Assembly (NCBI RefSeq): GCF_900176005.1
Contig: NZ_LT838272.1
Location: 124,001 to 188,000, forward strand
DNA length: 64,000 nucleotides
Source: Thermanaeromonas toyohensis ToBE
GTDB taxonomy: Bacteria > Bacillota > DSM-521 > Neomoorellales > Neomoorellaceae
Reading direction: 5' to 3'
Under the pieces are notes generated by a model. The model saw only the letters and a list, made by a program, of their open reading frames with translations. It had not been told where the DNA came from and did not search any database. The position numbers were made by a program, and so were the translations under genes. Positions 1 through 64,000 of this stretch are shown piece after piece; the stretch's first letter is position 1; every line of letters starts with the position of its first letter.

Positions 1-933
1 GGCGGTGATGGTTATTATTCTGAGGAGGCCCTGATCCAGCGCTTTAATAGCGACCTGGCCAATGATTACGGTAATCTTTTGAGCCGTACGGTGGCCATGA
101 TCGAGAAATTCTGCGCTGGCGTTATCCCACCACCTTCAGGAGAAGAAGAGGAGCTAGACTGGGAACTTAAAAAACTAGCTGCGAAAACTCCGGCCGAGGT
201 AGAAGAGGCGCTAGAGAATTTCGAGTTTGCGCGGGCCTTAAGCTCTATATGGCAGCTTATAGGCCGGGCCAATAAATACATTGAAGAGACGGCTCCCTGG
301 GCCTTGGCCAGGGATCCGGAAAAGAGATCGCGCCTTAATACTGTCCTTTACAACTTAGCTGAGGCTATACGCCAGGCTACAGTCTTATGCTCACCCTTCA
401 TGCCTGGTGTACCACCCCGGGTATGGGAGCAGCTAGGTATTAAAGACGTTGTCCATATCCACACCTGGGACAGCCTTAAAACCTGGGGAGGTATTCCCGC
501 AGGTAGGCGAGTAAAACGAGGAGCTCCCCTATTCCCCCGGATAGAACTAGAAAAGGAGGACAGTGAGGGTGGAGAAACCCTCCAAGTAGAAGCCCGGAAG
601 GAAGAAGTGGGTGAAGTCACCATAGAAGAATTTTCCCGCTTACAGCTTAAAGTGGCTGAGGTAATAGCGGCAGAAAAGGTCCCTCAAACTGACAAGCTTT
701 TAAAGCTTGAGGTAGATCTGGGAGGAGAAAGGCGTACGGTGGTGGCTGGCCTGGCCAGGCATTATCAGCCAGAGGAGCTTGTAGGGAAAAAAGTGGTGCT
801 GGTGGCCAACCTAAAACCGGCCAAATTGCGCGGGATCGTGTCCCAGGGCATGGTACTTGCGGCTGTGGATGGTGATAATTTAAGCCTCATTATCCCAGAA
901 AGGAATATAAACCCCGGCGCCCAGGTCCGGTAA
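1..933 (+). CDS. metG: Methionyl-tRNA synthetase, C-terminal part (5' end outside window)
   Basis: The frame is open from base 1, so this is the last 310 residues of a gene that begins upstream. It charges tRNA-Met with methionine in the cytoplasm. The visible part starts in the helical anticodon-binding domain (the typical ETAPWALARD stretch lies about residues 95-104 of the visible part). It ends in a tRNA-binding OB-fold domain of the Arc1p/EMAP-II type (about residues 205-310, with KVAEV and GIVSQGM motifs). That C-terminal appendage is the form found in many Firmicutes. tatD follows 17 bases downstream, as in Bacillus, so the two are probably cotranscribed. Confidence 0.97.
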   Translation, partial: GGDGYYSEEALIQRFNSDLANDYGNLLSRTVAMIEKFCAGVIPPPSGEEEELDWELKKLAAKTPAEVEEALENFEFARALSSIWQLIGRANKYIEETAPWALARDPEKRSRLNTVLYNLAEAIRQATVLCSPFMPGVPPRVWEQLGIKDVVHIHTWDSLKTWGGIPAGRRVKRGAPLFPRIELEKEDSEGGETLQVEARKEEVGEVTIEEFSRLQLKVAEVIAAEKVPQTDKLLKLEVDLGGERRTVVAGLARHYQPEELVGKKVVLVANLKPAKLRGIVSQGMVLAAVDGDNLSLIIPERNINPGAQVR

Positions 934-950
934 GGAGGGGGCTTTGTGGT

Positions 951-1724
951 ATGAACCGGGAACTTATCGATTCCCATGCCCATCTAAATGATCCTGCCTT
1001 TAGCCCCGATCTTCCGGAAGTGATCGGGCGCCTTAAGCAGGCCGGGGTAGAAGCGGTAATTAATGTGGGATATGATTTGAGATCCTCACGGGAGGCTGTT
1101 GTTCAGGCCCATAACTGGCCTTTTCTTAAAGCTTCGGTGGCCGTCCATCCCCATGAGGCGGCCTCCTTTGACGAGGAAGGTGCCCGGGTTATAAGGTCCT
1201 TAGCTTTAGACCGGGTAGTGGTGGCTGTAGGAGAAACAGGCCTTGATTACTATAGGAATCTCTCCCCCCGGCGCAAGCAGGAAGAGGTTTTCCGCTGGCA
1301 CCTTAATTTAGCTAAACAGCTTAACCTTCCAGTTATAGTCCACGACCGTGAGGCCCATAAGGATATTTTAAGGATATTACGACAGGAAGCTGACGGTCTC
1401 CCAGGGGGAGTGATGCATTGTTTTTCCGGTACCTGGGAGATGGCCCGGGCATTTTTGGACTTAGGTTTCTATATCTCCCTGGCCGGGCCCATTACCTTTA
1501 AAAATGCGGATAACCTCCGGGAGGTGGCGGCCAAGGTACCCTTGGAACGGCTGCTTATCGAGACGGACGCTCCTTACCTTACTCCAGCTCCCTACCGGGG
1601 CCAGCGGAACGAACCGGCTAACTTACGCTTTGTGGCCGAAGGGGTGGCTAGCGCCCGGGGGATACCTGTGGAGGAAGTTATAGAAGCTACCACCCTTAAC
1701 GCCCGCACTCTATTTAGATTGTGA
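951..1724 (+). CDS. tatD: TatD-family metal-dependent hydrolase / DNase
   Basis: The 257-residue product matches the whole TatD family length. The metal-binding HxH (His9, His11 in DSHAHL), the GETGLDY glutamate, HDREAH, the HCFSG histidine and the final ETDAPYL aspartate are all present. Family members are cytoplasmic metal-dependent nucleases or phosphohydrolases of the amidohydrolase (TIM-barrel) superfamily; the physiological substrate is uncertain. A strong SD (AAGGAGGGGG) precedes the ATG. The metG-tatD-yabE order is the conserved Firmicute arrangement. Confidence 0.95.
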   Translation: MNRELIDSHAHLNDPAFSPDLPEVIGRLKQAGVEAVINVGYDLRSSREAVVQAHNWPFLKASVAVHPHEAASFDEEGARVIRSLALDRVVVAVGETGLDYYRNLSPRRKQEEVFRWHLNLAKQLNLPVIVHDREAHKDILRILRQEADGLPGGVMHCFSGTWEMARAFLDLGFYISLAGPITFKNADNLREVAAKVPLERLLIETDAPYLTPAPYRGQRNEPANLRFVAEGVASARGIPVEEVIEATTLNARTLFRL

Positions 1725-1738
1725 AAAGGGAAGGCTAT

Positions 1739-1776
1739 AAAAACTTAAGGCCCGGTAAAACCCGGGCTTAAGTTTT
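1739..1776 (+). terminator. Strong stem-loop after metG-tatD
   Basis: A long, nearly perfect inverted repeat (AAAACTTAAGGCCCGG, six-base loop, its complement with one missing base) starts 15 bases after the tatD stop and ends in TTTT. It should end metG-tatD transcription. A second short hairpin, GCGGG/CCCGC at 1813-1825, is followed by a T-tract. Confidence 0.75.
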
Positions 1777-2025
1777 CGGGCCTAGCTTTATCCCTGTAAG
1801 CATGAGCTTGCGGCGGGGTTCCCGCTGGGGTTTTTCTCTTTGCTGTCGTAGGTTTAAAGTATAAATTTATGGCAATAATAGTAAGCGCCGGTATTAGGGA
1901 ATAGCTAGTAGCTTAACCCCTAACTGGACGAAGGGCTTTAGTCTGGAGTGGAAATTCCAGGCAGATTTGGCTAAGAAGCCTTTCAAGTCATAAGAATCAT
2001 ACTTTTAGTTAAGGAGTGAAAGTAT
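1777..2025 (+). other. yabE leader region, nothing recognised
   Basis: About 250 bases lie between the terminator and the TTG of the first yabE-like gene. Besides the small GCGGG hairpin I see an AT-rich stretch around 1857-1870 that could hold a -10 element, then about 120 bases that could form structure. They do not match the cyclic-di-AMP (ydaO) consensus often found before cell-wall hydrolase genes. No ORF is evident. Confidence 0.4.
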
Positions 2026-2979
2026 TTGCCAGAAACCTTAGGTTACCGGGTTTTAAGGGCTGTTGTTTGCCTGGTGTTAAGCCTCTGGGCTCTGGTGGCT
2101 ATAGGATGGACTGAACGCCAAGTTAGAATTGAGGCTGATGGTCATGCGTTTGAGCTAGTTACCAGAAGTTGGACAGTAGCCGGGGCTTTAGAGGAGGCTG
2201 GTATCCAGGTGGAACCTGAGGATCTAGTAATTCCGGATCCGGCCTCACCTATAACACCAGGGCTAGTTATTAGTGTAAACCGGGCTATACCTGTACGCGT
2301 TGAAGCCGATGGACAGCAAAAAACAGTAAAGGTTCCTGTACCTACAGTAGCTCAAGTGCTCACCGCGGCGGGACTTACTTTAGGCCCCCTGGATCGGGTG
2401 GAGACTAACCTGGCCGGGGCCGAAAACCTTTACCTAAAGGTCTTCCGGGTAACCCAGGAGATCGAGGTAAGGTCAGAGCCTATACCTTTTAAGATCGAAA
2501 GGCAAGCAGATTTCCGCTTGGAACGAGGAGTCCAAAAGGTGGTCCGGGAAGGTAAACCAGGGTTACGCTACCTAAAGTACCGGGTGACTAAAGAGAATGG
2601 GAAAGAGGTTAAGCGTGAGCTCCTTAATACTTGGGTAGAAATTCAACCCCAGTCCAAGATCATAGCTTATGGTACCCGGACTCCTGAGGTAGCAGCTACA
2701 GTGGCCGGGACAGGGAAAGTTTTAGAAATGGAGGCCACAGCCTATACCCATACAGGCAGTCCCACCGCTACTGGTATCTACCCTTACCGCGGTATTGTGG
2801 CTGTGGATCCCAAAGTTATCCCTTTAGGAACCAGGTTGTATGTAGAAGGTTACGGATATGCCTGGGCCCAGGACACAGGAGGGCTCATAAAGGGTCATCG
2901 CATAGATCTCTTTATGGATACAGAAAAGGAAGCTATTCTTTGGGGACGCCGGCGGGTGAGGGTTTATATACTAGACTAG
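2026..2979 (+). CDS. yabE: YabE-like exported protein: DUF348, G5 and 3D domains
   Basis: This is a 317-residue cell-wall-active protein. An N-terminal membrane anchor or signal (about residues 8-28) is followed by two DUF348 repeats (about 33-85 and 88-145), a G5 domain (about 150-225) and a C-terminal 3D domain. The 3D domain (about 228-317) carries the three aspartates in AVDPKVIPLG, QDTGG and HRIDLF. The 3D fold is shared with MltA-type lytic transglycosylases and resuscitation-promoting factors, so peptidoglycan cleavage is likely. The start is TTG with AAGGAG nine bases before it. The gene is in its conserved place between tatD and ksgA, but is duplicated here. Confidence 0.93.
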   Translation: MPETLGYRVLRAVVCLVLSLWALVAIGWTERQVRIEADGHAFELVTRSWTVAGALEEAGIQVEPEDLVIPDPASPITPGLVISVNRAIPVRVEADGQQKTVKVPVPTVAQVLTAAGLTLGPLDRVETNLAGAENLYLKVFRVTQEIEVRSEPIPFKIERQADFRLERGVQKVVREGKPGLRYLKYRVTKENGKEVKRELLNTWVEIQPQSKIIAYGTRTPEVAATVAGTGKVLEMEATAYTHTGSPTATGIYPYRGIVAVDPKVIPLGTRLYVEGYGYAWAQDTGGLIKGHRIDLFMDTEKEAILWGRRRVRVYILD

Positions 2980-3098
2980 GGCCATACTGTGGTAGGCAGA
3001 GGATAAAGGTAAACCGAGACTAAGCAGGAAAACTTTGGCCAGGTGTAGAATATATAGCTTGACGTAGAGCGTTGCCTGTTTTCAAGGGAGGCAGTCTG

Positions 3099-4106
3099 GT
3101 GGATGGTTGGATAACTGCCTGGCGCGAGGAGAAAAGGTTGCGGTCCCGTCGCCGCTCTTTATTTTTATTTATCGGTGCTTTACTATTGATCTTTGTGGGA
3201 GCGGGTTGGGGAATGTTTAACCTGGCCTGGAAAAAGGTGGTTTTAGATATAGACGGCCAGGAGAAAACCTTTCGCACTCGAGCCAGGACTATAGAACAGT
3301 TTTTATCTGAGGAACAAATAGCCTTAGCTTCCGAGGATGAGGTTTATCCTCCCCTTACCACACCTTTAAGCAACGGCCTACATATAGAGGTAAGAAGGGC
3401 GGTAGCCGTACGGGTCCTGGTGGATGGCAAGGAACAGGAAGTACGCTTGGTACCAGGTACAGTAGGCCAGGCCTTAAAGAAAGCAGGGATCTCCTTAGGC
3501 CCCCTGGATCGGGTAGAACCCCCAGATCTAGAAAGATTTATACAGCCAGGGGAGCTTATCAGGGTAATTCGAGTGGAAGCAAAGACCGAAACAGTAGAAG
3601 AGGAAGTGGATTACCGTATTATCCGGCGGCAGGACCCGGAGCTAGAGGTAGGGACCAGTCGGATCATTCAGTACGGACGTAAAGGGCTTAAGCGGACCGA
3701 GTATGAGGTGACTTATGAAGATGGGCGGGAGGTGAAGCGGGAAGTAATAAAAGAAGAAATAGTCAGGGAGCCTGTGCCAGAAGTGGTGGTCGTAGGAGCC
3801 TTAAGGGAGGTTTCTCGAGGTGGTCATACTTTACGATTTAAGCAGGCTCTATGGGTCACAGCTACCGCTTACACCCATACTGGTAACCGTACGGCTACTG
3901 GCACTGTACCGCGGCTGGGCACCGTAGCTGTAGATCCTGCCGTAATCCCCTTAGGTAGCCGGCTGTACATTGAGGGTTACGGGTTTGGACGCGCAGAAGA
4001 TGTGGGAAGCAGTATCAAGGGTAACCGTATAGATGTCTTTTTGGAAACCCTTGAGGCTACCCGGCGTTGGGGTATCAGGCGGGTAAAGGTCTATGTACTA
4101 GAATAG
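3099..4106 (+). CDS. Second YabE-like DUF348-G5-3D protein
   Basis: This 335-residue paralogue of the preceding gene has the same order: basic N-terminus (REEKRLRSRRR), one membrane segment (about 20-40), two DUF348 repeats, a G5 domain and a C-terminal 3D domain with AVDPAVIPLG and NRIDVF. I chose GTG at 3099 because GGGAGG lies six bases before it; a TTG 27 bases upstream has no SD. It occupies the position where Bacillus has rnmV (ribonuclease M5). The two copies differ clearly in sequence, so the duplication is not recent. A lytic transglycosylase-like role is inferred from the fold only. Confidence 0.9.
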   Translation: MDGWITAWREEKRLRSRRRSLFLFIGALLLIFVGAGWGMFNLAWKKVVLDIDGQEKTFRTRARTIEQFLSEEQIALASEDEVYPPLTTPLSNGLHIEVRRAVAVRVLVDGKEQEVRLVPGTVGQALKKAGISLGPLDRVEPPDLERFIQPGELIRVIRVEAKTETVEEEVDYRIIRRQDPELEVGTSRIIQYGRKGLKRTEYEVTYEDGREVKREVIKEEIVREPVPEVVVVGALREVSRGGHTLRFKQALWVTATAYTHTGNRTATGTVPRLGTVAVDPAVIPLGSRLYIEGYGFGRAEDVGSSIKGNRIDVFLETLEATRRWGIRRVKVYVLE

Positions 4107-4122
4107 GCGGCTTCAATTTCCT

Positions 4123-4151
4123 TTGTTATGCCGGGGCTTTTGTAGTATAAT
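4123..4151 (+). promoter_or_regulatory. Sigma-A-type promoter for ksgA
   Basis: TTGTTA (4123-4128), a 17-base spacer and a perfect TATAAT (4146-4151). Transcription would start near 4158, downstream of the ATG at 4154, which supports the TTG at 4175 as the ksgA start. Confidence 0.65.
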
Positions 4152-4174
4152 AAATGTGCCGGAGGGGAGTAAAG

Positions 4175-5062
4175 TTGTACCCTGCTGTAACTAGCCCCGG
4201 CCAGATTATCTCGTTGCTTAAGTCTAAGGGGTTAAGGCCCTGTAAGGCGCGGGGGCAAAATTTTCTTATAGACGCTAACATTGCCAGGAAAATAGTAGAG
4301 GAAGCAGGTTTAAGCGCAGCCGATGTAGTAGTAGAGATAGGCCCTGGCCTGGGAGCCCTGACGTGGGAGCTAGCCCAGCGGGCCAGGCAGGTTATAGGTG
4401 TAGAAATCGACCGAAATCTTGTTCAGGTGCTGCGCGAGGTCCTGGCGGGGCAGCCTAATGTGTCTTTGGTAGAGGGAGATGCCCTTAAGATAGATTTCGA
4501 TGAGCTGGTAGGGAAAACCTTAGGGATCGAGGGTAGGGGGAGGTTACCAGCCTACAAAGTAGTGGCTAACCTTCCCTATTATATTACTTCCCCCCTTTTA
4601 AACCATCTTTTGAGCAGCGATTTTCACATTGACCGCCTTGTGCTTATGTTACAGCTGGAAGTAGCTGAACGTTTAGTGGCCAGGCCGGGGACCAAGGACT
4701 ATGGCATGTTGACTGTTTTTACCCAGTACTTTGCGGAGATCCAGTGGGTAATGTATGTGCCCCGGACGGTGTTTTTCCCGCGCCCGGAAGTGGATTCGGC
4801 AGTAGTTCGACTTTATAAGCGTTCCCATCCTCCGGTGGAAGTCGGGGATGAAGAATTTTTCTTTCGGGTAGTGCGGGCGAGTTTCTCCAAGCGGCGCAAA
4901 ATTTTACCCAATGCCCTTAAGGAGCTGGCTGGAGGCCGCGAGGCAGTTTTTAAAGCTTTAGATACCGCCGGGATTGCGCCTTTCCGGCGAGGGGAGACCT
5001 TATCTTTAGAGGAATTCGCCAAGCTAAGCCGGTGCCTTAAGAATGAGTTGGGAAGAAGGTGA
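4175..5062 (+). CDS. rsmA: 16S rRNA (adenine-N6,N6)-dimethyltransferase RsmA
   Basis: RsmA/KsgA dimethylates two adjacent adenines in the 3' hairpin of 16S rRNA using S-adenosylmethionine, late in 30S assembly. The Rossmann motif I (VEIGPGLGALT), an acidic motif II (GVEID), the catalytic NLPYY motif and the C-terminal helical domain are present; 295 residues is the usual size. The start is TTG 4175 behind GGAGGGG seven bases upstream. The ATG at 4154 would place the SD inside the gene and lies upstream of the predicted transcript start. The next gene overlaps or abuts its end. Confidence 0.95.
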   Translation: MYPAVTSPGQIISLLKSKGLRPCKARGQNFLIDANIARKIVEEAGLSAADVVVEIGPGLGALTWELAQRARQVIGVEIDRNLVQVLREVLAGQPNVSLVEGDALKIDFDELVGKTLGIEGRGRLPAYKVVANLPYYITSPLLNHLLSSDFHIDRLVLMLQLEVAERLVARPGTKDYGMLTVFTQYFAEIQWVMYVPRTVFFPRPEVDSAVVRLYKRSHPPVEVGDEEFFFRVVRASFSKRRKILPNALKELAGGREAVFKALDTAGIAPFRRGETLSLEEFAKLSRCLKNELGRR

Positions 5063-5069
5063 ACCGGCA

Positions 5070-5546
5070 GTGCATTTCATAAGTCCTACTAAAGGCCGGC
5101 TTACACCCGAAGAGATGTTTCAAGACATAATGGCTTTTATAGAAGGAGCACCTGACGCCCAGTACAAGGTCATCATCGGGACAGATTCCCAGGCCCGGGT
5201 GAGGACCTGTTTTGTAACGGCTGTCATTATCCACCAGGTAGGTAAGGGTGCGCGCTATTATTATCGTAAGAAGTACCAGCGAAAGCTAAGCTCCTTACGC
5301 CAGAGGATTTTTATTGAGGCAGCTTTAAGCTTAGAAGTAGCCAGCTTCTTGGCCCAAAAGCTAGCAGAAAACGGGCATCCTGATCTAAACGTGGAGATAC
5401 ACCTAGACATCGGACCCAATGGGGATACCAAGGAGCTTATCCGGGAAGTCGTAGGAATGGTGGTAGGAAGCGGGTTTGCGGCCAAGATAAAACCCTATTC
5501 CTGTGGGGCTACTAAAGTGGCTGATAAATATACTAAGAGTGGATGA
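5070..5546 (+). CDS. YkuK/DUF458 family protein (RNase H-like fold)
   Basis: This 158-residue cytoplasmic protein belongs to the DUF458 (YkuK) family, which has a predicted RNase H-like fold; IGTDSQA and HLDIGPNGDT carry the conserved acidic residues. Its activity is unknown. GTG at 5070 gives the N-terminus typical of the family (MHFISPTKGR) and has AAGGTG before it. An ATG at 5043 would overlap rsmA by 20 bases and has no SD. It ends right at a strong terminator, so it is probably the last gene of the rsmA transcript. Confidence 0.85.
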   Translation: MHFISPTKGRLTPEEMFQDIMAFIEGAPDAQYKVIIGTDSQARVRTCFVTAVIIHQVGKGARYYYRKKYQRKLSSLRQRIFIEAALSLEVASFLAQKLAENGHPDLNVEIHLDIGPNGDTKELIREVVGMVVGSGFAAKIKPYSCGATKVADKYTKSG

Positions 5547-5592
5547 GGAAGGGCGGCACACAACTGGAACAGAAGTGCCGCCCTTCCTTTTT
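5547..5592. terminator. Bidirectional terminator between ykuK and the LysM hydrolase
   Basis: A perfect 13-bp inverted repeat, GGAAGGGCGGCAC / GTGCCGCCCTTCC, is followed by TTTTT on the plus strand. It separates two convergent genes and begins directly after the ykuK stop codon. Confidence 0.85.
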
Positions 5593-5604
5593 AGGTTATG
5601 GGGT

Positions 5605-6387
5605 TTAAATAGCGAAGACGTGGTTGCCGATGACCGCTATTATCTTACGGGTCCATACCCAAGGGCTGGTGGCTGTAGCTGGATTCCAGAAGAAGAGGGC
5701 TCCACCGCTAGGGTCTTTACCCGCTAAGGCTTCCCGTGCGGCTTGGTAGGCGGTAGCATTGGGTTGTAACCATATTTGCCCGTTGGTAACCGATTCAAAG
5801 GCATCGGGCTCATAAATCACCCCAGCGATGGTTTTGGGGAAGCGGCCGTCTCGGAGGCGGTTTAAGACCACCGCCGCCACGGCAACCTGGCCCGCATAAG
5901 GTTCCCCGCGGGCTTCGGCGTAGACAAGGCGGGCCAAAAGATCAAACTCCTCGGGCGTATACGATATCTTTCCACCCCTAGAGGCAAGACTTAAAACCCC
6001 TCTCTCAGGGATCCATAAGGTTTGGCCTGGATAGATGTACTCGCTGGTAAGCCCGTTAGCTGCCATTATTTCTTGATAGCTTATCCCGAAGCGAAGGCCG
6101 ATGAGGAACAAAGTATCACCCGGTTGGACTGTGTAGTTAGTACCGGACTTGGTGGGGATCCATAGCACTTGACCAGGATATATCCAGGCATCCTTTAAAC
6201 CGTTGGCTTGCTTAATCTCCTCCGCTGTGACATTGTAACGCAGGCCTATGAGGAAAAGGGTGTCACCGGGCTGTACAGTGTAGGTAGCAGCATATCCGGC
6301 GTGGGGGTGGAAGAATAGAAATACACTAAAGGCTATGGCGAAAGCCAAAAAATACATTTTTTTTCTTTCTCTGTACTTAATGGCCAT
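5605..6387 (-). CDS. LysM-LysM-SleB-type cell-wall (cortex) hydrolase
   Basis: The 260-residue product has a signal peptide (cleavage after about residue 33), two LysM repeats (YTVQPGDTLF; about 35-78 and 85-128) that bind peptidoglycan, and a C-terminal Hydrolase_2 (SleB/CwlJ) domain (about 145-260). The domain holds the YAEARGE glutamate expected to be catalytic. SleB-type enzymes are lytic transglycosylases acting on spore cortex during germination; related enzymes act in vegetative wall. On the minus strand AAGGAG is followed by TTG-ATG; I use the ATG, although the spacing is short. It is convergent with ykuK and divergent from yabG, both consistent with a sporulation role. Confidence 0.9.
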   Translation of the reverse strand: MAIKYRERKKMYFLAFAIAFSVFLFFHPHAGYAATYTVQPGDTLFLIGLRYNVTAEEIKQANGLKDAWIYPGQVLWIPTKSGTNYTVQPGDTLFLIGLRFGISYQEIMAANGLTSEYIYPGQTLWIPERGVLSLASRGGKISYTPEEFDLLARLVYAEARGEPYAGQVAVAAVVLNRLRDGRFPKTIAGVIYEPDAFESVTNGQIWLQPNATAYQAAREALAGKDPSGGALFFWNPATATSPWVWTRKIIAVIGNHVFAI

Positions 6388-6582
6388 CAACTCCTTTTCT
6401 GGCTACCGCCTGCCAGCCCCTTACCATTATACAGGAAAGGGGGGAGCCCCGTCATTACAAAATAGTTGGCAAGCCCGGTATTTTATGTTAACAATCTCCC
6501 TTCCCTTTTCCCCTACATAAACTGGTAATAAGAAAACGTTAAAGCTTTAGCACTAGAAAGGACAAGGAGGGAAGGGAAGAAA

Positions 6583-7515
6583 ATGGCTGGGATAAAGCCG
6601 GGAGATATAGTAGCCCGCCTTTCCTATGGGAAAGATATATTTTTCAAGGTTAAAGCTGTGATAATTACTGACCAGGGTCAAAGGACAGCCTTGCTTAAAG
6701 GGTTGGATGTGCGGCTTAGCGCAGATGCCCCCCTAGAAGATCTCGAGCTCCAACCGGCCGAACAAGTTTTATTTTATCGGCACCAGGATATACATCGCTG
6801 TAATTCCTATTTCCGTCGGGCGCGGGAACGGCAAGAAGCAAGGCGGGAGGCTTACTTAACTTGGATGGATGTGGCCGCGGGTTCAGAGGGAACCCAGAGG
6901 GGAGCCCCAGGGGAGGGGGAGGGTTTTTTTGAGCTTCCCGGCAGGGTGCTGCATGTAGACGGCGATGCTGAATACCTGGACCGGTGTCTCCATGCCTACC
7001 AGCAGCTACGCCTGCCGGTAAGGGGGTTTTTTGTAGCTGAGGAGGAGCAAGCCTTTAGGGTTCCTGAATTGCTTTCCCGTTATACCCCGGATATTTTAGT
7101 ACTTACGGGCCACGACGGGTTGACTAGGCAGAAGGGGGATATGTCTAGTTTAGACAGCTACCGGCATTCTAAGGACTTTGTGGCTGCTATTAGAGCTGCT
7201 CGGAGGCTAAGGCCCAGCCACGATGATCTAGTGATCTTTGCTGGAGCCTGTCAATCCTATTATGAAGCTTTGCTTGAGGCAGGGGCTACCTTTGCTAGCT
7301 CCCCGGCCCGTATCCTTATCCATGCCTTTGATCCTTTACTGGTAGTAGAGAGAGTAGCCTACACCCCTATCCACGAGACAGTGACGCCCCAGGAGATAAT
7401 TAAAGATACCATCACCGGGGAAGGTAGTATTGGCGGGGTAGAGATCAAAGGAAAACTGCGGTTAGGTTATCCCGCGTCCCCTCATTTAAGATTTCTTTCT
7501 GCCACTTCCGGCTAA
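6583..7515 (+). CDS. yabG: Sporulation-specific protease YabG
   Basis: The 310-residue product matches YabG along its length: an N-terminal SH3-like segment (KPGDIVARLSYGKDIFFKV) and a peptidase U57 domain with the conserved HVDGDAEYL, LTGHDG and FAGACQS stretches. In Bacillus YabG is made in the mother cell under sigma-K and trims spore coat proteins. The SD AAGGAGGGAAGG precedes the ATG. The position between ksgA and veg is conserved. Sigma-K control is known for Bacillus; I could not find a convincing sigma-K promoter here. Confidence 0.93.
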   Translation: MAGIKPGDIVARLSYGKDIFFKVKAVIITDQGQRTALLKGLDVRLSADAPLEDLELQPAEQVLFYRHQDIHRCNSYFRRARERQEARREAYLTWMDVAAGSEGTQRGAPGEGEGFFELPGRVLHVDGDAEYLDRCLHAYQQLRLPVRGFFVAEEEQAFRVPELLSRYTPDILVLTGHDGLTRQKGDMSSLDSYRHSKDFVAAIRAARRLRPSHDDLVIFAGACQSYYEALLEAGATFASSPARILIHAFDPLLVVERVAYTPIHETVTPQEIIKDTITGEGSIGGVEIKGKLRLGYPASPHLRFLSATSG

Positions 7516-7638
7516 AAAAGGTTGGCTTAAAGGCAAAGTAATATAGCGCAAATCGATACCAGGTTACAAGAAAGTTTACATCCCTTAATAAAACCGTAAC
7601 AAATCCATAATATTGGCTTAATATAGGGTTCGGGCTTC

Positions 7639-7668
7639 TTGACATAAGGACCATAATTCTAGTAAAAT
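7639..7668 (+). promoter_or_regulatory. Upstream sigma-A promoter of veg
   Basis: TTGACA (7639-7644), an 18-base spacer and TAAAAT (7663-7668). It lies 42 bases upstream of a second, stronger promoter. Confidence 0.6.
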
Positions 7669-7680
7669 AAAATACCAATC

Positions 7681-7709
7681 TTGACATCCTCCGACCGGCA
7701 TATTATAAT
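7681..7709 (+). promoter_or_regulatory. Consensus sigma-A promoter of veg
   Basis: TTGACA (7681-7686), exactly 17 bases, TATAAT (7704-7709): a perfect consensus. Transcription should begin near 7716. The Bacillus veg promoter is among the strongest known, so strong expression is plausible here as well. Confidence 0.85.
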
Positions 7710-7742
7710 AAGGTATGTATGCCGGGAAAGAGGGTGGTATGG

Positions 7743-8024
7743 TTGGCTGGGAAAGAAGTTCTAGCTCTTATTAGGCAAGATTTGGAGGCCCGTGTGGGCC
7801 AAAAGATAAAACTGAGAGCTAATCGGGGTAGGAAGAAGATTATTGAAAAGGTAGGTATCTTGGAGAAGACTTATCCGAACATTTTTGTTATCCGCCTGGA
7901 GGAACAGAGAAGCCCGGAACGCCGCATCTCCTTTAGCTATGCTGATGTTTTGACCGATACTGTAGAACTTATGGTGGAAGGTGAAGAAGGAGATATTCGG
8001 ATAGGCGCTAAGGCGAGGAGCTAA
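7743..8024 (+). CDS. veg: Veg protein
   Basis: Veg (DUF1021) is a small, abundant Firmicute protein; in Bacillus it stimulates biofilm matrix genes through SinR. The conserved core (LRANRGRKK, YPNIFVIRLEE, SYADVLTDTVEL) is complete. I place the start at TTG 7743, giving 93 residues and an N-terminus that aligns with the short Bacillus form, with AAGAGGG upstream. The ATG at 7719 would lie only a few bases after the predicted transcript start and has almost no SD. A single-gene transcript is expected because a terminator overlaps its stop codon. Confidence 0.88.
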   Translation: MAGKEVLALIRQDLEARVGQKIKLRANRGRKKIIEKVGILEKTYPNIFVIRLEEQRSPERRISFSYADVLTDTVELMVEGEEGDIRIGAKARS

Positions 8025-8052
8025 GGGGTATTCAAAGCCCTAGCTCCTTTTT
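8017..8052 (+). terminator. veg terminator
   Basis: GGAGCTA-A-GGG pairs with CCCTAGCTCC (one bulged base) and is followed by TTTTT; the left arm includes the veg stop codon. Confidence 0.8.
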
Positions 8053-8140
8053 AAATCTTAGAGCATCAATCTAGGGATCTTTTATTGTTAACTCTTTTTC
8101 TATTGGTCAGCCTATATGATGTGGCAAGGAAGGCGTACCG

Positions 8141-8398
8141 ATGAACCGAACTTCTGAACTTAGTGAAGTATTAGCCAGGTGGCGGGCTACCTTGCTTCAA
8201 AAGAAGAATGTGGTGGCTGTGGGGTACGGGTTTAAGATACGCGGAGGTAGGTCTACTGATATTCCCGCCATCCTAGTCTACGTGGCTCGCAAAGTACCCT
8301 TAAAGAACCTCCCCCCTAAAGAGCGTATACCACCTTGGGTGGAAGGTTGGCCTACTGACGTGGTAGAAGCCGGAGATATAAGGGTTTACCGCACATAA
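8141..8398 (+). CDS. Small protein resembling the N-terminal segment of trypsin-like proteins
   Basis: This 85-residue ORF has its own terminator. Its middle (NVVAVGYGFKIRGG, then AILVYVARKVP, RIPP and PTDVVEAG) matches from memory the propeptide-like N-terminal region that precedes the catalytic part of some bacterial S1-type peptidases. No His/Asp/Ser triad can be present at this length. It could be a stand-alone form of that domain or a truncated gene; the tight terminator nine bases after the stop argues that the short form is a settled unit. SD (AAGGAAGG) precedes the ATG. Function unknown. Confidence 0.6.
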   Translation: MNRTSELSEVLARWRATLLQKKNVVAVGYGFKIRGGRSTDIPAILVYVARKVPLKNLPPKERIPPWVEGWPTDVVEAGDIRVYRT

Positions 8399-8406
8399 TT
8401 CCCTTA

Positions 8407-8443
8407 GGCCTCACCCCATACTAAAAAGGGGTGGGGCCTTTTG
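8407..8443 (+). terminator. Terminator after the 85-residue gene
   Basis: GGCCTCACCCC pairs with GGGGTGGGGCC (one G-T pair), ten-base loop, followed by TTTTGTATTTTG. Confidence 0.8.
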
Positions 8444-8453
8444 TATTTTGTAG

Positions 8454-8643
8454 TTCAATCCCTATGATGCCCATGCTGTGGAGGAAGCGGTGCGTCTAAA
8501 GGAGGTTATGGGGGTCTGTCCAGCTCGCGTATACCCCTGAGGGGTGCCTTGAATGCGGTACCTGCCGTTATGGGTGTGCCCATGATAATATAGACTGGCG
8601 GTATCCTCGGGGTGGCTTTGGGATAATGCACAAATGTGGGTAA
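8454..8643 (+). pseudogene. Remnant of electron-transfer flavoprotein genes (etfB fragment joined to fixX end)
   Basis: No start codon is present. One frame from 8454 reads FNPYDAHAVEEAVRLKE, the early part of the EtfB beta subunit, and runs into GVCPARVY, a FixX-like ferredoxin segment, before a TGA at 8538. A second frame from 8533 reads TPEGCLECGTCRYGCAHDN and then the FixX-typical WRYPRGGFGI, ending at TAA 8643. This looks like an etfB-to-fixX deletion fusion with a later frameshift, left from an etfBA-fixCX-type operon (electron bifurcation/transfer). It is certainly not a working gene. The rest of 8440-8833 has no ORF that I can support. Confidence 0.75.
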
Positions 8644-8833
8644 AAAAACATAAAAATACCTTAAGCCAAGGGCAGTTTAAAGAAACTTTCCCTTCTACCC
8701 TCGACCTGGATGCCTAATATATATTAAGGAGTAAGTAACACATAAGAGCAACAAATTATAACAGTAAATGGAAGGATAACATTTAGCTCCCCAAGGGGCT
8801 AGAAAGAGTCTTTACTTTAAGGGAGAGGAGAAC

Positions 8834-9565
8834 ATGGGTTGGCGTATCGGATTGGATCCTGGCCATGGCGGGCCTGACCCTGGGGCGGTAGGGGCTAGCG
8901 GCCTTATGGAAAAGGAAGTAACTTTAGAGGTAGCCCTTATGTTGGGGGAAAGGCTGTCCATAGCGGGCTGTGATGTAGTATTCTCCCGGCGCGAAGATGT
9001 AGATGTATCCTTGCCCGAACGAGTAGCTCTTTTCAACCGCGCTAAAGTAGACCTAGTTGTAAGCCTTCATGTTAATAGCTCATCTAGTCAGGAAGCCTCT
9101 TATCTCAGCACCTATATCTTAGCGCCTGGAGGGCAGGCAGAAAAGGCGGCCCGTTTTATCCAGAAGGAAATGGTAGAAGCTCTAAAATGGCCCGATGGCG
9201 GGGTACGGGAAGCTAACTTTTATATCCTGCGGGAGACGGAAGCCCCAGCCGTACTGGTGGAGATGGGTTTTTTAAGCCATCCCCAGGAAGAGGCTGCCCT
9301 CCGGCGCAAAGAGACACGCCAAACCCTAGCCTTAGCTTTGGCGCGGGGTATAGCTTTATACTTGGGGCTTAATCCAGATGTTTTTTCGTTACCTCAAGAC
9401 ATAGAAGGGCACTGGGCGGAAGCTATTATACGCCGCTGCCTTGAGCTGGGCCTCCTTAAAGGTTATCCTGATGGAACCTTTCGGCCAGACCAGCCTGCTA
9501 CCCGGGCGGAACTAGCAGCTGGTCTTTTAAATCTTCTAGACAGGATACAAGCTTCTCGTTTATAA
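8834..9565 (+). CDS. N-acetylmuramoyl-L-alanine amidase with one C-terminal SLH domain
   Basis: An Amidase_3 (CwlD/LytC-type) zinc domain fills residues 1-180, with His11 (DPGHGG), Glu26, SLHVNSS and the catalytic VEMGF glutamate. One SLH domain follows (about 190-235: GHWAEAIIRR to YPDGTFRPDQPATRAEL). It would cleave the amide between MurNAc and L-alanine. The protein starts directly at the first beta strand behind a perfect SD (GGGAGAGGAGAAC), and no signal peptide is encoded upstream, which is odd for an SLH protein. The broken electron-transfer genes just upstream suggest local rearrangement. Confidence 0.88.
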   Translation: MGWRIGLDPGHGGPDPGAVGASGLMEKEVTLEVALMLGERLSIAGCDVVFSRREDVDVSLPERVALFNRAKVDLVVSLHVNSSSSQEASYLSTYILAPGGQAEKAARFIQKEMVEALKWPDGGVREANFYILRETEAPAVLVEMGFLSHPQEEAALRRKETRQTLALALARGIALYLGLNPDVFSLPQDIEGHWAEAIIRRCLELGLLKGYPDGTFRPDQPATRAELAAGLLNLLDRIQASRL

Positions 9566-9588
9566 TAAAAGGGGGTGTAACTTAGCCC

Positions 9589-9921
9589 TTGCGCGTGCGT
9601 TATAAAGTGTGGCTGGAGGAGGGAGAGCACGTCTTTGGTGAGGGGCTGTTCACCCTTCTCCGAGAGATTGAGCAGGAAGGGGCTATCAATAGAGCAGCCA
9701 AAAATTTAAGCATGTCCTACCGCCAAGCTTGGGGCCGTATCAAAAAAGCTGAAAAGCGGCTGGGTTTTCAGCTTCTTTTAACCCGGACGGGAGGGGAAGC
9801 TGGAGGTGGGGCAGAGCTAACCCCCCAAGGGAAAAGGCTTCTGGAAAGCTACGACCGCTTCCGCCAGCAAGTGGAGGAAGCCATCCAGGACGCCTTTAGA
9901 AAAAACTTTGGAAAATTATAG
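9589..9921 (+). CDS. ModE-type winged-helix molybdate/tungstate regulator (DNA-binding domain only)
   Basis: This 110-residue protein matches the N-terminal winged HTH of ModE (LLREIEQEGAINRAAKNLSMSYRQAWGRIK, split here by its conserved SYR-AW core; the helix-turn-helix lies about residues 20-65). The MOP/TOBE metal-binding domains of classical ModE are absent, as in many anaerobes. It probably represses the adjacent tungstate transporter when oxyanion is plentiful. The start is TTG with GGGGGTG 11 bases before it; a GTG two codons later is possible. A ModE-type operator lies between it and tupA. Confidence 0.85.
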   Translation: MRVRYKVWLEEGEHVFGEGLFTLLREIEQEGAINRAAKNLSMSYRQAWGRIKKAEKRLGFQLLLTRTGGEAGGGAELTPQGKRLLESYDRFRQQVEEAIQDAFRKNFGKL

Positions 9922-9980
9922 GGAGCTAAAAAGGGTCGGGGCTTTTTGTTAAGAAAGGGGGCCCATACTTTTTTAGCCTT

Positions 9981-10004
9981 CGTTATGCTTAAAAAAACAT
10001 AAGG
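9981..10004 (+). promoter_or_regulatory. ModE-type operator upstream of tupA
   Basis: CGTTAT (9981-9986), 12 bases, ATAAGG (9999-10004). The Escherichia coli ModE operator has CGTTAT-N12-ATAACG with identical geometry; only one base differs. It ends 62 bases before tupA and directly downstream of the ModE-like gene. Confidence 0.6.
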
Positions 10005-10066
10005 ATCATCCAGCAAATCCTCTCCTAATAGGGGAAATAAAAAAATGATAGAGAGGAAGTAAAGCA

Positions 10067-10972
10067 ATGCAAAAGAAAAAAGCGGTTTACTTGAGTTTCT
10101 GGGCAGCAAGTATTGTTTTGCTGGTACTCACCCTTTCTAGTTGTGGGTCATCTCAGAAACAATCTAACACAGCGGCGCCTGGTATAAAACCCGCTACTAA
10201 AAAAGAAGTCATCCTGGCTACTACTACCAGTACCATGGATACCGGCCTTCTCGATGTACTCCTCCCCCTCTTTGAGAAAAAGACAAATTACGTAGTAAAG
10301 CCCCATGCTGTAGGCACAGGCCAGGCTTTGGCTATGGGGGAACAAGGGAATGCCGATGCCCTTTTAGTTCATGCCCCGGAAGATGAGGTTAAACTGGTGG
10401 AAAAGGGTATAGCTATTAACCGACGCCTAGTTATGCATAATGATTTTATTATAGTTGGCCCTCCCGAGGACCCGGCCCAGGTTAAAGAAGCCAAGACAGC
10501 GGCTGAAGCCTTTAAGCGCATAGCAAGCAAGCAGACCCTTTTTATATCCCGGGGTGACGATTCCGGCACCCACAAGAAAGAAAAATCTATATGGAAAATT
10601 GCTGGCATAAAGCCTTCTGGCAAGTGGTACCAGGAAGCGGGGGCGGGCATGGGACAGACTTTAAACATAGCTTCAGAGAAGGGCGCTTATACCCTTACCG
10701 ACCGGGGAACTTACTTGGCTCTAAAGAAAACTTTAAGGCTGGCCATCCTTTTAGAAGGGGAGAGATCCCTCTTAAATATTTACCATATCATGCAGGTTAA
10801 CCCAGAAAAATTCCCCCAGTTACCCATAAACAGCGAGGGGGCCAAGGCTTTGGTGGATTTCTTCATCTCCCCAGAGACTCAAAAAATGATTGGCGAATTC
10901 GGGAAAGACAAATACGGGGAACCCCTTTTCTTCCCAGATGCCGGTAAAAAAGAAGAAGAGTTAGGCAGGTAG
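10067..10972 (+). CDS. tupA: Tungstate ABC transporter substrate-binding lipoprotein TupA
   Basis: The 301-residue product has a lipoprotein signal (LSSC, Cys26) and the TTTS signature (ATTTSTMDTG) that marks TupA-type tungstate-binding proteins, followed by GTGQALAMGEQGNADALLVH. It captures tungstate, or possibly molybdate, at the cell surface for TupBC. Tungsten is needed for enzymes such as formate dehydrogenase and aldehyde oxidoreductases in anaerobes. SD GAGAGGAAG precedes the ATG. A ModE-type operator sits upstream. The 143-base gap to tupB shows no clear terminator. Confidence 0.93.
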   Translation: MQKKKAVYLSFWAASIVLLVLTLSSCGSSQKQSNTAAPGIKPATKKEVILATTTSTMDTGLLDVLLPLFEKKTNYVVKPHAVGTGQALAMGEQGNADALLVHAPEDEVKLVEKGIAINRRLVMHNDFIIVGPPEDPAQVKEAKTAAEAFKRIASKQTLFISRGDDSGTHKKEKSIWKIAGIKPSGKWYQEAGAGMGQTLNIASEKGAYTLTDRGTYLALKKTLRLAILLEGERSLLNIYHIMQVNPEKFPQLPINSEGAKALVDFFISPETQKMIGEFGKDKYGEPLFFPDAGKKEEELGR

Positions 10973-11115
10973 AAGGCGCTGGAAATATTAGGCAAAAAGA
11001 GCCAGGAATATCAGGTAAAAAGAATAACGAAAGAAGAAAAGAGTAGCAAAGTATTTTTGGATAAATTAAGAGGCGGATTAAACACTAAAAGGGAAATCTT
11101 GGGAAGTGAAAAGGC

Positions 11116-11820
11116 ATGGAGGCGCTCTGGGAAGGCCTTCTTTATGGGTTTAAGCTCCTTATAGGTTTGGATCCCGGTGTTTTAGAGGTTGTAATTTTAA
11201 CCTTTAAAGTGAGCGGCCTGGCCACTTTGGTAAGCATTTTGATAGGAGTACCTTTGGGGTTTCTACTGGCTTTTACCTCTTTCCCAGGCCGGCGTTTTAT
11301 CGTGAGCCTCATCAACACTTTCATGGGGCTTCCCCCTACGGTGGTGGGCCTATGGGTAAGCTTCCTCCTTTGGCGGAGCGGTCCCTTAGGGCGCTTAGGC
11401 CTTATCTATACTCCTACGGCTATGATCATAGCCCAGGCTGTTATTGCTGCCCCCTTGGTGATAGGCTTATCCATGGCTGCTTTTCAGCAATTACCTGCCC
11501 GGCTTCCAGTCCAGATTCTAGCCCTGGGCGCCTCCCAGACCCAACTTTTCTGGTTTTTGCTGAGGGAAGGGCGCCTGGGTCTCCTAGCCGCAGTAATCGC
11601 AGGTTTCGGGGGTGTGATATCTGAAGTAGGCGCTTCTCTAATGGTAGGAGGTAACATCCTCCACCAGACGCGGGTTTTAACTACGGCCATAGTTATGGAA
11701 GTAAGCCGGGGCAACTTTCCTATGGCCTGGGCCTTAAGCTATATTCTCCTGGGTTTAAGCTTTAGCATAACAGCGGTTTTGACTCTGCTCCAACAAGGGA
11801 GGCGGAAAGCGTGGGGTTAA
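11116..11820 (+). CDS. tupB: Tungstate ABC transporter permease TupB
   Basis: This is a 234-residue membrane permease of the CysW/ModB class with five or six membrane segments. The EAA-type cytoplasmic loop that contacts the ATPase lies around LALGASQTQLFWFLLREGRLG, residues 137-157. It forms the channel through which TupA-delivered tungstate crosses the membrane. Its last ten bases overlap the GTG start of tupC, so translation is probably coupled. Confidence 0.92.
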   Translation: MEALWEGLLYGFKLLIGLDPGVLEVVILTFKVSGLATLVSILIGVPLGFLLAFTSFPGRRFIVSLINTFMGLPPTVVGLWVSFLLWRSGPLGRLGLIYTPTAMIIAQAVIAAPLVIGLSMAAFQQLPARLPVQILALGASQTQLFWFLLREGRLGLLAAVIAGFGGVISEVGASLMVGGNILHQTRVLTTAIVMEVSRGNFPMAWALSYILLGLSFSITAVLTLLQQGRRKAWG

Positions 11821-12569
11821 ACTTACGTTTAGAAGGAATTAAAGTAGTAAAGGGAGGCCGCCAGGTGCTAGCGGTGGATGAACTTTATATCGCAGGGGGA
11901 GAAGTCTGGGGGTTGCTGGGGCCCAATGGAGCAGGTAAGAGCACCCTCTTGCAGGTGGTAGCCCTCTTAGAAAGGCCAGACCAGGGCCGTCTTTACTTCG
12001 ATGGCGAGCCCATTATCTGGCGACGCCGGGAGTTATTGAGACTTAGGAGGAGGCTTTCCCTGGTCTTTCAAGAACCCCTCCTTCTTAGCACGACTGTATA
12101 TCAAAATGTGGCTCTGGGCTTACGCTTCCGGGGGATGGAGGAAAAAGAGATAAGCCGAAGGGTAGAAGGATGGCTTAAGCTTTTGGGTTTAAGCCATCTG
12201 GCTTCCCGTTATCCTTGGGAATTATCGGGGGGCGAAGCCAGGAAAGTTAGCCTGGCTCGGGCTTTAGTGCTGGAACCCCACCTTTTACTCTTGGATGAGC
12301 CCTTTACTGGTCTAGATCTTCCTACCCGCACCCTTTTCCTAGAGGAACTCCGCCGTATAGTTAAAGAGAGGAACATCACAGTTCTCTTTGTTACCCATGA
12401 TTATACCGAGCTTCCCCTGCTGGCTGACCGGGTAGTCCTCCTTTCGGAAGGAAGGATTTTAAGCACAGGGCGGCCGGAAGATTTGGTATCTCTCCTGCCA
12501 GGAGCAAGATCCCTGCCTGGGCCTGGACAAAGGTTCCTTCCATTCGTTACAATACAATCAGGGGGTTAG
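11811..12569 (+). CDS. tupC: Tungstate ABC transporter ATP-binding protein TupC
   Basis: The 252-residue ABC ATPase has Walker A (GPNGAGKST, near residue 37), a Q-loop (VFQEP), the signature LSGGEARKVSLARAL, Walker B (LLLLDEPFTGLD) and an H-loop histidine (VTHDY). It powers tungstate uptake through TupB. GTG start overlapping tupB. There is no C-terminal TOBE domain, in keeping with the Tup rather than the Mod subfamily. Confidence 0.92.
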   Translation: MGLNLRLEGIKVVKGGRQVLAVDELYIAGGEVWGLLGPNGAGKSTLLQVVALLERPDQGRLYFDGEPIIWRRRELLRLRRRLSLVFQEPLLLSTTVYQNVALGLRFRGMEEKEISRRVEGWLKLLGLSHLASRYPWELSGGEARKVSLARALVLEPHLLLLDEPFTGLDLPTRTLFLEELRRIVKERNITVLFVTHDYTELPLLADRVVLLSEGRILSTGRPEDLVSLLPGARSLPGPGQRFLPFVTIQSGG

Positions 12570-12601
12570 CCCTAAGAATAAAAGAATAGAGGAAGCGGAA
12601 G

Positions 12602-13288
12602 ATGCCAGGCAAAATTTTAGTAGTGGATGATGAACCTGCCATTTTAGAACTGGTAACTTATAATCTAGAACAGGCGGGCTTTTCTACCCTCACGGCCACT
12701 GATGGGGAAACGGCTTTAAAGTTGGTAGAGGCTGAAAAGCCCGACCTAGTTATCCTAGATATCATGCTTCCTAAGATCGATGGATTCGAGGTATGCCGCA
12801 CTATTAGGGCCCGCCATAATACACCTATCCTTATGCTTACGGCGAGGAGGGAAGAGGTGGACCGGGTGCTAGGCCTTGAATTAGGGGCCGATGATTATCT
12901 AGTCAAGCCCTTCAGCCCCCGGGAGCTCGTGGCTAGGGTCCGGGCAATACTACGCCGGGTAGCTGAAGCTGGTGGCCGGAAGGATGGCCTTATAATTGTA
13001 GGTGATTTAGTCATCAACCCAGAAAGCCATGAAGTCCAGGTAAGGGGGAAACCGGTAGAGCTCACCTTAAAGGAATACCAGCTTCTAAAGTTCCTAGCGG
13101 AGAATCCTGGGCGGGTTTTTACCCGCGAAGCCCTGCTAGATAGGTTGTGGGAAGGGGACTATTTTGGAGATACCCGTACCATAGATGTGCATATCCGCCA
13201 CTTGAGGGAAAAAATAGAAGAAGATCCCAGCAACCCCCGTTATATCTTAACCGTACGGGGAGTAGGGTATAAGTTCCGCGAAAAGTGA
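12602..13288 (+). CDS. OmpR/PhoB-family response regulator (orphan)
   Basis: The 228-residue protein has a receiver domain (acidic VVDDE, phosphoacceptor in VILDIMLPKIDG near residue 53, conserved Lys in LVKPF) and a winged-helix DNA-binding domain (about 130-226, ending in TVRGVGYKF). It is closest to PhoB/WalR-like regulators. No histidine kinase gene is adjacent, so its partner must be elsewhere. It starts 32 bases after tupC, possibly read with the transporter genes, and is followed by a terminator. Confidence 0.9.
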   Translation: MPGKILVVDDEPAILELVTYNLEQAGFSTLTATDGETALKLVEAEKPDLVILDIMLPKIDGFEVCRTIRARHNTPILMLTARREEVDRVLGLELGADDYLVKPFSPRELVARVRAILRRVAEAGGRKDGLIIVGDLVINPESHEVQVRGKPVELTLKEYQLLKFLAENPGRVFTREALLDRLWEGDYFGDTRTIDVHIRHLREKIEEDPSNPRYILTVRGVGYKFREK

Positions 13289-13346
13289 TCTCCCCCGTGG
13301 AAGGGTAGGGCTTCCCGCCTTGTAAGACTTAAGGGAATTCCTCTTA

Positions 13347-13386
13347 AACCCGTGCCTTAAACTTGGTGGCGCGGGTTTTGTTTTAC
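13347..13386. terminator. Terminator between the response regulator and comFB
   Basis: AACCCGTGCC pairs with GGCGCGGGTT (one G-T pair), 11-base loop, followed by TTGTTTT. It lies between convergent genes. Confidence 0.75.
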
Positions 13387-13638
13387 TTTCATAAGGGCTC
13401 GGGTTAGGGCGCTATAGATATCAGCGCGGTACTGGGTTTCCAGCATGGATGCTTTAGTGTACAAGGCCCCCTTTTCCCTCACCACGTACCGGGGCGGTAG
13501 CTCATTTAGGGCCAGGGCTGCTATATCATACCGGCAAATTTCGCACTTACAGGCTTCGGGGTCCTGTTCTAACACGGTATCTAGCAATTCCCACACGCAA
13601 TCTTCCATATAGTTTTTAAGGGTAAGTTCCTTAGGCAC
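13357..13638 (-). CDS. ComFB-domain protein
   Basis: This 93-residue protein fits the late-competence ComFB family: an N-terminal helix (MEDCVWELLDTVL), a CKCEIC cysteine motif probably binding zinc, then DIAALALNELPPRYV. The Bacillus protein has no known biochemical role; in cyanobacteria ComFB-domain proteins have been reported to bind cyclic dinucleotides. It is a single gene on the minus strand, ending inside the shared terminator. No SD stronger than GGAG is visible (AAAGGAGCGAGAGGC before the ATG). Confidence 0.85.
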   Translation of the reverse strand: MPKELTLKNYMEDCVWELLDTVLEQDPEACKCEICRYDIAALALNELPPRYVVREKGALYTKASMLETQYRADIYSALTRALMKVKQNPRHQV

Positions 13639-13754
13639 TGCCTCTCGCTCCTTTAAGATTACCTAAGTTTACTTTAAGTAACTTCACCAAGGGATTCGTT
13701 CCTTAAGGTTTTCTTTCCTTCACGGGGGAAAAATAATTTTTTAGAGGGAGACTT

Positions 13755-14543
13755 ATGGGTGTATATCTTATCGGCGGAAACGAAGATCGAGAAGAGCGCT
13801 GCGAGGTTTTACGGGGGTTTTTGGAGGCTGGTGGGGGAGACCAGGCCGAGGTGGTGGTTATACCGGTGGCCTCTCAGAACATGGAGGAGGCCGGGGAGGT
13901 ATATTTACGGCTTTTTACCCGCCTGGGCGCAAAACGGGTAGAAGCTGTAGCCCCGACTACGCGGAAGGAGGCTAACCAGGAGGCCCTGGAGCGCTTGGTA
14001 GAGAAAGCTAAAGCAGTATTCTTTACTGGCGGGGACCAATTAAGGCTCACTTCCCTTTTAGGAGGAACCAACTTGGACCGTGCCTTGCACCGGGCCTTCC
14101 AGCGCGGTACTTTAATGGGGGGTACTAGCGCGGGTGCGGCGGCCATGAGTTCCACCATGATCGTAGCTGGAGAGGGGGAAGTAGCACCTCAAGTTGATGT
14201 GGTACGTATGGCCCCTGGCCTGGGGTTTATCCGCGAGGTCATCATAGATCAACATTTTGCCCAACGAGGTCGCTTGGGCCGCCTTCTTGCCGCTATAGCC
14301 TACAACCCCTATATACTGGGGTTAGGTATAGATGAGGATACCGCAGTATGGGTGGATGGGGATAGATTGCAAGTATTAGGAAGAGGTACGGTTACAGTGG
14401 TGGATGGCCGGGGTATTGAGCATACTAATATATCTATAGCTGGGCCAAAACCCTTGGCCCTTACTGGTGTGGCTCTCCATGTTTTGCCAGCAGGTTATGG
14501 CTTTAATTTGGATACCCGGTGCCCCCTACCCCCTTTAAGCTAA
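13755..14543 (+). CDS. cphB: Cyanophycinase
   Basis: The 262-residue S51-family serine peptidase has the nucleophile in GGTSAGAAAM (Ser125), the FFTGGDQ loop, and IDQHFAQRGR with GLGIDEDTA typical of cyanophycinases. It hydrolyses the storage polymer cyanophycin (multi-L-arginyl-poly-L-aspartate) to beta-Asp-Arg dipeptides in the cytoplasm. It starts at ATG behind AGAGGGA and lies 93 bases upstream of the synthetase gene, so both sides of the storage cycle are linked. Confidence 0.93.
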   Translation: MGVYLIGGNEDREERCEVLRGFLEAGGGDQAEVVVIPVASQNMEEAGEVYLRLFTRLGAKRVEAVAPTTRKEANQEALERLVEKAKAVFFTGGDQLRLTSLLGGTNLDRALHRAFQRGTLMGGTSAGAAAMSSTMIVAGEGEVAPQVDVVRMAPGLGFIREVIIDQHFAQRGRLGRLLAAIAYNPYILGLGIDEDTAVWVDGDRLQVLGRGTVTVVDGRGIEHTNISIAGPKPLALTGVALHVLPAGYGFNLDTRCPLPPLS

Positions 14544-14636
14544 ACCTTCCCAACTTACCTTTATCCTTTAACATCCGGTATAATTTTCCTTTGGCTGGTT
14601 AAACTAGGAATCGGTTGGGAGGGAATTAAGGATTTT

Positions 14637-17264
14637 ATGAAAATACTCGACTTCCGGGCCCTAGAGGGGCCCAATATCTTTTGCTTGCGCCCGGTGCTGG
14701 TGGCCCGGCTCGATTTAGGGAACTATGCTGAGGTTAATACTGGCCAAATCTTAAGTTTTGGGGAAAAACTTATGGCTACCTTGCCGGGTCTTAAGGATCA
14801 CCATTGCTCCCGGGGATATAAAGGGGGATTTCAGGAGAGGTTGCTGGAGGGGACTTACCTGGGTCACGTGGTGGAACACGTCGCCCTAGAGCTCCTCTGG
14901 CTGGCCGGTGAGGAGGTTTCTTACGGCAAAACCCGGCATACCCAAACCCCCGGGCTGGTAGAGATCATCCTGGAGTACAGCTGTAAGAAGGCTGCGGAAA
15001 CAGCCCTTGGTCTTGCGGTGGATTTGGTCTTAAGCCTTCTTCAGGAAAAAGATTATAACGTCCAGGCCACCCTAAAAAGGCTAAAGGAGGTTCTCGATAA
15101 GCACCGCCTGGGCCCCAGCACAGAAGCCATTGTAGCTGCCTGCCGTCGCCGCGGTATTCCAGTACGGCCCTTAGGGGAAGGAAGTTTGCTCCAGCTGGGG
15201 TACGGCTGCCGTAGCCGCCGGATATGGGCTACTATAACTGAAAACACTAGCTGCCTAGCCGTGGATATAGCCAGGGATAAGGCTTTGACCAAAAAGCTAC
15301 TAAAGGAGTTCGGCTTGCCGGTACCCCGGGGGTTGGTAGTTGAAAGCCCGGAGGAAGCAGTAACTGCGGCCCATGAGCTGGGTTTTCCTGTAGTAGTAAA
15401 ACCCCTCCACGGAAACCAAGGGAAGGGTGTTTTTACCAACCTTAAGAAAGCCTCCGAGGTTAGGCGGGCTTACCGGGAGGCGGCAGCCTACGGTCCCGTT
15501 CTGGTCGAAGAGCATCTTCCTGGACGTCAATATAGGCTTTTAGTGGTTAAGGGAAAATTTATAGCCGCTTCCGAGCGCTTGCCCGCGCAGGTTGTGGGTG
15601 ATGGCCAGCATTCCATCCGGGAGCTTATTAAACTAGCCAATTTAGACCCAGCCCGCGGCGAAGGTCACGACCGCCCCTTAACCAGGCTGCCTTTAGATAG
15701 CCTAACCCTTTTTACCTTAAGGCGCCAAGGATGGTCCCTAGAGGATATACCTCCTAAAGGTACAGTCATCCTTTTAAGGGAAAGCGCTAACCTAAGTACG
15801 GGCGGGACCGCGGTAGATGTAACTGACCGGGTTCACCCCCGTAATGCCGAATTAGCTATAGAGGCGGCCAGGATCATCGGCCTGGATGTAGCTGGGGTGG
15901 ATATGATCTGCCCCGATATTACCCGCCCGTTAACTACTGGAGGGGGTGGAATTGTAGAGGTAAATGCAGCTCCAGGAATCCGTATGCACCATTTTCCCAC
16001 AGCTGGTCAGCCCCGGGATGCCGCAGCGGCCATAGTGGAAAGCCTTTTTCCTCCGGGAGACGATGGCCGCATCCCCATTGTATCTATCACGGGCACCAAC
16101 GGTAAAACTACCACAGCCCGCCTTATCGCCTATATCCTGGGCTTGACTGGTTTAACGGTAGGCCTTACCACCACCGATGGGATATATATTGGAGGACGGC
16201 TAGTGGAAAAGGGAGATGCGGCGGGTCCAGCTAGTGCCCGGAGGATCTTGGCTGACCGGAGGGTGGAGGTGGCTGTGCTGGAAACAGCCCGCGGAGGGAT
16301 TTTGCGGGCGGGGCTAGCTTACGACCGGGCGGATGTAGGTATTGTACTTAACGTTAGCGAAGATCACCTGGGTCAATATGGGGTGGAAACCTTGGAAGAT
16401 TTAGCCTACGTTAAATCCCTGGTGGTAGAAACAGTCAAGGAGGACGGCTGGTCAGTGTTAAATGCCGACGATCCTTTAACAGCACGGATGCGGGATCAAG
16501 CCCGGGGTAAGGTCATATTCTTTAGTTTAAACAGCCGTAACCCTATAGTGGTAAATCACCTAACTGGTGGGGGTACGGCCGTCTATACTCAAGCTGGCTA
16601 TATCTTTATAGCCCAGGGGAGCTTAAAAAAGAGGCTTCTGCCCGTTTCCGCAGTAACTTGCGCCTTTAAAGGTCTGGCCCGCCATAACCTGCAGAACGCT
16701 TTAGCTGCTGTAGCTGCCTGCCTGGCTTTAAATATCCCTTTTTCTACAATAGCCCGGGGTTTAAAGGAGTTCGGCCGGGTACCAGAGCATAACCCAGGGC
16801 GCCTGATGTTCCAGGAAATTGGCGGGGTTAAGGTTATTATAGATTATGGCCATAACCCGGCAGGTTTTGAGAGCGTGCTTAAGCTAGCCAGGCAGATCTC
16901 CCCTGAGGTAATAGGGGTAATCGGGGTGCCGGGGGACCGGCCGGACAGTTCTATCCTTAAGAGTGGAATGGTGGCGGGCCGCTTCTGCTATCGGCTGGTC
17001 ATAAAGGAAGACAAGGATCGGCGGGGCCGGAATCCCGGGGAGGTAGCTAGCTTGCTACACCGAGGAGCCTTGGCTGCGGGGCTTTCTCCGGAAAGGATAG
17101 AAGTGGAGCTTAAAGAGAAGGAGGCGGTTAATAAAGCCTTAATGAGAGCGCGACCTGGCCAGGTAGTAGCCATTTTTTACGAGGAATTAGAGGTAGTTTG
17201 TCAGGTAGTTAATAGGTTTAAGAGTGAAAAAAGAGGATTTTTGCTAGATATGGTGTATAATTAA
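14637..17264 (+). CDS. cphA: Cyanophycin synthetase
   Basis: The 875-residue, full-length CphA polymerises aspartate and arginine into cyanophycin using ATP. The order is as expected: N-terminal domain (about 1-160), ATP-grasp domain (about 210-470; PVVVKPLHGNQGKGV, VEEHLPGRQYRLLVV, GIVEVNAAPG) adding arginine or aspartate, then a Mur-ligase-like domain (GTNGKTT at 486-492, NVSEDHLGQYG, DYGHNPAGF). Both catalytic halves look intact. No dipeptidase (isoaspartyl) gene is next to it. It is followed by ispE 59 bases on. Confidence 0.95.
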   Translation: MKILDFRALEGPNIFCLRPVLVARLDLGNYAEVNTGQILSFGEKLMATLPGLKDHHCSRGYKGGFQERLLEGTYLGHVVEHVALELLWLAGEEVSYGKTRHTQTPGLVEIILEYSCKKAAETALGLAVDLVLSLLQEKDYNVQATLKRLKEVLDKHRLGPSTEAIVAACRRRGIPVRPLGEGSLLQLGYGCRSRRIWATITENTSCLAVDIARDKALTKKLLKEFGLPVPRGLVVESPEEAVTAAHELGFPVVVKPLHGNQGKGVFTNLKKASEVRRAYREAAAYGPVLVEEHLPGRQYRLLVVKGKFIAASERLPAQVVGDGQHSIRELIKLANLDPARGEGHDRPLTRLPLDSLTLFTLRRQGWSLEDIPPKGTVILLRESANLSTGGTAVDVTDRVHPRNAELAIEAARIIGLDVAGVDMICPDITRPLTTGGGGIVEVNAAPGIRMHHFPTAGQPRDAAAAIVESLFPPGDDGRIPIVSITGTNGKTTTARLIAYILGLTGLTVGLTTTDGIYIGGRLVEKGDAAGPASARRILADRRVEVAVLETARGGILRAGLAYDRADVGIVLNVSEDHLGQYGVETLEDLAYVKSLVVETVKEDGWSVLNADDPLTARMRDQARGKVIFFSLNSRNPIVVNHLTGGGTAVYTQAGYIFIAQGSLKKRLLPVSAVTCAFKGLARHNLQNALAAVAACLALNIPFSTIARGLKEFGRVPEHNPGRLMFQEIGGVKVIIDYGHNPAGFESVLKLARQISPEVIGVIGVPGDRPDSSILKSGMVAGRFCYRLVIKEDKDRRGRNPGEVASLLHRGALAAGLSPERIEVELKEKEAVNKALMRARPGQVVAIFYEELEVVCQVVNRFKSEKRGFLLDMVYN

Positions 17265-17323
17265 GGGACAGGGGATTTTGGTCTTAAGCTTTTACTGACC
17301 TTAAGAAGGAATGTGAGGTTCTT

Positions 17324-18178
17324 TTGCAGGAGATCACCTTACGGGCTTATGCCAAGATCAATTTAACTTTAGAAGTTAAAGGGACCAGGGACGACGGATA
17401 CCATGAAATAAGTACTATCTTCCAGAGTATAGCCCTGCACGATACAGTGACCTTGCGACGAGCGGAAAGTATCGAGCTAGAAGTTAAGGGGATGGAAGGG
17501 CTTCAAAGGCCGGAGAATCTGGCCTGGCGGGCGGCCGCGCTCTTGCGGGAAAGGTATCCTTTTCCAGGGGTAAAAATAATCCTAGAAAAAAATATACCTG
17601 TAGCTGCTGGCCTGGCTGGGGGGAGTACCGATGCCGCAGCTGTCCTTATAGGCTTAAATTATCTTTTCGGTTTAGGCCTTACTCCTGGTATGCTGGCTTG
17701 CTTAGGGGAAAGGCTGGGTGCCGATGTACCCTTCTGTATCCTAGGGGGTACTGCCCTGGGTAGGGGAAAAGGGGAAAGGTTGCTGCTTTTACCTTCTCCT
17801 CCTCGCCTGTGGCTGGTTATAGTTAGACCCTCCTTCGCTGTTAGTAGCCGGGAAATTTATGCAAGTTGGGATGCTGGCGTAGGCGGTAAGGATTTTGTGT
17901 TACCCCAAGAAGAAGAAGCTGTGGCAGCCTTGTATCATGGTGACCGGCAAGCTTTAGTGGCTTCTTTAGGCAATGCCCTGGAGAAGGTTACCTGTACCCT
18001 TTATCCTGAGGTGAAGGCTATAAAGGAGCGCTTGTTGGCCTATGGGGCAGAGAAGGCCGTCATGTGTGGCAGCGGCCCGGCTGTCTTCGGGGTAGTCCCT
18101 AACCGGGAGGAAGCGGAGAGGATCGCCCGGAGGCTAAAACCTAAATACCCGGATACCTTCATTACGCATACTTTATAA
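17324..18178 (+). CDS. ispE: 4-diphosphocytidyl-2-C-methyl-D-erythritol kinase
   Basis: IspE phosphorylates CDP-ME in the non-mevalonate isoprenoid pathway. The 284-residue product has the GHMP-kinase features: N-terminal AYAKINLTLEV, ATP loop PVAAGLAGGSTDAAA (about 90-104) and a C-terminal MCGSGPAVFG glycine motif. TTG start with AAGGAATGTGAGG upstream. The veg-ispE-regulator-glmU-prs order is the conserved Firmicute one, interrupted by the tup and cph insertions. Confidence 0.95.
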   Translation: MQEITLRAYAKINLTLEVKGTRDDGYHEISTIFQSIALHDTVTLRRAESIELEVKGMEGLQRPENLAWRAAALLRERYPFPGVKIILEKNIPVAAGLAGGSTDAAAVLIGLNYLFGLGLTPGMLACLGERLGADVPFCILGGTALGRGKGERLLLLPSPPRLWLVIVRPSFAVSSREIYASWDAGVGGKDFVLPQEEEAVAALYHGDRQALVASLGNALEKVTCTLYPEVKAIKERLLAYGAEKAVMCGSGPAVFGVVPNREEAERIARRLKPKYPDTFITHTL

Positions 18179-18344
18179 AATCACGTGTTATAAATTTATG
18201 CTCCTTGCTGTTTCTGTTTTGTTCTATGAACTTTGTGCCTAACTTTGCCTTTCGCCAAGCTAGAGTTTGGAAAGCAGGTTTTTCAATAGGGAAACTTGAG
18301 ACAATTTAAAGATGGGGGAGTTTAAATTCCGGAGGGAGATATTT

Positions 18345-19043
18345 ATGAAAAATATACTAGCTGGGAAGCTAGAAAACTATAAGCCTCTACGGGAGATCGT
18401 CTTTGAAACTTTGCGCGAAGCCATCATTACGGGCCAGCTCAAAGCAGGGGAGCGCCTGATGGAAGTACAGCTGGCGGAAGAAATGGGGGTAAGCCGTACC
18501 CCTGTCCGGGAAGCCATCCGCAAGCTGGAATTGGAAGGCTTCGTAGTCATGATACCCCGGAAAGGAGCTTATGTGGCTGATATTTCTACAAAAGACATCG
18601 CTGATGTTTTTGAAATACGGGCTGCCCTGGAAGCTTTGGCTGCTGCCCTGGCCTGTGAACGCATTACCGAAGAAGAACTGGAAGAACTTGAGCGTCTACT
18701 TGTACGGGTGGCTGAATGTGTAGAAAAAAACGACTTAGAAACCCTTATTCAAGTAGATACCCAATTTCACGATGTCCTATACCGTGCCAGCCGCAACGAC
18801 CGGTTGGTCCAGATAATAAACAACTTAAGGGAGCAGATCCAGCGGTTCCGTACTACTTCCCTGGCTACTCCTGGCCGCATGCGGGAAACCTTGGAAGAGC
18901 ATAAGGCTCTGGTGGAGGCTATTGCTGCCCGGAACGTTGAACTTGCTCAACGTCTGGCCCAGGAGCATATAGAAAACGCTGAAAATCGCATGCTAGAGGC
19001 CATCCGGGAAGAGATGCGTGCACGCCAGGGGGAAAGCTCATAA
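18345..19043 (+). CDS. GntR/FadR-type transcriptional regulator
   Basis: The 232-residue protein has an N-terminal GntR winged HTH (about 12-80; RLMEVQLAEEMGVSRTPVREA) and a C-terminal FCD helical ligand domain (about 85-225; FEIRAALE, DTQFHDVLY, EHKALVEAI carry the usual Asp/His metal ligands). It likely senses an organic acid. I use ATG 18345, eight bases after GGAGGG; an in-frame ATG at 18312 has no SD. It holds the place of purR in Bacillus. The target is unknown; two AAGCTCCGGT repeats just downstream are possible sites. Confidence 0.88.
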   Translation: MKNILAGKLENYKPLREIVFETLREAIITGQLKAGERLMEVQLAEEMGVSRTPVREAIRKLELEGFVVMIPRKGAYVADISTKDIADVFEIRAALEALAAALACERITEEELEELERLLVRVAECVEKNDLETLIQVDTQFHDVLYRASRNDRLVQIINNLREQIQRFRTTSLATPGRMRETLEEHKALVEAIAARNVELAQRLAQEHIENAENRMLEAIREEMRARQGESS

Positions 19044-19087
19044 GTTAAAGAAGGGGTAAAAGGGCATAAAGGAGGTTTTGTATAAAA

Positions 19088-19114
19088 AAGCTCCGGTTAT
19101 TAAGAAGCTCCGGT
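19088..19114 (+). repeat. Pair of 10-bp direct repeats
   Basis: AAGCTCCGGT occurs at 19088-19097 and 19105-19114, period 17, in the gap between the GntR gene and the nucleotidyltransferase gene. Possible regulator site; no other support. Confidence 0.4.
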
Positions 19115-19161
19115 ACGGTTCCTTTATTTTTGAAGGGTTAGGACTTTAGGAGGTAAAAGGG

Positions 19162-19932
19162 ATGAGGAACATTGACGGGATAGTGCTGGCCGGGGGTAGC
19201 CCGGGGAAGGGAGAGATTTTAGGAGCCACCACCGAAGCCCTCCTCCCTGTGGGTGGTCGTCCTATGGTTACGTGGGTATTACGGGCACTACAAGATTCAG
19301 GCTGTATAGAGCGCCTGGTCCTGGTGGGACCGCCGGAGCTTTCGACATTAGCCGAAGAAGAGGGGGTATACTGGGTTTTAGCTGGGTCTTCCGCTGTAGA
19401 AAGTGCCTTGAACGGGTACCGGGCTTTGGAGGGGAGCAGATGGCTTCTCTTGGCTACAGCCGATCTCCCCCTTCTTACCCCCCAAGCGGTGAGGGATTTT
19501 TTAGAGCGCTGCCTTAAGGTAGAGGCAGACCTTTATTATCCCATTATTACCCGCCAATCTGTGGAGGAAAAATTCGGGGGAGCTCGCCGCACATATGTGC
19601 GCCTTAAGGAGGGGACCTTCACAGGGGGCAACTTGGCCCTTATGCGGGCGGACGCCCTTATGCCTTGTGCCCTTCAGGGGGAAAAATTAGTTAAGCTGCG
19701 CAAAAGCCCTTTAGGCCTGGCCAGACAGATAGGCCTTTTGTTTATTTTGAAATTTATTTTAGGCAGGCTTACCCTAGCGGAAGTGGAGAGGAACTTTTCT
19801 CATCTTTTAGGAGTCCGTGGGGTGGCTATAATTACTCCTTATCCAGAGATAGGTATGGATGTAGATAAACGGGAGGATTGGGAGCTGGTGCGCCGGGTCT
19901 TTGACTCGGCAACATTTCTGGGGGGAGGGTAA
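19162..19932 (+). CDS. MobA-like nucleotidyltransferase
   Basis: The 256-residue protein has the NTP-transferase fold of MobA/IspD/GlmU: glycine-rich start (GIVLAGG), a substrate Lys/Pro region (EALLPVGGRPMV), and TADLPLL with the metal aspartate. Unlike standard MobA it has a longer C-terminal half, ending in PYPEIGMDVDKREDWELV. Substrate unknown; a sugar-1-phosphate or cofactor nucleotidyl transfer is likely. It sits four bases upstream of glmU, so nucleotide-sugar metabolism is a reasonable inference. SD TTAGGAGG precedes the ATG. Confidence 0.8.
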   Translation: MRNIDGIVLAGGSPGKGEILGATTEALLPVGGRPMVTWVLRALQDSGCIERLVLVGPPELSTLAEEEGVYWVLAGSSAVESALNGYRALEGSRWLLLATADLPLLTPQAVRDFLERCLKVEADLYYPIITRQSVEEKFGGARRTYVRLKEGTFTGGNLALMRADALMPCALQGEKLVKLRKSPLGLARQIGLLFILKFILGRLTLAEVERNFSHLLGVRGVAIITPYPEIGMDVDKREDWELVRRVFDSATFLGGG

Positions 19933-19935
19933 AAG

Positions 19936-21324
19936 GTGGAGGGAGTAGTAGCCGTCATCTTGGCGGCCGGCGAAGGGAAGAGGATGCGTTCCGACTTACC
20001 CAAGGTTCTTCACCGGGTAGCGGGTAGGACCCTCGTTGAGCATGTGTTGGCGGCTGTGGAGGGAGCCGGTATCCACGAGATCGTTTTGGTGATAGGCCAT
20101 GGGGGTGAGCTAGTACGTTCTTATTTAGGTCCTCGCTATAAATATGCCTGGCAGGAAAGGCAGTTGGGAACAGGACACGCCCTGGCCCAAGCTCAAGAGC
20201 TTGTGAGGGGAGCCTCGACCCTCCTAGTATTGTGTGGCGACACCCCCTTGCTCCGGTCCTCCACCCTGGCTGCCCTGGTGGCTGCCCACCGGGAGGAAGG
20301 GGCTGCGGCTACCTTGCTGGTGGCTTGTGTGGAGGATCCCACCGGGTATGGCCGGGTGTTGCGCGACTCCCATGGTCTAGTACAAAAGGTAGTGGAAGAA
20401 CGGGATGCCACCCCCGATATTAAAGCTATTAAGGAGATTAACAGTGGGACCTATTGTTTTACCGCTTCCCTGGTCTGGCCAGCTCTAGAAGAGATAAAGC
20501 CTTTAAATGCCCAGGGTGAATATTATTTAACAGACATAATTGAGCTTTTCTGCCGTAGGAATGAAAAGGTCCAGGCTATAAAATGTGCAGATCCGGAGGA
20601 AATCTTAGGGGTAAACGACCGGGTGGAACTGGCCCGTGCTGCTCAAGTACTTCGCCGGCGAATAAACGAGGAACTTATGCTTAAAGGGGTGACTATAGTA
20701 GACCCCGCTACTACCTTTATCGATGCCGGGGTAGAAGTGGGCCGGGATACAGTGATATTACCCTTCACTTTTTTAGAAGGGAGGACCTCTATTGGTTCCC
20801 GTTGTATTATTGGACCCCAGACTACCGTAAAGGATAGCTCCATTGGGGAGGAAACCTCCATAAGTTACTCCGTTATTTGGGAAAGCGTAGTAGGTTCCCG
20901 TTGTCAGATAGGCCCCTTCGCTTACTTGCGACCGGGAACAATTTTAGCTGACCGGGTGAAGGTGGGGGATTTTGTAGAAATCAAAGCTTCACGGGTGGGC
21001 GAGGATAGCAAGGTACCCCATTTGACCTACTTAGGGGATGCTGAAGTGGGGAAAAACGTGAATATCGGAGCGGGCACCATTACCTGCAACTACGATGGCC
21101 ACCAGAAATGGCCCACTATAATAGGCGATGGAGCTTTTATCGGTAGCAATACCAACTTGGTGGCGCCGGTAGAAGTGGGGGAAAAGGCTTTAATAGGCGC
21201 GGGTTCCACTATAACTAAAAATGTACCGGCAGGAGCCTTGGCTTTAGCTCGGGCCCGGCAGGTCAACCTTCCAGACAGAGGCCGGGCTAAGCTAGATAAA
21301 AGGGAAAGGTCGGGTGAGGGATGA
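19936..21324 (+). CDS. glmU: Bifunctional GlmU: GlcN-1-P acetyltransferase / GlcNAc-1-P uridyltransferase
   Basis: GlmU makes UDP-GlcNAc for peptidoglycan and wall polymers. The 462-residue product has the uridyltransferase domain ([31 protein letters not shown]; residues 1-230) and a left-handed beta-helix acetyltransferase domain of hexapeptide repeats (about 250-440; [25 protein letters not shown]). GTG start; its end overlaps prs (ATGA), indicating coupled translation. Confidence 0.96.
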
Positions 21325-22268
21325 CCAGCGAAACAGATATGCTAAAGATCTTCACAGGCAATGCCAACCCTAAGCTCGCCCAGGAGATCTGCGCCTACCT
21401 TAAGGTGCCCCTGGGGAAAGCTAAGGTGGGGCGCTTCAGCGACGGGGAAATAAGCCTAGCCATAGATGAAAGCGTGCGGGGGGCTGATGTCTTTGTAATC
21501 CAGCCTACCTGTAACCCGGTGAACGATAACCTAATGGAACTTTTAATCTTGATAGATGCCCTGCGGCGGGCCTCGGCCTGGCGCATAACAGCAGTAATAC
21601 CATATTATGGATATGCCCGCCAGGAGCGGAAGACCCGGGCGCGAGATCCCATTTCAGCTAAGCTGGTGGCTAACCTCATTACTGCTGCTGGGGCAGACCG
21701 CGTCCTCACCATGGACCTGCACGCTGGGGCCATCCAAGGTTTTTTTGATATACCGGTAGATCATTTGACAGCCATACCTATCCTGGCCGATTACTTTAAG
21801 GCCTTAAATCTTAAAGAGCTGGTTGTAGTCTCGCCTGACGTGGGGGGTGTGATTCGAGCCCGTAATCTAGCCGAACGGCTCAAGGCAGAAATAGCTATCA
21901 TCGACAAGCGTAGACCCACCGCCAACGTAGCTGAAGTAATGAACATAATTGGCGAAGTGGAGGGCAAGACAGTAATCATGGTAGATGATCTCATCGATAC
22001 CGCTGGAACCATATGTTTGGGTGCACAGGCTTTAAAAGAGCAAGGTGCGCGGTCCATCTACGCTTGCTGCACCCACCCGGTGCTCTCCGGGCCTGCCGTG
22101 GAGAGGCTGGAGGCGTCCCCCATTGAGGAAGTAGTGGTTTGCAATACCATTCCGGTACCCGCGGAAAAGAATACGCCTAAGCTCCGCCATCTCTCAGTGG
22201 CTCCCCTTTTAGGGGAGGCCATCATACGTATCCACCGGGACGAATCCGTCAGTACCTTGTTTGATTAA
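21321..22268 (+). CDS. prs: Ribose-phosphate pyrophosphokinase
   Basis: Prs makes PRPP from ribose 5-phosphate and ATP. The 315-residue product contains all class I motifs: [10 protein letters not shown], the ATP loop [32 protein letters not shown] and the PRPP loop [10 protein letters not shown]. It starts at ATG overlapping the glmU stop, as in many Firmicutes. It is convergent with the next gene. Confidence 0.96.
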
Positions 22269-22359
22269 GAGTCGAGATCCAGTGCCAAACTATGGGTTAA
22301 GCTTTAACTTAAGGAGAAAGCAAAACTTATTTTCCTTGTTTCCTTTTGCCCGGGAAAAT

Positions 22360-22983
22360 CTAGTTGGGCTTTAACGGTTTATCCTTTTGGCTTAAGCCAG
22401 GTAAACGCTTAAGGTACCGGTTTAAACTCTGGCCCCATTTTTCGGTAGCTCTTGAGGCAGCTTCCCAGCTAGGCCAGCTCAAAGCACCCCGTCGGCGCTG
22501 GATGAGGTTGGGGGCTTCAGCCTTGGCAATTAAAGCATCGCGGCCGCAGGTGCGGATGGTAGAAGCCGGAAGTAAGGTATGGCCTTGCCACAGCTTCCCT
22601 TTTAACTCCAGCTCTTGTATTTTACCGTCCCGGGGATCAAAAAAGAAATCCTCTACAGTACCTAAGACGACCCCCTCTTCTGTTATTACCCTGGCTCCCA
22701 CCAGGGGCAGAAGTTTCTTAGCTAGCTCCTCTAGCTCAGGTAGGGAGCGCAAGTTTACTACTGCTGAAGCTTCATCGATGGTCACGGCGTGGCTACCAAT
22801 ATTTTTCACATGGCTGTACGGTATTACAGGTTGCTCTTTAAACCAACCCTTACGGTCTAGGATAAGGCCAGCTATTTTTAAGTTTTGGAGATCGAGGAGG
22901 AGCCGCTTTACGCGCCCTACTACTTGCCCGTCGGCTAGGCTTATTACAGGCATTCCCAGGATTTTTTTACTGCGGTGCAGCAT
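22360..22983 (-). CDS. PRC-barrel domain protein
   Basis: The 207-residue cytoplasmic protein has two PRC-barrel repeats (about 10-75, LGMPVISLADGQVVGRVKRL; about 85-150, VGARVITEEGVVLGTVEDF) followed by a basic tail. PRC-barrel proteins of this kind (YlmC/YmxH-like) are small adaptors, linked in some Firmicutes to sporulation or RNA metabolism; no function is established. I place the start at the ATG nine bases after GGGAGG. The overlapping GTG three codons upstream is part of the SD. Transcribed against its neighbours. Confidence 0.8.
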   Translation of the reverse strand: MLHRSKKILGMPVISLADGQVVGRVKRLLLDLQNLKIAGLILDRKGWFKEQPVIPYSHVKNIGSHAVTIDEASAVVNLRSLPELEELAKKLLPLVGARVITEEGVVLGTVEDFFFDPRDGKIQELELKGKLWQGHTLLPASTIRTCGRDALIAKAEAPNLIQRRRGALSWPSWEAASRATEKWGQSLNRYLKRLPGLSQKDKPLKPN

Positions 22984-23075
22984 TCTTTTCACCTCCCGGA
23001 TAGAAAATGTTTATGCTTAAGATGACCAATTTATGCTACATTATAATTTCAGGAGAAAGGGGAGAATTACATTTT

Positions 23076-23690
23076 ATGGAAGCCAGTGTATTAACAGTTC
23101 AGCCTAGGCAGAAAACCGGTAAAGGACCGGCTCGTCGTTTAAGACAGCAAGGTTTGTTACCAGCAATTTTATACGGCCGGGATGCGGGGAATCTTCCCAT
23201 AATGATTAAGCTAAAGGAACTCCAGAGGGTTTTAGAAAGGGAAGGGGAGAGGGCCTTAGTCAAAGTCCATCTGGAAAAGGATGGTGCAAGACAAGAATAC
23301 ATGGCCCTACTCCGGGAAGTCCAGCGCGACCCCATACGGGGCGACCTGCTTCATGTAGATCTCTACCAGGTTCCGGCCGGAGAAAAGATCACTGTTACGG
23401 TACCTGTGGTTTTAGAGGGCGAACCACGAGGGGTCAAAGCTGGGGGTATCCTCCAGCACGGTTTATCAGAGCTGGAGATAGAATGTTTACCTGCTGACCT
23501 GCCGGAAGCCATTGTGGTGGATGTGAGCGGCTTGGACGTTGGTGACCATCTTACCGTGGCCGATATTAAGCCACCTAAAGGAGTGAAGATACTTTCGGAA
23601 CCCGAGGGCCTCATTGCCACCGTGGTGGAACTGGAGAAGGGTGAGGAGGCCGAGGCCGAAGAGGAAGGGGGAGCTCCTGAGGGAGCTTAA
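23076..23690 (+). CDS. rplY: 50S ribosomal protein L25 / general stress protein Ctc
   Basis: The 204-residue, two-domain TL5/Ctc form binds 5S rRNA: the N-terminal L25 domain (about 5-95; KTGKGPARRLRQQGLLPAILYG in parts) and C-terminal beta domain (about 100-185), then an acidic tail (EEAEAEEEGG). ATG 23076 has GGGGAGAA before it. An earlier in-frame ATG (23007) would add 23 residues that are not part of the family. Order prs-ctc-pth is conserved. Confidence 0.93.
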   Translation: MEASVLTVQPRQKTGKGPARRLRQQGLLPAILYGRDAGNLPIMIKLKELQRVLEREGERALVKVHLEKDGARQEYMALLREVQRDPIRGDLLHVDLYQVPAGEKITVTVPVVLEGEPRGVKAGGILQHGLSELEIECLPADLPEAIVVDVSGLDVGDHLTVADIKPPKGVKILSEPEGLIATVVELEKGEEAEAEEEGGAPEGA

Positions 23691-23733
23691 AAGGAGACGG
23701 TATAACGTTTGAGGCAAACGGGGAGGATAACCG

Positions 23734-24297
23734 GTGAAGATGGTTGTGGGCCTGGGTAACCCAGGCCCCTTGTACGAGACCACGCGCCATAATGCTGGTT
23801 TTATGGCCTTAGATCTCCTGGCCGATGAATTAGGGATAAACTTTACCCGGGAAAAGCAGGGGGCCCTCATAGGCACAGGTCAAATAGAGGGCCGGCGAGT
23901 TCTTTTAGTTAAGCCCCTCACCTTTATGAACCTTAGCGGCCAGGCGGTGGCCGGGCTCGCCCGCTGGTACGGTATATATCCTCAGGATATTCTAGTGCTT
24001 TTAGATGATCTGGACCTGCCCCCCGGACGTTTGCGCATCAGGCCACGGGGTAGCTCAGGCGGACATAAAGGTTTAGCCTCTGTACTTGAAGCCCTGGGGA
24101 CCGAAGGGGTACCACGTGCCAGGATCGGTATTGGACGACCTCCTCCGGGTAAGGACGTGGTGGAGTACGTCTTGGAGCCTTTTACTAATCAAGAATGGGA
24201 GGCTGTCCGTCCCATTCTAATACGGGCCGCCGAAGCCGCCCGTTTTTGGATCCTAAGCGGAGACATAGAAGAGGTCATGAATCGATATAATTGTTAA
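23734..24297 (+). CDS. pth: Peptidyl-tRNA hydrolase
   Basis: Pth releases tRNA from prematurely dropped peptidyl-tRNA. The 187-residue product has VGLGNPGPLYETTRHNAGF with the catalytic His, KPLTFMNLSG, DDLDLPPGRLRIR and SSGGHKGL, all as in the family. GTG start behind GGGGAGGATAACC. Confidence 0.96.
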   Translation: MKMVVGLGNPGPLYETTRHNAGFMALDLLADELGINFTREKQGALIGTGQIEGRRVLLVKPLTFMNLSGQAVAGLARWYGIYPQDILVLLDDLDLPPGRLRIRPRGSSGGHKGLASVLEALGTEGVPRARIGIGRPPPGKDVVEYVLEPFTNQEWEAVRPILIRAAEAARFWILSGDIEEVMNRYNC

Positions 24298-24327
24298 AGC
24301 ATAGCGAAGGCGGGAAGGAAACGATAA

Positions 24328-24723
24328 TTGCCGGAATTAAAGGCTGTTTTGGTTGGATCTTTAGCTGCAGTTCTAGCTTGGCCTGTCAACCGTTTCTTTC
24401 TTCCTAAATGGAGATTCAACATTTCCCTTTGGGGCCCCCTCTGGGAGGAAGGACTGAAAACAGGCTTGGCCCTCGCCTGGGGGGGTTCCTTGTTCTTTGC
24501 TCATTTTACCTTTGGGCTCATCGAGGGAGCCTGGGAATGGAGCTGGGGGCGAAAGGGTGCGGCTTGGGCAGCTATAGGAGGGCATACCCTGTTTGGCCTG
24601 GCCGCCGTCCTGGCCTGGTGGGCCTCTAATTCCCCCTTTTGGGCTTGGGGAGCGGGAGCCTTGCTACATATAGGGTGGAACTTATTCCTTTATTTTCTCC
24701 ATCGCCAATTTCCTTCTCCTTGA
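24328..24723 (+). CDS. Small membrane protein with PrsW/CPBP-like motifs
   Basis: This 131-residue, Trp-rich membrane protein has four or five predicted membrane segments. It carries the ordered polar signature of the PrsW/CPBP protease superfamily: EEGLK (Glu40, Glu41, Lys44), FGLIE (Phe62 to Glu66), His86, and HIGWN (His114 to Asn118). Typical PrsW and CPBP proteins are about 200-300 residues, so this would be a minimal core. PrsW cleaves the RsiW anti-sigma factor in Bacillus. It sits where Bacillus has fin, between pth and mfd. TTG start behind GGGAAGG. Protease activity is inference from motifs only. Confidence 0.65.
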   Translation: MPELKAVLVGSLAAVLAWPVNRFFLPKWRFNISLWGPLWEEGLKTGLALAWGGSLFFAHFTFGLIEGAWEWSWGRKGAAWAAIGGHTLFGLAAVLAWWASNSPFWAWGAGALLHIGWNLFLYFLHRQFPSP

Positions 24724-24749
24724 CTTAAGGAGGCTGGGCGGGCTATAAT
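24720..24749 (+). promoter_or_regulatory. Sigma-A promoter for mfd
   Basis: TTGACT (24720-24725), 18 bases, TATAAT (24744-24749), overlapping the stop codon of the preceding gene. Confidence 0.65.
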
Positions 24750-24758
24750 GGAAAAAGC

Positions 24759-24787
24759 AAGGCCCTGGCCTAATAGAGGGCCTTTTA
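24759..24787 (+). promoter_or_regulatory. Hairpin at the start of the mfd transcript
   Basis: AAGGCCCT pairs with AGGGCCTT over a ten-base loop, then TTAG. It lies just after the expected transcript start, so it is either a weak terminator for upstream reading or a 5' stabilising hairpin. Confidence 0.5.
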
Positions 24788-24820
24788 GTATGGAAAAACG
24801 AGAGGTAAACGAGAGGGTAT

Positions 24821-27800
24821 ATGTATAATCACGGACTCTTGCAAATCGTTAGAGATAGCGCACAATTTCACAATCTCGCGGAAGGCCTCCGGCGGGGGCT
24901 TGCTGAACAGCAATTATATGATATTCCGGATGGGCTAAAAAGCCTCTGGGTTACGGCCATGGTAGCCCATTTTCAACCCCTACTGGTCATAACGGCTTCC
25001 TCAGAGGATGCCCAGCGCCTAGCTGCTGACGTGGATGCCTTCTGGCCTGGAGAAGGGATTGAATACCTGCCGGCAGGGGAACTTTTGCCCATAGGTGTTC
25101 ATGCCTATAGCCCTGAGATACCCGCCCAACGCATACGGGTTTTAAGCGATTTATTGCGGGGTAAGGCCAAAGTAGTGGTTATGGCTGTAGAAGCCTTGGC
25201 CGGCAAGCTTCCACCCCCAGACCTTTTCCGCTCCACCCTTTTAACTCTAAAAGTAGGACAGAATATCGACCGTGAGAATTTGCTAGACCGCTTGGTCCGC
25301 TTGGGGTACCGCCGGGAGGAAATAGTGGAGGCGCCCGGTCATCTTGCTGTACGGGGTGGGATTATCGATATCTATCCCCTGGGTGCCGAACAACCAGTAA
25401 GGTTAGAATTTTTTGGGGATGAAATAGATTCTTTACGCGCTTTTGATCCGACTACGCAGCGTTCGGTACAAGAACTGGAGGAAGTAGTTATCACCCCAGC
25501 CCGGGAAATGGTGGCTCCAGAGGAACGGGAGCTAGGGCTTGCTCGCCTGGAAGAGGAATACCTAAGGACATTAGAGCGTTTAAAAAAGAGCCGGCCCCAG
25601 GCTGCCCGGGAGCTAGAAGAAAGGATGGACCAGCTTTTGGCTAGCCTTAAGGCTGGCGATTGGCCTGAAGGGGTAGATCAACTAGGCCCCTTTTTCTATC
25701 CCCGGTTAGCCAGTATCCTCGAATATTTCCCCCGGCCGCCTGTGCTCATCCTTGACGATCCCCAGCGGTTGATGGAAGAAGCCAAGCGGCGGGAAAAACA
25801 CCGGGTAGATATCTTTACCCAGATGTTAGAAGGAGGATTAGCTTTACCTTCCCAGGGAGAAGCCTACGCTACTGTAGCAGAACTGGAGAATTTGTTTGCG
25901 AGGTATCAGCGGATATACTTCTCCCTCCTTCCTCGGCGGGCTACCCCAGGAGTACGCCAGATTATAGGTGTAGGTGCCCAGTCTATTCCTGCCTTTCAAG
26001 GGAAAATAAAATTTTTAGTCCAGGAATTATCCCGCTTTCGCCGGGAACAGTACCGTATTATCCTGATGGTCGCTGATCCTGGACGCATAGAGGCTTTACA
26101 GCAGAATCTAGGGGCGGAAGGCTTAGAGACAGTAGCCCTAAAAGATGTATCCTCTCCGCCCCAGCCGGGCCAAGTGGTGGTGGTTCCCGGCCGGCTTCGC
26201 CAGGGCTTCAGCTGGCCCCAGATGCGCCTGGTTATCTTGGGAGACGCTGAGCTTTACGGGCCCGTACGCCGTCCCCGGAAGCATAAAGTGGTCCGGGAAG
26301 GCCTGCGTATAAGCTCCTTTGCCGACCTTAAAGAGGGGGACTATGTGGTTCATGTTCATCACGGTATCGGCCGGTACTTGGGTATCCAACAATTGGAAGT
26401 AGAAGGCATTAAAAAGGATTACCTGGTCATACAATACGCAGGTAACGACCGGTTATACGTGCCCATTGATCAGATCTCCCTGGTCCAAAAATATATTGGG
26501 GCGGAGGGGCATGTGCCGCGCCTTTATCGCCTGGGAGGTAATGAGTGGGCTAAAGTTAAGGGCCGGGTACAGGAAGCTGTACGGGCTATGGCCGAAGAAC
26601 TTTTAAATCTTTACGCTACCAGGCAGACTATACAGGGGCACGCCTTTTCCCCAGATACGCCTTGGCAACGGGAGTTTGAGGAAGCCTTCCCCTACACGGA
26701 GACTCCCGATCAGCTTAAAGCCATAGCCGAGGTCAAGGCCGATATGGAGAGACCTAAGCCTATGGACCGGCTCTTGTGTGGGGATGTGGGGTACGGCAAG
26801 ACAGAGGTGGCTTTGCGGGCTGCCTTTAAGGCGGTTATGGATGGGAAACAAGTAGCTGTGCTGGTACCCACTACTGTTTTAGCCCAGCAACATTACAATA
26901 CCTTCAAGCAGCGTTTTGCCCCTTATCCCATAAAGGTAGCTGTTTTAAGCCGTTTCCTTTCACCTAAGGAACAGGCGGAAACTGTGGCGGCCCTGGCCCG
27001 GGGAGAGATCGACATCATCATCGGTACCCACCGGCTTCTTTCTAATGACGTCACTTTTAAAGACCTGGGCCTAGTTATAATCGACGAAGAACAGCGCTTT
27101 GGGGTAGCCCATAAGGAAAAGCTTAAGCAACTCCGCTATAGTGTGGATGTGTTGACCATGACCGCCACTCCTATTCCTCGAACCCTGCACATGGCCCTGG
27201 CTGGCGTGCGGGATATGAGCCTTATCGAGACGCCGCCGGAAGATCGTTTTCCGGTCCAGACTTATGTAGTGGAGTATAGCCCGGAACTGGTGCAGGAGGC
27301 CATCCGGAGGGAACTGGAACGGGGCGGCCAGGTATACTATGTCCATAACCGGGTGGCAGATATCGACCAGGTAGCTTTCACCTTGCAACAGCTGGTACCT
27401 GAAGCCAGGATAGCTGTGGCTCACGGCCAGATGCCGGAGGAAGAACTGGAAAGGATAATGCTAGATTTCATCGAGGGCCATTATGATGTCCTGGTCTGCA
27501 CTACCATTATTGAGAATGGACTAGACATCCCTAACGTCAATACCCTGATTGTAGACGAGGCTGATACCTTCGGCCTAGCCCAGCTCTATCAGCTTCGAGG
27601 TCGCGTGGGGCGCAGCAATCGCCTGGCCTATGCTTACTTTACCTACCGGCCAGATAAGGTTTTAGGGGAGGTGGCGGAAAAACGGCTGGCCGCCATCCGG
27701 GAGTTTACTGCCTTGGGTTCAGGATATAAGATCGCCCTCCGCGATCTCCAGTTACGGGGTGCCGGGAATCTTTTAGGCCCTGAGCAGCACGGCCATATGC

Positions 27801-28348
27801 TGGCTGTGGGTTTTGACCTTTATTGCCAATTACTGGAGGAAGCTGTACGTAAGCTTAAAGGCCAACCTATACCTTCTGAGGTATCTACGCCGCGCGGTGC
27901 TTCCGTAGAGCTTAAGGTAGACACCTTTTTAAGTGACGATTATATCCCTGATGCTAGCCTCAAGATGGAATTTTACCAGAGGTTCCTTGCGGCCAGCAGC
28001 GTGGCGGAGGTAGATGAAATAGCAGCTGAAATGATAGACCGCTTTGGCTCCCCGCCCCCGGCGGCGGAAAATTTAATTCTTATGGCCCGCATAAGGCTTT
28101 TGGCTGGCGAATTAGGTATTACCAGCGTCCAACAGCGCGGCGGGGAAGTAGAACTCAAATTCAACGATAAACCAGTCTTAAAAGGGGAAAAGCTCCTTCA
28201 GCTTTCCTCTTTCTTTCCACGTCGACTTTCCTTTTCTTCCGCTGGTGGCTTGGCCATCAGGGTGCGCATTAAGGGTCTGGACAGCCATAGCCTCCTTAAA
28301 CTCCTGCAGGAACTCTTAAGCCGTATGCGAGAATTAGCCCAGGCTTAA
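24821..28348 (+). CDS. mfd: Transcription-repair coupling factor Mfd
   Basis: Mfd is a DNA translocase that displaces RNA polymerase stalled at lesions and recruits UvrA. The 1175-residue product has the UvrB-like N-terminal domains, the RNA polymerase interaction domain (about 505-570; [17 protein letters not shown]), the helicase motor (Walker [10 protein letters not shown] near 654, [39 protein letters not shown]) and the TRCF C-terminal domain. Length is typical and no break is seen. Confidence 0.97.
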
Positions 28349-28367
28349 GGCAGCTTAAGGAAAAACA

Positions 28368-28398
28368 TGAATAAACACCTAAAGGGGGTTATATACTA
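28368..28398 (+). promoter_or_regulatory. Forespore sigma-G-type promoter for spoVT
   Basis: TGAATA (28368-28373), 18 bases, TATACTA (28392-28398). The sigma-G consensus is close to TGAATA-N17/18-CATACTA, and spoVT is a sigma-G gene in Bacillus. Confidence 0.7.
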
Positions 28399-28453
28399 AC
28401 AGTGAAGCTTGAACCCTTGCCAGCCACCCAGGGAGGAAAAGGGGGGAAAATTA

Positions 28454-29017
28454 GTGAAAGCAACAGGCATAGTTCGGCGCATAGATGATTTAGGTCGTGT
28501 GGTGATACCTAAGGAGATCCGCCGGACCTTACGCATCCGCGAAGGCGATCCTCTGGAGATTTTCGTGGATCGGGACGGAGAAGTAATCCTAAAAAAGTAC
28601 TCTCCCATCGGCGAACTAGGCGATTTTGCTAAGGAATACGCTGATGCCCTGCATGAAGCCGTCGGGCATATCGCCTGTATTGCCGACCGGGACAACATCA
28701 TAGCTGTAGCCGGCGCCCCGAAAAAGGAATTCCTGGATAAACCCATCGGCCCGGCAGTAGAGAAGGCTATGGAAGAACGCAGATCAGTGATTATTAACAA
28801 TCCTGGAGAGCACATTTTATGCAAGGAGTGCCCCGAGGATACAGAAGGCGAACCTTGCAAATTCTCCGCTGAAGTTATAGCGCCTATTATCGCGGAGGGA
28901 GATCCCATTGGAGCTGTTATCCTTTGCTCGAAGGACCCGAATGTTAAAATGGGGGAGATGGAGTTAAAACTTGCGGAGACAGCGGCAAGCTTCCTAGCCA
29001 AACAAATGGAGCAATAA
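28454..29017 (+). CDS. spoVT: Stage V sporulation protein T
   Basis: SpoVT is a forespore DNA-binding regulator that tunes sigma-G-dependent genes. The 187-residue product has the AbrB-type swapped-hairpin domain (residues 1-50; GIVRRIDDLGRVVIPKEIRR) and a GAF-like C-terminal domain (about 55-180). GTG 28454 gives the family N-terminus MKATGIVRR and follows GGGGGG by a few bases; the ATG at 28409 would add 15 unrelated residues. A sigma-G-type promoter lies 55 bases upstream and a terminator follows. Confidence 0.94.
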   Translation: MKATGIVRRIDDLGRVVIPKEIRRTLRIREGDPLEIFVDRDGEVILKKYSPIGELGDFAKEYADALHEAVGHIACIADRDNIIAVAGAPKKEFLDKPIGPAVEKAMEERRSVIINNPGEHILCKECPEDTEGEPCKFSAEVIAPIIAEGDPIGAVILCSKDPNVKMGEMELKLAETAASFLAKQMEQ

Positions 29018-29030
29018 AAAGAAAAAGTGC

Positions 29031-29058
29031 AGGCCCCTTTATAAAAAGGGGCTTGTTT
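29031..29058 (+). terminator. spoVT terminator
   Basis: AGGCCCCTTT / AAAGGGGCTT stem with a short ATAA loop, then GTTTTTT. Confidence 0.85.
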
Positions 29059-29132
29059 TTTGGTTAGATTGCCAGGTAAAATAAAGGCGGCATAGAGAAG
29101 CCTTGGGAACGGCTGATTCTAGAGGACTTAAG

Positions 29133-30602
29133 GTGGCGGATCACTTCCCCATGCCCGGTAGATGTTATATTGCAGGCTTAGGTCCCGGGAACCCTGAACA
29201 TATACCTCTAGCCTTGTGGCAGTTGCTAGAACAAGGTTCTCGCCTCCTTTATTTGCGCACAGCCTACCATCCAGCTGTCAAAGCCTTGGAGGAGCGCGGG
29301 ATTAAGTTCACCTCCTTTGATCCCCTTTATGAGACAGCCGCCTCCTTCGAGGAGCTTTACCGAGAGATAGTGCGCACTCTCTTACGGGCCGCAAAATCGC
29401 AAGAAGTAATATATGCGGTTCCCGGCCATCCTCTGGTAGCGGAGGTTTCTGTTAGCCTCCTCCTTAAAGAGGCCGGGGCCCAAGGGATAGAGACGCCCCT
29501 CATCCCAGCTTTAAGTTGCTTGGACGCTGTCTTCGTTGCCCTGAAACTCGATCCGACTAGTGGTCTGTTTATCCTGGATGCCCTGGCTTGGCCTGGCCGC
29601 CCGTGGAACCTGGGGCAAGGGGCCCTTATAACTCAAGTTTATAACCGGCGGGTAGCTGGGGAGGTTAAGCTTAAGCTTATGGATTTCCTTCCTGATGAGC
29701 ACCCTGTGGTGGTGGTTAGGGCTGCCGGAGTGCCAGGCGAGGAGAGGATCCGGGAGATACCCTTATACAAGCTAGACAGGATAACTTGGCTAGACCATTT
29801 AACCACCCTGTACGTAACCCCCTATCCAGAAGGGGATAAGTATACCTTAGAAGGGCTACGGGATCTTATGGCCCGCCTCCGTGGTCCTGAAGGTTGCCCC
29901 TGGGATAAACAGCAAACCCACCAGACCCTTAAACGTTACCTCCTCGAGGAGACCTATGAAGTTTTAGAGGCTCTGGAGGAGGGCGATATGCATAAACTAA
30001 GCGAGGAATTGGGAGACTTACTGCTACAAGTAGTCTTCCACGCCCGGTTGGCCGAGGAAGAGGGCTTTTTCAACTTGCGGGATGTAGTGGTGGGTATTGT
30101 AGATAAAATGATCCGGCGCCATCCCCATGTTTTTGGCCAAGCTAAACTTAAGACAGCCCAGCAGGTCTTAAAGCGCTGGGAAGAGATCAAAGCCCTAGAA
30201 AGGAAGGATAACGGCGAGGAGGCCCTTTTACAGGCACCCCGGATCCTTCCAGCCTTGCTTCGCGCTTTAAAGGTACAGGAACAAGCCGCAAGGGTAGGTT
30301 TTGATTGGCCGGAAGTAAAGGAGGTGTGGGCTAAGGTCTACGAGGAACTGGAGGAGCTTAAGGCTTCCGTGAACATAGGTGAGGAAGAAAAAATTACTGA
30401 AGAGGTAGGGGATGTGCTTTTTGCCCTGGTGAACTTGGCTCGCTGGCTTAAAGTGGAACCCGAGACCGCCCTTACTAAGACCATCGACAAATTTTGCCGT
30501 CGCTTTCATTATATAGCGGAGGAAGCTCGTCGGCAGGGGCGGAAGCTGGAAACCATGACGCTAGAAGAGATGGACACCCTTTGGGAGAAAGCAAAAAATT
30601 AA
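29133..30602 (+). CDS. mazG: YabN: tetrapyrrole-methylase domain fused to MazG pyrophosphohydrolase
   Basis: The N-terminal tetrapyrrole (uroporphyrin-III) methylase-like domain (about 1-225; YIAGLGPGNPEHI, VPGHPLVAE) is fused to a MazG nucleotide pyrophosphohydrolase (about 230-489). MazG has RGPEGCPWDKQQTHQTL, an EETYEVLEAL metal motif and a second repeat with EEVGDVLFALVNLAR. MazG hydrolyses non-canonical or excess NTPs to NMP plus PPi. I prefer GTG 29133 (AGAGGA upstream); TTG 29103 lacks an SD and ATG 29151 is also possible. Confidence 0.92.
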   Translation: MADHFPMPGRCYIAGLGPGNPEHIPLALWQLLEQGSRLLYLRTAYHPAVKALEERGIKFTSFDPLYETAASFEELYREIVRTLLRAAKSQEVIYAVPGHPLVAEVSVSLLLKEAGAQGIETPLIPALSCLDAVFVALKLDPTSGLFILDALAWPGRPWNLGQGALITQVYNRRVAGEVKLKLMDFLPDEHPVVVVRAAGVPGEERIREIPLYKLDRITWLDHLTTLYVTPYPEGDKYTLEGLRDLMARLRGPEGCPWDKQQTHQTLKRYLLEETYEVLEALEEGDMHKLSEELGDLLLQVVFHARLAEEEGFFNLRDVVVGIVDKMIRRHPHVFGQAKLKTAQQVLKRWEEIKALERKDNGEEALLQAPRILPALLRALKVQEQAARVGFDWPEVKEVWAKVYEELEELKASVNIGEEEKITEEVGDVLFALVNLARWLKVEPETALTKTIDKFCRRFHYIAEEARRQGRKLETMTLEEMDTLWEKAKN

Positions 30603-30704
30603 AGGTATACTAGCTGGTAATGCAGGAGAATGTTGGATTTTGGCGAATAAGGTATAAGGTTAGAAACCATTATTAATAAAAATATTGTAAAGGAGGGTCG
30701 GTAC

Positions 30705-30980
30705 TTGAACAAGGCCGAATTAGTAGCCAGCGTGGCGGAGAAAGCCGAAATGACCAAAAAAGATGCTGAGAAGGCTGTGAATGCCCTCTTTGCCAGCATC
30801 GAGGAGGCCCTGGCCAGGGGGGACAAAGTACAACTGGTGGGTTTCGGCACCTTTGAGGTGAAGGAGCGTGCTGCCCGGGTGGGCCGTAACCCGCGGACTG
30901 GCGAGGAGATCTCCATCGCCGCCACCAAGGTACCTGTATTTAAGGCTGGTAAAGCCCTGCGGGATGCAGTTCTTAAATAG
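30705..30980 (+). CDS. hup: HU-family nucleoid protein
   Basis: The 91-residue HU protein matches the family end to end: [27 protein letters not shown], and RNPRTGEEI at the DNA-binding arm. It forms dimers that bend DNA nonspecifically. TTG start with AAGGAGGGTCGG before it. Placement between mazG and the S4-domain gene is as in Bacillus and clostridia. Confidence 0.97.
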
Positions 30981-30998
30981 GCAGGTTTAAAGCTTAAG

Positions 30999-31271
30999 TT
31001 GCGGCTGGATAAATTTTTGAAGGTTTCTCGGTTAATTAAGAGGCGGACCCTGGCCAAGGAGGTCTGCGAGGCGGGCGCAGTTCAGGTTAACCGGCGGCCA
31101 GCGAAGGCCAGTACAGAAGTTAAGCCCGGCGACATCATCACGTTAACCTTAGGGCCCAGATGGCTGATTCTAGAAGTCCTAGCCACGCCAGACCATGTGC
31201 CTGCCGAAAGGGCCAGGGAACTTTACCGTATCTTGGAGGAAGGCAGGGTTACCTCTAATTTCCAGGCATAG
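30999..31271 (+). CDS. rqcP: S4-domain RNA-binding protein RqcP (YabO)
   Basis: The 90-residue protein starts with the S4 fold (MRLDKFLKVSRLIKRRTLAKE) and matches YabO/RqcP, which in Bacillus helps RqcH add alanine tails to nascent chains on stalled 50S subunits. TTG start 18 bases after hup, with no obvious terminator between, so probably cotranscribed. Confidence 0.92.
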   Translation: MRLDKFLKVSRLIKRRTLAKEVCEAGAVQVNRRPAKASTEVKPGDIITLTLGPRWLILEVLATPDHVPAERARELYRILEEGRVTSNFQA

Positions 31272-31322
31272 CCTCACCCAGGGCCGTTGATACTACTTCC
31301 AAAAGGAGAAGGGTGGGAGGCT

Positions 31323-32273
31323 ATGCCTGAAAGAATTAGAAGGTGGACTGCCTTCACGCTGCTCGTGGCCCTCGCCTTGGCTATAGCTGTAGGAGCCTTT
31401 ATCCGGGGTGGCCGGGCCTTCCGGCGGCCACTGGGGGTAGGTCAAGAGCCCACCATCTCCCTGTACCTCCACAAGACAGGCGAAACCAAGAGTATCAAAA
31501 TGGAAGATTACATCCAGGGTGTGGTGGCAGCGGAGATGGACCCTAATTGGCCTGTCAATGCCCTGGCGGCTCAGGCCATCCTAGCCCGCACCTTTACCCT
31601 AAAAAAAGTCCAAGAAGGTGGAGTGAAGGCACGGGGAACAGATGCCTCCACCAGCACTGAAGAGTTTCAAGCCTATGCCCCGGAGAAAATAAACGATAAT
31701 GTTCGGCGTGCAGTGGAGAATACCCGTGGTCTAGTCGTTAAATCGGGTGGGCGGCTTATCAATGCCTGGTTTCATGCTGCGGGAGGCCCCCAGACAGCTG
31801 CTTCAGCGGTAGAAGGTTTAGATTTTCATCAAGAACCAGCACCGTATGTGCATAGTGTTAAGGATCCTGGGTTGGCCATCGCTCCTCCAGAAGATAAAGC
31901 TTGGAGCGCAAGCTTCAGCAAGGACGAACTAGCCACGGCTGTCCGCAAGATAACCGGCCAAGATCCCGGCCCTATCACCAGTGTGCGCATAGCTGAAAAG
32001 GGTCCTTCTGGTCGGGCCACCAAGATTGAAGTGGGGAAGCTAACTGTAAGCGGGCCCGCCTTACGGCTAGCCTTAGGTAGTGATCGCCTCCGCTCTACTT
32101 TCATAACTGGGGTAGAGGTGCGGGGAAACCGGGTAATCTTCCGAGGACAAGGCTATGGCCACGGGGTAGGGATGAGCCAGTGGGGCGCCCGGGCCCTGGC
32201 CGAACAGGGCAAATCCCCGGAGGAGATCATAAAATACTTCTTTAAGGATGTAACCTTGGAAAAGGCCTGGTAA
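31323..32273 (+). CDS. SpoIID/LytB-domain protein
   Basis: The 316-residue protein has one N-terminal membrane segment (about 10-28) and a SpoIID/LytB domain: EDYIQGVVAAEMDPNWPVNAL, ALAAQAILARTF, the FHAAGGPQT region and GYGHGVGMSQWGA near the end. SpoIID-type proteins are lytic transglycosylases that cut glycan strands lacking stem peptides. It is distinct from the canonical spoIID at 33849. ATG 31323 has GGGAGG before it; the ATG at 31287 lacks one. It lies between rqcP and yabP and has its own terminator. Confidence 0.9.
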   Translation: MPERIRRWTAFTLLVALALAIAVGAFIRGGRAFRRPLGVGQEPTISLYLHKTGETKSIKMEDYIQGVVAAEMDPNWPVNALAAQAILARTFTLKKVQEGGVKARGTDASTSTEEFQAYAPEKINDNVRRAVENTRGLVVKSGGRLINAWFHAAGGPQTAASAVEGLDFHQEPAPYVHSVKDPGLAIAPPEDKAWSASFSKDELATAVRKITGQDPGPITSVRIAEKGPSGRATKIEVGKLTVSGPALRLALGSDRLRSTFITGVEVRGNRVIFRGQGYGHGVGMSQWGARALAEQGKSPEEIIKYFFKDVTLEKAW

Positions 32274-32290
32274 AACCCAGGCTTTTTTAT
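32263..32290 (+). terminator. Terminator of the hup-rqcP-spoIID-like unit
   Basis: GCCTGG / CCAGGC perfect stem, TAAAAC loop containing the stop codon, followed by TTTTTT. Confidence 0.85.
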
Positions 32291-32345
32291 TTGGGTAACA
32301 TAGATTCCCCCTTAAGGCCATAAGAATAAAAAGGGGGGAGTAACC

Positions 32346-32609
32346 GTGGGCGAGGGGCAACACCGGGTGGAAGTATTCGAGCGCCAAAACATTTGTGTAA
32401 GCGGAGTAGTACAGGTTATGGGATACGATGAAGAAGAGATAATCCTAGAGACAACTTGCGGACTTTTGATTCTTAAGGGTAAAAATTTCAATATTTCCAG
32501 CTTAAGCCTCGAGAGCGGCACTTTGGAAGCTAGCGGTTTCTTGCATTCCCTAGATTACCGGGAGGAAGGAACCGCCAAAAAAAGCTTCCTCCGCCGGATC
32601 CTTAAATGA
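32346..32609 (+). CDS. yabP: Spore cortex/sporulation protein YabP
   Basis: The 87-residue protein matches the YabP/YqfC family (HRVEVFERQNICVSGVVQVMGYDEEEI, GLLILKGKNFNI). In Bacillus yabP is needed for cortex formation and acts with the membrane protein YabQ in the mother cell. GTG start with GGGGGGAG upstream; stop overlaps the yabQ ATG (ATGA). Confidence 0.92.
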   Translation: MGEGQHRVEVFERQNICVSGVVQVMGYDEEEIILETTCGLLILKGKNFNISSLSLESGTLEASGFLHSLDYREEGTAKKSFLRRILK

Positions 32610-32950
32610 ACCTACCTTATGGCCCCTGGCTTACCTTTCTGGCCCTAGCTGGCTGGGGGATAGTCCTGGCCTTTTTACTGGACTGTTACCGGATTTGCCG
32701 TTACTACTGGCGGCCTTCTCGCTTGGTAACCCAGGTTACCGACTTAAGTTTATGGCTGTTCCTCCTAGTTTTTACTTTCTTCCTCCTTTTCCTTATTAAC
32801 TGGGGAGAATTTCGGGCTTATGTCCTAGTAGCCTGGGCCCTAGGCGCCCTCCTCTATAGTCAAGGCAGCCACCTGGTACGCCCTTGGCTTTACCGCTTAT
32901 TCCGCTTCTTCCCCTTTCCCCACCATAACACTCATCGCCGAAAAACCTAA
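32606..32950 (+). CDS. yabQ: Spore cortex biosynthesis protein YabQ
   Basis: This 114-residue membrane protein has three or four hydrophobic segments and the conserved DCYR motif (LLDCYRICRYYW). YabQ locates to the forespore outer membrane and is needed for cortex formation in Bacillus. It overlaps yabP by four bases. Bacillus YabQ is longer at the C-terminus, but clostridial versions are short like this. Confidence 0.9.
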   Translation: MNLPYGPWLTFLALAGWGIVLAFLLDCYRICRYYWRPSRLVTQVTDLSLWLFLLVFTFFLLFLINWGEFRAYVLVAWALGALLYSQGSHLVRPWLYRLFRFFPFPHHNTHRRKT

Positions 32951-33051
32951 ACCCAGGTCCTAAAGGTCTTAGCCCCAAGGTCCTAATAAAATTTAAGCCG
33001 GTCCTAGAGAAGGATTTTTTAAGCACCAGTCGAATAATAAATGTACTAAGT

Positions 33052-33071
33052 TTGTCCACAGATTGTACACA
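33052..33071 (+). promoter_or_regulatory. Two DnaA-box-like direct repeats
   Basis: TTGTCCACA (33052-33060) and TTGTACACA (33063-33071) lie in the same orientation 11 bp apart, about one helical turn. Each differs from the TTATNCACA DnaA box at one base. They are in the yabQ-HTH gene gap. Confidence 0.4.
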
Positions 33072-33107
33072 ACCTGTAGATAAAAGGCTACAGGAAGGCC
33101 TGCCTCT

Positions 33108-33332
33108 GTGCACATAGAGATTCGCGGTGTAGAGAAACTAAGCTTCCGGGAAAGACAAGTAGTAGCCCTTAAAGAGTCTGGCCTTAGCAATGAGGAAGTG
33201 GCCCGGCGTCTGAATTTAAGCCCGAGCAGCGTGGCTACCCTTTACCACCGGGCCCGGGCCAAGGGTTACCAAGTTGTGATCATCCTGCCGGGGGAAATCT
33301 TGGGGCTCCCGGAAGGAGAAGGAGAGGATTAG
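33108..33332 (+). CDS. Small HTH protein (sigma-70 region 4 / LuxR-like)
   Basis: The 74-residue product is essentially one helix-turn-helix: LSFRERQVVALKESGLSNEEVARRLNLSPSSVATL, about residues 10-45, typical of sigma region 4 or LuxR-type domains. It lacks other sigma domains, so it may be a small regulator. GTG start behind AGGAAGG. Its 3' end contains the SD for the next gene (divIC), so translation of the two may be coupled. Confidence 0.75.
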   Translation: MHIEIRGVEKLSFRERQVVALKESGLSNEEVARRLNLSPSSVATLYHRARAKGYQVVIILPGEILGLPEGEGED

Positions 33333-33333
33333 T

Positions 33334-33795
33334 CTGCACCCTTCCCAGAAGCCCTCTTATTCACCCTTTAGACCTCTTTTTCACAATCCCCAGGGGCCAT
33401 CTTATCGTTCCTTCCGTAAGACTCCTTCACCCCTTTCCCCTGCCCCGTTACCAGGGAAAGGCCATCGCCCAGGCACGCCTTTTCGCCTTCCTCGGGTGCT
33501 TTTACTCCTGGGTATGTTTTATCTACTTTATTCTTTTCTGCATTTAGGGATAAACCTTTACCAGGTAGAGAAGGAACTAAATTTTTATCGGCAGCAGAAA
33601 GCAGCCCTCCTGGCTGAGCAGGCCCGCCTACAAGAAGAGATACAGAAGCTAAACAGCGATACTTACATTGAGCGAGTAGCCCGGGAAGAGCTGGGCTTTA
33701 TTAAACCTGGAGAGAAGATTATCTTACCCGCCCGGCCTGCTCCAGATATCCCGCCTTATGTTCCGCCACCACCGGGGCATGAATTCCGCGACTAA
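33334..33795 (+). CDS. divIC: Septum formation initiator, DivIC/FtsB family (non-ATG start)
   Basis: DivIC is a bitopic division protein that works with FtsL and DivIB at the septum. The membrane segment (LLLLGMFYLLYSFLHLGI), a coiled coil (EKELNFYRQQKAALLAEQAR) and the YIERVAREELGFIKPGE motif are clear. The first ordinary start, GTG 33496, would remove the cytoplasmic tail and has no SD. The frame is open back to the upstream gene, encoding a basic, proline-rich tail, and begins after AAGGAGAAGGAGAGG with CTG 33334 (spacing six) or ATT 33328. I therefore propose CTG 33334, 153 residues. The gene identity is firm; the start is not. Confidence 0.8.
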   Translation: MHPSQKPSYSPFRPLFHNPQGPSYRSFRKTPSPLSPAPLPGKGHRPGTPFRLPRVLLLLGMFYLLYSFLHLGINLYQVEKELNFYRQQKAALLAEQARLQEEIQKLNSDTYIERVAREELGFIKPGEKIILPARPAPDIPPYVPPPPGHEFRD

Positions 33796-33848
33796 AGTTC
33801 TTTTCTAACCTAAACCCGCGTATATATAGGGGTAGGACAAACCCTAGG

Positions 33849-34865
33849 ATGCTGGGGATCACTGGCGGTTGGGGGGCATTTTCCTTGCGCAAACTCTTGG
33901 GTATTGCCATAATTTTCCTTTTTGCCCTAGTGATCATCTTACCTTCCCTTATTATTAAGGGCTTAGGAAGCTTACGCGGCCCAGTGGAAGTGGAGACCCA
34001 GGAGCGGGTAGTTCGCCTTTGGGATCAGGCCCGGGGTGAAGTTATCGTCCTTCCCCTGGAGACCTATGTAGCTGGTGTAGTGGCGGGAGAGATGCCAGCC
34101 GAATTTGAACTGGAGGCCCTTAAGGCCCAGGCTGTAGCGGCCAGGACCTATACCCTAAAAAAAATAGAAGAAGCTCGCGCAAAACCGGACTCCAAGCATC
34201 CCCAGGCGGACCTGTGTACAGATCCCTCCCATTGCCAAGCTTGGGTCCCGGAGGGGGTCTTAAGACAGAAGTATGGATTTTGGCGGGGCTTGCGGTATGA
34301 GAAAAAAATCCGTCAGGCTGTAGAAGCTACCCGGGGCTTAGTACTCACTTACCAGGGCGAGCTCATCGTACCCGTATACCATTCCAACAGTGGGGGCAGG
34401 ACGGAGAGCGCAGCGGCTGTGTGGGGTTACGATATACCCTATCTCCAGAGCGTCCCTTCTCCTTGGGACCGGGAGGCGCCGCGCTTCCGGAATACGGTCA
34501 CCTTTACCCTGGCTGAGCTAGACCAGAAGCTAGGGGTCAACCTCTCGGTGGTTCCCGCTGCCGCCCTTATTCCTCCCAAGGGGCAAGCCATTAAGGTAGA
34601 GGAGTACACCCCCACAGGTCGTATTAAGACTATAAAGATCGGCAATAAAACCTTTAAAGGCACAGAACTGCGGCAGCTTCTGGGCTTAAGTTCTACTGAT
34701 TTTACCTGGCAGGTCCAAGGCGATCGCATAACCTTTATAAGTGTAGGTAATGGGCATGGTGTAGGTTTAAGCCAGTACGGAGCGAACGGTATGGCCAAAG
34801 AAGGGAAGAACTTCTTGGACATTCTCTATCACTATTACCGGGGTGTGAAAGTGGAAAAAAGATGA
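33849..34865 (+). CDS. spoIID: Stage II sporulation protein D
   Basis: SpoIID is the mother-cell lytic transglycosylase that thins septal peptidoglycan to drive engulfment. The 338-residue protein has a membrane anchor (about 15-38) and the complete SpoIID domain: LETYVAGVVAGEMPAEFE, KAQAVAARTYTLKK, PVYHSNSGGRTE with the catalytic region, and GNGHGVGLSQYGANGMA. It heads the conserved spoIID-spoIIQ-like-spoIIID-mbl series. Only a weak SD precedes the ATG. Confidence 0.95.
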   Translation: MLGITGGWGAFSLRKLLGIAIIFLFALVIILPSLIIKGLGSLRGPVEVETQERVVRLWDQARGEVIVLPLETYVAGVVAGEMPAEFELEALKAQAVAARTYTLKKIEEARAKPDSKHPQADLCTDPSHCQAWVPEGVLRQKYGFWRGLRYEKKIRQAVEATRGLVLTYQGELIVPVYHSNSGGRTESAAAVWGYDIPYLQSVPSPWDREAPRFRNTVTFTLAELDQKLGVNLSVVPAAALIPPKGQAIKVEEYTPTGRIKTIKIGNKTFKGTELRQLLGLSSTDFTWQVQGDRITFISVGNGHGVGLSQYGANGMAKEGKNFLDILYHYYRGVKVEKR

Positions 34866-34978
34866 AAGAGAAAGGGAGGTAGACGGCTAAATCCGCCCTG
34901 GAAATTGCGCCCCATCGGTTTTATAAATTAGGTATAAAAAGGTAAAAAATGGGGTAGACTCTGGCCGAGGTGAGGCTC

Positions 34979-35713
34979 ATGGAAAAATTCTTTAAACTTT
35001 TAAAGCAAGAGGCTGCCCACCTGGGCCAGATAGGGCAGATTTTAAGGCGAAAGGGTTTCTATCTCCTTTTCTTGACTGCCTTACTAGCCGGTACTTATTA
35101 TCTGGTAACCAACACGGCCGTGTTCCAGGGCAAGGTCAAAGTGCACCCATTACCTATAGAGAGTCCGGCCAAGGCCCCGGTAGAGCCCCTGCCGCGGGAA
35201 GCCTTAAGCGGGTCGGAGACTGTACCGCCAGAGCTTAAGGATAAAACGGGAGCCTACTCAGCACAGGCAACCCCCCATACCACTCCTTTAGATCAGGAAA
35301 CAGCTACGAAGGGGAAAGAGCTAACTTTAAACCGGCCTTTACCAGGTAAAAAGGCGGTTTCCTTCGGTTTCGCTTGGTCGCAGGCCTTCGGGGACTTTCG
35401 GTTCCACCCTGGCTTGGATCTAGAGGGCCGGTTGGGGGAGGAAGTCCGGGCTGCTACCTCCGGTACGGTCTCCCTAGTAGAATATAGTGACGACTGGCGC
35501 TACCGGCTGGTGATAGATGCGGGCGACGGTTATCAGGTTATCTATGCTCACCTGGATTCCGTTAAAGTGACTAAAGGTAGTAAGGTAAAGCCAGGGGATG
35601 TGCTGGGTACCTTGGGCCAGCCTGGCCGTGCCGAAGCTTCTAGCTCCGTCCATCTTCATCTTGAACTAAAGAAAAACGGGCAAGCCCTCGATCCAGCTCC
35701 TTACTTGCAATAA
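34979..35713 (+). CDS. spoIIQ: SpoIIQ-like M23-domain membrane protein
   Basis: The 244-residue bitopic protein has a membrane segment (about 30-48) and a C-terminal LytM/M23 fold (about 120-242; HPGLDLEGRLGEEVRA, YAHLDSV, VHLHLELKK). The metal-binding HxxxD and HxH histidines are present, so unlike Bacillus SpoIIQ, which lacks a metal His, it may be an active endopeptidase, as in clostridia. SpoIIQ binds SpoIIIAH across the engulfment space. ATG 34979 follows GAGGTGAGG; GTG 34970 lies within the SD. Confidence 0.88.
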   Translation: MEKFFKLLKQEAAHLGQIGQILRRKGFYLLFLTALLAGTYYLVTNTAVFQGKVKVHPLPIESPAKAPVEPLPREALSGSETVPPELKDKTGAYSAQATPHTTPLDQETATKGKELTLNRPLPGKKAVSFGFAWSQAFGDFRFHPGLDLEGRLGEEVRAATSGTVSLVEYSDDWRYRLVIDAGDGYQVIYAHLDSVKVTKGSKVKPGDVLGTLGQPGRAEASSSVHLHLELKKNGQALDPAPYLQ

Positions 35714-35727
35714 CCTGGTCTTTTTTA

Positions 35728-35777
35728 AGCAGCCTCCCAATAAAATTTATAGGGGATTTGGAATAGGGGAGGCTGCT
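35728..35777 (+). promoter_or_regulatory. Inverted repeat sequestering the spoIIID ribosome-binding site
   Basis: AGCAGCCTCCC (35728-35738) is perfectly complementary to GGGAGGCTGCT (35767-35777) across a 28-base loop. The right arm is the SD of spoIIID, whose ATG is at 35780. There is no T-run after it, so it is not a terminator. It would hide the SD if the transcript starts upstream of 35728. Confidence 0.6.
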
Positions 35778-35779
35778 CC

Positions 35780-36061
35780 ATGCAAGACCATATCCGCGAG
35801 CGGGTGCTAAAAATAGCCGCCTACCTCGTACAGCACAACTGTACTGTACGGCAGGCGGCTATTGTTTTTAGAGTCAGTAAAAGCACGGTCCACAAGGATG
35901 TGACCGAACGCCTGCCGCGGCTAAATGAAGATCTGGCGGGTAAGGTACGCCAGGTTCTGGATCAAAATAAGGCGGAGCGGCATTTAAGGGGAGGGGAGGC
36001 CACCCGGAAAAAATACCAGGAGAAAAAAGAAAGGAGGATTTCTCCTCCGGTTGCAGAATAA
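35780..36061 (+). CDS. spoIIID: Sporulation regulator SpoIIID
   Basis: SpoIIID is the mother-cell DNA-binding protein that modulates sigma-E genes and leads to sigma-K. The 93-residue product matches throughout the HTH region (IAAYLVQHNCTVRQAA, VFRVSKSTVHKDVTERL) and ends in a basic tail. SD GGGGAGG precedes the ATG but lies in a perfect inverted repeat with upstream sequence. Order spoIIQ-spoIIID-mbl is conserved. Confidence 0.96.
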   Translation: MQDHIRERVLKIAAYLVQHNCTVRQAAIVFRVSKSTVHKDVTERLPRLNEDLAGKVRQVLDQNKAERHLRGGEATRKKYQEKKERRISPPVAE

Positions 36062-36121
36062 TACCATCTAGGCCAGCCATATCCATCAGACCGGGGGAGA
36101 GGAGGAAAACCCATAAAAGCT

Positions 36122-37141
36122 ATGTTCGGCTTAAGCCAGGACTTAGGCATCGATCTGGGAACAGCCACTGTACAGGTTTACCTTCCAGGACGGGGTATTG
36201 TACTGAATGAGCCGTCGGTAGTAGCTTTAGACCGTGAGAGTAACCGTATCATTGCCGTAGGAGAAGAAGCCCGGCGGATGCTTGGGCGTACACCGGGAAA
36301 TATCATCGCTTTACGCCCCTTAAAGGAGGGGGTTATTGCTGATTACGACAGCACGGAGCGCATGCTCCGCTATTTTATTGCTAAGGCCTGTGGCGGGCGC
36401 CAGAGCTGGATCAAACCCCGGGTTATGATCTGCATTCCTGCCCAGGTTACTGGCGTAGAAGAGCGGGCTGTGCGCCAAGCCGCCCTTCAGGCTGGAGCCA
36501 AAGAAGCTCATCTTATTGAAGAACCTCTAGCGGCGGCCTTAGGCGCAGGCTTAGATATCTCCGAACCCAGCGGCTCCATGGTGGTGGACATAGGAGGGGG
36601 TACCACCGACATAGCCGTATTATCCTTGGGGGGCATAGTTTGCAGTAACTCCATTAAAGTGGCGGGGGACAAATTTGATGAGGCCATAATCCGCTACTTG
36701 CGCCGGGAGAAAAATCTTATGATAGGGGAAAGATCGGCAGAAGAACTAAAAATCCATATCGGTACAGCCCATTTAAGTTCTAAACCGGAACCGCGGGAGA
36801 TGAACGTACGGGGCCGCGACCTGGTGACTGGTCTTCCCCGAACAGTAACCGTGACCTCCGAGGAGATCTTCGAAGCCATCCAGGATCCCCTCTGGCGGGT
36901 AGTAGGAGCGGTTAAGGAGGTCCTGGAGCGCACTCCCCCGGAGCTGGCCGCGGATCTCGTGGATAAAGGTATCGTGATGACCGGTGGAGGAAGCCTCCTT
37001 CATGGATTGGACCGGCTTTTAAGTGAAGAGACAGGATTACCTGTATACATAGCTGAGGATCCTATCTTTTGCGTGGCCAAGGGTACAGGGAAAGCCCTTT
37101 CCATGTTGGATACCTTAGGGCATATTACCCGTAAAAGATAG
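36122..37141 (+). CDS. mbl: Rod-shape actin homologue Mbl/MreB
   Basis: The 339-residue MreB-family actin organises lateral wall synthesis. ATP-site motifs are clear: phosphate 1 (DLGIDLGTATVQVY), phosphate 2 (VVDIGGGTTDIAVLSLGG) and the adenosine motif (GIVMTGGGSLLHGLDRLL). Position after spoIIID identifies it as the Mbl type. SD GGAGAGGAGG precedes the ATG. Confidence 0.95.
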   Translation: MFGLSQDLGIDLGTATVQVYLPGRGIVLNEPSVVALDRESNRIIAVGEEARRMLGRTPGNIIALRPLKEGVIADYDSTERMLRYFIAKACGGRQSWIKPRVMICIPAQVTGVEERAVRQAALQAGAKEAHLIEEPLAAALGAGLDISEPSGSMVVDIGGGTTDIAVLSLGGIVCSNSIKVAGDKFDEAIIRYLRREKNLMIGERSAEELKIHIGTAHLSSKPEPREMNVRGRDLVTGLPRTVTVTSEEIFEAIQDPLWRVVGAVKEVLERTPPELAADLVDKGIVMTGGGSLLHGLDRLLSEETGLPVYIAEDPIFCVAKGTGKALSMLDTLGHITRKR

Positions 37142-37191
37142 TTAGAAGCTAGTTTTAGTAAAGATTAACCTAAAAATAGCTACCTTCAAAA

Positions 37192-37238
37192 TATAAAAAC
37201 TTAGGCAGCTACCGGTATGTACCCCGGTGCTGCCTAAA
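37192..37238 (-). terminator. Terminator between mbl and a small minus-strand gene
   Basis: TTAGGCAGC-T-ACCGG pairs with CCGGTGCTGCCTAA (one bulged base). Read on the minus strand the stem is followed by GTTTTTATATTT. It can also slow plus-strand reading from mbl. Confidence 0.7.
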
Positions 37239-37254
37239 TTGTAACTTATACCTC

Positions 37255-37428
37255 CTAGACCACCTTTTTCTTAGGTAGGCGGGGCTGCTTAGTTTTGCTA
37301 GCCTCGATCTGCTCGTCAATATCCATAATGCGGACCAGGATCTCCGCCCGGTCTTTTTGAGGGGCATGTACCCATTGTTCCAGGAGGGCTCTTCTTTCGC
37401 GGAGGAGGCTGCGCTGGATGTCCCTCAC
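37255..37428 (-). CDS. Small basic protein of 57 residues, function unknown
   Basis: A GTG start follows the SD AAAGGAGG, and the frame runs 57 codons to TAG, ending 17 bases before a terminator in the same orientation. The product (MRDIQRSLLRERRALLEQ, then a helix with EILVRIMDIDEQIEASK, and a basic tail KQPRLPKKKVV) is predicted to be mostly helical. It is not recognised; the size recalls Spo0E-like phosphatases, but their SQ-x-LD motif is absent. The gene fills much of the 500-base gap between mbl and the next gene; 37429-37644 holds AT-rich sequence with no further ORF. Confidence 0.6.
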   Translation of the reverse strand: MRDIQRSLLRERRALLEQWVHAPQKDRAEILVRIMDIDEQIEASKTKQPRLPKKKVV

Positions 37429-37665
37429 CTGGGGTTACCTCCTTTCTTAGGTTACTTAAGTACCACTAAATTAAGTATGTGTTTTTTCTTTCCACTCTAT
37501 TATAGCATAAAGGGACCGACTTTGTGAATTATTTCTTGAGAAAAAAGTATGAATTCTTTGCTTTAGCTAGCTATTTTTTATGCCCTTGATTAGGTAAAAG
37601 GAATTAAGAGGAATAACGTTGTTTATGTCGAAAGTGAAAATGTAATGGTAAAGGAGGGGGGCACT

Positions 37666-38370
37666 CTGAACCTTAAAGGTACTTTACACCAGCTAAATAA
37701 GATAATACTTAAAAGGCGAGGGAGCCTGGGGCTACCCATTAGCATCTTCCCTTTATTTCTAGTCTTGCTCCTTACCTTGGTAGTAGCCGGGTACATTATT
37801 TTTCTGGGAGGAGGGCGGGAAGTCCAGGCTAGCGGTCCCTTACCTGGTAGCAACGAGGACCCTTTAGTAACGAAATCTTATGTAGAAAAGTATGTGAATG
37901 AGCGGATACAGGAACTTAAGAAAAGCTTGGATGAAGAGCTATCAGAGCTTAAGAAGAAAATTTCCGAGCTTCCTACAACTCAACTTAAGCAAGTTATACT
38001 AGCTATAGGCAACACTACAGCTTATGTAAACGGTGTGCCTTACGTTCTACCCGTAGCCCCCTATCAGGACCAGGCTACAGGTACTTCTATGGTCCCTTTT
38101 CGTTTTGTGGGGGAAGCCCTAGGAGCGAGGGTGGACTATAAGGGAGACACCAACACGGTAAGTTACACCCTGGGGTCCACATCGGTGGTATTGACCATCG
38201 GCTCCCGCCGTGCCCTTATTAATGGTGTGGTGCGGGAGCTACCAGCAGCACCTAGACTAGTGGGAAGCACGACTATGGTCCCTCTCCGGGTGGTAAGTGA
38301 GGGCTTAGGAGCCCAAGTACAATGGTACGAAGGGACCAAGAGTATTACTATAAATCTCCCTCCCCTTTAA
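37666..38370 (+). CDS. Membrane-anchored protein with copper-amine-oxidase N-terminal-like (stalk) domain
   Basis: The product has a basic start, one membrane segment (about residues 22-42), a charged coiled coil (about 65-105; ERIQELKKSLDEELSELKKK) and a C-terminal CuAO_N1-type domain with two beta repeats (GNTTAYVNGVPYVL, GSRRALINGVVREL; VPFRFVGEALGA, VPLRVVSEGLGA). Such domains are common on surface proteins of thermophilic Firmicutes and probably mediate binding. AAGGAGG at 37651-37657 points to CTG 37666 (spacing eight), giving 234 residues. The ATG at 37645 precedes the SD and has none of its own. Confidence 0.78.
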   Translation: MNLKGTLHQLNKIILKRRGSLGLPISIFPLFLVLLLTLVVAGYIIFLGGGREVQASGPLPGSNEDPLVTKSYVEKYVNERIQELKKSLDEELSELKKKISELPTTQLKQVILAIGNTTAYVNGVPYVLPVAPYQDQATGTSMVPFRFVGEALGARVDYKGDTNTVSYTLGSTSVVLTIGSRRALINGVVRELPAAPRLVGSTTMVPLRVVSEGLGAQVQWYEGTKSITINLPPL

Positions 38371-38423
38371 TCCTATTCCAAATTTAAGTTTCCAAAGCGA
38401 AGGGAAAGGAGCGAAAGCTTAAG

Positions 38424-39374
38424 TTGGAAGAGGAATTCTGGGGAGAAGCCCAGGTCCAAAAGAAACCCTCCCGAAAAAGGAGCTTACTTCTACAAATACT
38501 AGCTTTTATTTTGCTGGGGGTCCTTCTTTTTACCGGTTTCGGAGTGGCTGGTTATCACCTGGCCGCTTACCTGCTGGGACAACCTATAGCCATGGGAGAC
38601 ACCGGCCAGGGAGGAGAGGGAGCCCAGACTAAGATACCTGCTGCTGTCCTCCTTATCGGGGTAGATGCCCGAAAGGAGGACGAGCCTTCTCGATCCGATA
38701 CCATAATCCTGGCCTTTTTTGACCCTTCCGGGCACCGGGTAGATTTATTATCCATCCCCCGGGATACTTATGTACGCATTCCTGGATACGGCCCTGACAA
38801 AATCAATGCTGCCCATGCTTTAGGCGGTCCCCAGCTCCTTATGGAGACCATAAATAGTTTTTTAGGTGCCCGGGTAACTAAATATGTAGAACTGGACTTT
38901 CAAGGCTTTGAGAAGATAGTGGATATCCTAGGCGGGGTCGATATAGAAGTGGAAAAGCGCATGTATTATCCAGAGGAAGGTATCAACTTAAAACCTGGCT
39001 TTCAACATTTAAATGGACATGACGCTTTAGCTTATGTGCGTTTTCGTAACGACCCCGAAGGTGATATTACCCGTATAGGCCGGCAGCAGAAATTCCTTAA
39101 AGCCATGCTCGACCAGGCCCTCCGCTTAGGCAGTCTACCTAAGATCCCCAGGCTTGTGGCTGAGATAAACAAATATGTCCGTACTAATTTAAGCACTATG
39201 GAGATGATCAGTCTGGCTCTTTTCTTAAAGGATATGAACAGCAGCGCTGTAATAACCCACTTGGTACCCGGCGAAGGGAAATATCTTAAAGGGATAAGTT
39301 ATTGGATAGCGGATCAGGAAAAGCTTAAAGCCGTGCTGGCCCAGATTCCCTACTGGCAAAAGAGGTATCCATAA
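38424..39374 (+). CDS. LytR-CpsA-Psr (LCP) family wall-polymer ligase
   Basis: The 316-residue protein has a cytoplasmic basic start, one membrane segment (about 22-45) and an extracellular LCP domain: LLIGVDARKEDEPSRSDTIIL, the SIPRDTYVRIPGYG arginine motif, DILGGVDIEV, and YVRFRNDPEGDITRIGRQQ. LCP enzymes transfer lipid-linked polymers such as teichoic acid or secondary wall polysaccharide to peptidoglycan. TTG start; SD AAGGAG lies 12 bases upstream, a little far. It is next to a TagA-type transferase and an SLH protein, suggesting a role in the SLH-binding polymer. Confidence 0.92.
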   Translation: MEEEFWGEAQVQKKPSRKRSLLLQILAFILLGVLLFTGFGVAGYHLAAYLLGQPIAMGDTGQGGEGAQTKIPAAVLLIGVDARKEDEPSRSDTIILAFFDPSGHRVDLLSIPRDTYVRIPGYGPDKINAAHALGGPQLLMETINSFLGARVTKYVELDFQGFEKIVDILGGVDIEVEKRMYYPEEGINLKPGFQHLNGHDALAYVRFRNDPEGDITRIGRQQKFLKAMLDQALRLGSLPKIPRLVAEINKYVRTNLSTMEMISLALFLKDMNSSAVITHLVPGEGKYLKGISYWIADQEKLKAVLAQIPYWQKRYP

Positions 39375-39477
39375 AAGTATTCCCTAAGAAATCGTCATGC
39401 CATATCCGAAAGAAAGCTAGCCCCAAATTATACCTTTAGGGAGGTCGTCGTCAATACAGAAGGCCAAGTCTTGCCAG

Positions 39478-40212
39478 GTGTTGGGCTGCCGGGTAGATGG
39501 ATTTACCTTAAAAGAGGCTGTAGAGCTTTTAAGCTGCTTTATTGCTTCAGGCAAACCCCATCATGTAGTTACCCTTAACGCCGAGATGGCCTACCGGGCC
39601 TTACACGACCCCGAACTTAAAGATATTATAAACCGGGCCGATCTAGTCACTCCCGATGGAGCTGGCGTTGTGTGGGCTACCCGGATCCTAGGTACTCCGG
39701 TGCCAGAGAGGGTAGCAGGCATAGATCTGGTACAAGCTTTAGCCTGGCAGGCGGCGGAAAAAGGCTGGCGCTTATTTTTATATGGCGGTGTTCCAGGGGT
39801 GGCGGAGGAAGCGGCGCGGAAACTAAAAGAGCGGCACCCGGGCCTTAACATAATTGGAACTTCCCACGGGTACTTAAGTAAAGAAGAAGAAAGGGAACTT
39901 TTACAGCACCTTAAGGAGAACCGTCCCCACCTACTCCTTGTAGCCTTGGGTTCGCCTAAACAGGAATATTGGATAGCCCAGCACTTAAAAGAACTCGGGG
40001 TCCCGGTGGCTATAGGTGTAGGAGGGAGTCTAGATGTACTGGCAGGACGTATCAGGCGGGCACCTCGCTTTATGCAGGGCTTAGGCCTCGAGTGGTTATA
40101 TCGGGTTTTGCAGGAGCCGAAGAGGGTAAAAAGGGTCCTTGCTCTACCGAAATTTATAATAGCGGTGTTAACTCAAGCAAGAAAACTGAAGAGGACAAAG
40201 AGGCTAAAGTAG
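39478..40212 (+). CDS. WecG/TagA/CpsF family glycosyltransferase
   Basis: The protein matches the GT26 family: VVTLNAEMAYRALHDPEL, LVTPDGAGVVWATR, LFLYGGVPGVAEEAA, LLVALGSPKQEYWI and the GVGGSLDVLAGRIRRAP motif. These enzymes add ManNAc (TagA) or ManNAcA (WecG) to a lipid-linked GlcNAc. GTG 39478 gives 244 residues but starts at the first beta strand and has no well-spaced SD. GGGAGG at 39439-39444 would fit an ATA at 39454, adding eight residues as in homologues. It lies between the LCP ligase and the SLH protease. Confidence 0.9.
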   Translation: MLGCRVDGFTLKEAVELLSCFIASGKPHHVVTLNAEMAYRALHDPELKDIINRADLVTPDGAGVVWATRILGTPVPERVAGIDLVQALAWQAAEKGWRLFLYGGVPGVAEEAARKLKERHPGLNIIGTSHGYLSKEEERELLQHLKENRPHLLLVALGSPKQEYWIAQHLKELGVPVAIGVGGSLDVLAGRIRRAPRFMQGLGLEWLYRVLQEPKRVKRVLALPKFIIAVLTQARKLKRTKRLK

Positions 40213-40239
40213 AGGGCTCATGCAGGGAGGGAAGGAGTC

Positions 40240-43200
40240 ATTTCGAGAAAAGCTAGTAGGGCAAGCTTCGTTTTGATTTTTCTTTTTCTCTTTACCCCCC
40301 TTATTTCTTGGGTTAAATTTTATGTAAACTCTTTTCCCCCCTCTTTCTTAAGCGATCGCGCAGCACACGTTATAGGAGCCGAGGCTTTGAGGGCACCAGG
40401 GCTGGTTGTGCCAGGAGGTTTAAAGGGCCAAGGGGAAGTGGTAGGGCTTGCTGATAGCGGGCTGGATACCGGGAAGTTAAATGATCTTCATCCGGATTTT
40501 CAGGGCCAACCTGGCCGCCTGCCTAAAATCCTTATGCTTAAAAGCTGGGCAGGTCGAAGTATACCCGATGATCCCTTGGGCCATGGTACCCACCTAGCCG
40601 GGATAATAGCAGGTACAGGTTTAGCTTCGGGAGGTAAATACATAGGGATAGCCCCGGAGGCCAGCCTCTACTTTCAGGCCCTCCTAAATGAGGAGGGAGA
40701 AATTTCCCTCCCCCTAGATCTAGGGGATCTCTTCCGGCCGGCTTATGCTGCTGGTGTGCGGATACATGTGGACGGCTGGGGAGGCGGCCCCAACAAATAT
40801 AGCGATACTACCCGGCAGGTGGACTCTTTCGTCCGCAGCCACCCCGATTTCCTCCCTATTTTTGGCGCTGGCAACAGTGGCCCAGTGCAGGGAAGCCTTA
40901 CCTCCGAGGCCAATAGCAAAAATGCCCTGGTAGTGGGGGCGAGCCAATCCGTAAGGCCAGCTCTAAGCCCTGATGCCCAGGATGCTTTAAAACAAGCCCC
41001 CTTTTCTAGCCGGGGCCCTACAGGTGATGGCCGGATAAAACCTGAGCTTCTAGCGCCTGGCGCAGGTATTGTGGCCCCGCGCTCCCGGTTAGTTCCCTCT
41101 AATTTTCCGGCTAACCCCAGCTACCGTCTAGAAAGCGGTACGAGCCAGGCGGCGGCTGTTGCTGGAGGAGCGGCTGTACTTTTACGCCAATACCTTAGAA
41201 CAGAATACGGGCTAAGTAATCCTTCGGCCGCCCTCCTTAAAGCCGCCCTTATTAACGGCGCCCGGGGAGGTTTTTCTTTTTCGGAGGGGAGCGAGACCTT
41301 CGGTATCTTAGACCTGGCCGGAACTATCCTTTCCCTGGAAGAAAAACTTATGCGCTTAATAGACGAGACGTGGGGTTTGGCGTCGGGAGAGACAGCTAGC
41401 TACGAGTGGGAGGTAAAGGATACGCGTTTTCCCCTCAAAGTTACCCTGGCCTGGACCGACCCCCCTGCCCTGAGCGGAGCTAGCCCCGCCCTGGTAAACG
41501 ATCTAGACCTGGTAGTTTTAGGGCCGGATGGTACAGAATACCGGGGCAACGATTTCTCGGGTAAGGGGATTAAAGATAATCTCAACAATGTGGAACAAGT
41601 TTACATAAAAAACCCCCTTCCTGGCCGCTACCTTATCCAAGTAAAGGCTTCACAAATTAAGGAGCCGGCTGTTACCGGGAGCCCTTCCCCCCGGCAGGAC
41701 TTCGCTTTAAGCTTTGGCCAGGTGCTTTATCACGCTATAGTTACTGATGTTGAGGCTGGGGGCCGTTTAAGGATGGCTGGCGGTGAGATTATACCCTTTC
41801 CCCCTGGGGGGGTTAAAAACGTGGTGAACGGGTATATCTCATCTTCTAGTCCAGAAAGTATCCTTCCTGGCTCTGACCTTTATTTAGGCCCCAGCACAGC
41901 CTATGTAGTCGGGGCCACCTGGCAGGCTGGTGGTATTCAAGTACTTGCTACCCCTGGCGGTGAGATGGTTGTGGAGATAAGCCGGGAGGCCCGGGAAGGG
42001 GGCTTTTACCTAAACCCCCTGGCTAAAGAGGCCTTTTTCTTAAACGGCCGCCCAGCTAATCCACAAGATATACCAGCGGGTGCAGAGGTTACAGCCAACC
42101 TTAACCCCTCCACCCTCACCCTGTGGCGCGTTCTGGCCAGGGTTGTGGAACGGGAAGGATTTGTGGCCAAGATAGATAAGGAAGAGAGGAAAATTTGGCT
42201 TTGGGGAGAAGATAAACCCTACACAGTTGCTCCTCGCGCAGGCGTCTCCTTTGGCGACCGTCTAGTAGCTGTGGACCGGTCTGATCTCCCCTGGGGGGCG
42301 CCGGATAAGGGGGAGCTGGAAGGCATCCTTCCTGGTATGGCCGTACGCTTAAGTATTTCCCCTTGGACGGGTGAAGTATTATATCTTGAAGTCAAAAGAG
42401 AGATGGCCCTCGGCAGATTAACCAGCGTGGATGCTGTTTCTGGCCGGCTAAGCTTAGAGGGAGGGGTTACTTTAGAGCTTTTCCCTGGAGCCCCAGTCTT
42501 TCGCGACGGCCGGGAAACGAACCTTAGTGGCCTAAAAATAGGAGACTGGGTGCAGGCTTTGACCTTGCCGGGAGAATATAAGGTTATTTCCCTTAAAGCC
42601 TACAGCCAGGTGCTTTATGGTCGCTTACTTTACATAAGCCGGGAAAAAAGCCTTCTTTACCTGGTGGATAGTTTTAACCGCTTCCATGTCTTAAGCTTAA
42701 ATCCTACTGCGGAAGTTTACCGCTGGGGCCTTGAAGCTGGCCGGGAAGCCCTGGCGGCTGGTGACTGGGTGCGGGTAATTTTGGCCCCTGGAAAGGAAGA
42801 AATTTTGCGGGTGGACATAGCCCTGCCGGTAGAGGAAAAGGAAGCGGTACTTGCGGGCTGGGATGAAGACCGGGAAGCCCTTAAATTAGCAGACGATACC
42901 GTCTACCCCGTGTCCCGCGCCACCCTCGTTACTTTAGGCGGCTACCGGGTACCCGCCCGCGATCTCCCGCCAGGGCTTAAAGCCCGGATAGTATATGTCC
43001 CTTCGTCAGAAGGCTTTCTTCTTGCCCAAGTTATAGCGGAAGTGCCGCCAGGCCGTCCGGCCCCGGAGCTAAAGGTTTCTGCTTTTTCCCGGGGAGGGAA
43101 ATACTATCTTACCGGCTGGACCAGTGCTGACCGGCTCTATCTTTATCGCGAAGATGGAAGCTATCAATTGGTAAACCTTTTACCTGGTGGAAGCTTTTCT

Positions 43201-43872
43201 TTAGAAGCACAAAGCTTAGAAGATAAGAGCTGGCTTTTAGTAGCCTTAGACCAGCGGGCAGGGGCTATAACGGCTCAGAAGGTGGAGCTAGGAGGAGAAG
43301 TAAGCCTTCCCTTCTGGGATACTTACGGCCACTGGGCCGCCCAGGATATAAAAGAGCTTTCCCGGCAGGGGCTCCTGGCTGGCTATGAAGACGGGTCTTT
43401 CCGGCCGGATAAACCTGTAACGAGGGTAGAGTTTATAGTATTCCTTGATCGCCTAGCGGGGATGAAAGAAACGGGCCCCAAGGAAGCTTGGAAGGGCCTC
43501 CCTGCAGAGCTTCCCTTTACAGATGCCCAGGAAATTCCTCTTTGGGCTAAAGAAGCGGTAGTTAGAGTCTACGTCCGGGGATGGCTTAAAGGTTTTGATG
43601 ATGGTACTTTGCGGCCTTTGTCTTTCCTTACCCGGGCGGAAGCTGCTGCTTTTCTTATACGGTATATGGGAAGCCATGCTCCCTCCCCCGCTACTTTCCT
43701 GCCTTTCCGGGATGGGGACGAGGTCCCCCTCTGGGCCAAGGATACAGTGGCCAGAGCTTATGCGGCAGGTCTTTTGCGCGGGGTAACTCCCGATACCCTA
43801 GCTCCCCTTTCTCCCCTTACTCGCGCCCAGGCCGCTACCTGTTTAAAGCGTCTTTTAGATGCACTTCCTTAA
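40240..43872 (+). CDS. Large SLH-anchored subtilisin-like serine protease
   Basis: The mature chain begins with an S8 peptidase domain: triad Asp72 (GLADSGLD), His115 (GHGTHLAG), Ser302 (GTSQAAA), and the FGAGNSG oxyanion Asn. A proprotein-convertase-P-like beta domain follows (about 365-490; ASYEWEVKDTRFPLKVTLAW), then a long beta-rich region of repeated small domains (about 500-1020). Three C-terminal SLH repeats (about 1030-1210; GHWAAQDIKELSRQG, YEDGSFRPDKPVTR) anchor it to wall polymer. TTG 40273 would give a hydrophobic start without positive charge. ATT 40240 behind GGGAGG gives SRKASR before the hydrophobic core, a normal signal peptide, 1210 residues. Function could be surface protein processing or peptide scavenging. 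Confidence 0.88.
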   Translation: MSRKASRASFVLIFLFLFTPLISWVKFYVNSFPPSFLSDRAAHVIGAEALRAPGLVVPGGLKGQGEVVGLADSGLDTGKLNDLHPDFQGQPGRLPKILMLKSWAGRSIPDDPLGHGTHLAGIIAGTGLASGGKYIGIAPEASLYFQALLNEEGEISLPLDLGDLFRPAYAAGVRIHVDGWGGGPNKYSDTTRQVDSFVRSHPDFLPIFGAGNSGPVQGSLTSEANSKNALVVGASQSVRPALSPDAQDALKQAPFSSRGPTGDGRIKPELLAPGAGIVAPRSRLVPSNFPANPSYRLESGTSQAAAVAGGAAVLLRQYLRTEYGLSNPSAALLKAALINGARGGFSFSEGSETFGILDLAGTILSLEEKLMRLIDETWGLASGETASYEWEVKDTRFPLKVTLAWTDPPALSGASPALVNDLDLVVLGPDGTEYRGNDFSGKGIKDNLNNVEQVYIKNPLPGRYLIQVKASQIKEPAVTGSPSPRQDFALSFGQVLYHAIVTDVEAGGRLRMAGGEIIPFPPGGVKNVVNGYISSSSPESILPGSDLYLGPSTAYVVGATWQAGGIQVLATPGGEMVVEISREAREGGFYLNPLAKEAFFLNGRPANPQDIPAGAEVTANLNPSTLTLWRVLARVVEREGFVAKIDKEERKIWLWGEDKPYTVAPRAGVSFGDRLVAVDRSDLPWGAPDKGELEGILPGMAVRLSISPWTGEVLYLEVKREMALGRLTSVDAVSGRLSLEGGVTLELFPGAPVFRDGRETNLSGLKIGDWVQALTLPGEYKVISLKAYSQVLYGRLLYISREKSLLYLVDSFNRFHVLSLNPTAEVYRWGLEAGREALAAGDWVRVILAPGKEEILRVDIALPVEEKEAVLAGWDEDREALKLADDTVYPVSRATLVTLGGYRVPARDLPPGLKARIVYVPSSEGFLLAQVIAEVPPGRPAPELKVSAFSRGGKYYLTGWTSADRLYLYREDGSYQLVNLLPGGSFSLEAQSLEDKSWLLVALDQRAGAITAQKVELGGEVSLPFWDTYGHWAAQDIKELSRQGLLAGYEDGSFRPDKPVTRVEFIVFLDRLAGMKETGPKEAWKGLPAELPFTDAQEIPLWAKEAVVRVYVRGWLKGFDDGTLRPLSFLTRAEAAAFLIRYMGSHAPSPATFLPFRDGDEVPLWAKDTVARAYAAGLLRGVTPDTLAPLSPLTRAQAATCLKRLLDALP

Positions 43873-43902
43873 AGAACCCACTCCCTTTATTTCTTCCTTT
43901 AC

Positions 43903-43932
43903 TTGTTTTAACTAAATCTTGTAGCGTATAAT
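43903..43932 (+). promoter_or_regulatory. Possible sigma-A promoter before the nucleotidyltransferase pair
   Basis: TTGTTT (43903-43908), 18 bases, TATAAT (43927-43932). It is the only good -10 in the gap before the NTase/HEPN genes. Confidence 0.4.
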
Positions 43933-44041
43933 TAAGGAAGACATTGAGGCGGCGCTAAGGTTCGCCGGTTCTTTTGTTAACTACGGGGAGCAAGAATGGC
44001 CCCGGAAAACCCTATTTAAGGTGCGAAAGGTAAGGGGATAA
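43931..44041 (+). pseudogene. Possible remnant of a DUF433-type antitoxin
   Basis: A start-less frame reads IKEDIEAALRFAGSFVNYGE and runs to TAA at 44039-44041. The segment EDIEAALRFA resembles the C-terminal end of DUF433 antitoxin-like proteins. It is short, preceded by a stop, and cannot be expressed alone. It would fit a stretch rich in toxin-antitoxin debris. Low certainty. Confidence 0.3.
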
Positions 44042-44045
44042 CAAA

Positions 44046-44357
44046 ATGCAAGATATTTTAGAACTTATTCTAGAGAGGATCCGTGAGGTGGCCGACCCTG
44101 ACAAAATCATTCTTTTTGGTTCCCGCAGCCGGGGCGACCAGGATCCCCATAGCGATTACGATCTTTTAGTGCTAAAAAGCGGGGTGAGCAACCGTCGGGC
44201 CCTGGCTCAGAAGATATATAAGAGCCTGGCTGGGATACCGGTTTCAGTTGACATAATAGTGGAGACGCCGGAAAGGGTGGAAACATATCGAGAGGCGTCC
44301 GGGTTTGTTTACCGGGAAGCCTTAAAGGGGATAGTGGTTTATGAGAAAAGGGAATAA
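44046..44357 (+). CDS. MNT-type nucleotidyltransferase (antitoxin-like)
   Basis: The 103-residue minimal nucleotidyltransferase has the GSRSRGDQDPHSDYDLLVL motif with both metal aspartates and a third acidic residue at VDIIV. In MNT/HEPN modules the MNT protein neutralises the HEPN ribonuclease, in some cases by adding AMP residues. Its stop overlaps the HEPN start by 17 bases, so translation is coupled. SD AGGTAAGGGG precedes the ATG. Confidence 0.88.
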   Translation: MQDILELILERIREVADPDKIILFGSRSRGDQDPHSDYDLLVLKSGVSNRRALAQKIYKSLAGIPVSVDIIVETPERVETYREASGFVYREALKGIVVYEKRE

Positions 44358-44766
44358 AGATAGGGCCTGGGAAGTGTGGTTACAGAGGGCTAAAAGCAAC
44401 CTAGCCCGGGCCAAGCAGGGCCGCCAGTCCGAAGATATACTTTTTGAAGATCTCTGCTTTGATGCCCAGCAGGCGGCGGAAAAGGCCCTAAAAGCCCTGC
44501 TTCTCTACCTTAACCTTGATTATCCCCGCACCCATTCCATCGGGCATCTTTTAAGCTTAATAGAGCGGCGGGGAAAAATTCCTATACCACAAGAGGTAAG
44601 GGAAGCAGTAACCCTGACAGATTATGCTGTCACCACCCGCTACCCCGGCGACTGGGACCCGGTGGATGAGGAGGAATACCAAGAGGCTGTGCGCCTGGCT
44701 GAAACCACTTATAACTGGGTTTTGGAGGAAATTGGAAAGCAGGGATACCGCCCTCGGTTGACATAA
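44341..44766 (+). CDS. HEPN-domain protein (toxin-like partner)
   Basis: The 141-residue helical HEPN protein has WLQRAKSNLARAK, CFDAQQAAEKALKALL, RTHSIGHLL and TTRYPGDWDP, the family core. HEPN proteins of this type pair with MNT nucleotidyltransferases and often act as RNases. The ATG lies within the end of the NTase gene. The last nine codons (KQGYRPRLT) read out of frame through sequence related to the NTase gene, so the original C-terminus seems replaced. Confidence 0.85.
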   Translation: MRKGNKDRAWEVWLQRAKSNLARAKQGRQSEDILFEDLCFDAQQAAEKALKALLLYLNLDYPRTHSIGHLLSLIERRGKIPIPQEVREAVTLTDYAVTTRYPGDWDPVDEEEYQEAVRLAETTYNWVLEEIGKQGYRPRLT

Positions 44767-44838
44767 TAGTGAAAGTTGAAGGGATAGGAACATACCGGGA
44801 GGGGAGTTGAAGCGGAGTGAAAGCAGAGCCTTAAAGGC
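44739..44838 (+). pseudogene. Fragment of a second MNT nucleotidyltransferase gene
   Basis: From 44739 one frame reads AGIPPSVDIIVKVEGIGTYREGS then TGA (44808-44810). This matches AGIPVSVDIIVETPERVETYREAS of the intact gene at 44046, and DNA similarity continues to about 44838 (GCCTTAAAGG shared). It overlaps the end of the HEPN gene in another frame. Probably left by recombination between MNT paralogues. Confidence 0.7.
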
Positions 44839-44942
44839 CTTCCTGAATATCATTGATAGGAGCTAGCTTTTAGGATAAAATGGGGGTGAGAGGGTTGGGT
44901 TTGGAGGAATTATCGCCTCCCTGTTGCGGCGTTGATGCGTGT

Positions 44943-45161
44943 ATGATAGATCCTAAGCCTCGTCCGAATCACAGGATTTATATAGAGGTTTTAAGGGAGA
45001 TGACCCCAGAGCAGCGGTTGGCCAAAGCCTTTGAGCTATCCGCCTTAGGCAAAGAACTTTTTTTGCATGGATTACGAGAAAGGTATCCAGATCTTTCGGA
45101 AGAAGAAATAAGAAAAATATACCTGGAGCGCATTAGTAAATGTCACAACAGAAATTATTAG
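44943..45161 (+). CDS. Small protein associated with nucleotidyltransferase genes
   Basis: The 72-residue product (EVLREMTPEQRLAKAFELS, RERYPDLSEEEIRKIYLERI) belongs to a family of short helical proteins, ending CHNRNY, commonly encoded just before AbiEii-like nucleotidyltransferases. Its function is unknown; it may be part of a toxin-antitoxin pair. ATG 44943 gives the usual N-terminus; an ATG at 44880 would add 21 residues and has only AGGA before it. It overlaps the next gene by 22 bases. Confidence 0.7.
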   Translation: MIDPKPRPNHRIYIEVLREMTPEQRLAKAFELSALGKELFLHGLRERYPDLSEEEIRKIYLERISKCHNRNY

Positions 45162-45706
45162 AGAAGGTTATTTGTGCTCTAGAAAACGCAGGTATCCAAT
45201 ATATGTTAACTGGTTCCCTCGTTTCAAGCCTTCAGGGAGAACCCAGATTAACCCATGATATTGACATAGTTATCTCCCTTCCCAAGGACGCTGTAAACAA
45301 ACTATTGGCCGCATTTTCTCCCCCAGATTATTATCTTAGCAAGGAAAGTATTTTAGCTGCTATTGATGAAAAAAGCATGTTTAACTTACTCGATGTAAGG
45401 GAAGGGGATAAAATAGATTTCTGGATATTGACAGATGAACCCTTTGATAAATCTCGCTTTTCTCGCCGGATAGTTACAACGTTTATGGGGCTTAGGATGT
45501 ATGTCTCTGCTCCTGAAGATACAATACTTGCCAAATTAAGGTGGGCCAAGTTGGCAGGAGGAAGTGAAAAGCAACTCACTGATGCCTTGCGGGTATATGA
45601 AGTCCAATTTGGAAAGTTGGATATGGAGTACATGGAGTACTGGGCGAAACAGTTAAACGTGGGAGATTTGCTAGGGGAGATCAAAAGAAAAAGTTGCATA
45701 AAATAA
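45140..45706 (+). CDS. AbiEii-like/DUF6036-type nucleotidyltransferase
   Basis: The 188-residue protein has the nucleotidyltransferase core: YMLTGSLVSSLQGEPRLTHDIDIVI with the two metal aspartates, GDKIDFWILTD with the third, and APEDTILAKLRWAKLAG typical of AbiEii/toxin-like NTases. Such proteins act on nucleotides or tRNA as toxins, or serve as their partners. It overlaps the small gene before it. Base composition is more AT-rich than the neighbouring core genes, which fits horizontal origin. Confidence 0.82.
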   Translation: MSQQKLLEKVICALENAGIQYMLTGSLVSSLQGEPRLTHDIDIVISLPKDAVNKLLAAFSPPDYYLSKESILAAIDEKSMFNLLDVREGDKIDFWILTDEPFDKSRFSRRIVTTFMGLRMYVSAPEDTILAKLRWAKLAGGSEKQLTDALRVYEVQFGKLDMEYMEYWAKQLNVGDLLGEIKRKSCIK

Positions 45707-45752
45707 GGCCCTCTAATCTTTTTTAAGTAGACTACAGGGCCTTAACTTTTTT
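45704..45752. terminator. Bidirectional terminator between the NTase and anti-sigma genes
   Basis: TAAGGCCCT / AGGGCCTTA, 23-base loop, followed by ACTTTTTT on the plus strand. Overlaps the stop of the NTase gene; the anti-sigma gene ends just beyond on the other strand. Confidence 0.75.
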
Positions 45753-45768
45753 GCCTCTTTTGGCTCTT

Positions 45769-46908
45769 TTACTTTTTCTCCAGCCAGAGCATTATTACCT
45801 GCTCGCCTGCTTCCTTATCTAATATGCTAAGCTGCTTTTCCAGGAATTCGGCTTGGCTGATAAGCTCTTCCCGCTCTTTTTCTGTGGAAGCTGCATTGGC
45901 TTTGGCTACCGCTTCACGGTACTGCTCTAAAGTGGCGCTAAAACGGGCAGTAATATCCTCGCTTTCTTCGCGCTTATCTAACAAGGTGCCAAGTTTTGAA
46001 AGACTTTCTACTAAGCTGGAAGCTTTTTGCGGTGTTACGGTGAACCTTATGCCTGCTCGTACACTATTTCCTGTATTCTGCACCGCGACAATCTCGAAGG
46101 CAGCTCCCACCCCCGTCCCTGCCTTAAGGGCCGCGGCCAGTGCCTTTTCCATATCGTCTGCTGCCACTTTAAGGAAGGTACTATTTATCTTGCGCTCTTT
46201 ATTTAAGAAGGTGACCGGTAAAAGATTCTGGCCTTGAGCTACTGCCTGGGGCTCAGGAGGAGTACCCTGCCTTGACGGGCCAGGCTTTAGACCAGGAGAA
46301 GAACTTCTCTCTTCCGGCCCAGGAACACTCTCTCTTCCCTTATCCTCCCCCAGAGAGAACTTTTCCCTATTTTCTTTGGGTAGGGACTGCGCTTTTTCCC
46401 CGGGCGCTTTGTAATCCTGGTCACCTTTGGAATCTACCACGCCAGATGGTGTGGTATTTCCTTCTTGCTCCTTAAAGGATATCCCGCTGTTAAGATCCGG
46501 TTTTGGGCCGCTCGCTTCCGACTCTACTTGCCCTACCTGGGGCAGGGGGTTTAAGGCTGCCAGTATCTTGGCGGGAACCCAGCCCCGGGCTGCGTAAGCT
46601 AGGGAGCTCCCTGCTAGGGTTAGGGCCACGCCTGCAGCAGCGACCCATCTCTTCCACCCAGAGAGATAAGGACGGTGGCCTTCTATTTCCTTAAGCCGTG
46701 CCATTACCCCTGCCACCAGCCCAGCTGGAGCTAGAGGAGTGAAGCCTGGGAGGGAACGCAAAGCCTCTAGAAGGGTTTTAAGCCCAGTAAGCTCCTCATA
46801 GCAGGCAGGACATAAGCCTACATGGGCTAAAACTTCAGCCTCTTCTTTAGGGCTTAAGTAATTATCAAGATGTAGGGAGAAAAGCCTCCTTGCTTCCTGG
46901 CAGTTCAT
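45769..46908 (-). CDS. Zinc-finger anti-sigma factor fused to an extracytoplasmic DUF4349-like domain
   Basis: The 379-residue protein begins with a ZAS anti-sigma domain (MNCQEARRLFSLHLD, HVGLCPACYEEL: HxxxCxxC). One membrane segment follows (about 88-107), then a low-complexity linker (about 120-225) and a C-terminal domain (about 232-379). That domain has STFLKVAADDMEKAL, EDITARFSATLEQYREAV and a coiled coil, resembling DUF4349. It should hold the ECF sigma factor at the membrane until an envelope signal triggers release, typically by regulated proteolysis. It lies downstream of the sigma gene in the same operon. Confidence 0.85.
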   Translation of the reverse strand: MNCQEARRLFSLHLDNYLSPKEEAEVLAHVGLCPACYEELTGLKTLLEALRSLPGFTPLAPAGLVAGVMARLKEIEGHRPYLSGWKRWVAAAGVALTLAGSSLAYAARGWVPAKILAALNPLPQVGQVESEASGPKPDLNSGISFKEQEGNTTPSGVVDSKGDQDYKAPGEKAQSLPKENREKFSLGEDKGRESVPGPEERSSSPGLKPGPSRQGTPPEPQAVAQGQNLLPVTFLNKERKINSTFLKVAADDMEKALAAALKAGTGVGAAFEIVAVQNTGNSVRAGIRFTVTPQKASSLVESLSKLGTLLDKREESEDITARFSATLEQYREAVAKANAASTEKEREELISQAEFLEKQLSILDKEAGEQVIMLWLEKK

Positions 46909-47018
46909 TTTGTCGCACCAGCTTTACGTTAAGTCTACAGCGATTTTCTACCGTTTTCCCAGGCCCTCTCTACCTTAAAACCTTAAATTTATTACGTTAT
47001 TCTCTACTACATCTCTCT

Positions 47019-47654
47019 TTAAGGCCGGGTGTATCCCTCGCCCGGACTTCTTTTTACAGCGACCTTCCCCGCCTTACCCTCTTTTAGCTTTGAGGCTCCT
47101 TCCCCTTCCAGTTCAGCTACCTTCTCCTTCAGAGCCTGGCGGGCCCTGTTTAGCCTAGATTTAACTGTGCCCAGGGAACACCCCAAAACCTTGGCTATGT
47201 CCTCGTAGTTTAACCCCTGGAACTCCCTTAGCACCAGCACTGCGCGGTACTCGGGAGGTAGGTTTTCCAGGGCTTGTCGTATGTAACGCTGCTTTTCCTT
47301 TTCGGCCAGGACTTCCTGGGGGTCAGATCCTGTAGCTGCTAGATCCCGGCTGACCTCCCCCTCCTCCGTGAGGAGCGGTTCATCCAGGGAATAAGCTATA
47401 TTGTCTTTTTTATTTTTGCGCCGGGAATTAAGGTATACATTAACCGTTATACGGTGTAACCATGTGCCTAGATCAGCTTCAAACCGGAATTTCTCTAGGT
47501 TAAGGTAAGCTCGTACAAATACCTCCTGGGCCAAGTCCTGGGCGTCGGCGTGATTACCGGTTAGCTGGTAACTAAGAGCGTATACTTTATCCTGGTAAGC
47601 TATCACTATCTTTTCAAATTCTTTTTTCTTATCACCAAGGATCAAGCCCAACAC
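47019..47654 (-). CDS. ECF-family RNA polymerase sigma factor (SigW-like)
   Basis: The 211-residue protein has region 2 (about 12-80; FEKIVIAYQDKVYALSYQLTGN, AQDLAQEVFVRAY, TWLHRITVNVYLN) and region 4 (about 125-180; LENLPPEYRAVLVLREFQGLNYEDIAKVLGC, split by its HTH), plus a lysine-rich tail. It would direct transcription of an envelope-related regulon. GTG start. A promoter with GGGAACTTTT and GTCTAA lies 34 bases upstream on the same strand, identical in its elements to one before the divergent surface-protein gene. Confidence 0.93.
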   Translation of the reverse strand: MLGLILGDKKKEFEKIVIAYQDKVYALSYQLTGNHADAQDLAQEVFVRAYLNLEKFRFEADLGTWLHRITVNVYLNSRRKNKKDNIAYSLDEPLLTEEGEVSRDLAATGSDPQEVLAEKEKQRYIRQALENLPPEYRAVLVLREFQGLNYEDIAKVLGCSLGTVKSRLNRARQALKEKVAELEGEGASKLKEGKAGKVAVKRSPGEGYTRP

Positions 47655-47687
47655 CCCTGGAGGCCCGGAAAATCCCCGGACACTTAT

Positions 47688-47717
47688 TTAGACAAGAAAA
47701 CAGGCACAAAAGTTCCC
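47688..47717 (-). promoter_or_regulatory. ECF-type promoter of the sigma/anti-sigma operon
   Basis: On the minus strand GGGAACTTTT (47717-47708) and GTCTAA (47693-47688); 16 bases separate GAACTT and GTCTAA. This resembles known ECF promoters (-35 GAAC-type) and suggests autoregulation. Confidence 0.75.
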
Positions 47718-47846
47718 GAACCATGTACCTAAAAAGAAAAATATTTTGCATAAGTGTGCATCAAGCGGGCGTTGCATATTTTACATGGATATTCTATTGG
47801 TATGATAGCAAAAATCGCCACCTACCGATACTCCCTTTTTACACTA

Positions 47847-47872
47847 AGAGACCTCTATAAGAGACCTCTATG
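47847..47872 (+). repeat. Tandem 13-bp repeat
   Basis: TAAGAGACCTCTA occurs twice without gap (47847-47859, 47860-47872) in the gap between the sigma gene and the surface-protein gene. Role unknown. Confidence 0.6.
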
Positions 47873-47920
47873 TTAAGAAGCGATTTTTCCCTCCTTTAAC
47901 CTTAAAAAAATTTTTGGCCT

Positions 47921-47950
47921 GGGAACTTTTTAGCCCTTACCGGTGTCTAA
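47921..47950 (+). promoter_or_regulatory. ECF-type promoter of the S-layer-like gene
   Basis: GGGAACTTTT (47921-47930) and GTCTAA (47945-47950), again with 16 bases between GAACTT and GTCTAA. The elements are identical to the sigma operon promoter. Transcription would give a leader of about 200 bases. Confidence 0.75.
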
Positions 47951-48160
47951 TAAAATAGGTTCGCAAGGTAAAGGAAGCCAGCTCAAGTAGGGGGCTGGTA
48001 GAAAAGCTATTTCTTGCCTGGCTCTAACAGGCGGGAGACTGAAAAACCATAGAATAAGGAGGGAGGGCTCTGGTAAGATAGGTGCGCCAGGCCAAAAAGA
48101 GCAAGGATCACCTCTAAAATTAAGCGCTATAAAATACTTTGGAATTAGGAGGGGAAAGGT
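47951..48160 (+). promoter_or_regulatory. Long structured leader of the S-layer-like mRNA
   Basis: About 200 bases separate the ECF promoter from the TTG start. They contain hairpins such as CCAGC/GCTGG (around 47981-48000) and GCCTG/CAGGC (around 48017-48033). Long leaders that stabilise message are common for S-layer genes. No known riboswitch was recognised. Confidence 0.45.
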
Positions 48161-50278
48161 TTGAGGAGAATACGGAGGAAGTGGCTCTCTATACTGCTAA
48201 CGCTAGCCTTGCTAGTTGGCTTGATGGTACCCTTTGCCGGGTCAGCGGTGGCAGAAACAACTTATGTAAATTTTAGTGGAGCATATTCTTACGTTACTTC
48301 AACAGGTGACAACAAAGCTGTCACGGGGTATGTATATCTTACAGAGAAGCTTTCTGGAGCCATTGGTGCTACTACCTATGTTACTTTGACATTGCCGGAT
48401 GGCGTAGAATATATGGCTGCACCTTCGACAACAACCAATTACGTTTATCAAGGAGATGGAATTACGGCTCCCAACGCTACCTTGTTAGGAGGCACGACAA
48501 AAGAAATTGATTTAAAGTGGGATAGCGCTACTGGCGGTTTGAAGTTTGTATTTAATGCTTCTAATTACTCGGCCTTGAAGATTGCCTCTACCTTTAGTGG
48601 TGATCTTAATGTTTCTGTGCGAGTATGGAGAGTTGATAATAACGGTGCGGTCCTGTGGGATGAAAGCAGCAATGTTACTATTGCTAAAGTAATTGCTGGG
48701 AAAGTTAGCGTTACAGCAGCTTCTCCTACCAATGTATATGTTGGTACGAATCAGACTGCCGCTACTATAACTATCCAAGAAAATGTTCCGGGTACTGTGA
48801 GTGGAGATGTATACGTAACGTTGTTAACTTCGGATGTAACTTTTGGAGACACAACTGGTATATTATCGAATGTAGGAATTAATGCAAATGTTGCTGGTAC
48901 CTCTACCTCTACTAAATTAGTCATTAATACTACTCCTTCTTCAGGTATCGCAGGGAAATTAACAATTACACCTAAACTCAATATTCCACCCACAGTATCT
49001 GGTGACATCCAGGTTAAAGTTTCGGGCAGCAACACCAATATTCCTGAGACCACCCTTACCATTGCTAAAGTGGCTCAAGGCGCAGTAACAGTTTCTGCCC
49101 TTAACAACAGTGACCAGATTGTATATCAAGGTCAAAGCGCTACTTTAACCACTGATCTTAGCATTAAGCCGCAAACAGGGGCTGTTTTGCCACAAAATAG
49201 CTATATTACTTTGCAGCTACCTGAGGGAGCAAAGTGGAACTTCACTTGGAGTGCTGATAGTACACCGTTTGTTGACACAAATGGCGGAACTGTAAACGGA
49301 GTGGTCTATAAAGGCGTTTATAATAGCGGCCGGAGCATATGGTTTATTGTAAATACTACTGTATCTAGCGAGATCCAGCTTCGCGATCTCCAGGTTATTG
49401 TGTCTCCCACCTTCCCGGTAGGTGACCTGGTGGTTACTGTTGGGGGCAATGCTGGTGTAAGCGGTAGTGTTACCATTGCCCAGGTCAAGGCTCCCTTCAC
49501 CGTAACTGCTAGTAAGCCTGAAATTAAGCCCGTTGGTGGTAAGCAGGCTGCTGGTAATATTGTGATTACTGAAGCTGCTGCCGGAGTGCTAAAGGTGGGT
49601 AAGAATATAACCTTATCGCTGCCTTATGGAGTAAGCTTCAACGGGACACCTACCGCAACTGTCAAGAGCGGAAACATTGGTCTAGGTTCTGTTGATCTGA
49701 AAGATAACGTAGTTACTATACCTGTAACCACAGCAAGTACTACTGCTAGCACTATCGAGATCTCTGGCATTTACTACGACACTGATAATCGTGCTGCTCT
49801 GGGCGATGTCGTAGTAACCATTGGCGGTACAATAAACGAGTATAATAGCGATCCCGTGGCCAAGATTGCTAACGCTGTTATCGTCTCCCCCACCAAGCGG
49901 GTTGCCGTCTTCACCCTGGGCAGCAACGTCTACACGGTGAACGGAACCCAGTACACCATGGATGTGGCCGCTTATACGAAGGACGGCCGGACCTACCTGC
50001 CCGTCCGGTATGTGGCCTACGCCCTGGGTGTGGATCCTGCTAACGTGCTGTGGGACGATGCTACCCAGACGGTGACCCTGATTAAGGGCACCAATGTGGT
50101 GCAGCTCACCATCGGTAGCAAGGTGCTGAAGCTTAACGGCATCAGCATCAATATGGATGTGGCTCCCGAGCTGGTGAGCGGCCGGACCATGCTACCCTTC
50201 AGGTTCATCGCCCAGGCTCTGGGTGCTACCGTGAGTTATGACGAGGCTACCCAGACCGTAACGATGAACCTCGAATAA
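48161..50278 (+). CDS. S-layer-like surface protein with C-terminal copper-amine-oxidase-type domain
   Basis: The 705-residue exported protein has a strong signal peptide (RRIRRK, hydrophobic core, cleavage after AVA31). Three to four beta-sandwich repeats of about 130 residues follow, each ending in an ITIAKV-like strand (near residues 170, 304, 440 and 565). A C-terminal CuAO_N1-type domain (about 585-705; VNGTQYTMDVAAYTKDGRTYLPVRYVA in parts, MLPFRFIAQALGA) closes it. There is no SLH or LPXTG motif, so the C-terminal domain probably does the anchoring. It is Thr/Val/Ser-rich with codon use unlike the sigma gene, typical for an abundant surface protein. TTG start with AGGAGGGGAAAGG before it; an ECF promoter and a long leader lie upstream. 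Confidence 0.85.
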   Translation: MRRIRRKWLSILLTLALLVGLMVPFAGSAVAETTYVNFSGAYSYVTSTGDNKAVTGYVYLTEKLSGAIGATTYVTLTLPDGVEYMAAPSTTTNYVYQGDGITAPNATLLGGTTKEIDLKWDSATGGLKFVFNASNYSALKIASTFSGDLNVSVRVWRVDNNGAVLWDESSNVTIAKVIAGKVSVTAASPTNVYVGTNQTAATITIQENVPGTVSGDVYVTLLTSDVTFGDTTGILSNVGINANVAGTSTSTKLVINTTPSSGIAGKLTITPKLNIPPTVSGDIQVKVSGSNTNIPETTLTIAKVAQGAVTVSALNNSDQIVYQGQSATLTTDLSIKPQTGAVLPQNSYITLQLPEGAKWNFTWSADSTPFVDTNGGTVNGVVYKGVYNSGRSIWFIVNTTVSSEIQLRDLQVIVSPTFPVGDLVVTVGGNAGVSGSVTIAQVKAPFTVTASKPEIKPVGGKQAAGNIVITEAAAGVLKVGKNITLSLPYGVSFNGTPTATVKSGNIGLGSVDLKDNVVTIPVTTASTTASTIEISGIYYDTDNRAALGDVVVTIGGTINEYNSDPVAKIANAVIVSPTKRVAVFTLGSNVYTVNGTQYTMDVAAYTKDGRTYLPVRYVAYALGVDPANVLWDDATQTVTLIKGTNVVQLTIGSKVLKLNGISINMDVAPELVSGRTMLPFRFIAQALGATVSYDEATQTVTMNLE

Positions 50279-50292
50279 GGGTTGGCCTTCAG

Positions 50293-50330
50293 GGCCCGGG
50301 TTCCTAGCGGACCCGGGCCTTATTATCTTT
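50293..50330 (+). terminator. Terminator of the S-layer-like gene
   Basis: GGCCCGGGT / ACCCGGGCC perfect nine-bp stem with a nine-base loop, followed by TTATTATCTTT. Confidence 0.8.
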
Positions 50331-50364
50331 ATGTTAGCGCAAGGGCTTACCTGGAAGCGGGGTG

Positions 50365-51570
50365 ATGAAGTTGGTAAGGAAGGTGTATAAATCCCTAGAG
50401 GCTAGACGGGTGTTCCCGCTGGAAGTTCCACTAGCGGAGATATTGCTGGCCATTTTAATGTTTTTTGTAGGCTGGATAGGCTGGGCCGGGGTGAGCTATG
50501 GGGATGAGGCGGTGCCAGAGACTTTAAGCCTGGAGGATGCTGTCCACCTGGCGCTTCTTTCTAGTAAGGAAGTGCAGGTGGCGAGGGAGACTGTTGAGCT
50601 TAAAAAAACAATTAAAGATGAGACTTGGGATAAATATAATGCGGTGCTTATTCGCACGCATATACCAGGCACCGATATGTATGTGAGCCTGCCTACAGGC
50701 CAGGATCCTACCGGTATGGTCTTTAAGACCGACTACGACTGGAGGAAAGCGGAAAGAGATTACGAGGTTAAGGTGGCTTCTGTGGTAGCTAGCGTGTACC
50801 AAAAATATTCTGCTGCTGTGCTCGCCCAGAAGCAGGTAGAGGTGGCTAAGCTTAATGTGGCCCTTAAGGAGAGGGAACTGGCGGATGCCGAGGCCCGGTT
50901 TAAGGTGGGAGCGGAAAGTGCTTTAGTTGTAGCCCAGAAGCGAGCAAGCCTGGCTAGCGCTCGTTCGGAACTAGCCCAGGCGGAAGGCAGGTTAAATAAG
51001 GCCTATGCTGATCTAGTGGAACTGGTAGGGCTTCCGCGCGGTAGTAAGCCTGCCCTTGTTAGCCAAGTGGACTTTGCGCCCTTAAAGGTGGAAGACCTGG
51101 ATAAAGAAATTGAGACGATAATAGAAGCCAGCCCGCAAGTGTGGACTGCCCAAGAAACAGTGAAATTGCAGAAGAATACTTACGGGATGGTGAACTCTTA
51201 CGATGTAGATAAGATAAACCTAAAGCTTGCAGAAATAGGAGTAGACATCACCCGCCAGCAGCTTTACTTAGCACTGCTTCAGCTTTATAACAATGTGAAG
51301 GCTTTAGAAGAAAATTACGAGGCCCTACAACAATCCTTAACCACAGCCCAAGAGGGTCTTCGCATAGCTAGATTAAAATATGAGCTAGGTATGGCTACCC
51401 GAGCAGAAGTGTTGAGCGCTGAAGCAAGCGTGGTTTCTTTGCTGACCCAATTAGAGAATGTAAAATGGCAGCACGCTATGGCGGTTAGGGCTTTTTATGA
51501 ACCATGGGCTTGGTCGGGTGGCGGCATAGGGGGTGCAAGTTCTACTAGTGGCCAGGGAGGAGGAAGCTAG
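50365..51570 (+). CDS. TolC-family (outer membrane efflux-like) protein
   Basis: The 401-residue protein has an N-terminal membrane segment or signal (about 24-48) and a long alpha-helical body. It shows TolC-type repeats: LSLEDAVHLALLSSKEVQVA at the start, AEARFKVGAESALVVAQKRASLASARSEL and ARLKYELGMATRAEVLSAEASV in the two half-repeats (conserved G-x-x-x-x-x-x-V/A motifs). The tail is Gly/Ser-rich. TolC forms outer-membrane channels in diderms; this organism appears monoderm by its other genes. It directly precedes MacA/MacB genes, so it likely belongs to that export system. ATG 50365; a GTG lies just before it. Confidence 0.82.
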   Translation: MKLVRKVYKSLEARRVFPLEVPLAEILLAILMFFVGWIGWAGVSYGDEAVPETLSLEDAVHLALLSSKEVQVARETVELKKTIKDETWDKYNAVLIRTHIPGTDMYVSLPTGQDPTGMVFKTDYDWRKAERDYEVKVASVVASVYQKYSAAVLAQKQVEVAKLNVALKERELADAEARFKVGAESALVVAQKRASLASARSELAQAEGRLNKAYADLVELVGLPRGSKPALVSQVDFAPLKVEDLDKEIETIIEASPQVWTAQETVKLQKNTYGMVNSYDVDKINLKLAEIGVDITRQQLYLALLQLYNNVKALEENYEALQQSLTTAQEGLRIARLKYELGMATRAEVLSAEASVVSLLTQLENVKWQHAMAVRAFYEPWAWSGGGIGGASSTSGQGGGS

Positions 51571-51625
51571 GGGCCAAGTTTTTCCTTAAAAATTAAGCGT
51601 GTTTATTGATACCGCCGGGTGGCTG

Positions 51626-51743
51626 GCTCTCGGCAATAAGAGCGATGAATGAAGCCTGGCCGTCGTGGCCGAAGAGCAGAGGGGTTTAATAAAAAGGGCT
51701 TTGGGCGACCTCACTTAGTTAGCCTCAAGCCCTTTATTTTTTA
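51626..51743 (+). promoter_or_regulatory. Possible attenuator: competing hairpins and intrinsic terminator before macA
   Basis: GCTCT (51626-51630) can pair locally with AGAGC (51639-51643). The longer GCTCTCGGC (51626-51634) can instead pair with GCCGAAGAGC (51668-51677). A GGCC/GGCC hairpin lies at 51658-51670. A clear terminator follows: AAAGGGCTT / AAGCCCTTT (51693-51735) then ATTTTTT. This resembles a riboswitch or attenuator layout, but fits no class I know. Confidence 0.5.
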
Positions 51744-51836
51744 CTAATTTCTTAACCAAAATTTTTAGAAGTAGATGGTAAAATGAATTACTAGGATAGG
51801 ACGGCCTGCCTGCCGTGGTAGGAGGGACGAAGCAAA

Positions 51837-53321
51837 GTGCAGTCTGAACAAGCAATCCTGGGTACAAGGATAACCTCTAGGTTAAGACGCTTAAAATGGC
51901 CGCTTATAATAATATTGCTCCTAGGAGCCACGGGAGGTTACTTTGGTTACCGTTACACAATGGGCAAGTCCAAGCCCAGCTACCTTACAGTAACCGTGGG
52001 CAAGGGCAACATAGCTGACGTAATCCAGGCCAACGGAATTATAGAGCCGGTACGCACGGTGGGTCTAAATTTTAAGAGCAGCGGTCTAATAAAGGCTATA
52101 TATGTGCAACCGGGGGACCAGGTTAAAGCGGGCCAGGTCCTGGCTGAGCAGGATACAGCAGAACTGGAAGCCCAACTTAGGCAGGCGGAGAGCAATCTTA
52201 AACGCTCAGAGGCGCAGCTAAGGCTTAAGGAGGCTGGCTCTCTCCCGGAAGAGATAGCCCAAAAGGAAGCTGAAGTAGAAGCTAGCCGGGTAGCCTATGA
52301 GATGGCTGTAAAAGAGCTTGAAAGGCAGCAGAAGCTTTTTGAAGCTGGAGCCGCCCCTGCCACCGAGGTAGATAAGGCCAAGGAAGCGGTAGCCAGCGCC
52401 AAGAGTAAACTGGAGCAGTCGCAGCAGGCTTTAAATCTCCTTAAGCAGGGCAGCCGCCCTGAGGATATAGAAACAGCCAAGGCTGCTGTAGAAGCTGACC
52501 GGGCCCAGCTTGAACTAGCCCGCCTGAATTTAGAGAATGCTAAGCTACGCGCACCCTTTGATGGCATAGTTGCTAAGGTAAATGGCGAGGTTGGGCAGCG
52601 GGGTGGTGCGGGGGGAAGTAGCGAGAATGCTGCCTTTATTACCCTGGTTAGCGAGGAGCTCCAGCTACGGGCCTGGGTGAACGAGGCCGATATAAGCAAG
52701 GTAAAAACCGGGCAGGATGCAGAATTTACCGTAGCAGCTTATCCTAATGTAACCTTTAAAGGTAAGGTTAAGAATATATATCCCCAGGCCATAACTCAAT
52801 CCAATGTGCAGATCTTCGAGGTATTGATATCCATAGAAGATCCCTCTAAACAGCTCCGCCCCGGCATGACGGCTACAGCAAATATCGTTCTAGCGAAGAA
52901 GTCTAATGTATTAGCTGTTCCCAGCATGGCCTTAAGCTTTGCCGAGAGCTACTTGAAGAGCCAGGCCCAAGCAGGGAAAGGAGGAACTAGACAGACTAGC
53001 GGGCTAGGGAGACAAGCAGGCGGAGGTACGGGAGGTCAAGGCAGCCAAGGAGGCCAATGGCAGGGTGGGGCTAGGGTTGTCCTGGTACTGGAAAACGACC
53101 AGCCCGTACCGAAGAGGATAAAGGTAGGCTTAAGTGATGGACAATATGTTGAAGTACTGGAAGGGCTTAAGGAGGGTGATAAAGTTATTATCGGTATGGT
53201 CACAGGCAAACAGTCGCAGCAGACTACCAGCCCCGGCGGGCAAACCCCAAGGTCGCCTGTTTTCCCTGGCGGTCCTATGCCACTGGGAGTGCCACGGCAA
53301 GGGGGGAGCCAAGCTAGGTGA
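51837..53321 (+). CDS. macA: MacA-like periplasmic adaptor (HlyD family)
   Basis: The 494-residue membrane-fusion protein has one N-terminal membrane segment (about 20-40), a lipoyl-like half (VEPVRTVGLNFKSSGLIKAI type), a long coiled-coil hairpin (about 105-215), the second lipoyl half and beta-barrel (APFDGIVAKVNGEVGQ), and a membrane-proximal domain interrupted by a Gly/Gln-rich insert (about 385-415). It links the ABC transporter to an exit duct, here possibly the TolC-like protein. GTG start, SD AGGAGGG. Stop overlaps the next gene (GTGA). Confidence 0.88.
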   Translation: MQSEQAILGTRITSRLRRLKWPLIIILLLGATGGYFGYRYTMGKSKPSYLTVTVGKGNIADVIQANGIIEPVRTVGLNFKSSGLIKAIYVQPGDQVKAGQVLAEQDTAELEAQLRQAESNLKRSEAQLRLKEAGSLPEEIAQKEAEVEASRVAYEMAVKELERQQKLFEAGAAPATEVDKAKEAVASAKSKLEQSQQALNLLKQGSRPEDIETAKAAVEADRAQLELARLNLENAKLRAPFDGIVAKVNGEVGQRGGAGGSSENAAFITLVSEELQLRAWVNEADISKVKTGQDAEFTVAAYPNVTFKGKVKNIYPQAITQSNVQIFEVLISIEDPSKQLRPGMTATANIVLAKKSNVLAVPSMALSFAESYLKSQAQAGKGGTRQTSGLGRQAGGGTGGQGSQGGQWQGGARVVLVLENDQPVPKRIKVGLSDGQYVEVLEGLKEGDKVIIGMVTGKQSQQTTSPGGQTPRSPVFPGGPMPLGVPRQGGSQAR

Positions 53322-54079
53322 GCAAGGTTTTGATAGAAGTTGAGGGCCTGACCAAAATTTATAAGCAGGGCGGGAATCATGGCGTTGTTGCTCTACGAGA
53401 TGTGTCCTTCACCATAAGCCGCGGTGAAATGGTAGCTATTATGGGTCCCTCGGGCTCCGGGAAATCGACTTTAATGCATATACTGGGGTGCCTGGACAAA
53501 CCGGATAAGGGCCGGTACATCCTGGCAGGGAAAGATGTAACACTTATGGATACCTTTGAGCTGGCGAGCATCCGTAACCGGTATATTGGGTTTGTGTTCC
53601 AGAACTTTAATCTCCTAGGGCGGGCCACAGCCTTGGAGAACGTGGCCCTGCCCCTGGTGTACGCGCGGGTGGGAAGGAAGGAGAGGGAGAGACGGGCCCG
53701 GTATGTTCTGCAAACTTTAGGTCTAGCTGGCCGCGAACACCATCTGCCCAATCAGCTTTCTGGCGGGCAGCAGCAAAGGGTGGCCATAGGGAGGGCCCTT
53801 ATCAATAACCCTGAGCTTCTCTTGGCTGATGAGCCTACCGGCCAGCTCGATTCTAAAGCCAGCGCCGATATAATGTATCTTTTGCAGACCTTCCACCGCG
53901 AGCGGGGCTTAACCATAGTGATAGTCACCCATGAACCTGATATCGCTTACCACTGCCAGAGGATATTAAGGCTTAGGGATGGAATACTGGTGGCAGAAGA
54001 AAGGGTGACTGAACCTAAAATAGCGGAACCTTCCATGGATATACTGCAAGGGCAGGTGAACGGTTCGTGGTCTTCTTAA
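53318..54079 (+). CDS. MacB-type ABC transporter ATP-binding protein
   Basis: The 253-residue LolD/MacB-class ATPase has Walker A (GPSGSGKST near residue 43), the signature LSGGQQQRVAIGRAL, Walker B (LLLADEPTGQLD) and the H-loop (VIVTHEPD). It drives mechanotransmission rather than simple transport in this family. GTG start overlapping macA by four bases; its end overlaps the permease by 13 bases. Confidence 0.93.
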   Translation: MSKVLIEVEGLTKIYKQGGNHGVVALRDVSFTISRGEMVAIMGPSGSGKSTLMHILGCLDKPDKGRYILAGKDVTLMDTFELASIRNRYIGFVFQNFNLLGRATALENVALPLVYARVGRKERERRARYVLQTLGLAGREHHLPNQLSGGQQQRVAIGRALINNPELLLADEPTGQLDSKASADIMYLLQTFHRERGLTIVIVTHEPDIAYHCQRILRLRDGILVAEERVTEPKIAEPSMDILQGQVNGSWSS

Positions 54080-55278
54080 CCGCTTTTCAGATGGCCTGGA
54101 GGAGCATCCTTGCCCATAAACTCCGCTCAAGCTTAACTATGCTAGGCATTATTATCGGCGTTATGGCGGTTATCGTCATGGTAGCTTTGAGCCAGGGGGC
54201 GAGGGCCAGGGTTACTGAGAGGATCGCTAGCATGGGTTCTAACCTCCTGGTTATCATGCCGGGCTACAGCACGGGGCCGGTTAGAGGAGCTACTGTTACC
54301 ACTCGTTTAACCCATGATGACGCCCAGGCCATAGCCCGCCTGCCTATGGTTAAATATGTAGCACCGGAGGTCTCCACCGAGGCCACTGTGGCCTATGGAA
54401 ACCAGACCTGGACGGCTACAGTTAGTGGTACTACTCCTTCTTTGCAAGCTATAAGAGATTGGCCCCTGGAAGTAGGGGAGTTTTTCACCGAGGCCGATGT
54501 TACCAACATGTCCATGGTAGCTGTAATCGGCCGCACGGTGGCCGATAATCTTTTCCCTCCCGGTACCAATCCTGTAGGTAGCCGCATTCAGATTAAGGGG
54601 CTATCCTTCACTGTCATCGGGGTGCTTACGTCTAAGGGGGCGAGCATGGGAGGAATGGATCAGGATAACTACATCTATGTACCCCTAACTACGGCCCAGC
54701 AACGGTTGGTGGGCACCAAATACGTAAGGCTTATAAATGTGCAGGCTGAAGAAGCTGAGGCCCTACCCGCCCTGCAAGAAGCTATTACTATCCTGCTAAG
54801 GCAGCGCCATCATCTGGCACCTAACGTACCCGATGACTTTACTATCCGTAACATGGCGGCCGTGCTGTCGGCTATTGAAGACACCACCAGGATCATGACT
54901 TTCTTGCTGGGCGGCATTGCCGCAGTATCCCTGGTGGTTGGTGGTATAGGCATTATGAATATAATGCTGGTTTCAGTTACCGAACGCACCAGGGAGATCG
55001 GAATCAGAATGGCGGTAGGGGCCACTCCTTCGGATATCCTTATTCAATTTCTAGTAGAAGCCTTTGTGCTCAGCATAAGCGGAGGAATTATCGGGGTAGG
55101 TATAGGCTGGGGCACTACTCACCTTTTAAGCTATTTGTCCGGCTGGAATATGGTACTGGTGCCTTGGGTTATAGCCCTGGCTATGGGCTTCGCTGCTGCT
55201 GTGGGTATATTTTTCGGTTACTACCCAGCTAAGCGGGCGGCAAGCGCTAACCCCATCGAAGCTTTGCGTTTCGAATAG
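54067..55278 (+). CDS. MacB-type ABC transporter permease
   Basis: The 403-residue protein has the MacB topology: membrane segment 1 (about 18-42, LTMLGIIIGVMAVI), a large extracytoplasmic domain (about 45-270), then three C-terminal membrane segments (GGIAAVSLVVGGIGIMNIM, FVLSISGGIIGVGIG, ALAMGFAAAVGIFFGYYPA). Cargo may be a peptide, lipid or antibiotic; nothing here identifies it. GTG start. Confidence 0.93.
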   Translation: MVFLTAFQMAWRSILAHKLRSSLTMLGIIIGVMAVIVMVALSQGARARVTERIASMGSNLLVIMPGYSTGPVRGATVTTRLTHDDAQAIARLPMVKYVAPEVSTEATVAYGNQTWTATVSGTTPSLQAIRDWPLEVGEFFTEADVTNMSMVAVIGRTVADNLFPPGTNPVGSRIQIKGLSFTVIGVLTSKGASMGGMDQDNYIYVPLTTAQQRLVGTKYVRLINVQAEEAEALPALQEAITILLRQRHHLAPNVPDDFTIRNMAAVLSAIEDTTRIMTFLLGGIAAVSLVVGGIGIMNIMLVSVTERTREIGIRMAVGATPSDILIQFLVEAFVLSISGGIIGVGIGWGTTHLLSYLSGWNMVLVPWVIALAMGFAAAVGIFFGYYPAKRAASANPIEALRFE

Positions 55279-55366
55279 GAGCGTTTGCGGTATTGGACAG
55301 ATGTAAGGGTGAAAGACTACAGTTGTTTGATACATCGCTAAAGTAGATAAACATCGGCGTTATTGC

Positions 55367-55739
55367 CTATATCTGGATGGCTTTCCGGTGTACACTTTCC
55401 TTTAACTCAGGCGTAGCAGAGTCCAAAATTACCAGAATCCACATTAAAGGGTTGAGCTGCAGCTAGTACATCAGAATATAGACGCCAGAAATCTATCTTT
55501 GGGGGAAGTTTATCTATAGCCAAGTCGATATCGGAGTGTTCGCTAAAAGTACCTTCACCAGCCAGGGAACCGAAAAGCCACACCTGGCGCAGGCCATACC
55601 TGTGAATGACTTCAGCAGCTCGGTGGGCAGCAGCCAGAGCAGCTTCTTTTCTTTTAGCTAGTTCTTGCTCGTGTTTTTCGCGTTTTTTCTTAAGGTAAGC
55701 CTTAAGTTCGGCTACCTCCTTAGCGCTATAACTAAGCAT
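55367..55739 (-). pseudogene. Frameshifted MntA-type nucleotidyltransferase
   Basis: The ORF from ATG 55739 encodes an MNT domain (LRQVWLFGSLAGEGTFSEHS, SDIDLAI) behind an N-terminal helix, and stops at 55407 after FNVDSGNFGLCYA. Shifting frame near 55430 restores the normal family end (LVILDSATPELKES, then VHRKAIQI) and stops at 55367. One base change in length therefore broke the C-terminus. It lies downstream of a decayed HepT gene, the usual partner. Confidence 0.75.
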
Positions 55740-55768
55740 ATAAGTTATCCCTCACTTACAGGAAATAC

Positions 55769-56112
55769 CTATTCTTCTGCCTCTGCTTTAGTTAACAGTT
55801 CAAGAAAGGCATGTATTTCTTGGGAGAACTTTTCCACTGTTTGGGGCATGTTTAAGACCAGAGGTTCCATACGCTCCTAGCTTAACTCGAAACCATAGAG
55901 GTTACGGAAGCGATGACGAAAGCTTAAATATACCTCCAAGTCTTTGGCCATTTGCCTAGTAAAATGGAACCCAAGGCGCGCAATAGGGTGGTGTTTTTTA
56001 TCGGTTTATTTTTATAGGGTTTTAAAGTTTCTTTTAGTTCTTCTTTTAGGCATTGTAGATTGTATAGTTCCTGGTGGATGCGAGATTTAAGAATAAGTAT
56101 ATCAGGTGACAA
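55769..56112 (-). pseudogene. Decayed HepT-type HEPN toxin gene
   Basis: The start (MSPDILILKSRIHQELYNL, TTLLRALGSIL) is HepT-like but goes out of frame and stops at 55924. Another frame continues with FRHRFRNLYGFELS, an in-frame TAG where a Trp codon is expected, then ERMEPLVLNMPQTVEKF and the end of the family at 55769. Part of the middle is missing. With the broken MNT gene next to it this is a dead MntA-HepT module. Confidence 0.7.
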
Positions 56113-56243
56113 AATTATCTTTACCTCCTTCGTTAGCGTTTAACTACTTTAATTTTATTTGAACATACTCTGAGATACAAACAAAATCTCTTTACAATAG
56201 GATGGCTACCTAGTGCGGGGTCGTAATTACAGGGGGTTGGCGA

Positions 56244-56384
56244 ATGCGCTACTATAAGATAGATAGCAACACTTGGAAAGGAGCCCCCAAAGAGATGTGC
56301 TTGCCGGCCAGGAGAAGGAAAAGATACATCAATGAAGAAGGAAAAAGTAATCTCGATGCCGACAATATACAAGTAGAAGACTAA
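56244..56384 (+). CDS. Possible small basic protein of 46 residues
   Basis: An ATG follows CAGGGGGTTGG and runs 46 codons: MRYYKIDSNTWKGAPKE, a PARRRKRY basic patch, and an acidic end. It is not recognised. A weak stem (AAGGGG/CCCCTT near 56399-56428) follows. It is the only reasonable ORF in the 56113-56640 stretch. Confidence 0.35.
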   Translation: MRYYKIDSNTWKGAPKEMCLPARRRKRYINEEGKSNLDADNIQVED

Positions 56385-56900
56385 ACTTATCTAGAAGAAG
56401 GGGTTAGTCCTGACGGGCTGGCCCCTTAATTATGGTAAAATCTAAACTATGGGTGCCTATTTACCAGGAAACATAAGAGGTATTCCATCCATGGTCCAAG
56501 CCAAATTACCCCTGAACTTTGAGCGGCAGCAAGCAAAAAAGCCTTCGCCAAGCGGTGAACCGTATGGTGCGCAAGGGTTTCTGGTTTAGTTTAAAAAGGA
56601 TTGAACCTCCCTCTTAACAAAGTATAACTCTTACAACAAGCAAAGGGAACATAAAGATAATCTTAGAAATTAAGGGAAAGAGCCCTAGCCTTTGTCCGCT
56701 TCCGGGAGGAAGCACTGGGCGATATTGACCGTACTAGGCAACAGCAAGAACTTCTTAAGGCGCTGGTCCAACAAGCCATGCAACCGGCAACTTTACTTAT
56801 TTTTAGCCTGCGGGTCGGAAATACATATTCGGGACAGAGGGCTACCCCAAAGTGGGCAAAAAATTGTCCGATATAAGTTCGTGGGTGAAAAAAGAAGGGG
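56385..56900 (+). other. Gene-poor, probably degraded stretch
   Basis: Short protein-like pieces without starts can be read: SGSKQKSLRQAVNRMVRKGF (about 56526-56585), similar in feel to a winged-helix end, and RALAFVRFREEALGDIDRTR (from about 56678). Neither forms a gene. I see no terminal inverted repeats or transposase motif. Confidence 0.4.
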
Positions 56901-58991
56901 GTGAAGGTCGTCCAGTCGGCTGGAGTTCAGCCGCGGGTGGGGCGACCGGGGACAAGCATGATAAGAAATATGAGAAGCTTGCGGATCAAGATGGCTGTGT
57001 TATTTGGGTTGATCGTCCTAATTGGGTGCTTGGTGTTAGCTGTTATAAGCCAGAATCGCGCTGAGATCGCTTTAGAAAGTGAAGCTAAAGAGGCTATACT
57101 TAAAGTGGCCAGGCAGGTTGCCGAAACTGTAGACAGCCGGATCCAGGCGCGCATTTATGTGGTTGAAGAAATGGCCGATAGGAACGTTATTCGCGGTAAA
57201 TCGGGTGACCACGAGGCTACGATGGAGGAAAAGTTAGAAACCCTTCGCGACGAGCAAAAAAGTGTGGAGAGTTTAGGGTTCAAGCAGTTCGGCATTGCCG
57301 ATAAAGAAGGTAATATTATTTTTTCCAATGGTAACCGGGCGAATATCGCCGACCAGGATTACTTCCGGGCTGCCCTGGGGGGAAAGACTACTATCTCCAG
57401 CACTATTGTAAGTAAATTTGACAATTCGGTTGGGTTTGCTTATGCCACACCCATACGTCACTATGCCACTAATGAGATAACCGGCGTTCTAGTGGGTATA
57501 GTGGATGGAGCTAGGTTCAGTGAGTTGGTGGGAAGCATTACATATGGCCGCACGGGGTACGCCTTCGCTGTGGATGGTACAGGCAAGACCATAGCCCATA
57601 AGGATATAGAAAAAGTTAAAGACCAGGAGAACATTATAGAGCAGTCTAAGTTCAACGCGTCCCTTAGCCCCCTTGCTGCGGTAATCTCCAAAATGGCGAA
57701 GGGGGAGGAAGGCATTGCTGCTTGCGTTTTCCAGGGTCAGGAGATGATTATCGCCTATGCTCCTATAAAGACCACCAATTGGTCTATAGCGGTCACTGCC
57801 CCTAAGGCTGAGGTGCTGGAGAGAGTTTCTGGGCTTAAACATTCCATGCTAATTGTATCCCTCCTAATAATCTTTACTGCTCTAGTTTTGACCTTTGTAA
57901 TGGCCAGAAACATTACTACACCCTTAATTTGGGCGGTGGACCACCTAGGGATTATAGCTAACGGCGACTTCACCCGGCCGATTCCGGAGAAATACCTTCG
58001 CATGAAGGATGAGATAGGAGAGCTTGCCCGGGCCGTAGAACGGCTACAGACCAATATCAAAATGATGCTTTTAAGCCTAAAAGAAGACGCAAAGACGCTA
58101 GCCGGTAACTCGGAGGCCCTAGGTGCTGCTTCGGAAGAGATCGCTTCTTCCTCTGGCGAGGTAGCCAAGGCTATCCAGCAGGTGGCGGCGGGAGCCTCTG
58201 AACAGGCTGGACACCTGCAGGAGATCCTTGACCTTATGGAAAACATAACCTCGAGCCTGGAGAAAGTCTATACCGAGCTGAGTAACGTTAAGGCCAATAG
58301 CGAGAAGACCTCTGGGCTGGCTAATGTGGGCAAGAAAGAGTTGGACACCCTCATCGCCTCCATCAAAGGTGTGCGCGAGGCCTTTGAGATTGTCGCGAAA
58401 AAGCTGACTGGTTTGAGCGGTTCTGTAGCTCAGGTGGGCGAGATCCTGGAAGTGATTAACGGGATAGCGGAGCAGACGAATCTTTTGGCCTTGAACGCGG
58501 CCATTGAGGCGGCGCGCGCAGGAGAGGCGGGCCGTGGTTTTGCGGTGGTGGCTGACGAAGTACGCAAGCTGGCCGAGCAGTCTCGTGCCTCTTCAGATAA
58601 GATAAGGACGCTGCTAGATACTATAGCTTCGGAGACGAATGGAGTGGTGAACACTTCGCAAGAAGTAAACAGGCAGATAGTTTCACAACTAGAAAACGTA
58701 GAGAACACCATCAAGGCCTTTGACAATATACTTGATGCAGTAGCCGCGTTGGCTCCTATGATCGAGGCGACTTACCGCGAGGTGGACAGTACGGTAAAGG
58801 CTAAAGATATAGTGCTAGAGCGGGTTCAGAGCATCAGCGCGGTAGCGGAGGAGACCTCGGCTTCAGCGCAAGAGATTTCGGCCTCGGCTGAAGAGCTTTC
58901 TGCTTCTACCCAGGAGATATCTGCCAATGCCCAGCAGGTCCTTGAGGTGGCCAAACGGCTCGAAGAACAGGCAGGGCGCTTTAAAGTATAA
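56901..58991 (+). CDS. Methyl-accepting chemotaxis protein (Cache-HAMP-MA)
   Basis: The 696-residue receptor has two membrane segments (about 32-50 and 312-333), an extracytoplasmic double-Cache ligand domain (about 52-305; [22 protein letters not shown]), a HAMP linker (about 333-387) and the signalling domain (about 400-690). The hairpin tip [19 protein letters not shown] is intact. It would signal to CheA/CheW; no chemotaxis kinase gene is nearby. GTG 56901 follows GAAGGGG closely; ATG 56958 gives a more usual start just before the basic RSLRIK and membrane segment. Confidence 0.92.
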
Positions 58992-59038
58992 GGTTTTGTG
59001 AGCTACGTGTAAATGATAACTAGGGTAGGTAAGGCATT

Positions 59039-60538
59039 ATGAAAAAAATTTTAAATACCCGCTTGTGGTTTGTAAGCGGGCTTTTTTTGATCCTGGCCGT
59101 GTTAACTTATACTATCTGGCTTTATAACCAGATGGAAAGGCTAGCCCAGGAATATTCCCGGATATCCCAAGAAAAGTACCAGATCCTCTATCACCTTAAA
59201 AGTGCCGAGAAATTAGTTATCGATATGGAAACAGGGATACAGGGTTATATGTTAACTGGAGATACGCGTTTCTTGGAGCCTTACACTGAGGCTAAGAAAG
59301 AAATAGCTTCTCACTTGGAAGAACTTTTCCACCTTTTTCCTTTAGGTATAAAATATCAAAACCATTTTCAGGAAATTATGCAAGCTTTAGAAAAATGGAC
59401 TGCCTTAGTAGCCGTTCCAATTATCCAGTCTTTACCGTCTGCAAAGGATAGGGCTAATAATACTGCCATATTAGAACAAGGGAAAAGGATTATGGACCAA
59501 ATAAGGGATAGGTTTGATTTACTGGAAACCCTAGTCGATATTACCCGGCAACAGGATCTTAAAGCCCTTTTGGCTTTCCATCGTCGCCTGGTATGGCAAG
59601 TTATGGTGGCCATGATAGGGCTATGGTTACTTATCGCTTTTATGGGCTATGCTCTTTACCGCCAGGTACGGCGGGTAGAAAAGCAGAATATAGAGCTACT
59701 TGAAAAAGAAGAAAAGCTTAGGAAGGCTGTGCGCGAGCTATATGCAGCTTCCCAGATGAAATCAGAATTCCTAGCTAACATGAGCCATGAGCTGCGCACC
59801 CCTTTAAATGCTATTATTGGATTTGCCCAAGTACTTAAAGGCCAGTATTACGGGGCCTTAAATGAGAAACAGTCGACTTATGTAAATTATATATTGACCA
59901 GCGGCCAGCACCTTTTAAGCCTTATAAACGATGTTTTAGACCTTTCTAAAATAGAGGCAGGCAAGCTAGAGCTTGAGCTTTCCACCTTTTCCCTCCGTAA
60001 ACTCCTCGAGAACAGCCTTATTATGGTTAAAGAGAAGGCGGCCAAGCACAATTTAAAATTATCCTTGGAGATAGAACCCGATCTCCCTGATATTACTGCT
60101 GATGAACGAAAGCTAAAACAGATAATGTACAATTTATTAAGCAATGCGGTGAAATTTACCCCTGATGGGGGCTCTATAACTATCCGCGCCCGGCGATTTA
60201 AAGAGATAGGAGAAACTGCAGAAAAAATAGAAGTGAGCGTAGCAGATACGGGTATAGGTATAGCGCCCGAGGACCAGGAAAGGATTTTTGAACCTTTTAC
60301 GCAGGCCAGGATGCGGGAGGAATCTGTAGAAGGCAATACCCCTTATGTGCGCCAGCATGAGGGTACGGGGTTGGGCCTGGCCCTGGTGCGCCGTTTGGTG
60401 GAGCTGCACGGGGGACGGGTATGGGTAGAAAGCCCTGGTCTGGGCCGGGGTAGCACCTTTTATTTTACCCTCCCGGTAATGACGCAAGGGAGGGGAGGGA
60501 CAGATGAAGCCCAAGATTCTGGTAGTAGAGGACAATGA
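59039..60538 (+). CDS. Membrane sensor histidine kinase (CHASE3-like sensor)
   Basis: The 499-residue kinase has two membrane segments (about 8-28 and 188-210) around a helical sensor similar to CHASE3 (METGIQGYMLTGDTRFLEPY). The HisKA box follows (His250 in MSHELRTPLN), then a HATPase domain (NLLSNAVKFTP, ADTGIGIAPED, GTGLGLALVRRL). It probably phosphorylates the receiver proteins encoded next to it. The gene overlaps the following receiver gene by 35 bases. Confidence 0.92.
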   Translation: MKKILNTRLWFVSGLFLILAVLTYTIWLYNQMERLAQEYSRISQEKYQILYHLKSAEKLVIDMETGIQGYMLTGDTRFLEPYTEAKKEIASHLEELFHLFPLGIKYQNHFQEIMQALEKWTALVAVPIIQSLPSAKDRANNTAILEQGKRIMDQIRDRFDLLETLVDITRQQDLKALLAFHRRLVWQVMVAMIGLWLLIAFMGYALYRQVRRVEKQNIELLEKEEKLRKAVRELYAASQMKSEFLANMSHELRTPLNAIIGFAQVLKGQYYGALNEKQSTYVNYILTSGQHLLSLINDVLDLSKIEAGKLELELSTFSLRKLLENSLIMVKEKAAKHNLKLSLEIEPDLPDITADERKLKQIMYNLLSNAVKFTPDGGSITIRARRFKEIGETAEKIEVSVADTGIGIAPEDQERIFEPFTQARMREESVEGNTPYVRQHEGTGLGLALVRRLVELHGGRVWVESPGLGRGSTFYFTLPVMTQGRGGTDEAQDSGSRGQ

Positions 60539-60914
60539 AGCCAATATGGTTTTATTAAGGGATATCCTGGCAATTATAGGAAGCGAAGTGTTAGAGGCTA
60601 CCACCGGCCAAGAAGGGCTACGCTTGGCCCGGGAGGAAAAACCCCAACTTATTCTGATGGATATACAGCTTCCTGATATAGATGGCATAACCCTTACTAG
60701 GCTTTTAAAGCAGGATCCCGCCACTAGCCATATACCTATTATAGCAGTTACCTCTTATGCTTATGAAAAAGAGAAGGACCTTTTTAGCCAAGCAGGAGGG
60801 GATGGTTATTTGACTAAACCCATTGAGATCGAGAGTTTATTAAAAGTAGTGACCCAATTTATAAGGGGAGAAAAGATACATGTGGGAGAAGCCCAAAATA
60901 CTAGTAGTAGATGA
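60504..60914 (+). CDS. Receiver-only response regulator (DivK-like)
   Basis: This 136-residue stand-alone receiver has VVEDNEAN (acidic pocket), LILMDIQLPDIDG (phosphoacceptor near residue 53) and YLTKP. Without an output domain it probably relays phosphate between the kinase and other proteins. It starts inside the kinase gene and overlaps the next gene by 35 bases. Confidence 0.92.
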   Translation: MKPKILVVEDNEANMVLLRDILAIIGSEVLEATTGQEGLRLAREEKPQLILMDIQLPDIDGITLTRLLKQDPATSHIPIIAVTSYAYEKEKDLFSQAGGDGYLTKPIEIESLLKVVTQFIRGEKIHVGEAQNTSSR

Positions 60915-62403
60915 TGAAGAGGTTAACTTAGTTTTGATGGAGGCCATACTCGTTCCCGCTGGATATCAAGTTATCTTAGCCCGGAGCGGGGAAGAAGCGC
61001 TGGCGGCTGCAGTGAGAGAAGAACCGGATGCTATCCTTTTAGATGTAATGATGCCCAAAATAGACGGGTTTACTGTTTGCCGCCAGCTCAAAGAGGGGGA
61101 GGCTACCCGGTTTATCCCCGTGATTATAATAACTGCCCTTGACCGGTGGGAAGACCGGGTCCAGGGGCTAGCAGCAGGGGCTGATGATTTTTTAACCAAA
61201 CCTGTTAACGAAATAGAGTTAAAGGTTCGCCTGCGCTCTTTGCTCCGTATAAAAAAGCTTAATGATCAGCTACGATATGCCCATGAGCATATAAATTATC
61301 TTACCCGCCATGTGGACGACCTTCTTAAGCATTTTGATCCTCTATCTTTCTTAACCCACCCTGCTAGAGAAGAGTTGATCAAGCAATTATTTTATTTTCA
61401 AAAGCTGGCCCCAGAGATGGTGCTGGTAGCTTTCCTAGAGGGCGATGAAAAAGGGCAGGGGGCAATATATTTTCTGCAAGAAGGAAGGGTACACCAAGAA
61501 AGATTTTCCTTTTCCCTGCTTCCTCAAAGCCCTTTAGCTAAAATTCTAACCTTAGAAGGAAGAAGTAGTTGGGGCAACCGTAGCGAGGGGCAGGAAGAGA
61601 TTTTTAGAAGTTTGGAAGGGATCCTCGCCCAAGCTAAGGTAAGGAGAACTTTACATAATTATGTTAGCTACCGGCAGGACTCTATTTGGCTTTGTTGTTT
61701 TAATTATGCCCACCCCGTTACCTCTTATGAATGCGATGTGCTACGGAATTTGAGCACTTACAGCCAGTTTTTAGAACTAATAGCCGAGCAAGTAAAAAGG
61801 ACGGAAGAAGCCTTTCACTACACTCTAGAGGCTTTGGCCCGGGCTGCCGAGGCCAACGATGAAGATACCGGGAATCATATTATACGAGTGGGTGTTTTCG
61901 CCAAGGAACTAGCAGAGGCTATGGGATGCCCGCGCTCTTTTTGCCAGGAGATAGGCCGCGCAGCTAAGGTCCATGATGTAGGTAAAGTTCATATACCCAG
62001 CCATATCCTGAGGAAACCTGGGAAGCTTTCCCCGGAAGAATGGGAGATCATACGCCAGCACCCCTATTATGGAGCCAGGATCTTAGGTGAGGCGCCACGC
62101 CTTAAGACGGCGCGGGATATAGCCTTGCATCACCATGAAAAATGGGATGGCAGCGGCTACCCCCAGGGGCTAAAGGGCGAGGAGATTTCCCTAGCCGGCC
62201 GGATCGTAGCCCTGGCGGATATTTATGATGCCTTACGTAATAAGCGTAGTTATAAGCCAGCCTTTTCCCACGAGGAGGTTTTTAAAATTATAACCTCTGG
62301 CGATGGACGGGTGGAGCCCTCCCATTTTGACCCTTATGTATTAGAAACCTTCCGCAAGATAGCTCCCCGCTTTGAAGAGATTTACGAATCCTTGAAAGAC
62401 TAA
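60880..62403 (+). CDS. Response regulator with HD-GYP phosphodiesterase output
   Basis: The 507-residue protein has a receiver (about 5-120; VVDDEEVN, ILLDVMMPKIDG, LTKPV), a middle region (about 140-310) not recognised, and an HD-GYP domain (about 320-505). The latter has NHIIRVGVFA, HDVGK (His365, Asp366), HHHEKWDGSGYPQGL and ALADIYDAL. HD-GYP enzymes hydrolyse cyclic-di-GMP. It likely receives phosphate from the upstream kinase. SD GGGGAG precedes the ATG. Confidence 0.93.
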   Translation: MWEKPKILVVDDEEVNLVLMEAILVPAGYQVILARSGEEALAAAVREEPDAILLDVMMPKIDGFTVCRQLKEGEATRFIPVIIITALDRWEDRVQGLAAGADDFLTKPVNEIELKVRLRSLLRIKKLNDQLRYAHEHINYLTRHVDDLLKHFDPLSFLTHPAREELIKQLFYFQKLAPEMVLVAFLEGDEKGQGAIYFLQEGRVHQERFSFSLLPQSPLAKILTLEGRSSWGNRSEGQEEIFRSLEGILAQAKVRRTLHNYVSYRQDSIWLCCFNYAHPVTSYECDVLRNLSTYSQFLELIAEQVKRTEEAFHYTLEALARAAEANDEDTGNHIIRVGVFAKELAEAMGCPRSFCQEIGRAAKVHDVGKVHIPSHILRKPGKLSPEEWEIIRQHPYYGARILGEAPRLKTARDIALHHHEKWDGSGYPQGLKGEEISLAGRIVALADIYDALRNKRSYKPAFSHEEVFKIITSGDGRVEPSHFDPYVLETFRKIAPRFEEIYESLKD

Positions 62404-62752
62404 GCCGCCGGAAAGGCTTTATTCCAAATTTAATGTAGAATTTTGGAGGAATTGGAGAAAAAAGATCGAATATAAATCTAGGAAAATTAAGGATATCGGG
62501 TAAGTGATAAGAGAGGGTGGAGGGTATGCTATGCTATTCCATAAATGCAATAAATTTCCTAAATGGGGGGGGGGGGTATATTATACCAACATTGGCAGCA
62601 AATGCCATAGCTTAACCGCTTTTGGGAACCTTTCTGCTTCTGTTTTTTCCCTCCTAGACAAGCCTTCCTTAAAGGATCCCTTCCTGCTCATATCTTCTTT
62701 ACCCCCACCAGCCCTGCTCTAAAGCTCTAAAAGCTTTTTAGCATCTAAGTTT
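62404..62752 (+). other. Intergenic stretch with a run of 12 G residues
   Basis: The gap contains TATGCTATGCTA, then a homopolymer of 12 G at 62565-62576 followed by TATATTATACC. A 72-codon frame crosses the tract but resembles no protein, so I do not call a gene. No terminator with a good T-run is seen after the HD-GYP gene. Confidence 0.5.
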
Positions 62753-63739
62753 ATGGGGGCGAATTTTAAGGTGCAGGTAGACTTATATGGGCAGGGCCAG
62801 CAGGGTGGTAGCAGGATATACCGCCTCGTTTTTCCCTCCCCTTTAGCCCGGATATTGTTCCGTAGTTTAGCCTTGATCTTGCTAACCTCTATAACCTTAG
62901 CTAATCGGTATAGCCGGAGCTTGTCTTTCCAAATACTTTTAGATTTCTTTTATTTAATCCCTATCACTATAGCCTCACTAGATTCTTTAAATACTGGGCT
63001 AATATTTGCTTGCCTTTCTGGAGTTTTACGCTTAATTTTAAACCCTGTCCTCTTTGTCTCCCTAAAAGCCACAGATTATGTGGACTTTCTGGTGGTTACT
63101 AGTTTCTATTTATTAGACCCCTTAGGGATTGAGCTTTTGAGGCGCCTGGCCTGGCAGAGGCGGATGCTGGAACAAAATTTAAAGGTTACGACGGAAGCTT
63201 TGCTGGAGGCCTTGCAGCTCCGGGACCATTATACTGGCCAGCACTCGCGGGAAGTAGCCTTATATTCCCGGCTTATAGGCGAGGCATTGGGCTTAACAAG
63301 GGTGGAACAAGAAGAATTGTACCTGGCCGGTCTTTTGCATGATCTGGGGAAAATAGGCATAGACGATGCTTGTTTAAATAAACCGGGCCCGCTTACACCT
63401 GAGGAATGGGCCATTATACACCAGCATCCTAGGCTGGCTTACCAGATAGTTAAGAAGGTGGTGGGCGAGGGAAGTAGGGTAGCCCGGGCAGTGTTGTATC
63501 ATCACGAACGTTACGATGGCCGGGGTTACCCGGAGGGGTTAAAGGGTAAAGCTATCCCTTTAGAGGCCCGCATTTTGGCTGTGGCTGATTGTTTTGATGC
63601 CATGACTACGGATCGTGTATACCGGCGGGCCCTAACTCGTGAGCAGGCTATAGAGGAGCTAAAAAGGTGCGCGGGAACCCAATTTGATCCTGAGATCGTA
63701 GATGTGTTTTGCCGGATACTAGAGGGGAAGAGGAATTAA
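62753..63739 (+). CDS. Membrane protein with HD-GYP phosphodiesterase domain
   Basis: The 328-residue protein has about three hydrophobic segments (about 30-125; IALFRS-type start, FQILLDFFYLIPITIAS) resembling a MASE-like sensor. A cytoplasmic HD-GYP domain follows (about 150-325; TGQHSREVALYSRLI, LLHDLGKIG, HHERYDGRGYPEGL, AVADCFDAMTTDRVYR). All metal and GYP residues are present, so cyclic-di-GMP hydrolysis is likely. The ATG at 62753 lacks a good SD, so the start is uncertain. The G-tract lies about 180 bases upstream. Confidence 0.9.
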   Translation: MGANFKVQVDLYGQGQQGGSRIYRLVFPSPLARILFRSLALILLTSITLANRYSRSLSFQILLDFFYLIPITIASLDSLNTGLIFACLSGVLRLILNPVLFVSLKATDYVDFLVVTSFYLLDPLGIELLRRLAWQRRMLEQNLKVTTEALLEALQLRDHYTGQHSREVALYSRLIGEALGLTRVEQEELYLAGLLHDLGKIGIDDACLNKPGPLTPEEWAIIHQHPRLAYQIVKKVVGEGSRVARAVLYHHERYDGRGYPEGLKGKAIPLEARILAVADCFDAMTTDRVYRRALTREQAIEELKRCAGTQFDPEIVDVFCRILEGKRN

Positions 63740-63840
63740 ATGCTTAAGTATAGCTTGCGTGGCTTCCTATACGGAAGAGCACACGGCAGCCATGGAAGAG
63801 TTGGCGGCACTTTAAAATGGGTAGATTGGAGGCTAAAATA

Positions 63841-64000
63841 ATGGGTGCTACCATCTTGATCATCGAGGATACGGAAGCCCATCGCGTGCTGCTTAGAGAT
63901 ATACTGGCCCTCACCGGGAAGGAAATTATTGAGGCTACTAATGGGGAAGAAGGGATTCGCCTGGCAAAGGAAATAAAGCCTGAGTTGGTGTTTATGGATC
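63841..64000 (+). CDS. Receiver-domain protein, 5' part (continues beyond window)
   Basis: The 53 visible residues are the start of a receiver: ILIIEDTEAHRVLLRDILAL, NGEEGIRLAKE, and the phosphoacceptor FMD at the very end. It is similar to the receiver-only protein at 60504, so another DivK-like relay or a larger regulator. SD GGAGG lies before the ATG. Confidence 0.85.
   Translation, partial: MGATILIIEDTEAHRVLLRDILALTGKEIIEATNGEEGIRLAKEIKPELVFMD

Follow-up and report, generated by a model that had tools for sequence, protein, structure and literature searches.

The window, a stretch of 64,000 nucleotides from Thermanaeromonas toyohensis ToBE, carries a divergent region with a regulatory operon on one side and a gene for a secreted surface protein on the other. 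On the minus strand lies the gene for an ECF sigma factor of 211 amino acids (47019 to 47654), followed downstream on the same strand by the gene for an anti-sigma factor of 379 amino acids (45769 to 46908), an arrangement that is kept in relatives. The sigma factor has only sigma regions 2 and 4 (PF04542 at residues 18 to 83 and PF08281 at residues 123 to 175), joined by a short linker, and it scores above the NCBIfam TIGR02937 cut-off; these features and the adjoining cognate anti-sigma gene are those of an ECF (group IV) factor. Its relatives of solved structure are SigW and RpoE, with 2h27 and 1or7 among the nearest and SigW (5wuq) the closest over the whole protein. Its scores against the NCBIfam SigW model (140 bits versus a cut-off of 209) and the RpoE model (129.7 bits versus 236) both fall short. 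This sigma factor would work like sigma-E yet lies outside the named RpoE and SigW families. The anti-sigma factor has a zf-HC2 domain (PF13490, 30.7 bits versus a cut-off of 22.2) with the Hx3Cx2C arrangement, in which HVGLCPAC at residue 29 provides the HxxxCxxC zinc motif; a single hydrophobic stretch at residues 89 to 107, of moderate mean hydropathy (1.57); and a weak DUF4349-like C-terminal domain, for which the match to PF14257 is below the cut-off.

On the plus strand, the surface protein (48161 to 50278, 705 amino acids) has a signal peptide, beta-rich repeats and two C-terminal CuAO-N1 domains (PF07833). A sequence-only reading of this locus had called the protein S-layer-like. SLH domains are absent from it, and the two PF07833 domains are its only Pfam matches above cut-off, as is also the case in relatives. 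Given a pTM of 0.43 for the AlphaFold2 model (pLDDT 79), we claim no fold. A PDB search with the model returned generic beta-sandwich matches (TM 0.12 to 0.22 by query length), which we rejected as a fold assignment.

Behind the surface gene lies a TolC/OEP-family gene (50362 to 51570, plus strand), recognized by PF02321 and synteny. Between the two sits a terminator-like hairpin (50291 to 50321, plus strand), a stem of 13 pairs with a T-rich tail behind it, which is a consensus match only; based on its sequence and position, it may limit read-through into the OEP gene and is a possible attenuator. An OEP-family gene is found 3' of the surface gene in all relatives for which downstream DNA was read, including G035, and in G048 and G089 (L203 and L205) the OEP product carries a fused CuAO-N1 domain. 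In a single AlphaFold2 prediction (pLDDT 83), the OEP protein consists of long helices with only very short strands, and short loops take the place of the barrel strands of TolC; the best PDB matches of the model are of the TolC type (TM of about 0.6). Judging from this model, the product seems to be a TolC-like partner without a beta-barrel. We found no Omp85/BamA protein in the genome by a search that was positive in seven control genomes; the absence of this one family does not prove a monoderm envelope.

A matched pair of predicted promoters

The divergent region holds two copies of one element, GGGAACTTTT-N14-GTCTAA, with 16 bases between GAACTT and GTCTAA. The predicted promoter of the sigma/anti-sigma operon (47688 to 47717, minus strand) has its -35 box GGGAACTTTT at 47708 to 47717 and its -10 box GTCTAA at 47688 to 47693, 33 bp upstream of the sigma open reading frame as called. 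The predicted promoter of the surface-protein gene (47921 to 47950, plus strand) has the same boxes at 47921 to 47930 and 47945 to 47950, 210 bp upstream of the TTG start of that gene. Both are exact matches, so the two identical elements, one per strand, that the sequence-only reading had described are indeed there. Translation of the sigma gene may in fact begin at a TTG that lies a few codons into the frame as called. A short hairpin, CCGGG...CCCGG, follows the -10 box of the sigma gene (47655 to 47687, minus strand) and is present in most relatives. Just 5' of the surface-gene -35 box lies an A/T tract (47904 to 47915, plus strand) that is kept in a 15-promoter alignment and resembles an UP element, and it would presumably act as one.

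The -35 box GGAACTTTT is the sigma-E motif quoted in PMC1804206. ECF factors regulate themselves through promoters that have AAC in the -35 box, and such an element is present and conserved before this sigma gene. According to PMC3397946, E. coli sigma-E reads GGAACTT by means of R171, S172 and R176. In our sigma factor, the region-4 residues aligned to these three are K, S and R, so that Ser172 and Arg176 are kept and Arg171 is replaced by Lys; the homology of region 4 to sigma-E is supported by the matches to 2h27 and 1or7. The alignment was guided by what we take to be the region-4 segment of E. coli sigma-E.

How much weight can two identical sites bear? In the whole 3.33-Mb genome the element has exactly two exact matches, both at the divergent region and before the two genes. 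Shuffled window sequences give no match to it, and base composition predicts about 0.0015 sites per genome on both strands. The reversed pattern, used as a control, also matches exactly once in this genome, a point in favor of chance; thus, a single lone match of the element would prove little. That the likeness of the two sites is accidental, or that one promoter was recently duplicated on the spot, is in our estimation scarcely credible: spacers and flanks differ between the two sites, and the pair recurs across several families, with the excess over controls given below. When up to three mismatches are allowed, the whole genome yields 41 matches to the element and 41 to the control, and relaxed spacing (GGAACTT-N14-19-GTCTAA) adds no sites genome-wide to the same two. 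A wider regulon with the full element is therefore not visible, and the visible regulon consists of two sites.

The element and the leader RNA in relatives

Relatives were searched in two ways, with the sigma protein and with the promoter element, the reversed pattern again serving as the control. The class scan returned 28 exact sites in 22 genomes versus 1 control site. By our annotation, half of the 28 lie before a sigma gene and 11 before a surface gene; the other three comprise one before an SLH protein gene, one before an anti-sigma gene and one without assignment. Across the phylum (398 genomes), we counted 89 exact sites in 58 genomes versus 3 control sites, and this excess speaks against a chance likeness, which the earlier reading too had called unlikely. 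Gene annotation covers part of the 89 sites; among 20 phylum loci inspected, several have no recognizable sigma or surface gene nearby. In the families examined, the sites precede the orthologues of both the sigma gene and the surface gene, whether these are linked or unlinked, and so they do not have the random placement, without enrichment before genes, that would have spoken against the proposal.

Upstream of sigma orthologues, 15 other loci carry an identical or near-identical element, and an identical or one-mismatch element lies upstream of the orthologous surface gene in 14 other genomes. In the promoter alignment, the motif columns carry about 1.9 to 2.0 bits and the flanks 0.4 to 1.1 bits. 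In other families too, sigma and surface genes form divergent pairs in which each side has the element (G035, G080, G228, G319, G339 and G118). Elsewhere the two sites lie apart, by 6.7 kb (G012), 18.6 kb (G007), 24 kb (G008) or 0.55 Mb (G011), and in G089 a single contig has one of them at 0.197 Mb and the other at 2.83 Mb. The strongest point for the proposed wiring, as read from these genomes, is that the element accompanies the genes when they separate.

Could the element instead be an operator for a DNA-binding regulator? Paired identical elements that flank a divergent region are a layout common for regulator sites too. We nonetheless regard this reading as very improbable, because the two boxes keep a constant arrangement and lie, for either gene, on its coding strand, the -35 box matches that of sigma-E, the -10 box is invariant, unlinked surface genes retain the element in unchanged orientation, and a paralogous module in the same genome (see below) has different boxes in the same layout. 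The elements are better seen as promoters.

Two further arrangements were observed. In G339 and G080 the surface gene is preceded by two copies of the promoter in tandem (L196:4295 and 4471; L197:3978 and 4154). In L121, L138 and L210 the sigma gene carries the element at its end, immediately 5' of the anti-sigma gene, where, based on its position, it is apparently an internal promoter.

The surface gene would be transcribed with a long 5' leader. In the window, this leader is about 200 nt (47957 to 48160, plus strand) and has a hairpin near its predicted 5' end; in all relatives read, it is about 190 to 330 nt. In genus g7 and in G002, the 5' part of the leader is a conserved structured element that directly follows the -10 box; over several families, this element is placed at L144:7490-7566 and at 12 further loci. 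A model built from 11 leader sequences finds, in a scan of the family, one copy per genome and only at this leader, and it recovers held-out leaders from another family in G089 (E of 5.6e-5) and, weakly, in G048 (E of 0.015). An extended model finds the element in a third family (G265 and G288), directly behind a one-mismatch promoter and before the surface gene; two weaker matches, in G126 and G063, are not tied to such a promoter. In the alignment, 92% of cells are paired and 4 pairs have double changes, and the covariation score is 0.193 versus 0.129 in shuffles, for an alignment that had been fitted to the structure. These pair counts modestly support a leader structure. Rfam holds no credible match to it, and no known riboswitch or RNA family was found there. 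Because the model does not detect the window's own leader, we claim the leader RNA for relatives only; the window merely has a similar hairpin.

An orphan sigma factor and a second module

A second sigma factor, 88% identical to the first, is encoded at 1.596 Mb (L066:5988-6620; G000:C1:1595990-1596616). At this locus we found no anti-sigma gene nearby and no promoter element, and homology to the first locus stops just upstream of the start. The reading frame is intact, and a dN/dS of about 0.14 indicates that this orphan copy appears to be under purifying selection. Genes for a TraG/VirD4-type coupling protein and an Eco57I-type methylase lie nearby; the presence of such conjugation-type and methylase genes suggests that the orphan copy lies in a mobile element. 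One might therefore argue that the promoters are real and are read mainly by another sigma factor, either this orphan or another ECF factor, and that the local sigma factor is not the principal regulator. The orphan could read the same promoters and, lacking an anti-sigma gene nearby and a promoter of this type, could act freely, and another ECF factor might conceivably be the one that uses the motif beside the sigma gene. We consider this quite unlikely, though less so than the operator reading. In most relatives there is a single close copy of the sigma gene (two in G008), and the motif is nonetheless retained upstream of the sigma and surface genes, and the orphan is probably a derived duplicate of the same specificity, which would add to local control rather than replace it.

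The same genome holds a second sigma/anti-sigma/surface module at 209 to 214 kb (L067:4985-9560; G000:C1 about 208981-213560), whose sigma factor is 41% and whose surface protein 33% identical to its counterpart in the first. Near-identical elements, GCGAAACTTT-N11-TTCGTNATTATTAC, precede its sigma gene and its surface gene, and the pair GCGAAACTTT-N11-TTCGTNATT has exactly two exact matches in the genome. In relatives of this module, its motif lies before the orthologue of either the sigma or the anti-sigma gene. That both paralogous modules have a matched pair of their own would be difficult to account for if each sigma factor did not read its own pair, and we infer that the two are insulated from one another. 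We tentatively speculate further, at somewhat less than even odds, that these are two insulated modules that share an ancestor but now differ in their promoter codes (GGGAACTTTT/GTCTAA versus GCGAAACTTT/TTCGT), that each sigma factor drives no surface protein but its own, which would let the cell pick between alternative surface coats, and that in relatives the first type is tuned further by an undescribed leader RNA.

A proposed switch and its known counterparts

In total, the observations outlined above make it highly likely, as far as genome comparison can speak to function, that the locus encodes a dedicated switch, made up of an ECF sigma factor and its anti-sigma factor and minimal in its regulon, in which the sigma factor drives its own operon and the divergent surface gene. 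Control of itself and of a surface protein is what the sequence-only reading had put forward, and it gains support from the enrichment of the element, from the positions of orthologues even when these are unlinked and from the paralogous pair; the terms S-layer-like, major and envelope stress in that reading have weaker backing than this wiring. We infer that the elements are promoters read by the local sigma factor, and the signal and the output are deduced in the same way. In this model, the putative membrane anti-sigma factor would, as in its family, use a cytoplasmic zinc-finger domain to hold the sigma factor until an extracytoplasmic signal releases the sigma factor from the membrane. 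Free sigma factor would then direct RNA polymerase to the two identical sigma-E-type promoters. Its own promoter would provide positive feedback as well as more anti-sigma factor; the promoter of the surface gene, with its A/T tract and long leader, would give strong transcription of that gene, and some read-through into the TolC-like gene is likely. The locus is thus very probably a small dedicated switch for cell-surface remodeling.

How does this compare with known circuits? With the sigma-E (RpoE)-RseA system of E. coli and Salmonella it shares the -35 box (PMC1804206), a similar -10 box, an ECF-type sigma factor and, both predicted here, an autoregulated promoter and a membrane anti-sigma factor. 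It differs in its very small visible regulon, in its target, a secreted CuAO-domain protein, and in its anti-sigma factor, which, unlike RseA, has a zf-HC2 and a weak DUF4349-like domain. With no Omp85/BamA detected in the genome, nothing here points to a conventional outer-membrane stress circuit, unlike in the sigma-E system. SigW-RsiW of Bacillus subtilis and other ECF/ZAS pairs of Firmicutes have zinc-finger membrane anti-sigma factors and autoregulation, and SigW is, as noted, the nearest full-length structure. The SigW regulon is large, whereas only two sites are visible here, and the -35 box of SigW promoters, with TGAAAC (PMC8103513), is closer to that of the second module than to that of the first. 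An excerpt of PMC3397946 describes RpoE1 of Thermoanaerobacter tengcongensis, which transcribes its own gene and, like our sigma factor, has an anti-sigma gene downstream, encoding the single-transmembrane TolB; the -35 box differs (tGTTAC), and that excerpt reports no paired divergent surface gene. Our search of the open-access literature found no description of the sigma/surface pairing. Circuits of this kind are known; in the literature covered, neither the present member nor its fixed target across the phylum nor the paralogue with the altered code appears to have been described.

Such exact, two-site wiring of a sigma factor to its target across a phylum makes for an unusually clean case of an ECF regulon in nature, and together with the paralogue and its altered promoter code it forms a natural pair in which the divergence of sigma specificity can be studied. 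The analysis further brings to light, in a bacterium in which no Omp85 was found, a candidate leader RNA and a TolC-like partner that is apparently barrel-less. It also assigns a regulator to a widespread, uncharacterized class of secreted CuAO-N1-domain proteins.
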